From positions 1 through 27,073 of IMG/VR virus record IMGVR_UViG_3300009008_000202: a DNA stretch of 27,073 nt; one strand, 5' to 3'. The position numbers were made by a program, and so were the translations under genes. The DNA comes from a virus. Under the pieces are notes generated by a model, which had not been told where the DNA came from, ran no database searches, and saw only the letters and a list, made by a program, of their open reading frames with translations. Below, one piece after another: positions 1-27,073 of this stretch; position 1 is the stretch's first letter, and each line of letters opens with the position of its first letter.

Positions 1-108
1 CTTTCTCCTTTATTGCTTTAAGAATAATAATGAGCAGAGGAAGGTCATTCTCCTTCAAGTCTTGTATTATTGGTAATCTCCAATAACCACTCTGCTCTAT
101 TTTTTCAT
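1..108 (-). CDS. Start of an unknown leftward gene, frame broken in an A-run
   Basis: This is the 5' end of a leftward gene that exits the window. From about 99 down to 1 one frame is open and reads like protein (EQSGYWRLPIIQDLKEND, then a hydrophobic LLIII stretch and KAIKEK), but it has no usual start codon after the preceding stop. An ATG at 106-108 is followed by six A (100-105) and then a stop in its own frame. One extra A would join the ATG to the open frame as MKKIEQSGYW. Either the assembly has lost a base in the homopolymer, or slippage on the A-run makes the protein. The ribosome site is weak. The product is not recognised. Confidence 0.5.
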
Positions 109-130
109 TCTCTATATTTATCTATGTTTT

Positions 131-152
131 GGCAAAATTCTATATTTTTGCC
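131..152. other. Perfect 7-bp hairpin after the tmRNA-like RNA
   Basis: GGCAAAA and TTTTGCC flank an 8-base loop. On the minus strand it lies 11 bases beyond the 3' end of the tRNA-like RNA (164-244), where a 3' processing signal or weak terminator could sit. There is no U-tract after the stem on either strand, so calling it an intrinsic terminator would be overreach. Confidence 0.35.
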
Positions 153-163
153 GAATCTTTGTG

Positions 164-244
164 GAGGGTGGTGAGAATTGAACTCACATCTGCGATTCAA
201 CTGGGAGATACCCCAACCACACGCATCGAAAACCTTTCACCCCC
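164..244 (-). ncRNA. tmRNA-like mini RNA (tRNA-like domain only)
   Basis: On the minus strand an 81-base segment folds as follows. The acceptor stem GGGGGTG pairs with CACCCTC (7 bp, one G-U). A 12-base D-loop-like segment without a stem contains GG then TTTTCGATG. A short stem TGCG/CGCA is capped by the hairpin TTGGG/CCCAG. A perfect T-arm (GTGAG/CTCAC) carries the loop TTCAATT. Acceptor, stemless D-loop with GG..TTCGA, a P2-like helix in place of an anticodon arm, and a T-arm are the hallmarks of the tRNA-like domain of tmRNA. A normal tRNA cloverleaf cannot be drawn: no 7-base anticodon loop fits. No tag reading frame or pseudoknot region fits inside it. The full CCA is not encoded (CAC follows the acceptor). 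It could be a reduced tmRNA, a tRNA-mimic, or a decayed relic. Confidence 0.45.
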
Positions 245-384
245 AATATCATATTCCCCACTTGGAGAAAATGATACCCAATAGCCATAGGACTTGTACA
301 GTTTTTAACGAGCAACTTGTAGCCTCGTAATGTTGTGCAATAACCTCGAATAAAATTCTGGATAACTCCATCCACTTACTCTGT

Positions 385-411
385 TATAATGTGGTCAGCA
401 ATCACTTGCTG
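385..411 (+). promoter_or_regulatory. Rightward -10 box with adjoining inverted repeat
   Basis: A perfect TATAAT lies at 385-390 on the plus strand. The inverted repeat CAGCAA-tcac-TTGCTG (396-411) covers the predicted start of transcription. No good -35 box is seen at 16-18 bases. The repeat could be an operator or a 5' hairpin. It sits in the noncoding gap between the leftward genes at 497 and 108, upstream of a 23-codon plus-strand reading frame. Confidence 0.3.
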
Positions 412-465
412 GATTGCCTATGGCTCTTTATGGGTAATTTTATGGACACCATTACAGGAGAGAGA

Positions 466-537
466 ATGATGCCCAAACGTAGCACGAAAGGTAATACTAC
501 GCTTCGTAAATCTCATCAAGACACTTTTTGGCTATAA
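466..537 (+). CDS. Possible 23-residue rightward microprotein
   Basis: ATG at 466 follows AGGAG (456-460) at five bases, a good ribosome site. It opens a 23-codon frame for a basic peptide (MMPKRSTKGNTTLRKSHQ...). A TATAAT lies 76 bases upstream. It is antisense to the end of the leftward gene at 497-712. The length is within chance and there is no recognisable domain, so this is only a candidate. Confidence 0.2.
   Translation: MMPKRSTKGNTTLRKSHQDTFWL
478..507. other. Interleaved repeats able to form an H-type pseudoknot
   Basis: CGTAG (478-482) can pair with CTACG (497-501), and ACGAA (484-488) with TTCGT (503-507). The two stems interleave, which is the pattern of an H-type pseudoknot, and the same pairing exists on both strands. 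On the minus strand it lies at the stop codon of the 497-712 gene. Five-base stems can arise by chance. Confidence 0.2.
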
Positions 538-712
538 CCCAATTCTCCTCTGCATGAATGTGTTTTAAACCTTCCATAGCAACATCCAATTTCCTTTGTA
601 GTTTATCTACTAAAGAGGATAAATGAGATACATCACCTTCTAAGGATTGAATCCTCATGTCCTTTTTATATAAGTCGTTCATTAGTTCCTTCTTCTGAAA
701 TTTCTCTTCCAT
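497..712 (-). CDS. Small coiled-coil protein, unknown
   Basis: This is a 71-residue, highly charged protein. Residues 1-50 are helical with heptad-like spacing of L, M, I and V (DMRIQSLEGDVSHLSSLVDKL), suggesting a coiled coil and self-association or binding to a replication partner. There is no membrane segment and no cysteine. AGGAG lies seven bases before the ATG. Its start overlaps the end of the zinc-ribbon gene 666-812, so it is probably made by translational coupling in the leftward early operon. It is the last gene before the 388-base noncoding gap with the tmRNA-like RNA. Family not recognised. Confidence 0.6.
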   Translation of the reverse strand: MEEKFQKKELMNDLYKKDMRIQSLEGDVSHLSSLVDKLQRKLDVAMEGLKHIHAEENWVIAKKCLDEIYEA

Positions 713-812
713 GTTCTTGCTCCTCTACAAAATTAGAATGACATTCAAAACACATCTGTTGCCCATAACAAGTCTTTATCTGAGCCTTTCTCCCACAATC
801 TACACACGACAT
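666..812 (-). CDS. Zinc-ribbon microprotein, 48 aa
   Basis: This short frame encodes 48 residues with two CxxC knuckles, CVDC at 3-6 and CFEC at 21-24, plus C15. That is the arrangement of a minimal zinc ribbon. The C-terminal half is acidic and polar. The ATG at 810-812 overlaps the stop of the replication-organiser-like gene (800-802), and GGAAGGG lies upstream, so coupled translation is likely. Its 3' end overlaps the start of the coiled-coil gene by 47 bases in another frame. Such proteins often bind nucleic acid or the host transcription machinery, but nothing here shows which. Confidence 0.55.
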   Translation of the reverse strand: MSCVDCGRKAQIKTCYGQQMCFECHSNFVEEQEHGREISEEGTNERLI

Positions 813-1210
813 GGTGCTAAATCCCTTCCACAGCATTGACTTAGTTCTTGATGTACAGTAAACTTATCATAGAATCCACTCTTATTACAGTTTGTACAAT
901 ACCCAATCCTCGCAGAGCCTACTGCATCCATTTTAAAGTCGGTAGCCGATACCTTGACATCTGCCTCAGTTTCAAACTCATCCTCCCAATTCTCTCCATT
1001 TATAAAGGTAGAGGGGTGCTTGATGTGTTTCTTTATAGTGCCCTGTACTTCAATCTCTTTAACGTAGTTCTTAACACCCTCAATGCACTCTAATTGGGTT
1101 GCCTTTGGAAGTTTATCAAAATATTTCCTTGCTCTCTTCTTTTCTTTTTTACGAGGATATAATCCCCAAAATATATCAAAATTATCCATTATAACTCGCA
1201 ACTCGGACAT
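800..1210 (-). CDS. Phage replication-organiser-like protein with C-terminal zinc knuckle
   Basis: 136 residues. The N-terminal pattern FDIFWGLYPRKKEKKRARKYFDKL (residues 11-34), followed by KHPSTFINGENWEDEF near residue 65, is typical of the C-terminal domain of phage and primosomal replication-initiation proteins that load a helicase. Here it forms most of the protein, so the usual N-terminal winged helix is missing or encoded elsewhere. The C-terminal 35 residues carry CTNC, CC and a last C, a likely zinc site. AAAGGG lies seven bases before the ATG. It overlaps its neighbours on both sides in the leftward operon. A DNA-binding replication role is inference; the motif match is by eye. Confidence 0.6.
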   Translation of the reverse strand: MSELRVIMDNFDIFWGLYPRKKEKKRARKYFDKLPKATQLECIEGVKNYVKEIEVQGTIKKHIKHPSTFINGENWEDEFETEADVKVSATDFKMDAVGSARIGYCTNCNKSGFYDKFTVHQELSQCCGRDLAPCRV

Positions 1211-1425
1211 GATTCTACCCTTTCTTTTCCGATTGATGGAAAGTCCTCATATACTACTATATTGCCGACCTTCTTATATAAATTATCTGTAAATAAAGGT
1301 GTCTGAAAGACGTGTTCGCAGTTAAGACAATACTTTAAAATCTTATCTTGTTTACTCTCTCGGTCTTTAGTACCTTCCTTGATTTTCTTTGCTCTTTTAT
1401 CTGTTTGGATTGCCCAATATGTCAT
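1189..1425 (-). CDS. Small zinc-ribbon protein, unknown
   Basis: 78 residues. The N-terminal third is basic (TDKRAKKIKEGTKDRESKQDK). After it come CLNC at residues 33-36 and CPSC at 73-76 near the end. This is a split zinc ribbon with about 36 residues between knuckles. AAGGAG is placed well before the ATG. The end overlaps the start of the 800-1210 gene by 22 bases, so the two are probably coupled. A basic tail plus a zinc ribbon suggests nucleic-acid binding, but the family is not recognised. Confidence 0.6.
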   Translation of the reverse strand: MTYWAIQTDKRAKKIKEGTKDRESKQDKILKYCLNCEHVFQTPLFTDNLYKKVGNIVVYEDFPSIGKERVESCPSCEL

Positions 1426-1470
1426 ATACTCTCCTTAAAGGGGGAGGTTAATCCCCCTTTTATTAACACC

Positions 1471-1713
1471 CTAAAATGGGATGTCTTCGTCTTTAGGTTC
1501 AGGTTTGAACGTGTCCACCTTAACGTAGTGCGTTTTCCCATACTCATCAGCACCACCCTTTTTTTTGCATACGTTTAGTTTGATGTACTTTGTGCCATCC
1601 ATCTCAAATATATGCTCTGCACACTCTTTTAGTTTAGTGAGGTTAAGTGAGAACGAAACCATATCGCCATCAAACTTCTCTACACCATTTCCTAAGTATA
1701 TGTTATCTTTCAT
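1471..1713 (-). CDS. Probable single-stranded DNA-binding protein, short
   Basis: 80 residues ending in KDEDIPF. An acidic tail closing with D-I-P-F is the tip by which bacterial and phage SSB proteins recruit partners. The body (SFSLNLTKLKECAEHIFEMDGTKYIKLNV) reads as alternating strands, consistent with a small OB-like fold, but it is much shorter than the usual SSB (about 170 residues). A strong AAAAGGAG site lies inside the end of the upstream gene, overlapping it by 11 bases. Position beside the replication-organiser-like gene supports a role in replication or annealing. The tip is seen directly; the fold is inferred. Confidence 0.6.
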   Translation of the reverse strand: MKDNIYLGNGVEKFDGDMVSFSLNLTKLKECAEHIFEMDGTKYIKLNVCKKKGGADEYGKTHYVKVDTFKPEPKDEDIPF

Positions 1714-2257
1714 ATAACTCCTTTTCGTATTCTTTTACTTTTATTTTAAGGTTCTCAATATAATCACTTGCACCACCTATTGTTAGGGTTGAAAAATCAG
1801 CGTGTTTCTTTAGTTTTCCATCTAACTGTGATTCCAAGCCCATTATAAGATTTTTTTGCTTTTCTGTGGCTTTTTTCGGCTTATTAAAGTCGTCTGCCTC
1901 AACTTCTGAATATACACCATACTCATAAGCATTAATAAGTTTAAGAGTGAGCCTGTCTTTGAGGCGTTTCTCTGCCATTGCCCAGTTGTAAGGCATCTTG
2001 CAGTTTTTAGGTGAAGCCTCGCCTACTGTCCAAACCTCACTATCCCCAAGTTTAGCACTACCTATAATCGCTACGCCTCCATCATTATCTCTGTGTATGT
2101 CGGTGTAAGATGGTTTAATAAACTCAATGCCCTCTTTATAAGCGATTTTCTCACAAGCATCGTGTGTAAGAATCAATGCAGACTTCCCACCTCTTTTAAG
2201 TTCCCAAGAATCATCTTTGGCTAAGTTGTATTTTTTCTGTAAATCAGTTATCTTCAT
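1703..2257 (-). CDS. Recombination/replication-associated phage protein, unproven
   Basis: 184 residues from the ATG at 2257, chosen over a GTG at 2263 because AGGAG is seven bases before the ATG and TAATG joins it to the upstream stop. The stretch MPYNWAMAEKRLKDRLTLKLI (start near residue 89), preceded by WTVGEASPKNC, resembles proteins next to SSB genes in many phages. It recalls the AEKRA.DRA..KL core of single-strand-annealing families, but the match is weak. The C-terminus is helical and lysine-rich (ATEKQKNLIMGLESQL). It sits directly before the SSB-like gene. Annealing function is a guess; coding is secure. Confidence 0.6.
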   Translation of the reverse strand: MKITDLQKKYNLAKDDSWELKRGGKSALILTHDACEKIAYKEGIEFIKPSYTDIHRDNDGGVAIIGSAKLGDSEVWTVGEASPKNCKMPYNWAMAEKRLKDRLTLKLINAYEYGVYSEVEADDFNKPKKATEKQKNLIMGLESQLDGKLKKHADFSTLTIGGASDYIENLKIKVKEYEKELYER

Positions 2258-2607
2258 TAACACTCTCCTATAAGTTCATCATTTGGTCTATCAAAGACCA
2301 CATTAAACACATTCCAACACATATTGAAATACGCTTTTTCGTCATCAAGGTCATCTATTCCAACTTCACGCATAGCCTCCCAAAACATATCTTTATTACC
2401 TTCATAAAGTTTACGCAAATCATCCTCTTTGGAAATCCTAAATGCTGTAAATGTCATATAGCAATTAAAATCAAAATCCCATAAATCTCCTTGCTTCAAG
2501 CCCCTTATATACTCATCAAGATAAAATGCAATATCACTTTTTAACATATCATCCACTTTAGAAAACTCTTCATCGCTGAGAATGAATCTATCATCTATAC
2601 CTATCAT
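2257..2607 (-). CDS. Acidic hypothetical protein
   Basis: 116 residues, strongly acidic and aromatic (DLWDFDFNCYMTFTAF, DDLDDEKAYFNMCWNVFNVVFDRP). There is no zinc pair, signal peptide or membrane segment. GAGAGGAAAG lies before the ATG. The start overlaps the stop of the XRE-like gene by four bases and the end overlaps the next gene as TAATG, so it is an inner member of a translationally coupled operon. Acidic small phage proteins can mimic DNA or inhibit host enzymes, but nothing specific shows that here. Family not recognised. Confidence 0.6.
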   Translation of the reverse strand: MIGIDDRFILSDEEFSKVDDMLKSDIAFYLDEYIRGLKQGDLWDFDFNCYMTFTAFRISKEDDLRKLYEGNKDMFWEAMREVGIDDLDDEKAYFNMCWNVFNVVFDRPNDELIGEC

Positions 2608-2816
2608 ATTCTTTCCTCTCTTAGTTTGTTTAAATTAGGATATAAATCACTCATCTTACACTTTAACAGTTTGGCAAGTTCTCTCACTTTGCCTTTGTCG
2701 GGGGTACGTCTTTCAGAAATCCATTGACTTATTTCTGTATCGTGTACTCCCAACCTATCTGCAATATAGGTGTTTTTATAACCACTCCTTAAAATATACT
2801 CTTTAATGTTGTTCAA
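2604..2816 (-). CDS. XRE/Cro-type helix-turn-helix regulator
   Basis: 70 residues from a TTG start, with GGAG six bases upstream. Residues 1-60 form a Cro/C1-type helix-turn-helix: NTYIADRLGVHDTEISQWISERRTP is helix, turn and recognition helix, and LAKLLKCKMSDLYP closes the bundle. It is Cro-sized, with no oligomerisation domain. It is second in the leftward operon that starts near 2955, so it may control that operon through the promoter area at 2992-3108. Whether it belongs to a lysogeny switch is unknown because no integrase is in the window. Confidence 0.75.
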   Translation of the reverse strand: MNNIKEYILRSGYKNTYIADRLGVHDTEISQWISERRTPDKGKVRELAKLLKCKMSDLYPNLNKLREERI

Positions 2817-2955
2817 CTTTCACTCCATCCTTATCGTAATACCATATTTGGATTTGTTTATCATCCACAGTTATGTTTAGGTAGTTTGCCTGTAAGTTGT
2901 CAGACCTCACTACCTCTGTCTTAATTTTGTTTCCTGCTATCAATGTAAGTTCCAT
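2803..2955 (-). CDS. Hypothetical 50-aa protein, first gene of the leftward operon
   Basis: The start at 2955 is chosen because AAGGAG lies four bases before this ATG. The same frame is open to 3138, but that part is low-complexity and has no ribosome site. The 50 residues (MELTLIAGNKIKTEVVRSDN ... IWYYDKDGVKVEQH) look like a compact beta protein. Its stop overlaps the TTG start of the XRE gene. It begins the operon that runs to 497. Family not recognised. Confidence 0.6.
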   Translation of the reverse strand: MELTLIAGNKIKTEVVRSDNLQANYLNITVDDKQIQIWYYDKDGVKVEQH

Positions 2956-2991
2956 TAATCTCCTTTCGATGTTGGTTAAATTTACGATGAC

Positions 2992-3010
2992 ATTTATAAT
3001 CAAGGCAAGG
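2992..3010 (-). promoter_or_regulatory. Leftward promoter-like element before the 2955 operon
   Basis: On the minus strand CCTTGCC is followed by TTG and ATTATAAAT, 37 bases before the ATG at 2955. The same CTTGC...ATTATAAAT pattern occurs at 5222-5238, and related ones at 6173-6190 and 11086-11100, each at the head of a leftward gene block. No convincing -35 lies 16-18 bases upstream of this one. Confidence 0.35.
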
Positions 3011-3079
3011 GATTTTTTAATTTTATGCAAAGTTTTTTTAATTCTCGTCGGTAATATAAAAATGTTTTGTAAAGTCCAA

Positions 3080-3108
3080 TTTATAATTGTATATTTCTTC
3101 CAATGCAA
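3080..3108 (-). promoter_or_regulatory. Leftward sigma70-type promoter candidate
   Basis: On the minus strand TTGCAT (3103-3108) and TATAAA (3080-3085) are separated by exactly 17 bases. It would transcribe the operon beginning at 2955 with a leader of about 120 bases that includes the second element at 2992-3010. It overlaps the stop codon of the upstream frame (3081-3353). The -35 is only half consensus. Confidence 0.4.
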
Positions 3109-3353
3109 TCGGTTGGTTTGATACTTTTGGGGTTGCATTTATAAAGTCGGCTACCAAAAGGGAGTATCAAAGCCGACAAAGTATCTCGAAGGGGATAACG
3201 CTTGATACAGACAGAATCACCTGTTAATGAATCCTCCGAGTATATTATGTGATTATAAATATACTTATCCGATTTTGATAGCATGGCTCCGAAGAGGAAG
3301 CAAGGACAGAGAGGCTCTAACTCTATTCGTAGGGGTAGAATCTCTCTATCCAT
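3081..3353 (-). CDS. Uncertain 90-aa protein with atypical codon use
   Basis: The frame from ATG 3353 starts four bases after the stop of the 42-aa membrane protein gene. It encodes MDREILPLRIELEPLCPCFLFGAM ... with six cysteines spread along it. Codon use differs from the neighbours (many CUC, CUA, UCG, CGA, CCC), and the ribosome site is weak (GAG close to the ATG). The DNA also contains a 7-bp stem GTCGGCT/AGCCGAC (3146-3152 with 3171-3177) and nested GTATC/GATAC pairs, so part may instead be structured noncoding DNA or RNA. Operon spacing favours a gene; composition argues against it. No family recognised. Confidence 0.35.
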   Translation of the reverse strand: MDREILPLRIELEPLCPCFLFGAMLSKSDKYIYNHIIYSEDSLTGDSVCIKRYPLRDTLSALILPFGSRLYKCNPKSIKPTDCIGRNIQL

Positions 3354-3357
3354 TTCT

Positions 3358-3486
3358 CTAACATTCACCAAAGAGGAAGCACTTTACGAGTATAAATATA
3401 ACACAATAAAATACTCCACTAAATATAATAAGACCACCTAATTCCAAGATGTTTATTATAATCTCAAGTAAAGAATTATCTCTCAT
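3358..3486 (-). CDS. Small single-pass membrane protein, 42 aa
   Basis: The ATG at 3484-3486 is preceded by AAAGGAG at five bases and overlaps the TGA of the upstream gene. After a short charged start (MRDNSLLE), about 32 residues are nearly all hydrophobic (IIINILELGGLIIF...FYCVIFILV), enough for one long or two short membrane helices. It is tightly packed in the leftward cluster of microproteins. Function unknown; early phage membrane peptides often act on the host envelope, which is only a guess here. Confidence 0.55.
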   Translation of the reverse strand: MRDNSLLEIIINILELGGLIIFSGVFYCVIFILVKCFLFGEC

Positions 3487-3635
3487 ATTAACTCCTTTAT
3501 TTTGTTAAAGTCATTTTTAGACATAAATATAATGTGAGGAAATCCCTCATCCCAAGTTTGGGAAAGGCGGATAATATCATTCTCACATATAACTAAAATG
3601 TCCTCATTATCGGGCAAGTCTGATTTAATTTCCAT
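3483..3635 (-). CDS. Hypothetical 50-aa acidic protein
   Basis: The frame encodes 50 residues (MEIKSDLPDNEDILVICEND ... KNDFNKIKELI) that read as a small alpha/beta protein. The start ATG lies inside the end of the zinc-ribbon gene 3625-3786 (overlap 11 bases) and the TGA overlaps the next ATG. There is no strong ribosome site of its own, so it is likely read by coupling. The C-terminal FMSKNDF resembles the MTKNDL stretch of the protein at 4163-4303, hinting at a shared small family in this cluster. Confidence 0.5.
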   Translation of the reverse strand: MEIKSDLPDNEDILVICENDIIRLSQTWDEGFPHIIFMSKNDFNKIKELI

Positions 3636-3786
3636 CGATACCCAATATTTCTAACATTACCTCATCATCTTCACCATAGACTTCATCACAAGGCTCACAA
3701 TACAGCCCTTGAGAAGACCAATCAGGAGGAGTAGAGATATACTCACACTCCACCAAATTATAACGACATTTAGGGCATTTATACAT
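3625..3786 (-). CDS. Zinc-ribbon microprotein, 53 aa
   Basis: 53 residues with CPKC at 4-7 and CEPC at 30-33, plus C14. This is a classic minimal zinc ribbon with an acidic C-terminus (DEVYGEDDEVMLEILG). GGAGG stands four bases before the ATG at 3786, one of the best ribosome sites in the cluster. It overlaps the upstream gene's last base and the downstream gene's first 11 bases. The fold is clear from the knuckles; the partner is unknown. Confidence 0.65.
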   Translation of the reverse strand: MYKCPKCRYNLVECEYISTPPDWSSQGLYCEPCDEVYGEDDEVMLEILGIDGN

Positions 3787-3947
3787 TATTCCTCCATTTC
3801 TATTATTATTTTAGCCAACTTTATTATATGTTCTCTTGCGAAAACCTCATCATTCGATGCCTCATTTTCATCAAAATTATCCCATTCCTCGACTACTTGC
3901 TCAAGGTCTATGACAGTATTTTGATGCCTACAATACGACATATACAT
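3786..3947 (-). CDS. Acidic hypothetical protein, 53 aa
   Basis: The start at 3947 is chosen because AAGGAG lies six bases before this ATG; the longer frame to 4001 has no ribosome site and overlaps the membrane peptide gene. The protein (MYMSYCRHQNTVIDLEQVVEEW...) is acidic in the middle (DNFDENEASNDEVF) and ends in an amphipathic helix (HIIKLAKIIIEMEE). The ATG overlaps the TAA of the upstream gene as TAATG. Family not recognised. Confidence 0.5.
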   Translation of the reverse strand: MYMSYCRHQNTVIDLEQVVEEWDNFDENEASNDEVFAREHIIKLAKIIIEMEE

Positions 3948-4042
3948 TATATACTCCTTATCATTGTTATAAATACATACATTACTCCACTTGCCATCCA
4001 TAGAATGGCAAACTCTTTAAACATTTTATAATATTCTCTCAT
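3947..4042 (-). CDS. Membrane micropeptide, 31 aa
   Basis: A 31-codon frame with AAAGG before the ATG at 4042. After MREYYKMFKE it is hydrophobic through FAILWMASGVMYVFITMI and ends RSI: one membrane helix with positive ends. TAATG overlap couples it to the next gene. It is short enough for chance, but the ribosome site, the coupled stop/start and the clean helix argue for a real gene. Confidence 0.45.
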   Translation of the reverse strand: MREYYKMFKEFAILWMASGVMYVFITMIRSI

Positions 4043-4181
4043 TTTTATACCTTTCAATTTGCTCACTTGTACGCATCATATCACGTTTACATTTATCACA
4101 GTAATCATTACCACAATTTATACATTTGCTACGTGGTTTAGTTATTTTATTCATTTGATTTATTATTTCGATTGAGTACAT
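4026..4181 (-). CDS. Zinc-finger microprotein, 51 aa
   Basis: 51 residues with CINC at 20-23 and CDKC at 28-31, only four residues apart, flanked by basic segments (NKITKPRSK before, KRDMMRTSEQIERYKNER after). Close knuckles with basic flanks suggest a zinc-stabilised turn contacting nucleic acid or protein. AAAGGGG lies four bases before the ATG at 4181. It overlaps both neighbouring genes by 17-19 bases. Function unknown. Confidence 0.55.
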   Translation of the reverse strand: MYSIEIINQMNKITKPRSKCINCGNDYCDKCKRDMMRTSEQIERYKNERIL

Positions 4182-4303
4182 AATACCCCTTTCATTTGTA
4201 TTAAGTCATTTTTAGTCATAGATATATAATAAGATTTACCACGACTATCTGTTAAATATAACATATAATTGCTACCTACTTTTTTAAGTTCACATCTATC
4301 CAT
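4163..4303 (-). CDS. Hypothetical 46-aa protein
   Basis: The frame starts at ATG 4303, overlapping the stop of the 4296-4559 gene, with AAGG six bases upstream. It reads MDRCELKKVGSNYMLYLTDSRGKSYYISMTKNDL..., a likely small beta hairpin plus helix. The YISMTKNDL stretch resembles IIFMSKNDF in the 3483-3635 product, which suggests duplicated paralogues. The end overlaps the next zinc-finger gene by 19 bases. Confidence 0.5.
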   Translation of the reverse strand: MDRCELKKVGSNYMLYLTDSRGKSYYISMTKNDLIQMKGVLCTQSK

Positions 4304-4559
4304 TATAAACCTTATAAGTTGATGAACCTACTTTTATAATTGTAAGATTCCCCATAATTTCATCGTAAGATTTCCAATAATCATCCCAAGTTAGATTATC
4401 CTTACAATTACCAATTAAGGCACAATTATCTGCAATATTATCAATTTCAAGATATAAATCCACATCATATCCTTTGTATTTTTTTAAGGCATCTATATAA
4501 TTATAACCCAATATATAAACATCCTCATCTTTTATATGTGCTTTAATCATCTTATTCAT
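4296..4559 (-). CDS. Hypothetical 87-aa protein
   Basis: 87 residues, acidic and aromatic (YILGYNYIDALKKYKGYDVDLYLEIDNIADNCALIGNC), with no zinc pair or membrane helix. GAAAGGGTTATTATA precedes the ATG and is one copy of a leader shared by several genes in this cluster. The start shares one base with the upstream stop. It seems a soluble alpha/beta microprotein; family not recognised. Confidence 0.6.
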   Translation of the reverse strand: MNKMIKAHIKDEDVYILGYNYIDALKKYKGYDVDLYLEIDNIADNCALIGNCKDNLTWDDYWKSYDEIMGNLTIIKVGSSTYKVYNG

Positions 4560-4696
4560 TATAATAACCCTTTCAATTTATAATACATACGTTTTATAAA
4601 GTACAGAATTTTATTCTCACCATCACGTAATAATCCATATTTGTCTTCTGCTATACAAAATTCCATAGTACGCTTATAAACATCTTGTTTATTCAT
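4559..4696 (-). CDS. Hypothetical basic protein, 45 aa
   Basis: The start at 4696 follows GAGG at six bases, and the region upstream in the same frame belongs to the overlapping zinc-ribbon gene. The 45 residues (MNKQDVYKRTMEFCIAEDKYGLLRDGENKILYFIKRMYYKLKGLL) are basic at the end, with a possible amphipathic helix. It overlaps the zinc-ribbon gene by eight bases. Function unknown. Confidence 0.5.
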   Translation of the reverse strand: MNKQDVYKRTMEFCIAEDKYGLLRDGENKILYFIKRMYYKLKGLL

Positions 4697-4805
4697 CTTC
4701 AACCTCAATTTTAGAGCCATCTTCGCAATCATCGCAAAAATGAGCCTCATATTTATAATTATAAACTAAATAATCATATAATCCACAGCCATCACAATAA
4801 TCCAT
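4689..4805 (-). CDS. Zinc-ribbon microprotein, 38 aa
   Basis: 38 residues with CDGC at 4-7 and CDDC at 24-27 and a very acidic tail (EDGSKIEVEDE). It is the smallest zinc ribbon in the cluster. GAAAGGGTTATAAAA precedes the ATG at 4805, the shared leader of this gene cluster. It shares one base with the gene at 4805-5002 and overlaps the next gene's start. The tyrosine-rich spacer (YDYLVYNYKYEAHF) is unusual. Partner unknown. Confidence 0.55.
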   Translation of the reverse strand: MDYCDGCGLYDYLVYNYKYEAHFCDDCEDGSKIEVEDE

Positions 4806-5002
4806 TATTTTATAACCCTTTCAATAAATTCATTTATAATCCCATGTGGTGATATTAAACTCGGTTCAAATAAGGTATATCCACTATCCTTCAAAACTCC
4901 TGTATAGGATGTAATTTCATAATATCCTGTACTCATATTTAGATAAAAGTCATAAGTTATAAAACTTTTACAAGATGAGAATTTTAAATTTATACTATCC
5001 AT
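4805..5002 (-). CDS. Hypothetical 65-aa protein
   Basis: 65 residues (MDSINLKFSSCKSFITYDFYLNMSTGYYEITSYTG...) that read as beta-rich with a short C-terminal helix (INEFIERVIK). GAAAGGGTTATAAA stands immediately before the ATG, the clearest copy of the shared leader. It starts one base after the stop of the next gene upstream. No cysteine pair, no membrane segment, no family recognised. Confidence 0.6.
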   Translation of the reverse strand: MDSINLKFSSCKSFITYDFYLNMSTGYYEITSYTGVLKDSGYTLFEPSLISPHGIINEFIERVIK

Positions 5003-5003
5003 T

Positions 5004-5189
5004 TTATAACCCTTTCATATTGAATTTATAGAAATTATCTGTTAATATCCCATTTATAACTTTAGATTTGAGAATATACTCATATCCATTATAAAAAAAA
5101 TAATTTTTAGTACCACTTGCATCTACTTTATAATCCATTAGATTAATTTTCTCTAATGTGTTGAAAAATTCATTTTCTGTTATTTTCAT
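5004..5189 (-). CDS. Hypothetical 61-aa protein, first gene of the microprotein operon
   Basis: The start at 5189 is chosen because AAAGGAAAC precedes this ATG; eight more codons upstream lack a ribosome site. The protein (MKITENEFFNTLEKINLMDY...KNYFFYNGYEYIL) looks alpha/beta. It is the first gene after the leftward promoter at 5223-5250, 33 bases from its -10 box, and so heads the run down to about 3081. Function unknown. Confidence 0.6.
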   Translation of the reverse strand: MKITENEFFNTLEKINLMDYKVDASGTKNYFFYNGYEYILKSKVINGILTDNFYKFNMKGL

Positions 5190-5222
5190 TTTGTTTCCTT
5201 TTGATTTATACAACGTGAGTAA

Positions 5223-5250
5223 TTTATAATGTGCAAGATATAATTTGCAA
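5223..5250 (-). promoter_or_regulatory. Leftward promoter of the microprotein operon
   Basis: On the minus strand TTGCAA (5245-5250) and TATAAA (5223-5228) are 16 bases apart, with ATATCTTGCAC just before the -10. The same arrangement, TTGCAA - 16 - TATTAC with ATATCTTGCAT, occurs at 11087-11114 ahead of the terminase operon. The match over both boxes and spacer argues for a real shared promoter and operator. It overlaps the edge of the tandem repeat array. Confidence 0.55.
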
Positions 5251-5370
5251 GTAAAATATTATAATTATAAATATAAATTATAATTCACAAGTAAATATTA
5301 TAATTATAAATATAAATTATAATTCACAAGTAAATATTATAATTATAAATATAAGATATAATTCACAAGG
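5231..5370. repeat. Tandem 39-bp AT-rich repeats (iteron-like)
   Basis: CACAAGTAAATATTATAATT followed by ATAAATATAAATTATAATT recurs with a period of 39 bases at 5286, 5325 and 5364. A diverged first copy begins at about 5247 (TTGCAAGTAAAATATT, one base longer). Each unit contains the palindrome TTATAATTATAA and a TTCACAAG/TTGCAAG word. The unit is nearly all A/T. Repeats of this kind are typical of origins (iterons plus an easily melted element) or of operator arrays. There are no spacers of unique sequence, so it is not a CRISPR array. Confidence 0.7.
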
Positions 5371-5540
5371 TGAATGCTTGAATATGTGCAAATGAGAATC
5401 AATCTCAATTTTCATTTTAAGGTGGGTAAAATTTAAAGTGAAGGTTGGGTATGGATTGAATATAAAACGGTCTAATTTAGGCAATTTTGAGGCTGTAATT
5501 TAATTTTATAACGTGTACACATTGTAATATTTCGAGGCGT
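5371..5540. other. Noncoding stretch with short inverted repeats
   Basis: No credible gene is seen. It holds TGAGA-atcaa-TCTCA (5393-5407), the 8-bp palindrome GTGTACAC (5513-5520) and an AAATGAGAAT word that recurs at 6323-6332 in the other noncoding region. Together with the neighbouring repeats this looks like replication or transcription control DNA. Confidence 0.4.
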
Positions 5541-5564
5541 AAAAAAGCCTCTATAAAAGAGGCT
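5541..5564 (-). terminator. Intrinsic terminator of the 6125-5582 operon
   Basis: On the minus strand AGCCTCT pairs with AGAGGCT (5546-5552 with 5558-5564; 7 bp, 5-base loop) and a run of T follows at once (A5541-5546 on the plus strand). It lies 18 bases past the stop of the 5582-5770 gene. A third complementary copy, GAGGC at 5534-5538, could form a competing hairpin just downstream. Confidence 0.8.
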
Positions 5565-5581
5565 CTTTATACTTATTTATT

Positions 5582-5770
5582 TTATTTAATAACTTTATAC
5601 CCATATTCACGAGCAACGTAGTTAATGTGCTTTGACGTTGTAACGGAATACCACTTATGAGGCGTTATAGTTTTTTCTTCATGATTAATATCTGCTACAT
5701 TGTAATTATAACTAAATACGTTTCTGTTATTTACTTTTAAGTTCATTTTATATTTATCTAAGTTCCACAT
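5582..5770 (-). CDS. Hypothetical 62-aa protein
   Basis: 62 residues, beta-rich and polar (MWNLDKYKMNLKVNNRNVFSYNYN...HKWYSVTTSKHINYVAREYGYKVIK). The C-terminal half reads like a short helix followed by a strand. AGAAAGGGTGTAAA precedes the ATG, a variant of the shared GAAAGGG leader. It begins one base after the stop of the 5772-6125 gene and ends at the terminator 5541-5564, so the two form a closed operon. Function unknown. Confidence 0.6.
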   Translation of the reverse strand: MWNLDKYKMNLKVNNRNVFSYNYNVADINHEEKTITPHKWYSVTTSKHINYVAREYGYKVIK

Positions 5771-5771
5771 T

Positions 5772-6125
5772 TTACACCCTTTCTTGTATTGTTATTTCTG
5801 TGTTATTAGTATTATCCCAGATTGCTTTTTGATTGTATTTTTTACCTAATTCTAAAGCCGTTTCAAGGTCTTTAATGTTTTCGGATATATCTACATATAA
5901 TATATCGTTATCTATCCAAAAGCCTAAATTCACGTCTTTATGTTTATTTATTAAATTTTCAATCACTTTTGATATATTAAGCCGTGAAACTTTATTAACG
6001 TCTATTTTAACAAGGTCGTTAATAGATACCATATATCCTTTTGTATAGGTTACAAGTTTATTTGTTTTGGTAGAGTAATTACCACCGTTGTTGTTTAATA
6101 TTGTTTGTAATGTTAGTATATTCAT
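5772..6125 (-). CDS. Hypothetical phage early protein, 117 aa
   Basis: 117 residues. The C-terminal part (NIKDLETALELGKKYNQKAIWDNTNNTEI) resembles the end of small proteins common in phages and plasmids, in which a helix is followed by QKAI(W/F)D and a charged strand; the biochemical role of those is not known. The middle (IENLINKHKDVNLGFWIDNDILYVDIS) is alpha/beta. GAAAGG lies before the ATG. It is first gene in the short operon with 5582-5770, with a promoter-like element at 6173-6190. Confidence 0.6.
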   Translation of the reverse strand: MNILTLQTILNNNGGNYSTKTNKLVTYTKGYMVSINDLVKIDVNKVSRLNISKVIENLINKHKDVNLGFWIDNDILYVDISENIKDLETALELGKKYNQKAIWDNTNNTEITIQERV

Positions 6126-6172
6126 TTTATTTCCTTTCGTGTTTTAATTTACGATTGTAATTTATTTGATTG

Positions 6173-6190
6173 TTTGTATATGATGCAAGG
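6173..6190 (-). promoter_or_regulatory. Leftward promoter-like element before the 6125 operon
   Basis: On the minus strand CCTTGCATCATATACAAAC lies about 48 bases before the ATG at 6125. It matches the CTTGCA + AT(T)A(T/Y)A core seen at 2992, 5223 and 11087. A -35 like TTGCAA is not present at the same distance, so this is the weakest member. Confidence 0.35.
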
Positions 6191-6479
6191 AAAATTTTAT
6201 ATTATTTTAAATTATTTTAGTTTATATGTGTGTTTTATTTATGTGTGTGCAATATATGGAATATTGTAATAATATGGGCTACCATACCCCACAAGCCCCA
6301 AAACACAACAACAAACACCCCTAAATGAGAATGAGATTCAATTAGGAGGGGGTGGAGGCGTATCCCATCGGAGAGGGGAGGGCAGATACATTTCCACAAA
6401 AATTACACAAAAAAACCCTTACTTTTTCCCCATTTCGGAGAAAATTTGAAAAGAACTATAAAAAGTTGTAGATTTAGGT
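6191..6479. other. Divergent control region with strand-asymmetric block
   Basis: No gene is seen between the leftward start at 6125 and the rightward start at 6480. From about 6285 to 6322 the plus strand is almost free of G (ACCCCACAAGCCCCAAAACA-type), then 6343-6383 is purine/G-rich (AGGAGGGGGTGGAGGCG, GGAGAGGGGAGGGC). Lying just upstream of the small terminase gene, this could hold a cos or pac site. AAATGAGAATGAGATTCAATT (6323-6343) echoes 5390-5410. ATATTGTAATAATATGGGC (6261-6279) resembles the rightward promoter at 14701-14734. Confidence 0.4.
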
Positions 6480-7145
6480 ATGGGAAATGTTATGAAAAGA
6501 CCTGAAAAAGAGATGGCTATCGAGTTGTTTGCCACACAGCCTGACTTGAGTGTTGCAGATGTTGCTAATTTAGTTGGAGTTAAGCCACGACAGGTAAGTA
6601 AGTGGCGTGAGAATATCAACTTTATTGAGGCTATATATGATAGGTATATGGTTGAGTTTGGAGGAGAGTTACCTGCTGTGCTTATGGCTATGGTTAGGGA
6701 GGCTAAGGCAGGGAATGTACAGGCAGGTAGGTTGGTATTAGAGCATAGTGGGAAGTTAGTTAAGAATGTTAATGTTACTATTGATTCGCCTTTTGAAAAA
6801 TGGCTTAAACAAGTAGATTCGGCTGAAGTCGTAGATGGCGAGATAATAGAAGAGGAGGTAACACCATTAGTAGAGGAGATGCCCATAAGAGAGGTGGAAC
6901 TACCACCGAGAGTTGTAGAGAGCCCTGCTGTAAGAGCCCGAAAAGAAAACAAAAAAATTACAAAAACTTTAAAGGAAGAAGCCAAAAGGCAGAGATACAA
7001 TCAGAAGCAAAAAGAATGGTACGCTTGGAAGAAAAGAGCAGAAGCAGTAGGTGTAGAACCACTAAAGGGGGGAAGACCCACTAAAGGACAACGAAAAGCG
7101 TGGGAAGATGAGATAATTAGACGTGAGCAAGGCAGAGAAGATTAA
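6480..7145 (+). CDS. terS: Terminase small subunit-like protein
   Basis: 221 residues. Residues 10-45 (EMAIELFATQPDLSVADVANLVGVKPRQVSKWRE) form a helix-turn-helix as in phage small terminases that bind the packaging site. The helical stretch to about residue 95 (VREAKAGNVQAGRLVLEHSGKL) matches the oligomerisation part of this family. After that come an acidic proline linker and a long basic tail (KKITKTLKEEAKRQRYNQKQ...GGRPTKGQRKAW), longer than usual. The ATG at 6480 has only a weak AGG site; the second ATG (codon 5) is possible. It is unusual that it is on the opposite strand from the large subunit. A generic DNA-binding role cannot be excluded. Confidence 0.65.
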   Translation: MGNVMKRPEKEMAIELFATQPDLSVADVANLVGVKPRQVSKWRENINFIEAIYDRYMVEFGGELPAVLMAMVREAKAGNVQAGRLVLEHSGKLVKNVNVTIDSPFEKWLKQVDSAEVVDGEIIEEEVTPLVEEMPIREVELPPRVVESPAVRARKENKKITKTLKEEAKRQRYNQKQKEWYAWKKRAEAVGVEPLKGGRPTKGQRKAWEDEIIRREQGRED

Positions 7146-7266
7146 ATGGGCGAAGATTTTAAACTTAGTTATAGGAATTTACAATGTCGCAGTTGGTTAT
7201 GATACAGGGAATTGGTTTTTATTTGGGATTGGTTGCGTTAATATCGCTGTATGGGTATTTAAATGA
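7123..7266 (+). CDS. Small membrane protein, 47 aa (GTG start)
   Basis: The GTG at 7123 overlaps the end of the terS-like gene by 23 bases, with GGAAGATGAG upstream; no other start fits, because the frame has a stop at 7114. After a basic start (VSKAEKIKWAKI) it is hydrophobic in two segments (LNLVIGIYNVAVGY and WFLFGIGCVNIAVWVF) split by DTGN. This two-helix pattern is a recurring small phage membrane protein of unknown role. ATGA couples it to the next gene. Confidence 0.6.
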   Translation: MSKAEKIKWAKILNLVIGIYNVAVGYDTGNWFLFGIGCVNIAVWVFK

Positions 7267-7418
7267 TAGTAAATAAATTAGAAGTAGTCAAATTACTTGG
7301 TGATGAGTGGTTGATTGACTTAAATGTCAAGATAACCAAAGATATGTGTGAGTATTGGGAGTTAGAAACCGAAGAAGAAGTTAAAGACTTTGTTGGGTTT
7401 CTGCTTAATCGACGATAA
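7263..7418 (+). CDS. Hypothetical 51-aa protein
   Basis: 51 residues (MIVNKLEVVKLLGDEWLIDLNVKITKDMCEYWELETEEEVKDFVGFLLNRR), an acidic, helical protein with a single cysteine. Its ATG overlaps the preceding TGA. The final 14 bases run into the end of the leftward Mu F-like gene (stop at 7405), so the two transcription units converge with an overlap and no terminator between them. Function unknown. Confidence 0.5.
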   Translation: MIVNKLEVVKLLGDEWLIDLNVKITKDMCEYWELETEEEVKDFVGFLLNRR

Positions 7419-7899
7419 CTCTATCATCTATCTCTATATGCTCAGGTACTAACTGACAATAGCAAAACTCTCTACATCGGCTAAACCCTGATGCAGGTAA
7501 CCCTATAGATTCCCACATCTCCCACGCCTCTATTTGACCAACCCTTCCTTCACAATCAGGGCATATTTTAGGAGTTCCTACACTTACCCACCTAAATTTT
7601 ACGAGATTCCCATATACTCTATCTTGTCCTCGCCTACTACTTTGCATAATTCCTGATACGATTCCTCGCTTAATTCCAAAATGAAACTCTCCGAAGATTC
7701 TTCCTCTTCGCTGATAGTCGGCTCGTAAGGCATCAACGATTCCTCTATCTGAGAGATTCGCATTTCTAAGTTGTTCAATCTGCGATTCAATTCTTGTAGC
7801 AAATACATCGATTGCAAAAGATATTCCAAGAGCACTCCATAAGATTGATTGTTGCTCGTCTTCAGTAAGTTCAGTAAACTCTTCATTAAAATCTCCCAT
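7405..7899 (-). CDS. Mu F-like minor head protein
   Basis: 164 residues. The C-terminal part has the signature of the phage Mu gpF/SPP1 gp7 head morphogenesis domain: WVSVGTPKICPDCEGRVGQ (104-122), then W-x-G-L-P-x-S-G (about 130-138) and a closing CREFCYCQLVP (142-152). The cysteines at 113, 116, 142, 146 and 148 probably bind metal. The N-terminal 80 residues are helical. In related phages this protein sits at the portal inside the head. It is short for the family (often over 250 residues). It is last in the leftward packaging operon and shares one base with the gene before it. Confidence 0.8.
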   Translation of the reverse strand: MGDFNEEFTELTEDEQQSILWSALGISFAIDVFATRIESQIEQLRNANLSDRGIVDALRADYQRRGRIFGEFHFGIKRGIVSGIMQSSRRGQDRVYGNLVKFRWVSVGTPKICPDCEGRVGQIEAWEMWESIGLPASGFSRCREFCYCQLVPEHIEIDDRVIVD

Positions 7900-8324
7900 T
7901 ATTTTCTTAGTGCCTTCCTTAAATCTTTTCTAAAAGCATCAAATGACTTCAAAATTTGTTTCTCATCGGTTTGGATGAATGGTCTTGCAGGAACATTTTT
8001 GTTTGGTATCATTGAATCGGAGGCTGTTGTGTACCCTCTGTGGTGCTCAAGCCCATAATTTAGCATTTGTAAACCACCCTTTGACCTTTTTATACTCCTA
8101 AACAACGCACCTGTTTCAAATAAAGGCTTTGAGCCCCCTGTTCCACGCTTTTTTCTCATATCTATAGTGGATTTCTTTAATGGTGGCTTTAATCCTTTAG
8201 AAATTGCATCTTTAGCACCCTTTTCAGCACTACGAGCAATCCTACCCATGTGTTTTTCTCTTATTTTTGGAAATTCTCTTACGAGTTTAGGGAAACTGAA
8301 GGTAGTTTTAACTTTCAAGTCCAT
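7899..8324 (-). CDS. Virion morphogenesis / tail completion protein (Mu gpG-like)
   Basis: 141 residues from the ATG at 8324, which has GAGAGG upstream (an upstream TTG at 8342 is possible). LKKSTIDMRKKRGTGGSKPLFETGALFRSI (about residues 49-78) is the signature of the phage virion morphogenesis family (Mu gpG, P2 gpS): a threonine-isoleucine, an RG-rich turn, then L-x-T-G-x-L-x-x-S. PARPFI near residue 113 is the second conserved point. Family members work at the head-tail joint. It overlaps the upstream small gene by 17 bases and abuts the Mu F-like gene. Confidence 0.75.
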   Translation of the reverse strand: MDLKVKTTFSFPKLVREFPKIREKHMGRIARSAEKGAKDAISKGLKPPLKKSTIDMRKKRGTGGSKPLFETGALFRSIKRSKGGLQMLNYGLEHHRGYTTASDSMIPNKNVPARPFIQTDEKQILKSFDAFRKDLRKALRK

Positions 8325-8541
8325 TTGCGAAGTCCTCTCCAAGTTTAGTTGCCCTTTTGTAGCGTGATGAGTTCTTTAGAAGTGCAGATTCGGCTTGAGC
8401 CTCTGCCCATTCTCTCGGATTCTCTAAAATTTCTTCGATTTCGCCTTCAAAATCTATGTCAAACTTAAATTCCTGCTTCAGTTTCTTGGCGTAGTTTATC
8501 AAAGATTGAGAGTTTTTGGTTTTTTTGCTTGTTTTCGGCAA
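8308..8541 (-). CDS. Small helical protein after the portal
   Basis: 77 residues from a TTG at 8541, overlapping the portal gene end by 77 bases. AGAGAAG is only a modest ribosome site, so a later start (TTG at about 8502) is possible. The sequence is lysine-rich at first (KKTKNSQSLINYAKKLKQ) and then acidic and helical (FEGEIEEILENPREWAEAQAES). A coding gap between portal and morphogenesis genes, filled by one frame in the right direction, supports it. Function unknown. Confidence 0.5.
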   Translation of the reverse strand: MPKTSKKTKNSQSLINYAKKLKQEFKFDIDFEGEIEEILENPREWAEAQAESALLKNSSRYKRATKLGEDFANGLES

Positions 8542-9730
8542 TTTTCTTCTCTGCCTCCTCTAAAGTTAAGTCATCGTTGTATTCTACAAGTAAATCTGCT
8601 TCAGTTGTGAGGTTTAATCGTAATCTGTGCTCATCCCACATCATTTGGTCTTGTACTGTCTTCGGATATTCAGGCTCATTGAAGTCAATTCCGAACTTCT
8701 CAGGAAGTGAAACTCCATTTGCCTTCGCAACAGCCCTTTCAACCTCGTAAAATTTATCTTCGTACATTTTCCACAACCCTTTATCGTCTTCATAGTCCTC
8801 TGTACGTTCTAAATCCTTAATCATCAAAGAAATACCTGATGGAACTTCTCCACCCTGCTCTGACCATTGAATCCACAAGTGGTTATTTTGAGCAACCAAT
8901 TCTATTTGGAATTTAATACTTTCTATAACAGAAAGCAAATCGCCTTGAGGTGCTTCAATACCAAAATTCCCATCTTCAGGGAGTTCCAAAATAAAGTTAG
9001 TACCCATTCGTTGATTGTTTGGCATCTCGCCTGTAGTCCATTGTTGTCCAAACATTTGAAACCGAAGACCAAGTTGCAACTCTGTAAGAGTGATGTTTGC
9101 GTGTTCGTTAGCGTTTATGATGTCATTAGCACCACTAACAAAGAATGAATCTATCTGATTCTCTCTGTGAGTGAAAACAAATGGCAACATACCAAGTCCA
9201 TGCTCAAACGAATCCTCTATAACTCCATCTTCGTCTTTAATTGCCCATACCTCGCTATCCCAGTAGATGTATTTCTGTTCTGCATCATAAGAGATGTCAT
9301 CTACAGGATTCATTAAGGGATAGGTAATAGCAGAAGGGTTTAAAGGGTCGCCTTCAAAAAAAGGAGCAAAAAAGTAAACAGGAACATACTCAAACCCTGT
9401 GGGTGTCCATATAACACGAGTGGCTACAGTTCCAATTAGCCTTGTCATTCTTTCGATATGCTTCATTCGTGCATCTTTGACTTTTGTAAGCCCATCATAC
9501 CGACTATTGACATTTCTGTTTGCTCCAATAGTGTAAATCCTACTCATCTTATTGATAAGTCTTTTAGTTATGTTGGCTTCGTAAACAGGTATCTCTTTAA
9601 AGGCATCAGTATCAAAGTAATCCTCAACATACCCTTTAGTTACACCATTGTAGTAGTCAAGCAACTTCTCAACATACATTTCACGATTTCTATAGTTCTC
9701 CAACTTTAAATCTTTAAGTGCTGTGTGCAT
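8465..9730 (-). CDS. Portal protein
   Basis: 421 residues. Position directly after the large terminase, size, and sequence style mark a phage portal, which forms the dodecameric DNA channel at one head vertex. Visible features are an N-terminal NYRNREMYVEKLLDYYNG helix, EANITKRLINKMSRIYT near residue 52 (common in portals of SPP1-like build), WTPTGFEYVPVYFF strands near 108, and the long helical region near 200-330 with EHANITLTELQLGLRFQMF and SGISLMIKDLER. The acidic C-terminus (LTLEEAEKKIAENKQKNQ) is helical. It shares one base with the terminase stop. Confidence 0.85.
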   Translation of the reverse strand: MHTALKDLKLENYRNREMYVEKLLDYYNGVTKGYVEDYFDTDAFKEIPVYEANITKRLINKMSRIYTIGANRNVNSRYDGLTKVKDARMKHIERMTRLIGTVATRVIWTPTGFEYVPVYFFAPFFEGDPLNPSAITYPLMNPVDDISYDAEQKYIYWDSEVWAIKDEDGVIEDSFEHGLGMLPFVFTHRENQIDSFFVSGANDIINANEHANITLTELQLGLRFQMFGQQWTTGEMPNNQRMGTNFILELPEDGNFGIEAPQGDLLSVIESIKFQIELVAQNNHLWIQWSEQGGEVPSGISLMIKDLERTEDYEDDKGLWKMYEDKFYEVERAVAKANGVSLPEKFGIDFNEPEYPKTVQDQMMWDEHRLRLNLTTEADLLVEYNDDLTLEEAEKKIAENKQKNQKLSIFDKLRQETEAGI

Positions 9731-11040
9731 TATCTGCCTCTCATTTTAATTTCTCTTCTCTTTATTGGGAATCTGTTTACAAAGAAATACCTCAAAGCAT
9801 CCATTGAATGGTCGTGATACCCATCTTTTATAGGTTCAGGCTTTAAATCCTTCCCCTCTAATACCTCAGGATAGCGATAACCTTCTAAATCCTCTGCTAA
9901 CCCTGTACATCTATTATCTAAATGTAGAAATCGCTGTCCAAATGCGTTTTCTATAAATCCTCTAACATGACCAACACCTGAAGCGATGTTTCTTGAGGTT
10001 TTATCCCTTACACTATGGACAGTTATGCCTTTTCGCCTAAAAACCTCTATATCTCCAAGCCCTGATTGTCCTTGTGCTTGTTTACCTGCAGGGTCGCCAA
10101 AGTATCTATCAACCATATATGGCTTTTTTCTCACCATTTCTGCAAATTCGTCTGTTTTTATGTTTGTTTGATGTACAAACTCATCAATAACATTAATATG
10201 CTCTAACCCACCCACAGTATGCACCTGAAACCACAACGCTGAGGGCATCCTATACCCAAAATCCAAAGAGCAATATGTTTCAAAGTTTGGATTGTATGGG
10301 AAATGACCCATATCTAAAATTCTATCAAATGGATAGACCTTACCTGCAAATGAAGTAAACTGTGCCCCATACTCTTGGTCGAATATCTCAGGCGACATAT
10401 TTCTTTTTCTCTCAACAAGGAATGGCTCTTTAAGACCTTCAGGGAAAACTATATTATTATCCCAAGTAGGTGCTTGATGAGATTCCCACAATTCATCATT
10501 CTTCCCTAAAAGAAACAAATCATGTACCCAATTAAACCCTTGAGGGGTAGTTATGAATATTGCCTTGCCTTTTCGGTCAGATAGAGTGGGGGAAAGATAC
10601 ATCTCCCATATTTTACTTTTCATCTTAGCCACCTCATCCATAATCAACAAGTCAAGCCCCTCCCCCACTAAAGAATCAGGATTATCTGCTGATTTGGCTT
10701 CGATGGTAGTGCCCCACTTAAATTTGATGTATCTTTCTTTTTCAGAGGCTCTTTCTATGTCATTTGCATGACCTATAACCATCTTTTGCCACACTTCCCT
10801 AAACATCAGGTCTGCCTTATCGTAGGATAGACCTACAAGCCATATCCTTTTATTTGGCTGAGATGCAACATAGGTCGCCTCCATAGCCGATGCAGTTGTC
10901 TTTCCGAACCTTCTACCACATATCATCACAAAGAATCTTGCAGTTTCCTTTTCAGGAAAGTGTAACTTATTTTGCCCTTCATGGGGTGTGTACCCCATAA
11001 ACTCGAACCATTCTTTTTTATAGTTTTTATCTATAACCAT
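9730..11040 (-). CDS. terL: Terminase large subunit (packaging ATPase-nuclease)
   Basis: 436 residues, full length. The ATPase part shows Walker A CGRRFGKTT at 41-49, Walker B LLIMDE at 131-136 and the coupling motif TTPQG at 164-168. The RNase H-like nuclease shows SLDFGYR (D260), FGDPAG (D316) and DHSMDALRY (D414), the expected three acidic residues. It pumps DNA into the prohead through the portal and cuts it. The ATG at 11040 has no recognisable ribosome site, which is odd for this genome; translation may begin inefficiently or from a short leader. It heads the leftward packaging operon and is divergent from the scaffold gene. Confidence 0.95.
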   Translation of the reverse strand: MVIDKNYKKEWFEFMGYTPHEGQNKLHFPEKETARFFVMICGRRFGKTTASAMEATYVASQPNKRIWLVGLSYDKADLMFREVWQKMVIGHANDIERASEKERYIKFKWGTTIEAKSADNPDSLVGEGLDLLIMDEVAKMKSKIWEMYLSPTLSDRKGKAIFITTPQGFNWVHDLFLLGKNDELWESHQAPTWDNNIVFPEGLKEPFLVERKRNMSPEIFDQEYGAQFTSFAGKVYPFDRILDMGHFPYNPNFETYCSLDFGYRMPSALWFQVHTVGGLEHINVIDEFVHQTNIKTDEFAEMVRKKPYMVDRYFGDPAGKQAQGQSGLGDIEVFRRKGITVHSVRDKTSRNIASGVGHVRGFIENAFGQRFLHLDNRCTGLAEDLEGYRYPEVLEGKDLKPEPIKDGYHDHSMDALRYFFVNRFPIKRREIKMRGR

Positions 11041-11086
11041 TAAAAACTTGCATTTTACAAGTATAGTAATTTAAGTTACGCAGTCT

Positions 11087-11114
11087 GTAATATGCAAGAT
11101 ATTGTATATTGCAA
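11087..11114 (-). promoter_or_regulatory. Leftward promoter/operator before terL
   Basis: On the minus strand TTGCAA (11109-11114) and TATTAC (11087-11092) are 16 bases apart, with ATATCTTGCAT in the spacer. It is a near copy of the element at 5223-5250. The segment TGCAAGATATTG...TATTGCA is also a loose inverted repeat. The rightward scaffold gene begins 28 bases on the other side, so one regulator bound here could control both directions. Confidence 0.55.
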
Positions 11115-11141
11115 AAAAATTAACACAATATGGAGGGCAGT

Positions 11142-11669
11142 ATGTCCGAAGAACAAAATACAGGGAATGAAACAGTAGTGGAAAACCCTGAAACGAAAAC
11201 TACCGAAAGTCCTGAAGGTAAGTTTGTTGCAGAGAGCAAAAAGTATAGATTAAGGGCACAGGAAGCAGAATCAAGGGTAGCAGAGTTGGAAGCCGAGATG
11301 GAAAAGGCTGAAGATGCTAAACTTGCTGAAAACGAGGAATTTAAAACTCTTTATGAAAAAGCAAATGCTGAACTTGAAACAACTAAAGGGTACGAAGAAA
11401 AATATAATACTTTAGTACAAACTCAAAAAGATAAACTTTTAGAGCAACTTCCTGAAGATAGTAGAGAGAAATTTGCAAACAAAGACTTGGAAACAATCGA
11501 GTTTGTTGTTGGGCAACTAAATTCAAAACCTGCAGAGCCAGAGCATAGGGGTGGTGTTGGTGATGGTTTAAAAATCACTAACATGGTAGAACTCGCAAAT
11601 GCTTTCGCTTCAGGGCAAATCGGAAGAGAGAAGTACCTTGAACTCAAAAAAGGACTTAAAAGAAGTTAA
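11142..11669 (+). CDS. Scaffolding protein
   Basis: 175 residues from the ATG at 11142, which has GGAGGG five bases upstream; the ATG at 11130 lies before that site and is less likely. The protein is acidic, with a long coiled coil at about 25-85 (ESKKYRLRAQEAESRVAELEAEMEKAEDAKL), then DKLLEQLPEDSREKF and a basic C-terminal helix (REKYLELKKGLKRS) as in scaffolds that bind the capsid protein. No protease gene is seen next to it. Position directly upstream of the capsid gene supports the call. Confidence 0.8.
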   Translation: MSEEQNTGNETVVENPETKTTESPEGKFVAESKKYRLRAQEAESRVAELEAEMEKAEDAKLAENEEFKTLYEKANAELETTKGYEEKYNTLVQTQKDKLLEQLPEDSREKFANKDLETIEFVVGQLNSKPAEPEHRGGVGDGLKITNMVELANAFASGQIGREKYLELKKGLKRS

Positions 11670-11898
11670 AAACATAAACAAGACACCAACTAACATCAAT
11701 GGTTGGAATCCTGACCCTGAAGGGCGATGCTCTACAGGTGAGTTGGGGAATGAAATGGTCTATATGTACGACAATGAGATAATCTCTGATGATGATGGAT
11801 TTGGTATGCTCTCAGGCAAAGAGAATATTCCAAGTAAGTTAAGTGCAAGTTACTCTGATATACCAAAATCAAAATGGAATAAAATTTTTAAGGAGTAA
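11638..11898 (+). CDS. Hypothetical protein between scaffold and capsid
   Basis: The frame is open from 11599, but 11638 (TTG, with GGAAGAGAG upstream) gives an 86-residue protein overlapping the scaffold end by 32 bases; the start is uncertain. The core NINGWNPDPEGRCSTGELGNEMVYMYDNEIISDDDGFGML reads as a compact polar domain, followed by KENIPSKLSASYSDIPKSKW. It ends three bases before the capsid start. Position suggests a head decoration or assembly role, but no family is recognised. Confidence 0.55.
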   Translation: MNSKKDLKEVKNINKTPTNINGWNPDPEGRCSTGELGNEMVYMYDNEIISDDDGFGMLSGKENIPSKLSASYSDIPKSKWNKIFKE

Positions 11899-11901
11899 AA
11901 A

Positions 11902-12762
11902 ATGGCAACTGGTGATAGTGGCAATTTTCAAGGTTCGTTAGTCGAACAGATTATAGCAAGTGAAGCAGTCGTTCACTTGAATGAAAGCAATGTTATTTTA
12001 CCTTTAGTAACTTCTGTAGGTAAAGAAAACGCAGATACAATCTCAATTCCTGTATGGAATCAGGGTACAAATCAAGTAACTTCTGCTGATGTGGGAACAC
12101 ATACAGAAGGAAATGATGCAAGTGCTGTAGCACTTGATTCTAACAAAGTTACCTTAACTATGGATAGTTATTCATTCTATCTTCCTGTATATGATGAAGC
12201 ACAAGATTCATCTATTGAAGATATTAATGAAAGATTAGGTAGATTAGGTGCTTCGGCTGTAGGTGCTAAAATTGATAGTTTGTTAGCAAACTTATTTGAT
12301 GGTTTTAGTGGAACAGCAGGTACTTCAAGTACAGCGATTGATATTGATGATTTGTTTGATGCAGTTAAGACATTAAAGTCAAATGGTGCACCTGCAGGTT
12401 ATTCAGGTGTATTTCATCCAAAGCAAATTTGGGGCTCAAAAGGTCTTTCTAAAGACTTACTTTCAAATGAGTTTGGTGGCTCTCCTGCACAACAATCTGA
12501 AATGTTGGGCTCAGGTTGGGTTGGAACTCTTGCAGGAATCAATTTATATTCTTCTCAAGAAACTGTAATTGATTCAAATACTGCTGAGGGTGCTGTATTC
12601 TCAAAAGAGGCTTTGGCATTTGGATATGTGAATCCTATGATTCGTGTAGAAGCAGAAAGAGAAAAGAAGAAACTCAGAAATGATGTTGTTTTCTCAATGT
12701 TCTGCGATGCAGGTGAACTTGTTGATGCGTATGGTGTTGAAATAAAATCGGATGTATCATAG
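11902..12762 (+). CDS. Major capsid protein
   Basis: 286 residues. AAGGAG lies before the ATG. The N-terminal EQIIASEAVVHLNESNVILPLVTSV, DTISIPVWNQG, and the later VFHPKQIWGSKGLSKDLLSNEF, GTLAGINLYSS and the C-terminal EKKKLRNDVVFSMFCDAGELVDAYGVEI match the style of HK97-fold coat proteins: spine helix, strands of the P-domain, then the A-domain. There is no obvious cleaved N-terminal delta domain, so assembly probably uses the separate scaffold. It is directly downstream of the scaffold and followed by modification enzymes. Confidence 0.85.
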   Translation: MATGDSGNFQGSLVEQIIASEAVVHLNESNVILPLVTSVGKENADTISIPVWNQGTNQVTSADVGTHTEGNDASAVALDSNKVTLTMDSYSFYLPVYDEAQDSSIEDINERLGRLGASAVGAKIDSLLANLFDGFSGTAGTSSTAIDIDDLFDAVKTLKSNGAPAGYSGVFHPKQIWGSKGLSKDLLSNEFGGSPAQQSEMLGSGWVGTLAGINLYSSQETVIDSNTAEGAVFSKEALAFGYVNPMIRVEAEREKKKLRNDVVFSMFCDAGELVDAYGVEIKSDVS

Positions 12763-12773
12763 ATAAGCCTAAA

Positions 12774-13595
12774 GTGTTAGTAGGGGTGTCCACATATAGT
12801 GGGCACTCTTACTGCAGACAATATTTCGTAGAAGCCTTACATCGTATCTCAGGCGATAAATTTATCGTATGGAATGGAGATAATTTGTGGGGCTTTGATG
12901 ACTTTGAAACAAAAGTCTATACCCCAAAGAAGGGTCAAACACCTGTAGAGGTAATGCGTGATAAGCAAAATATCATTCGTAGAAAGTTCCTCGAAGGTGG
13001 CTATACTCACCTTTTAATGCTTGAATCTGACAATATACCCCCTGATGATGTAGTTGAAAGGTTACTTGCTCACGACAGAGATGTTGTTACAGGAACATAT
13101 TTCATAAAAACAGTAAATGATGTTGTTTTTCACGCAAACGAAGCAGTAAAAAACAAATGTGTTGCTGAGGGGATGGAAGAGCCTGATGCTGTATTTGTAA
13201 TAAAGCAATCAGTTATACCTTCTTTTTGGGGGATATTTGAAAGTAGTTTATTCTCAGGTAGGGCAGGTCGTCTTTGGACTATGGATGACTATCTTTCATT
13301 CAAAAGAAGAGGTGTAGGTCTTATTCCTATTTTAGGTGCAGGTGTTGGATGTGTCCTCATATCAAGAAATGTAATGAAGAAGATTAAGTTTCGCCTTGAT
13401 GAGGAAAACTTTGGGAAACAATTTACAGACTTTATATTTTATATAGATGCAAGAAGACATAAGTTTGAAACATTTGCAGATTTAGATTGTTTTGTAGAGC
13501 ATATTCATATTGACTTTAGGGATGAACTAAATACAACAAAATGGTTTGACCCTGAATCAATGACGAGAATTAAAACAGGGTATGTCGAAACATAA
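12774..13595 (+). CDS. GT-A type glycosyltransferase
   Basis: 273 residues from a GTG. The N-terminal VLVGVSTYSGHSYCRQYFVEAL and the block THLLMLESDNIPPDDVVERLLAHDRDVVTGTYF (78-110) are typical of family 2-like GT-A enzymes. ESDN (84-87) stands where the metal-binding DxD acts. A late GAGVGCVLISRNVMKKI and the H-rich end (FVEHIHIDF) match the acceptor-site half. It should transfer a sugar from a nucleotide donor. The frame is open four codons further upstream (ATC-ATA, overlapping the capsid stop), giving IDKPKVLVGV, so the true start may be non-canonical. It overlaps the sulfotransferase gene by 14 bases. The substrate is unknown. Confidence 0.75.
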   Translation: MLVGVSTYSGHSYCRQYFVEALHRISGDKFIVWNGDNLWGFDDFETKVYTPKKGQTPVEVMRDKQNIIRRKFLEGGYTHLLMLESDNIPPDDVVERLLAHDRDVVTGTYFIKTVNDVVFHANEAVKNKCVAEGMEEPDAVFVIKQSVIPSFWGIFESSLFSGRAGRLWTMDDYLSFKRRGVGLIPILGAGVGCVLISRNVMKKIKFRLDEENFGKQFTDFIFYIDARRHKFETFADLDCFVEHIHIDFRDELNTTKWFDPESMTRIKTGYVET

Positions 13596-14082
13596 ATGTT
13601 TTATAGTATTGGGGATGCACAGGTCAGCAACTTCCTTAACTGCCAAAGCATTAAATAACGAAATCTATATGGGTGATAACCTTATGGGTTCTGCGAGAAG
13701 CAATCCCAAAGGGCACTTTGAAGAAATGAGTTTCGTTAAGTTGAATGATTGGATTTTAAAACAAGCAGGGGGGAGTTGGGATAATCCTCCAAGCGAAAAG
13801 GCTATAATGGAAGTAGAGTGTGATGATAAGATTAAAATGCTTATTAGTCTTCACGAAAAAGAACTTTGGGGATGGAAAGACCCAAGAACATCCCTTACAA
13901 TTAGAAAATATTTACCATTCTTAGAAAACCCTCATTTTATTTGCAACTTTAGAAACCCTAAAGATGTGGCTATTTCGTTAAAAATGAGAGATGGGATGGA
14001 ACTATCAAAAGGAATAGCATTGGCAAAAGAATACAATAGTAGAGTGATTAAATTTTTGGAGGAGTATCATGTCAGTAATTAG
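13582..14082 (+). CDS. PAPS-dependent sulfotransferase-like enzyme
   Basis: 166 residues. FIVLGMHRSATSLTAKAL (8-25) is the 5'-phosphosulfate loop, LWGWKDPRTSLT (95-106) is a conserved sulfotransferase block, and FICNFRNPKDVAISL (117-131) is the 3'-phosphate binding segment. Together they bind the sulfate donor PAPS. It is short (typical members are 250 or more residues), as are several phage relatives, and it stops soon after the 3'-phosphate site. The coding overlap with the glycosyltransferase (14 bases) points to joint synthesis, so adding sulfate to the sugar the first enzyme attaches is a fair inference. The acceptor could be the virion or the host envelope. Confidence 0.75.
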   Translation: MSKHKCFIVLGMHRSATSLTAKALNNEIYMGDNLMGSARSNPKGHFEEMSFVKLNDWILKQAGGSWDNPPSEKAIMEVECDDKIKMLISLHEKELWGWKDPRTSLTIRKYLPFLENPHFICNFRNPKDVAISLKMRDGMELSKGIALAKEYNSRVIKFLEEYHVSN

Positions 14083-14350
14083 AAATTTACAAACAGAGTT
14101 TGACCACGATTCAAGTGGAGGGTCATTAAGAAAGAACATATATGACTTCCTCATAAATAAGCGTTTTTCAGGGTCTTTACAGAAAATGCTACTTACTCAT
14201 TTCAAAACCGAAGAATCTTCTGTTAAAAGCCTAAAGGATGGCTTCAAAAGGGTGCTTGGTGATGGCACTACAATGAAAAAAGGTTTATCAAAGACAAAAT
14301 TTAGAACAAACACTAAATGGAAGACACCGAAGAAAAAAGGTAAAAAATGA
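14069..14350 (+). CDS. Basic hypothetical protein after the sulfotransferase
   Basis: 93 residues with a strong GGAGGAG site. The first half is mixed (IRNLQTEFDHDSSGGSLRKNIYDFLINKRFSGS); the C-terminal third is lysine-rich and disordered (KKGLSKTKFRTNTKWKTPKKKGKK). Such tails bind DNA or acidic surfaces. It overlaps the sulfotransferase gene by 14 bases and the peptidase gene by four, so it belongs to this operon. It could be a minor virion protein; no family recognised. Confidence 0.6.
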   Translation: MSVIRNLQTEFDHDSSGGSLRKNIYDFLINKRFSGSLQKMLLTHFKTEESSVKSLKDGFKRVLGDGTTMKKGLSKTKFRTNTKWKTPKKKGKK

Positions 14351-14700
14351 ACCTAACTAAAAACTTCACAAAAGAAGAACTTGCCTGTCCATGCTGTGGT
14401 GAGTGTGAGATGGATATGGAGTTTATGAACAAACTTCAGATTATTCGTTCACATTGTGGATTCGGCTTTAAGATAAACTCAGGATATAGATGTGAAAAGC
14501 ACAACGCTGAAGTATCATCTAACTCTATGGGCGACCACGCAAGAGGTCTTGCAGTAGATGTTTCTGTTAAAGACCGATACAAAAGAGCCAAACTTCTAAA
14601 TATCGCTTTAAACATAGGATATTTCTCAGATATTGCTATTGCAAAAACCTTCATACATCTTGGTCGTGGCAAAACACATCAAGGTGTAGGTGTATATTAG
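14347..14700 (+). CDS. M15A peptidase-like protein (endolysin or virion hydrolase)
   Basis: 117 residues. INSGYRCEKHNAEV (43-56), then HARGLAVDV with H64 and D71, and FIHLG with H104, are the zinc ligands and motifs of peptidase M15A (D-Ala-D-Ala carboxypeptidase, phage lysis enzymes). It should cut peptide bridges in peptidoglycan. An N-terminal CPCCGEC cluster (14-20) may add a second metal site. The last motif is FIHLG rather than the usual FIHxD. No signal peptide is seen, so export would need a holin; small membrane proteins follow at 15953-16819. Confidence 0.75.
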   Translation: MNLTKNFTKEELACPCCGECEMDMEFMNKLQIIRSHCGFGFKINSGYRCEKHNAEVSSNSMGDHARGLAVDVSVKDRYKRAKLLNIALNIGYFSDIAIAKTFIHLGRGKTHQGVGVY

Positions 14701-14729
14701 TTGTAAAATACAATATATTGTAGTATATT
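14701..14729 (+). promoter_or_regulatory. Rightward promoter with a 14-bp palindrome
   Basis: TTGTAA (14701-14706) and TATATT (14724-14729) are 17 bases apart. The spacer and edge hold the perfect palindrome TACAATATATTGTA (14709-14722), a likely operator. It starts right after the peptidase stop and would drive the phosphoesterase, membrane and tail genes. ATTGTAGTATATTAGGGC resembles ATTGTAATAATATGGGC at 6263-6279. Confidence 0.5.
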
Positions 14730-14755
14730 AGGGCATCTGATAAAGGAGATATTTT

Positions 14756-15952
14756 ATCGTTTGCCCACATTGCTACTCAAATAGTGTCTTCAAGAATGGC
14801 ACTATACAGACAAGAGAAGGTAGAAAGCAACAATATGGTTGCAAAAATTGTGGAGGGTACTTCAACGACTATATGAATGAAGACATAATCGTTGAAAATG
14901 TAAGACTTGCAAAGCAAAAGCAATCCCTCCAAGACAAGAACCGAATAGCCAATAAGGCGTTCAGAGAACACGCAAGAGTTGAGAACGCAGTTGAGGCTTA
15001 CTCTAAAGAGTTAGTTAATGTCTTTGAAAACAATGACTTATCCAAGTATGTAAGGGTTCACCCTGAAACTAATCAAGCAGTAGGGGTCATCCAATTTAGT
15101 GATGTGCATTTCAACGAACTCGTTAATCTCCCCAATAACAGATACGATTTTAAAGTAGCATCTCAGCGATGCAGAGATTTTGTAGATAGAGCATTAGGAT
15201 ATTTTGCAACTACAGAGGTTTCCAATGTAGTTGTTGCTCTTACAGGTGATTTGTTGAATAGCGACAGACGATTAGACGAATTACTTAATATGGCTTCCAA
15301 TAGGGCTAAAGCAACATTCCTCGCTGTGGACATTCTACAGCAAGTTATTCTACACATTAACGAACACTATAATGTGTCAGTTGTAAGTGTGTGTGGGAAT
15401 GAAAGCAGGGTAAAGAAAGATTGGGGTTGGGTAGATTTAATGGCTACAGACAACTATGACTATACAATCTTCAAGACTTTAGAGTATTTATTTAGGGATT
15501 CATCGGTAAACTTTATAGAAGGCGACCCATTAGAGGTTGTCATTAATGTCGCAGGTCAAAACCTACTATGTATTCATGGTAATGGCTCAATTAAGAAGGG
15601 GAACATTGAATCTTCAATCTCTCAAATCGTTGGCAGATATTCCCTTAAAGGAATTAGTATTGACTATGTTATCTTCGGGCATATACACTCTGCTCGTATT
15701 GGGGATAATTTTAGTCGTAGTAGTTCGATGGTTGGGTCAAACGATTATGCTGAGAAGGCATTAAATTTATCAGGGAGAGCATCCCAAAATGCGTATATAT
15801 TCTATTCAAATGGTAATAGAGATGGGATAAAGATAGACCTCCAAGAAACACTAAGTGAGGGATATGATATAGATAAGTCATTAGAAGCCTATAACGCAAA
15901 ATCTGCTGATAAGGCTAATAGAAAGACCACAATATTTAAGGTAGTAGTTTAG
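14756..15952 (+). CDS. Zinc-ribbon metallophosphoesterase
   Basis: The usual start would be ATG 14873 (359 residues), but the frame is open upstream to 14744. It encodes CPHC-YSNSVFKNG...KQQYGCKNCGGYF, an N-terminal zinc ribbon like that of IS1 InsA proteins. AAAGGAG (14742-14748) lies seven bases before an ATC at 14756, so a 398-residue product from ATC is proposed. The calcineurin-like part has SDVHFNE, TGDLLNS, CGNES (usually GNH), CIHGNG and FGHIHSAR in order (ATG-numbering 76-82, 124-130, 174-178, 233-238, 268-275). It should hydrolyse phosphoesters, perhaps on nucleic acid that the ribbon binds. H in the GNH motif is replaced by E, which may alter the activity. Confidence 0.75.
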   Translation: MVCPHCYSNSVFKNGTIQTREGRKQQYGCKNCGGYFNDYMNEDIIVENVRLAKQKQSLQDKNRIANKAFREHARVENAVEAYSKELVNVFENNDLSKYVRVHPETNQAVGVIQFSDVHFNELVNLPNNRYDFKVASQRCRDFVDRALGYFATTEVSNVVVALTGDLLNSDRRLDELLNMASNRAKATFLAVDILQQVILHINEHYNVSVVSVCGNESRVKKDWGWVDLMATDNYDYTIFKTLEYLFRDSSVNFIEGDPLEVVINVAGQNLLCIHGNGSIKKGNIESSISQIVGRYSLKGISIDYVIFGHIHSARIGDNFSRSSSMVGSNDYAEKALNLSGRASQNAYIFYSNGNRDGIKIDLQETLSEGYDIDKSLEAYNAKSADKANRKTTIFKVVV

Positions 15953-16147
15953 ATGGATTCGGTAAAACAGTTAATAAGCCACCCAAATACAGGATTGGTA
16001 TCAACATTTGGGGGTGTAGGGATTTCTTTCTCAGAAGCAGAATTATGGCTCAGAATTGCAGGATTAAGCATAGGATTGATTATAGGTCTATTAAACCTAA
16101 CTTGTCGCCTTTCAGGGGGAAAGTTTTGGTTTTGTGGAAAGGATTAA
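15953..16147 (+). CDS. Small membrane protein, 64 aa
   Basis: 64 residues starting at the base after the phosphoesterase stop. One membrane helix is clear (LWLRIAGLSIGLIIGLLNLTCRL, about 31-53), preceded by a glycine-rich amphipathic stretch (TGLVSTFGGVGISFSEAE). The tail KFWFCGKD is short. It is the first of four small membrane proteins in a row and is a holin or antiholin candidate on position only. Confidence 0.55.
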   Translation: MDSVKQLISHPNTGLVSTFGGVGISFSEAELWLRIAGLSIGLIIGLLNLTCRLSGGKFWFCGKD

Positions 16148-16269
16148 AATTTATCTCGCTAATCGGTTATAGATTAGCAGTTTTGATTTTACTATATTTT
16201 GCTGTGGTTTACTTGTATGATGCAACTTATATTTTAGCCCACATGGTAAGGCAAAAATTATGGATTTAA
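16126..16269 (+). CDS. Small membrane protein, 47 aa (TTG start)
   Basis: The frame is open from 16045, but a start at TTG 16126, just after GGGGGAAAG, gives a 47-residue protein; the start is uncertain. It has one strong helix (ISLIGYRLAVLILLYFAVVYLY) and a C-terminal ILAHMVRQKLWI. It overlaps the genes on both sides by 22 and 10 bases. Together with its neighbours it fits a lysis cassette; a spanin is unlikely because there is no lipobox cysteine. Confidence 0.45.
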   Translation: MVLWKGLKFISLIGYRLAVLILLYFAVVYLYDATYILAHMVRQKLWI

Positions 16270-16523
16270 CGATTATTGACCAATATGGTCTTCCCATTGC
16301 AATAGTAGTAGCCTTTGGGTATTTTATTTGGAAGCAACAGCATTGGATTCAACAAGAATTAGTAGATGACCTTGAAAATCAGTTCAATCGCCTTGAAGGA
16401 ATAGTAGTCAAGTTGATAGACCAACAAAAGATTACACAGTTAGATGTCAAGGAGATGAAAGGATATATTGAAGGCATTGAGAATATTTTATCTAAATTAA
16501 CAGGAAATGGATTAAAGAAATGA
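16260..16523 (+). CDS. Holin-like protein with coiled coil
   Basis: 87 residues. The N-terminal YGLPIAIVVAFGYFIWKQQ (9-27) is a membrane helix, followed by a long charged helix (IQQELVDDLENQFNRLEGIVVKLIDQQKITQLDVKEMKGYIEGIENILSKL). A short N-terminus outside, one helix and a cytoplasmic coiled coil is the layout of BhlA/UviB-like phage holins. It would time entry of the M15 lysis enzyme to the cell wall. It overlaps the next gene by four bases. Confidence 0.6.
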   Translation: MDLTIIDQYGLPIAIVVAFGYFIWKQQHWIQQELVDDLENQFNRLEGIVVKLIDQQKITQLDVKEMKGYIEGIENILSKLTGNGLKK

Positions 16524-16819
16524 TGGAATTTTTAGTAGCAAAATTAGGTAGCCAAGCAGTAGCATACACAAGTGTTGGTATTGGTGGAATGGTGTGTGCA
16601 TGGGCATTAAAGAAGATACCTAACGACAGAATTAAAGCCAAGTTTGGTAATTTTATGTATGGTGCAGGTGTTGCTTGTACTTTAGGATTAGGTAAATGGA
16701 AATGGACTAAATCAGTGTGGAACAAGACTATTGAGCCTTACTGTATAGATGCTATTGACAACATTGTTGTTACAGGTATTGCAAAGTTTGTAGAAGGGCT
16801 TCGTTCAGATAATGGCTAA
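16520..16819 (+). CDS. Membrane-associated hypothetical protein
   Basis: 99 residues. Two weak hydrophobic, glycine-rich segments (AVAYTSVGIGGMVCAWAL and FMYGAGVACTLGLG) are separated by the basic KKIPNDRIKAKFG; the C-terminal half is soluble (WTKSVWNKTIEPYCIDAIDNIVVTGIAKFVEGL). Phage genes beside holins often look like this, but their role is not known. It overlaps the holin-like gene by four bases and the next gene by eight. Confidence 0.55.
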   Translation: MMEFLVAKLGSQAVAYTSVGIGGMVCAWALKKIPNDRIKAKFGNFMYGAGVACTLGLGKWKWTKSVWNKTIEPYCIDAIDNIVVTGIAKFVEGLRSDNG

Positions 16820-17393
16820 AAGGGAATTATATCTTGACCAAATGATTGGTAATGATTTTAAGCCTGTCAAGTGTGGTGGAGAGAATACCCCTCTGGAAAT
16901 ATCCAAAGGAAAAGTCAGATGCAATTACCCTTTAGAATTATCTTCCCTAAAGGTTGATGGATTAGATGTAGATAAGTGGGAGAGGTATATTGTTCATTGT
17001 GGATGGTATGGGAGTTCAAGCAAAGTATATCTTCCATTAAATGGTTATATAATAGATTGGACAAGCCTTACAGGTAGGAATGAATACCATTCTATTATAG
17101 CCCCCTTTGATGGCTATTTAGATTTCGCAATAGCAAGAAGTGAATATGCTTGTGGTTCAACTGTTATGGGATTCCATAAGTCATCTACTGGTACAGAAGT
17201 CCCTAATTCAACTGCAACTGAAAGTATTACTGTTGATATGGCTGATGATAATACTTCTTATAAATTTCAATTTTCTAATGCTACATTTGACGCAGGGGAT
17301 ATATTGGCTATTTCTTTTGATTCAACTTCTTCAAGTGTAGATACTAATGCAACATTCGTTTTTAAATTTGATACGAAAGCAGAATTGATATGA
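16812..17393 (+). CDS. Virion fibre or decoration protein candidate
   Basis: 193 residues, beta-rich and aromatic: VYLPLNGYIIDWTSLTGRNEYHSIIAPFDGYLDFAIARSEYACGSTVMGFHK (71-122), then a serine/threonine-rich C-terminal sandwich (TVDMADDNTSYKFQFSNATFDAGDILAISFDSTSS). The PFDGYL stretch and the sandwich end resemble host- or surface-exposed proteins in phage structural clusters; the function is not established. It lies between the lysis and connector genes, overlapping both neighbours. Confidence 0.55.
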   Translation: MAKRELYLDQMIGNDFKPVKCGGENTPLEISKGKVRCNYPLELSSLKVDGLDVDKWERYIVHCGWYGSSSKVYLPLNGYIIDWTSLTGRNEYHSIIAPFDGYLDFAIARSEYACGSTVMGFHKSSTGTEVPNSTATESITVDMADDNTSYKFQFSNATFDAGDILAISFDSTSSSVDTNATFVFKFDTKAELI

Positions 17394-18160
17394 GTTTAAC
17401 AGGAAAAACTAAAGCAAGTACATATAAGGACATAATCCAAATAGACAATTCAAATAGTGGTGTTGATACTACTATTAGAGTTTTGAAGGATGGAGAAGGT
17501 ACTTCAAGTGCATTGGCGATGTCTGATGACCAAATTAGAATAAAGCCACAGAATGATGATACTACTTCTGTAGTTGAAGTTCAAGATAAAGATGGGAATA
17601 CTTTATTTGTAGTTGATTCTACTAATGATGCAGTACAGGCTTTGGGTAACAATGTAAACACTAATTATGAAACATTTGGAACAGTATTTGATGGGGCTTC
17701 TGCAAGTACACATATTGCACTTTATAACACTGGAATAGCAAGAGGTGGTGATGAGCCTGCAATAGGTACAGGTACAGACCCTGATACTACATTAACTGTA
17801 AGTGCAGGTGGCGATGATTACACGAGTTGTTATTGGTATGTAGCAGATGACCTAACCCTTGATGCAGTACACTTCTTTGTGGCAAGTGGTGGCAATACTC
17901 CTAAAACTGTTAGATGTCATTTAATGAGTTATGATGTAGATACTGCAAATGGAACTACAAGTGGGGATTTATCTAATGGTACTGTATTGGCTGATGGTTC
18001 AGATATTACAGGGATAAACGATAGAGCAATAGACTATCAATCAATGACAATCCAGAGTGCAAATGTTGATTCAGGGAAAGTAATACTCGCTACTTTCTTT
18101 CAAGATGATGCAACTGACAAAATTACAATTAATATGCGAGTTAAATATCATTTAAGGTAA
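17390..18160 (+). CDS. Virion surface protein with fibre-like N-terminus
   Basis: 256 residues. The start (MSLTGKTKASTYKDIIQIDNSNSGVDTT) and the LFVVDSTNDAVQALGNNVN region near residue 73-91 resemble attachment domains and shaft segments of phage fibres. The C-terminal half is a beta sandwich (CYWYVADDLTLDAVHFFVASGG...TVRCHLMSYDVDT...GKVILATFFQDD). The sequence is rich in D, S, T and G, with few lysines. It overlaps the upstream gene by four bases. A receptor-contact or head-fibre role is inferred. Confidence 0.55.
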   Translation: MSLTGKTKASTYKDIIQIDNSNSGVDTTIRVLKDGEGTSSALAMSDDQIRIKPQNDDTTSVVEVQDKDGNTLFVVDSTNDAVQALGNNVNTNYETFGTVFDGASASTHIALYNTGIARGGDEPAIGTGTDPDTTLTVSAGGDDYTSCYWYVADDLTLDAVHFFVASGGNTPKTVRCHLMSYDVDTANGTTSGDLSNGTVLADGSDITGINDRAIDYQSMTIQSANVDSGKVILATFFQDDATDKITINMRVKYHLR

Positions 18161-18163
18161 GAT

Positions 18164-19654
18164 ATGCCAAATTTTAACATAGATTTAACAATAAACGCTA
18201 AAGACACTATAAGTGCCTCAAAGTCAGGCTCTTACAAAGAAGTGTTTAAATTAAGCCAAGACTTAGACAATGTAGATACAGGAGTAACCTTATTTCAAGG
18301 TTCAGGAACTAAAGGTACGAATGTACTGCGTAGTTGTAAGGCAATAATGCTAAAGAACTCAGGTGTTGTTGGGGCTGAACTTATATTTACTTTAGATGGG
18401 TGGACAGCAGGTTCACCTGATACTAATGGGGCTTCACAGTACTACTCTTGTATATTAGGTGCAGGAGATTTTATGTTTCTCCCCAATATTAGACAACTTG
18501 CTTATAGTAATAGTACTTCAGCAGGTAATGGAGAAAGTTTAGATAATAGCGACCCTGCAATTTTATATAAGGCTATAGACACAGGGGTTGAATTAGGAAC
18601 ATTGGCTGATGATGCTGATACGTCATTAGTTGTTACTGATGGAGATTATTATAAGATTGGAGATTTGCTTCAATTAGGGACTGAGATTATGGAAGTTACG
18701 AATATATCAGGCACAACTCTTACAGTCCTTAGAGGGCTATATGGTTCAACAGCAGTTGCACACGCAGGAGTTGATGTTAGGCTACCTTATTTTAACACTT
18801 ATGCAGACTATAATAAATACACTAAAGTTCAATCAGATTCTTCAGGAAGATATTGGTCTAAGAATTTATTAGGCTATGGTCGTAAGGCTGACCTTGTAGG
18901 TGATGGTTGGGTAGCAGGTTCTATTTCAGGGAAGTTTTATTCAGCAGGTTATCAAGAGTTAGGTATGAGTGGATTAACTTCTTCTACTAATTCAGGATTA
19001 ACTGCTTCTACAACTTACTATTTTACAATTGCTGTAGATGGTGGCTCAACAAAAGAGATTTCATTTACTACAGGTAGCAATGTGAAGTTTGGTGGTAGCG
19101 ATGGAGTAATTCAAAAGATTCAAGATGCTTTAGATGCAGAGTTTTATGACGCTTCATCTAACTTATTTGAGCAAAAAGTAAGTGTTGGTCTTGTTGGTGG
19201 AGATTTAAGATTTACTTCAGGGCAAAATTTATCTACCTCTACTATTGCACTTACTACAGGTACAAGTGGAACATCATCTACTAACTTAATTGGTAATGCT
19301 ATTGGTAGATTTCCTGCAAGTACAGAGGGGGCAGTTGCATCAAGACTTCCTGATGATGTTGTTTACGATAAAGCAACTTATGTTTCAAAGCCTAATTTAG
19401 GGGCTATGTTTTATGATGATGGATTTGGCAATATACAAGGTATATGTACAGGCTCTATAAATTATGAAACAGGTGAAATTCAATTAAATGGATGTCCTCC
19501 TAATGCACAATTTGTTATGAGTGGGAATTATGGTTCTGCTCATGCAGGTGGGGCTGAATATCACGCATCTTATGGAAATTCAATTACAAAGGTAGAAGGT
19601 CGTAGTTTAAATTCAAAAATCAATACTACGATTGATGTTATAGGAATTAGATAA
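18164..19654 (+). CDS. Large virion surface protein with flagellin-like insert
   Basis: 496 residues. Part one is beta-rich. Residues 145-205 (SLVVTDGDYYKIGDLLQL...EIMEVTNISGTTLTVLRGLYGSTAVAHAG) match a small domain recurring in phage structural proteins. Residues 278-372 (LTASTTYYFTIAVDGGSTKEISFTTG...GDLRFTSGQNLSTSTIAL) resemble the Flagellin_IN-type repeat of flagellin hypervariable regions. The last 100 residues are a separate domain (GAMFYDDGFGNIQG...GEIQLNGCPPNAQFVMSG). It looks like a surface adhesin of the virion. It is the third of three such genes in a row. Confidence 0.6.
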   Translation: MPNFNIDLTINAKDTISASKSGSYKEVFKLSQDLDNVDTGVTLFQGSGTKGTNVLRSCKAIMLKNSGVVGAELIFTLDGWTAGSPDTNGASQYYSCILGAGDFMFLPNIRQLAYSNSTSAGNGESLDNSDPAILYKAIDTGVELGTLADDADTSLVVTDGDYYKIGDLLQLGTEIMEVTNISGTTLTVLRGLYGSTAVAHAGVDVRLPYFNTYADYNKYTKVQSDSSGRYWSKNLLGYGRKADLVGDGWVAGSISGKFYSAGYQELGMSGLTSSTNSGLTASTTYYFTIAVDGGSTKEISFTTGSNVKFGGSDGVIQKIQDALDAEFYDASSNLFEQKVSVGLVGGDLRFTSGQNLSTSTIALTTGTSGTSSTNLIGNAIGRFPASTEGAVASRLPDDVVYDKATYVSKPNLGAMFYDDGFGNIQGICTGSINYETGEIQLNGCPPNAQFVMSGNYGSAHAGGAEYHASYGNSITKVEGRSLNSKINTTIDVIGIR

Positions 19655-19665
19655 AGGAGATAAGC

Positions 19666-19707
19666 ATGGCAATTAGGGAATATTATGGCAACATATTGCA
19701 CAGATAA
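19666..19707 (+). CDS. Possible 13-aa leader peptide before the connector gene
   Basis: ATG 19666 sits five bases after AAAGGAG, the strongest ribosome site here, and reads MAIREYYGNILHR then stop. The connector ATG (19685) lies inside it in another frame with a weaker AGGG site. Either ribosomes restart after the leader (coupling), or it is a relic of a longer frame. Confidence 0.35.
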   Translation: MAIREYYGNILHR

Positions 19708-20626
19708 AGATTTAAAAGATGTCTTTCCTCAGATTGATGAGTTTGATTCAAAGACACAAATATTTGGATGGGAAGTAGATTCAGGAAGTAGATACAAAGC
19801 AGAAGATGCAGGGCTTGTTACACAGTTGTTTAAAAATGGTAAGCATTTAGGTTCGGCTCAAGGGGCTGTGTCTGCTGTGGATGCTTTAGATGAATGGTTT
19901 TATGATTCTACAAGTGATGTGGTTTATTACCACAATAGTGCATCCAACCCTATAGACCTTCTTATGGAGGCAGGAGAGGATTGGGTTACACTTAAATCTC
20001 GTTATCGTTCAAATGCAAGTAGATATTTTGATGCTAAAGTAGATGCTCGTCTTCCGAGAGGTCAATGGAAAGACAAAGATGGCAACTACGACTATATAAT
20101 TGTAAGAACCACAGCGTTACTCGCTTGTGCGTTTCTCATTCGTGCACATGACCCCACATCGGAAGTAGCAAATGCTTTGATGGAAGAGGCAGACCAAAAC
20201 ATCGCATCCTTAAATAGTGGAGAGGTCGCCCTATCTTGGCAAGTTACATCTGATGCTTCAGGGGGAGTTATTGGAGAAGTTGGGAATATTAGTGGCACAG
20301 TAAGACCTGTAGATACTCGTGGAGAATGGTCAGGTACTTGGGATAAGATTAAAGTTTTAATTGATACCACAGGTGGTGCTATAGGCACAGCAACCTACTC
20401 TGTATGGACAAAATCTTCCACAGCCCTAAAGGCAAACAAGGTAGTAGATAAAGTCGTCATAAATGGCGATTATCAAAGCCTTGCAGGGGGGTTGGAAATT
20501 AGGTTCGCAGGAGCAGACGATTCTTCAACAGCCACAGTAGATGATGAATGGGAAATTGAAGTCATTGGCAGAGAAGAGGCTGTAGATTCAGGGATGCGTA
20601 CAAGGAGAATAACTCGTGGCGGTTAG
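19685..20626 (+). CDS. Head-tail connector (DUF1320-like) with C-terminal extension
   Basis: 313 residues. The first 50 (MATYCTDKDLKDVFPQIDEFD) and residues 105-185 (RYRSNASRYFDAKVDARLPR...LLACAFLIRAHDPTSEVANALMEEADQNIASLNSGE) together match the style of DUF1320/gp6-like connectors under the portal. A strand-rich segment (QLFKNGKHLGSAQGAVSAVDALDEWFYD) splits them, and about 110 further residues after 205 form an extra beta domain (WSGTWDKIKVLIDTTGGAIGTATYSVW...WEIEV). Insert and extension make it roughly twice the usual size. It overlaps the tail completion gene by 11 bases. Confidence 0.65.
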   Translation: MATYCTDKDLKDVFPQIDEFDSKTQIFGWEVDSGSRYKAEDAGLVTQLFKNGKHLGSAQGAVSAVDALDEWFYDSTSDVVYYHNSASNPIDLLMEAGEDWVTLKSRYRSNASRYFDAKVDARLPRGQWKDKDGNYDYIIVRTTALLACAFLIRAHDPTSEVANALMEEADQNIASLNSGEVALSWQVTSDASGGVIGEVGNISGTVRPVDTRGEWSGTWDKIKVLIDTTGGAIGTATYSVWTKSSTALKANKVVDKVVINGDYQSLAGGLEIRFAGADDSSTATVDDEWEIEVIGREEAVDSGMRTRRITRGG

Positions 20627-21050
20627 TTACACGAATAATTGGAAAAATATTACAGATAAGTTAATTAGCGTATTTAGAAATGAGTTTGGCTCTTCTATGT
20701 CTGTCTATAAAGGCGTAAAAGAGATGGCAGGAACTCAATCTATACATATCTCTCCACAAGGCAGTACACTTATTGAACAGAGTGTAAAGTCTGAAACGAG
20801 AGAGTTTAACTTCAACATTTTCTATCATTTTTCTGATAGAAACTTAAAAGACACAGCAATAGACCATATCTATGCAGTTGTTAGTCGGATTGAGAAATTA
20901 GTCCATAATAACACATCGATGACATTGGCTGACAGTTCACAAGCCTTTGATTGCAACATACTTTCAACTGAATTAGATTCAGACGAAGATGAAGGTATTT
21001 ATGTAGTCAAGTTTGAATGGAAATGTTGGCACATGGGTAATATTGCATAA
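20616..21050 (+). CDS. Tail completion / terminator protein candidate
   Basis: 144 residues from GTG 20616. Size, position between connector and tail tube, and the pattern NNWKNITDKLISVFRNEFGSSMSVYKG, then FNFNIFYHFSDRNLKDTAIDHIYAVVSRIEKLV and a final VVKFEWKCWHMG are consistent with the alpha/beta fold of tail terminator proteins, which cap the tail tube and bind the head. No diagnostic motif exists for the family, so the call is mainly positional. Confidence 0.5.
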   Translation: MAVSYTNNWKNITDKLISVFRNEFGSSMSVYKGVKEMAGTQSIHISPQGSTLIEQSVKSETREFNFNIFYHFSDRNLKDTAIDHIYAVVSRIEKLVHNNTSMTLADSSQAFDCNILSTELDSDEDEGIYVVKFEWKCWHMGNIA

Positions 21051-21084
21051 TACAAGTAATTGTCGTAAATTAGAGGACAGAATT

Positions 21085-21267
21085 ATGGCAAAATTTAAAG
21101 CAAAGCCTTCTTACAAGGACTTAAAAGATAACTTTGTGGGGTTAGGTTCTGCATCTACGCATCTACGATTACTCGATGGTATGGTAGTTGAGTTTGATAA
21201 AGAAATCCCTGAAGATATTTTAGAGTGCTTGACAGAAGTTAAAAAAAAGAAAAGCGAGAGTAAGTAA
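21085..21267 (+). CDS. Small hypothetical protein before the tail tube gene
   Basis: 60 residues from ATG 21085 (TTAGAGGAC upstream; the same frame is open from 21013 but overlaps the previous gene). MAKFKAKPSYKDLKDNFVGLGSASTHLRLLDGMVVEF is a short beta-type protein, ending in a charged helix (PEDILECLTEVKKKKSESK). Small genes at this place are common in siphophages; the role is unknown. It shares one base with the tail tube start. Confidence 0.6.
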   Translation: MAKFKAKPSYKDLKDNFVGLGSASTHLRLLDGMVVEFDKEIPEDILECLTEVKKKKSESK

Positions 21268-22232
21268 TGGCAAGTACAGCAGTTCAAGCGAAAAGTGATG
21301 TAAGGTGTCATATAGGCACAGAGATTACAATGGGTACAGCGACATTAGCAGGTGATACTTGGAATCAAGCCCCACTTATTGACTATTCTTGGAGTGAGAA
21401 GTCTGCACCATTGAGTGTTGCTCCTCATCGTACAGATTCTTTTAGTCAAGGAACATCAGGGTTTGCACATCTAAGACATGATAAAGTGTTTGAGATTTCT
21501 CTTACAATGAAAGGCACAGCAAGTACAATTAATCGTATGTGTGGTGCTTTGTATGAAGATTCTACAAGCCCTAATATTCTTTTAGGCTCAAGCCCTTCTA
21601 CAAGTCAATTCAAGCATGGTTCAGCGAACACAGTTCCTGTTACCTTATTGTTTAAAGATGGTGGACACAATAGTAATGATGTTTACTTTACTTCGTGTAT
21701 GTGTACAGGTATGGAGTTGGCTTATGGGATTGATTCAGATGGTGGTATGTTAAAGGTTACTGCTACATTCGTAACAGGCTACGAGCCTACTGAAGGAACA
21801 CTCACACCTACATCTTCTACAGATATGGGTGATGCAGTTGCGTTCAATATCCACAACATAACAACTTCTACTCTTGGAACAGAGGATTTAATTGTAAAAG
21901 ATTTCTCATTAAACATATCTCGTGAAGTTACCAAAGTTGGGTACGACCCTTCTAACAACTTCCAACCGAATGGATATGCTATTGGTGGGTATGAGGTTAC
22001 AGGAAATTTATCCTGCAAGAGAGATAGCGAATCTGTGGATGCTATTGATAATTCAGGCTCACAGGCATTGGCGTGGACAGATGGAACTCTAAACATATCA
22101 GCCCCTAAAGTTGCAGTTGATAACGCAGAGGCAGATTTTGGTGATAATGGCTTTATGCAAACTATACCATTTAGATGTTTCTATGACGATGCTTCAAAAT
22201 CTAATACAGTAGTAAGTATAGCAACATCATAA
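21267..22232 (+). CDS. Major tail (tube) protein
   Basis: 321 residues. Beta-rich with few charged helices; VRCHIGTEITMGTATLAGDTWNQAPLIDYSWSEKS is the N-terminal strand region, FEISLTMKGTAS and VPVTLLFKDGG are tube-wall type strands, and LIVKDFSLNISREVTKVGYD, YEVTGNLSCKR follow. Position directly upstream of the chaperone pair and tape measure gene is the classical place of the siphovirus tube protein. It is somewhat long, so an extra Ig-like domain at 165-285 is likely. GCGAGAGTAAGTA stands before the ATG. Confidence 0.75.
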   Translation: MASTAVQAKSDVRCHIGTEITMGTATLAGDTWNQAPLIDYSWSEKSAPLSVAPHRTDSFSQGTSGFAHLRHDKVFEISLTMKGTASTINRMCGALYEDSTSPNILLGSSPSTSQFKHGSANTVPVTLLFKDGGHNSNDVYFTSCMCTGMELAYGIDSDGGMLKVTATFVTGYEPTEGTLTPTSSTDMGDAVAFNIHNITTSTLGTEDLIVKDFSLNISREVTKVGYDPSNNFQPNGYAIGGYEVTGNLSCKRDSESVDAIDNSGSQALAWTDGTLNISAPKVAVDNAEADFGDNGFMQTIPFRCFYDDASKSNTVVSIATS

Positions 22233-22239
22233 GGACTAT

Positions 22240-22527
22240 ATGGAAATCAAACTCGAATCAGGTAAAAAAGTTAAAATTAAAGATGTTTCTTTAGACGAAA
22301 GAGATATATTACTTGATAGTGTAGAGTACCAATTCGATGAGAATGGCGATACTAAAGGTGTGAAAATGATGCACTCTACAATAACCAAATGGCTTCGGCT
22401 CGGTATTGATGGTGATACATCAGATAAGGCACTTATTAAGTACTCATTTGAAGATAGGACAGAAATATTCCTCAAAATGCAAGAACACTTGCTTTTGGGG
22501 GAAGAGAAAGCCTCTGCCTCGAATTAA
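22240..22527 (+). CDS. Tail assembly chaperone, short form (gpG-like)
   Basis: 95 residues (MEIKLESGKKVKIKDVSLDERDILLDSVEYQF...ALIKYSFEDRTEIFLKMQEHLLLGEEKASASN). Beta start plus helices, placed between tube and tape measure genes, is the layout of tail assembly chaperones such as lambda gpG, which coat the tape measure protein during tail building. Near its end the ribosome meets CTT-TTG-GGG (22492-22500), a site where it can slip back to read through into the next frame. Confidence 0.7.
   Translation: MEIKLESGKKVKIKDVSLDERDILLDSVEYQFDENGDTKGVKMMHSTITKWLRLGIDGDTSDKALIKYSFEDRTEIFLKMQEHLLLGEEKASASN
22494..22500 (+). promoter_or_regulatory. -1 programmed frameshift site TTTGGGG
   Basis: The heptamer T-TTG-GGG has the X-XXY-YYZ form in the reading frame of the 22240 gene. 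After a one-base slip, TTT and GGG keep pairing with the two tRNAs. The -1 frame is then open straight into the 22536 frame (GRESLCLELNLLLEGCGGC...). The site lies 25 bases before the zero-frame stop, right where siphoviruses use frameshifting to make the gpG-T fusion. Confidence 0.7.
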
Positions 22528-22952
22528 ACCTTCTTTTGGAGGGATGTGGAGGCTGTCCATATCATGAGTTTCCTTACAGAGCAAGAGTTCCCATTAAAGG
22601 TTATGGGTCAAGGGAGTTTACTTGCTCTGAGGACATTTGGGATGTAATAGACACATTAGTCCAAGAGGTTAGTTTTGCTAACGATGAGGGCAAAGAGTTT
22701 GATGTAGGACAATCCATCAAGGCTCAGTTGCCCTTTTTTTGTTGTCCTAATAATATTTTAGATAAACGATTACAGCGTGATATACAAAGATACATATATT
22801 GTGAACAGTTTGGTATCTCCCCCTACAGAGGGAGTTATGGAGAACAACCTGCGAGATGGGTTGATAAGGCTTTTGTTATCAAAAAAGCCCTTGCTGAGAA
22901 GGAAAAGGAACAGATAGATGGCGAAAAAAGGCGTAGAAACAATAACGATTAA
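22497..22952 (+). CDS. Tail assembly chaperone extension (gpT-like), by frameshift
   Basis: The frame encodes about 150 residues after the slip. A TTG at 22536 could serve as independent start but the bases before it give only a poor ribosome site, so production as a fusion with the 22240 gene (237 residues in all) is more likely. It has CGGCPYHEF and CCPNN (cysteines near the start and middle), a helical body (DIWDVIDTLVQEVSFAND) and a charged end (AEKEKEQIDGEKRRRNNND). It overlaps the tape measure start by 35 bases. The T part usually binds the tape measure protein and recruits tube subunits. Confidence 0.7.
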   Translation, partial: GGRESLCLELNLLLEGCGGCPYHEFPYRARVPIKGYGSREFTCSEDIWDVIDTLVQEVSFANDEGKEFDVGQSIKAQLPFFCCPNNILDKRLQRDIQRYIYCEQFGISPYRGSYGEQPARWVDKAFVIKKALAEKEKEQIDGEKRRRNNND

Positions 22953-25182
22953 ATTTAAGCCTGAAGGGGATAAGAAACTTATAAATGCCTTTAAGGGGAT
23001 TGCTAATGCTCAAGGTAAGTTAAATAATAAGACTGAAGAAACAGTAAGGAAATTTAAAAAGATTAACCCTACAGTTACTACTTTAACTGCAAAACTAAAA
23101 GCACAGGGGCTGTCTTGGAAAAAACTTGGTGTCGATACCCATACTGTATCTCAAGCATATAAGGGTAATCGTGTAGCCATAGAGAAATTAAAAACTTCAT
23201 ACGAAAAGATGAACACAACAACAAGAATACTTGGAGGTTCATTTGCAGTATTGCGTTCAAAAATGCTAATAGGTGCTTTTGCTGTAGGGATAATATCTCA
23301 AACTATCGGAAAGGCTATGAAGGCTTTTGAAGATTTTGATAGGGCTATGCTACAAGTTAGGACTACAATAAGTACAACAGGGGCTACAGCAGGAATTACC
23401 TCCCATCAAATAAAAAATTTAGCAAAAGAGTTACAAGAAACAGCGAATATATCAGATACTGTTACTGCAAAGGCTTCTGCTATGATGCTAACCTTTACAA
23501 AGATTAGTGGAGATGTTTTTATAAGGGCAATCAAGTCTGCTTCTGACCTTTCTATTGCCTTTGACCAAGACATGAAGTCTTCTGTTATACAGTTAGGTAA
23601 AGCGTTAAATTCTCCAAAAGAAGGTTTAACTGCATTAAGAAGGATTGGTATATCTTTTTCTGAAGAGCAGAAAAAATTAATAAACAATTTCTTAGAAATG
23701 AATGATTTGGCTTCTGCACAGGCTGTAATCCTCGATGAACTTGAAGTTGAGTTTGGTAAAGTTTCTACTGCTATGGCAAAAACAGATGTGGGGGCATGGA
23801 CATCTGCTTGGAATACGTGGGTTGATGTTGGAAAGAATACAGGCGAAGCATTTGCGACAATAACAAAACCATTGGCTATTTTAACTAATTGGATAGGTAA
23901 AGGCTTAGTAAAATTCAAGGATTGGAGTGATGAGGTAAAAGGGGCTACTGATGCAAACGAGAAATTAACCTCTAACAATGAGTTTTTAACCGCATCAACC
24001 AAAGGGTTTTTAAGAGTATTTAGGTCGTTATCCCCTGAAATACAGCAACAATTAAAAGATATAGGGATTACTGAGTTAGGCTTTAGGGATATGAGGCTTG
24101 AAGCGAGGAAGTCAGATGAGGGTTTCGAAAAATACCAAAAGACAGTAGAAGATTGGAATAAGAAGATTCAAACTACCATTTCCCTTATGGCAATAAATTC
24201 AGAAGAAGTAGAAAAGCATGGTCTTAAAATGGAAGACCTTATTCCTTTATGGGCAAATAAAGATAAGGATGAGTTTAATAAGGCACTTGAAAAACAAATA
24301 CAGAAATGGTATGAAAATGAACAGGCATTATTTGCTTATGGTGAAAGATTAATGGCAGTCCAACCAAAAATGAATAAAATACAAAAATCATTTTTAGGGT
24401 TTGATTCAATAGATGCAGAAAGATTGAAGAAGAGGGCTTCTATTATTGAGCAAGGTGGGAAATTATTTGCAGATGGTAAGATGACAGAATTAGAAGTTAT
24501 AAAATGGGTTAAGGAGCAAGAGGAATTATTAGATGCAGAAACACTACAGAAAAAGACCAAGCATTATTCTGATATAGCAAAAGTTGCATTACAATCCTTT
24601 AATGGGATGACTTCTGCCCTGAGTAATAATGTCAATACTCGCATGAATATGGAATTAGAATCTTTAAGGAATAGCGAGAGATTTAAACGAGCAAGTGATG
24701 ACAAAAAGAAGGCTATGGAAAAAGATGTTACAAAAAAATACGCATCAGAGAGAACTCGACTTGCGAGATTTGAAAAGGCATCTAATTTTGCACAAGCAGG
24801 GATTAATATAGCAACAGCAATAACAAAAGTATTGCCAAATGTCTTATTAGCAAGTCTTATAGGTGCTATGGGGGCAGTTCAGTTGGGTGCGATTGCATCA
24901 ACGCCAATACCCAAGTTTTCTCGTGGTGGTTTTGTAGGTGGTCGAAGACACTCTCAAGGTGGCACTATGATTGAAGCCGAAAGAGGGGAATTTGTAATGT
25001 CAAGACAGGCTGTTCAGGCTATAGGAATTGAGAATATGAACAAAATTAATCAAGGTCAAGGAGCATCCCCTGTAAACATATCCTTTAATGGCAATGTGAT
25101 GAGCCAAGACTTTATAGAAGATGAAGCCATACCAATGATTAAAGAAGCAATCAGACGTGGTGCTGATATAGGAGTTAGTTAA
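22918..25182 (+). CDS. Tape measure protein
   Basis: 754 residues, the longest complete gene in the window. Helical throughout, with hydrophobic segments near 116-134 (MLIGAFAVGIISQTIGKAM) and 631-665 (IATAITKVLPNVLLASLIGAMGAVQLGAIAS). The end SRGGFVGGRRHSQGGTMIEAERGEFVMSRQAVQAIG (668-703) is a motif seen at the C-terminus of many tape measure proteins. It spans the tail tube, fixes its length and may help DNA enter the cell. Its size would predict a tail of roughly 110 nm by the usual 0.15 nm per residue rule. The ATG is read inside the chaperone gene. Confidence 0.9.
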   Translation: MAKKGVETITIKFKPEGDKKLINAFKGIANAQGKLNNKTEETVRKFKKINPTVTTLTAKLKAQGLSWKKLGVDTHTVSQAYKGNRVAIEKLKTSYEKMNTTTRILGGSFAVLRSKMLIGAFAVGIISQTIGKAMKAFEDFDRAMLQVRTTISTTGATAGITSHQIKNLAKELQETANISDTVTAKASAMMLTFTKISGDVFIRAIKSASDLSIAFDQDMKSSVIQLGKALNSPKEGLTALRRIGISFSEEQKKLINNFLEMNDLASAQAVILDELEVEFGKVSTAMAKTDVGAWTSAWNTWVDVGKNTGEAFATITKPLAILTNWIGKGLVKFKDWSDEVKGATDANEKLTSNNEFLTASTKGFLRVFRSLSPEIQQQLKDIGITELGFRDMRLEARKSDEGFEKYQKTVEDWNKKIQTTISLMAINSEEVEKHGLKMEDLIPLWANKDKDEFNKALEKQIQKWYENEQALFAYGERLMAVQPKMNKIQKSFLGFDSIDAERLKKRASIIEQGGKLFADGKMTELEVIKWVKEQEELLDAETLQKKTKHYSDIAKVALQSFNGMTSALSNNVNTRMNMELESLRNSERFKRASDDKKKAMEKDVTKKYASERTRLARFEKASNFAQAGINIATAITKVLPNVLLASLIGAMGAVQLGAIASTPIPKFSRGGFVGGRRHSQGGTMIEAERGEFVMSRQAVQAIGIENMNKINQGQGASPVNISFNGNVMSQDFIEDEAIPMIKEAIRRGADIGVS

Positions 25183-27073
25183 TGCCATTTCAAGATGACA
25201 TAAGAGGAAAGAATATTCAAGTATTCCCAGTAATTAGAATAGGGGATGACACTTTCACTACTGATGCCCCTGATGAAGGACACTACCAATATTATTCTAC
25301 AAATAATGTAAGTATTGTTGAAAAGTGGGGTCTTGGAAGTGCAAAAAGGGATGTTTATTGTAAACCTATTTTAATGAATATCCCTTCAATTAAACAGTCA
25401 GTTGATATTGAGAGTAGGAAATTTAAGATAGGGAATGTAACCCTTGAATTTAACAACTTTCTTGTAGATGGGGTTAGATTCTCTGACCAATTATCAGAAT
25501 CATCTTTAATTAATAGAGAAGTTTCTATTTATCTCAAAACTGTATCTACATTTGAAATCCCATCAGGCAATCTAAATCTTTTTTATGGGGCTTCAGAAGA
25601 GGTAGACCCTGATGATTTTGACAGAGATTTCCTTTTAAGGGTATATCAAGGGCAAATAAGAAGAATATCCCACGATGATGAGAAGGTTAAGATTGAACTT
25701 GAAGATTTAACAGAGCAAAAGACTCATAGGGATTTACCTTTAACTGAATACTCTGATGGGACTAAAGGGTATTTGGGGGATGGTAATAATATACAGGACA
25801 AATATAAGAATAAACCCATACCTATTGTTTATGGGGAGGTTGATAAAAGCCCCTGTGTATTAGAATCTTCTGCAGAAGGACAGAATATTATCCCTGATTT
25901 TAGGAGTATTTCTGAATTTAATGAAGATTCCCCTCTTTATATACAGGCAAACAATTCTTATCTAAAAGTAAAGAGGTTTTTGGATTATACAAATAGTAGT
26001 TCTTTTGGGGAATTAGACATATTTAATGACTATGAATCCCCATCCTTTAGTGATATCCAATATACAGTAGAGAGTGATAGCATTATATTGACAAGCAAAA
26101 GTGTTAATGGGGATGGAATATCTGCTTGGGGGAAATTTAACACCCTTTTATGTGAGTATAGAGGCTCTCCTACTTCTTGGAGAATATGGGGGCTTAATAA
26201 TGGTTCTTTTATCAGCCTATTAACTGATGATGATAACCCATCGTTTGCTATTGATGGCGATAGCAATACAGTATGCGTATTAGATGACAATACTATTATA
26301 TCAGAATGGGAAGCCCCAACTTTTGACCAATCGTATGTAACTACTCCAATAATGGGGATGGTAATAGATTCCATCTCAAACTCTATCTCAAACCATTTAT
26401 CACAAGTAAGGACAGTTTATATAAATGGGACTGCTCATTATTTCTTAGCATTTAGTATTAATGATGAAGTTATTACAGGGGCTTCAGTAGTCCCAAGAAT
26501 AGTATTAGTTAGAACAGATGACATAAAGAATGAAGTTGATGGGGCTTTTGGTAATGACCCTGTGATGATAGTAGAAGATGACTTTTTTATAAACCTTGAT
26601 GCTTCAAGACATCCAAATGATGCCCCTATAAAAATAGATGTATCAGGAAATCAAACTCACGAAGTTTTTACATTAAACAAGACAGGTAAAAATGATAACA
26701 CTATATCATTCACATTATATGCGTTTAGAGGGAACAATGGGGCTGACTTAGGGAACGATATAGATGGCGAAATATATGGAGAGTTTAATGATATCGAAGT
26801 AAGGGTTTTTATATTCCCTAAAGAAATATTCAAGGAAGATTTTTATGTAAATGTAAATGGCAGGGTAAACACATCTGATGACCACCCTGAACTTGATAAT
26901 GATGAATTTATTAAAAATCCTATTGATATTATTTATGATATTTTAAGAAGTGAATTGGGTTTATCTGAAACCCAAATAAATGAGGCTGACTACATAGAAG
27001 CAAGAGATGCCCATAGTGAGTGGGAATTTGGATTTACTATAAATAAAAAAACAGGTTCTAAAAAACTAATAGA
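25182..27073 (+). CDS. Tail hub / tail tip protein, partial
   Basis: The frame opens at ATG 25182, overlapping the tape measure stop (TAATG), and is still open at the right edge: at least 630 residues. The N-terminus (SVDIESRKFKIGNVTLEFNNFLVDGVRFSD, then REVSIYL and LLRVYQGQIRRISHDDEKVKIELEDLTEQKTHRDLPL) matches hub-type tail proteins that follow the tape measure gene. Beyond come KNKPIPIVYGEVDKSPC (about 210-226), a large beta-rich middle, and near the edge NPIDIIYDILRSELGL...EWEFGFTI, as in baseplate or gpJ-like hub domains. The function beyond the tail tip position is inferred. Confidence 0.7.
   Translation, partial: MPFQDDIRGKNIQVFPVIRIGDDTFTTDAPDEGHYQYYSTNNVSIVEKWGLGSAKRDVYCKPILMNIPSIKQSVDIESRKFKIGNVTLEFNNFLVDGVRFSDQLSESSLINREVSIYLKTVSTFEIPSGNLNLFYGASEEVDPDDFDRDFLLRVYQGQIRRISHDDEKVKIELEDLTEQKTHRDLPLTEYSDGTKGYLGDGNNIQDKYKNKPIPIVYGEVDKSPCVLESSAEGQNIIPDFRSISEFNEDSPLYIQANNSYLKVKRFLDYTNSSSFGELDIFNDYESPSFSDIQYTVESDSIILTSKSVNGDGISAWGKFNTLLCEYRGSPTSWRIWGLNNGSFISLLTDDDNPSFAIDGDSNTVCVLDDNTIISEWEAPTFDQSYVTTPIMGMVIDSISNSISNHLSQVRTVYINGTAHYFLAFSINDEVITGASVVPRIVLVRTDDIKNEVDGAFGNDPVMIVEDDFFINLDASRHPNDAPIKIDVSGNQTHEVFTLNKTGKNDNTISFTLYAFRGNNGADLGNDIDGEIYGEFNDIEVRVFIFPKEIFKEDFYVNVNGRVNTSDDHPELDNDEFIKNPIDIIYDILRSELGLSETQINEADYIEARDAHSEWEFGFTINKKTGSKKLI

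Follow-up and report, generated by a model that had tools for sequence, protein, structure and literature searches.

Positions 159–244 of this viral DNA raise the question of whether a phage can carry a tmRNA that has lost its message and, if so, what such an RNA would do. The window analyzed here is a linear viral record of 27,073 bases. It encodes tailed-phage proteins (the large terminase TerL, portal, major head protein, and tape measure protein), which places the element in a phage genome. The first-pass annotation had described 164–244 as a tmRNA tRNA-like domain without its message part. All of the parts that it named (7-bp acceptor stem, stemless D-loop, P2 with its own hairpin, and T-arm) are present on the minus strand; the element stands, and its limits become 159–244 once the discriminator A and a CAA tail are included (Table 1). 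In the register that fits a tmRNA, with one bulged C, it runs from 244 to 163, followed by A at 162 and the tail at 161–159. Because this tail is CAA, CCA would need to be added after transcription.

Table 1. Parts of the window element, in window coordinates
Feature	Position	Strand	Basis
Putative message-less tmRNA (tRNA-like domain only)	159–244	minus	83-nt body (162–244) plus CAA; RF00023 and R2 matches
Acceptor stem, 5′ strand, GGGGGUG	238–244	minus	RF00023 alignment; GGGGxUG in 75/75 aligned sequences
D-loop without D-stem, AAAGGUUUUCGA	226–237	minus	RF00023 alignment; GG and UUCGA like tmRNA
P2 stem, 5′ strand, UGCG	222–225	minus	RF00023 alignment; pair 1 is U-A, C-G in most relatives
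Inner hairpin UGGGG-UAUC-UCCCA, replacing the message part	202–215	minus	assigned from pairing
P2 stem, 3′ strand, CGCA	191–194	minus	RF00023 alignment
T-arm GUGAG-UUCAAUU-CUCAC	171–187	minus	RF00023 alignment; T-stem pairs covary among relatives
Acceptor stem, 3′ strand, CACCCUCC, including a bulged additional C	163–170	minus	bulge gives third pair G3-U70
Discriminator A73	162	minus	followed by CAA at 161–159

The Rfam tmRNA model (RF00023) aligned with the element end to end (model positions 1–374) while skipping 316 message positions, with a score of 36.2 bits (E 4.6e-13 for 461 bases searched; below the gathering score of 47). This was the only clear match within the 461 bases. R2, a covariance model trained on 47 relatives but not on the window, gave 54.7 bits (E 9.5e-12, 63 kb searched), and in the same search canonical tRNAs reached at most 28 bits and permuted tmRNAs at most 38 bits. 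The element has the traits of a tmRNA tRNA-like domain: a stemless D-loop with GG and UUCGA, a P2 that opens with tandem G-A/A-G (P2 region, GAUGCG/CGCAGA), and a T-arm. With the 316 model positions absent, it has neither a tag reading frame with a resume codon nor pseudoknots. The 5′ acceptor strand precedes the T-arm and the 3′ acceptor strand, which is not the order of the permuted, two-piece tmRNAs (RF04321); permuted tmRNAs were found in three viral contigs (L013, L015, and L016; RF04321, 54–92 bits). Single-strand folding of the element was unremarkable (z −0.93), and the case therefore rests on homology, not on fold energy.

Several other assignments were rejected. An ordinary or degenerate tRNA was ruled out: ARAGORN reported neither a tRNA nor a tmRNA in the window, a full Rfam scan gave no match at or above the gathering score, RF00005 reached only E 8.7e-4 at its best in the record, and the element has no D-stem and no anticodon arm. 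A full or permuted tmRNA with its remainder nearby was ruled out by the lack of a second tmRNA match anywhere else in the window record. An attachment-site fragment of the host ssrA gene was ruled out because the element has both its 5′ and its 3′ half, connected through a paired P2; descent from host ssrA in the distant past may nonetheless lie behind it. A blast of the region against phages returned nothing useful. With covariance models, relatives, and covariation all supporting the original reading, and with no tRNA or full tmRNA model fitting better, we consider it highly likely that the window element is a message-less tmRNA. For the family to which it belongs, that identity is close to certain.

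The relatives were collected by pattern scans of viral contigs. The first pattern, which linked UUCGAY with a T-arm and acceptor close by (20–50 bases in between), identified 27 further viral contigs with a 67–84-nt tmRNA lacking a message (45–79 bits with RF00023), 25 of them above the RF00023 gathering score of 47. A second pattern gave at least 120 matches. A further covariance model, R1, separated these, with message-less tmRNAs at 52 bits or more (except one at a contig end, at 47.8) and tRNAs and other tmRNAs at 45 bits or less. Together, the viral-contig scans yielded at least 75 message-less tmRNA loci with 74 distinct sequences of 59–86 nt. Their surroundings fall into 41 clusters by nucleotide similarity and hence represent at least 41 unrelated phage contexts; all of these family counts are lower bounds. 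CCA is encoded in 34 of the 75 aligned loci. About one-third of 50 carrier records hold other tRNA genes; in the rest, many of the records being fragments, few or no other tRNA-like matches accompany the element. As a separate observation, one viral sequence (G008:C1:13066-13191; L012:1501-1626) has, within a phage tRNA cluster, a tmRNA of 126 nt whose middle part is strongly shortened (RF00023, 41.3 bits), possibly an intermediate form.

We examined covariation in an alignment of the 75 loci (74 distinct) fitted to the structure (A4). Of its cells, 98.6% are paired, and 10 of 17 pairs are changed on both sides. Double-change cells number 292, compared with 78 after shuffling and at most 47 with slid partners; the covariation value is 0.616, compared with 0.138 (shuffled) and at most 0.115 (slid). 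The answer was unchanged when 47 sequences, the window not among them, were aligned with MAFFT without constraint (94.0% paired; covariation 0.575 vs. 0.134). The first P2 pair is CG in 52 sequences, UA in 17, UG in 2, and another combination in 3. Because the scan patterns fixed UUCGA and some letters of the T-loop and of the 3′ acceptor strand, invariance at those letters is uninformative; no such requirement applied to the 5′ acceptor strand, the D-loop GG (present in 75/75), P2, the T-stem pairs, or acceptor pair 5. At the level of sequence comparison, compensatory changes in the relatives maintain the acceptor, T-arm, stemless D-loop (GG and UUCGA), and P2.

At the third acceptor pair, G3-U70 is the mark for alanine. 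This pair is constant among the relatives. Since the second pattern had itself forced U at position 70, we ran a separate scan that required A, C, or G there; its 18 loci included no message-less tmRNA, the best reached 36 bits, and those examined were canonical tRNAs or unrelated sequence. The window copy is divergent in this respect: an extra C in the 3′ acceptor strand, seen in this sequence only (1/75), blurs the alanine mark. A scan for other bulged acceptor forms found none. The earlier proposal of a G-U at the third pair holds in the register with the C bulged out, which keeps both G3-U70 and A73, but an unbulged register shifts the G-U to pair 2, and in the fold of lowest energy it is the U, not the C, that is bulged. 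Alanine charging of the window copy may therefore be weak or lost.

We scanned 257 Gb of bacterial genomes (84,980 species; contigs of at least 3 kb) with a pattern that fits 32 of the 75 members. The scan returned 10 loci, all of another type at 24–38 bits, and no message-less tmRNA, and a bacterial origin was rejected on this basis. As prophages would have shown up in such a scan, the result suggests that the carriers are lytic phages. None of the 50 carrier records has an SmpB gene, so that host SmpB would serve. Among records sharing the window’s TerL or tape measure protein, RF00023 gave no match beyond one confined to a T-arm (G014). In three terminase relatives (G012, G014, and G015), the flanks align next to the homologous site and the element is absent there; it is a patchily present gene in its phage group.

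Copies also occur in cultured phages. An unconstrained blast located them in the Streptomyces phages LuckySocke (OR725497, 17977–18057), GiJojo, Alone3, pSt2308, BRock, Tomas, Naboo, and Riptide, where they sit among tRNA genes and score 44–74 bits with R2 (pSt2308 being part of the R2 training set). In these orthologues, the 5′ acceptor strand drifts (GGGGCUG, GGGUCUG, GGGUUUG) with the opposite strand changed to match. Even UUCGAC varies among them; G3-U70 and A73 do not. Where examined, the copies carry no RNA-gene annotation, and in GiJojo a hypothetical protein is annotated on top. Because carriers among the cultured Streptomyces phages can be grown on laboratory strains, direct testing is possible. 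Many of the longer members of the family (A4; L350, L351, and L329) share an inner P2 module resembling GAAAGCC-GCAC-GCGGAAC, which is nearly constant in the Streptomyces phages and may bind something; other members have a plain hairpin. Another cultured phage, Pseudomonas phage SM1 (KU245542.1, L328), has an unannotated, permuted-looking tmRNA at about 54050–54300, with the 3′ half first and then the 5′ half with tag-like codons.

The kind of RNA described here is already known from one phage and is nearly unstudied; its wide occurrence in phages is shown here. Mycobacterium phage DS6A was classed as “TLD only” (Hudson et al. 2014, PMC4131195). The same paper notes that tmRNA is strongly inhibited by a similar molecule whether or not it can be charged, possibly because SmpB is titrated (PMC4131195). 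According to the account given by Nawrocki et al. (2025, PMC11915505), who cite Mao et al. (2009, RNA Biol 6:355), the DS6A form inhibits the endogenous tmRNA when expressed in E. coli. Going by its description, DS6A resembles our family in encoding the tRNA-like domain of tmRNA and little or nothing else; in contrast, the window copy has a bulged acceptor, and the set assembled here spans at least 41 phage contexts and two types of P2 hairpin. The jakobid mitochondria invoked in the first-pass annotation remain valid as a further case, together with plastid forms, but the nearest precedent is DS6A. Mitochondrial and plastid tmRNAs (RF02544) have likewise lost the tag reading frame. However, they are organellar, the mitochondrial ones are usually permuted, and their SmpB is nuclear-encoded in the same cell lineage. 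Mitochondrial tmRNAs without a message have been retained alongside an SmpB targeted to that organelle, and a role in coping with incomplete mRNAs has been proposed for them (PMC11915505, PMC4131195); the message-less plastid cases number two, of about 65 bp (PMC11915505). With standard tmRNA (RF00023), the family shares the G3-U70 acceptor, the stemless D-loop with GG and UUCGAC, a P2 starting GAC or GGAC, and the T-arm. Phages are also documented to carry full and two-piece tmRNAs (PMC9004378). Unlike these and standard tmRNA, the message-less form lacks pseudoknots, the resume codon, and any tag reading frame, and it measures 59–86 nt vs. about 350 in standard tmRNA. Permuted tmRNA (RF04321) has the same tRNA-like domain, whereas the window element is in normal order, 5′ half before 3′ half.

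A 2025 census lists nine standard-order sequences without a reading frame, from all sources together, among 97,179 tmRNAs (PMC11915505). We found no report of a wide message-less family in phages in open-access papers, subscription papers and preprints lying mostly outside this coverage. One phage case, DS6A, was on record in the papers found, and there are now at least 74 distinct sequences in at least 41 phage contexts. ARAGORN is blank on the window copy, and none of the copies examined in cultured phages is annotated as an RNA gene. The number of members and contexts, together with the strictly kept alanine mark, would turn a curiosity into a recurrent phage strategy toward ribosome rescue, and it raises the question of whether phages gain from blocking trans-translation or from a tagless rescue of ribosomes.

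We somewhat favor the view that the window element, once charged with alanine, competes against host tmRNA for stalled ribosomes and SmpB and so serves as a decoy directed against trans-translation; put more generally, the message-less RNA probably jams or short-circuits host ribosome rescue. The RNA would be a tmRNA tRNA-like domain from which the message has been removed and whose P2 is closed by a small hairpin. RNase P would cut it out, the host would add CCA, and AlaRS would charge it with alanine via G3-U70 and A73, after which host SmpB and EF-Tu would bind the charged RNA. In this way it would vie with host tmRNA both for SmpB and for access to the A site wherever a ribosome has stalled on a broken mRNA. 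Having no resume codon, it would supply neither tag nor stop codon, leaving trans-translation blocked or aborted untagged. A decoy of this sort would suit phages that break up mRNA, or phages whose own proteins would be at risk of tagging and degradation. SmpB titration by the window copy would require no charging. The initial suggestion that the RNA occupies SmpB or AlaRS agrees with the one published case, phage DS6A, and among the explanations considered this mechanism seems the best supported. Against it for the window copy stand the subthreshold RF00023 score, the unique bulged C (possibly a sign of decay), and the absence of the element from the closest relatives. It may also be an incomplete story, since the published inhibitor works uncharged and pure SmpB titration would need less than a strict G3-U70.

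That tmRNA inhibition needs no charging, yet G3-U70 is constant, hints at a role in which alanine matters, and it is mainly for this reason that we keep a rival that we regard as unlikely: the charged RNA, with host SmpB, would take over the nascent chain on stalled ribosomes, and other factors would see to release and recycling, so that the phage could clear ribosomes caught on cleaved mRNA at no cost in tags. The strictly kept G3-U70 and A73 point to a need for alanine charging, and the message-less mitochondrial tmRNAs offer a parallel; however, the sole experimental result for such a phage molecule is tmRNA inhibition, and release of the peptide has no known route when the template offers no stop codon. 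The peculiarities of the window copy bear on another proposal, improbable in our judgment, that this copy descends from a working message-less tmRNA and is now decaying. Its acceptor insertion is absent from the 74 others, its P2 is short, it encodes no CCA, and it is patchy among relatives, but the other conserved parts are intact, including the pairing-preserving U-A in P2 and a 5-bp T-stem, and an encoded CCA is missing in about half of the family anyway. We find it very improbable that the RNA is a bait for RNA-cutting host defenses that recognize tmRNA or tRNA ends and that it soaks up their nuclease. CoCoNuT proteins, which have SmpB-like domains predicted to bind tmRNA (PMC11090510), would be candidates, and the carriers are phages with no match in the bacterial genomes scanned; nevertheless, G3-U70 in every copy is not obviously needed for such a role. 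That the RNA is a chance fold, or an ordinary tRNA in degenerate form, is scarcely credible: the unexceptional folding energy would suit the former, but R2, trained on other phages, recovers the element at E 9.5e-12, and carriers score 22–31 bits as tRNA vs. 45–79 as tmRNA. Returning to competition with host tmRNA, we tentatively raise a broader possibility, that the family is a widespread phage weapon or tool that needs its alanine charge, enters stalled ribosomes with host SmpB, and takes the nascent chain, whether for tagless rescue or as a dead-end block; many lytic phages would then reprogram, and not merely titrate, trans-translation.

Two further structures were observed in this phage group. 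In one terminase relative (G014:C1, near 5104–5140, minus strand; L174, about 1490–1535), a short acceptor and T-arm minihelix without D or anticodon arms (GGTATAA-ATGGTTATTAA-GGGGGTTCGATTCCCCC-TTATACC) lies downstream of TerL; its strand matches that of the window element. In the window itself, positions 262–445 (minus strand), directly upstream of the message-less tmRNA, form a structured inverted repeat (fold z −2.73). It had no convincing Rfam match, and it is partly conserved in G012, G014, and G015 (L356, L358, and L357). Its closing stems seem to change together (GCCC/GGGC and ACCC/GGGT), and we regard it as a candidate for an unknown non-coding RNA.
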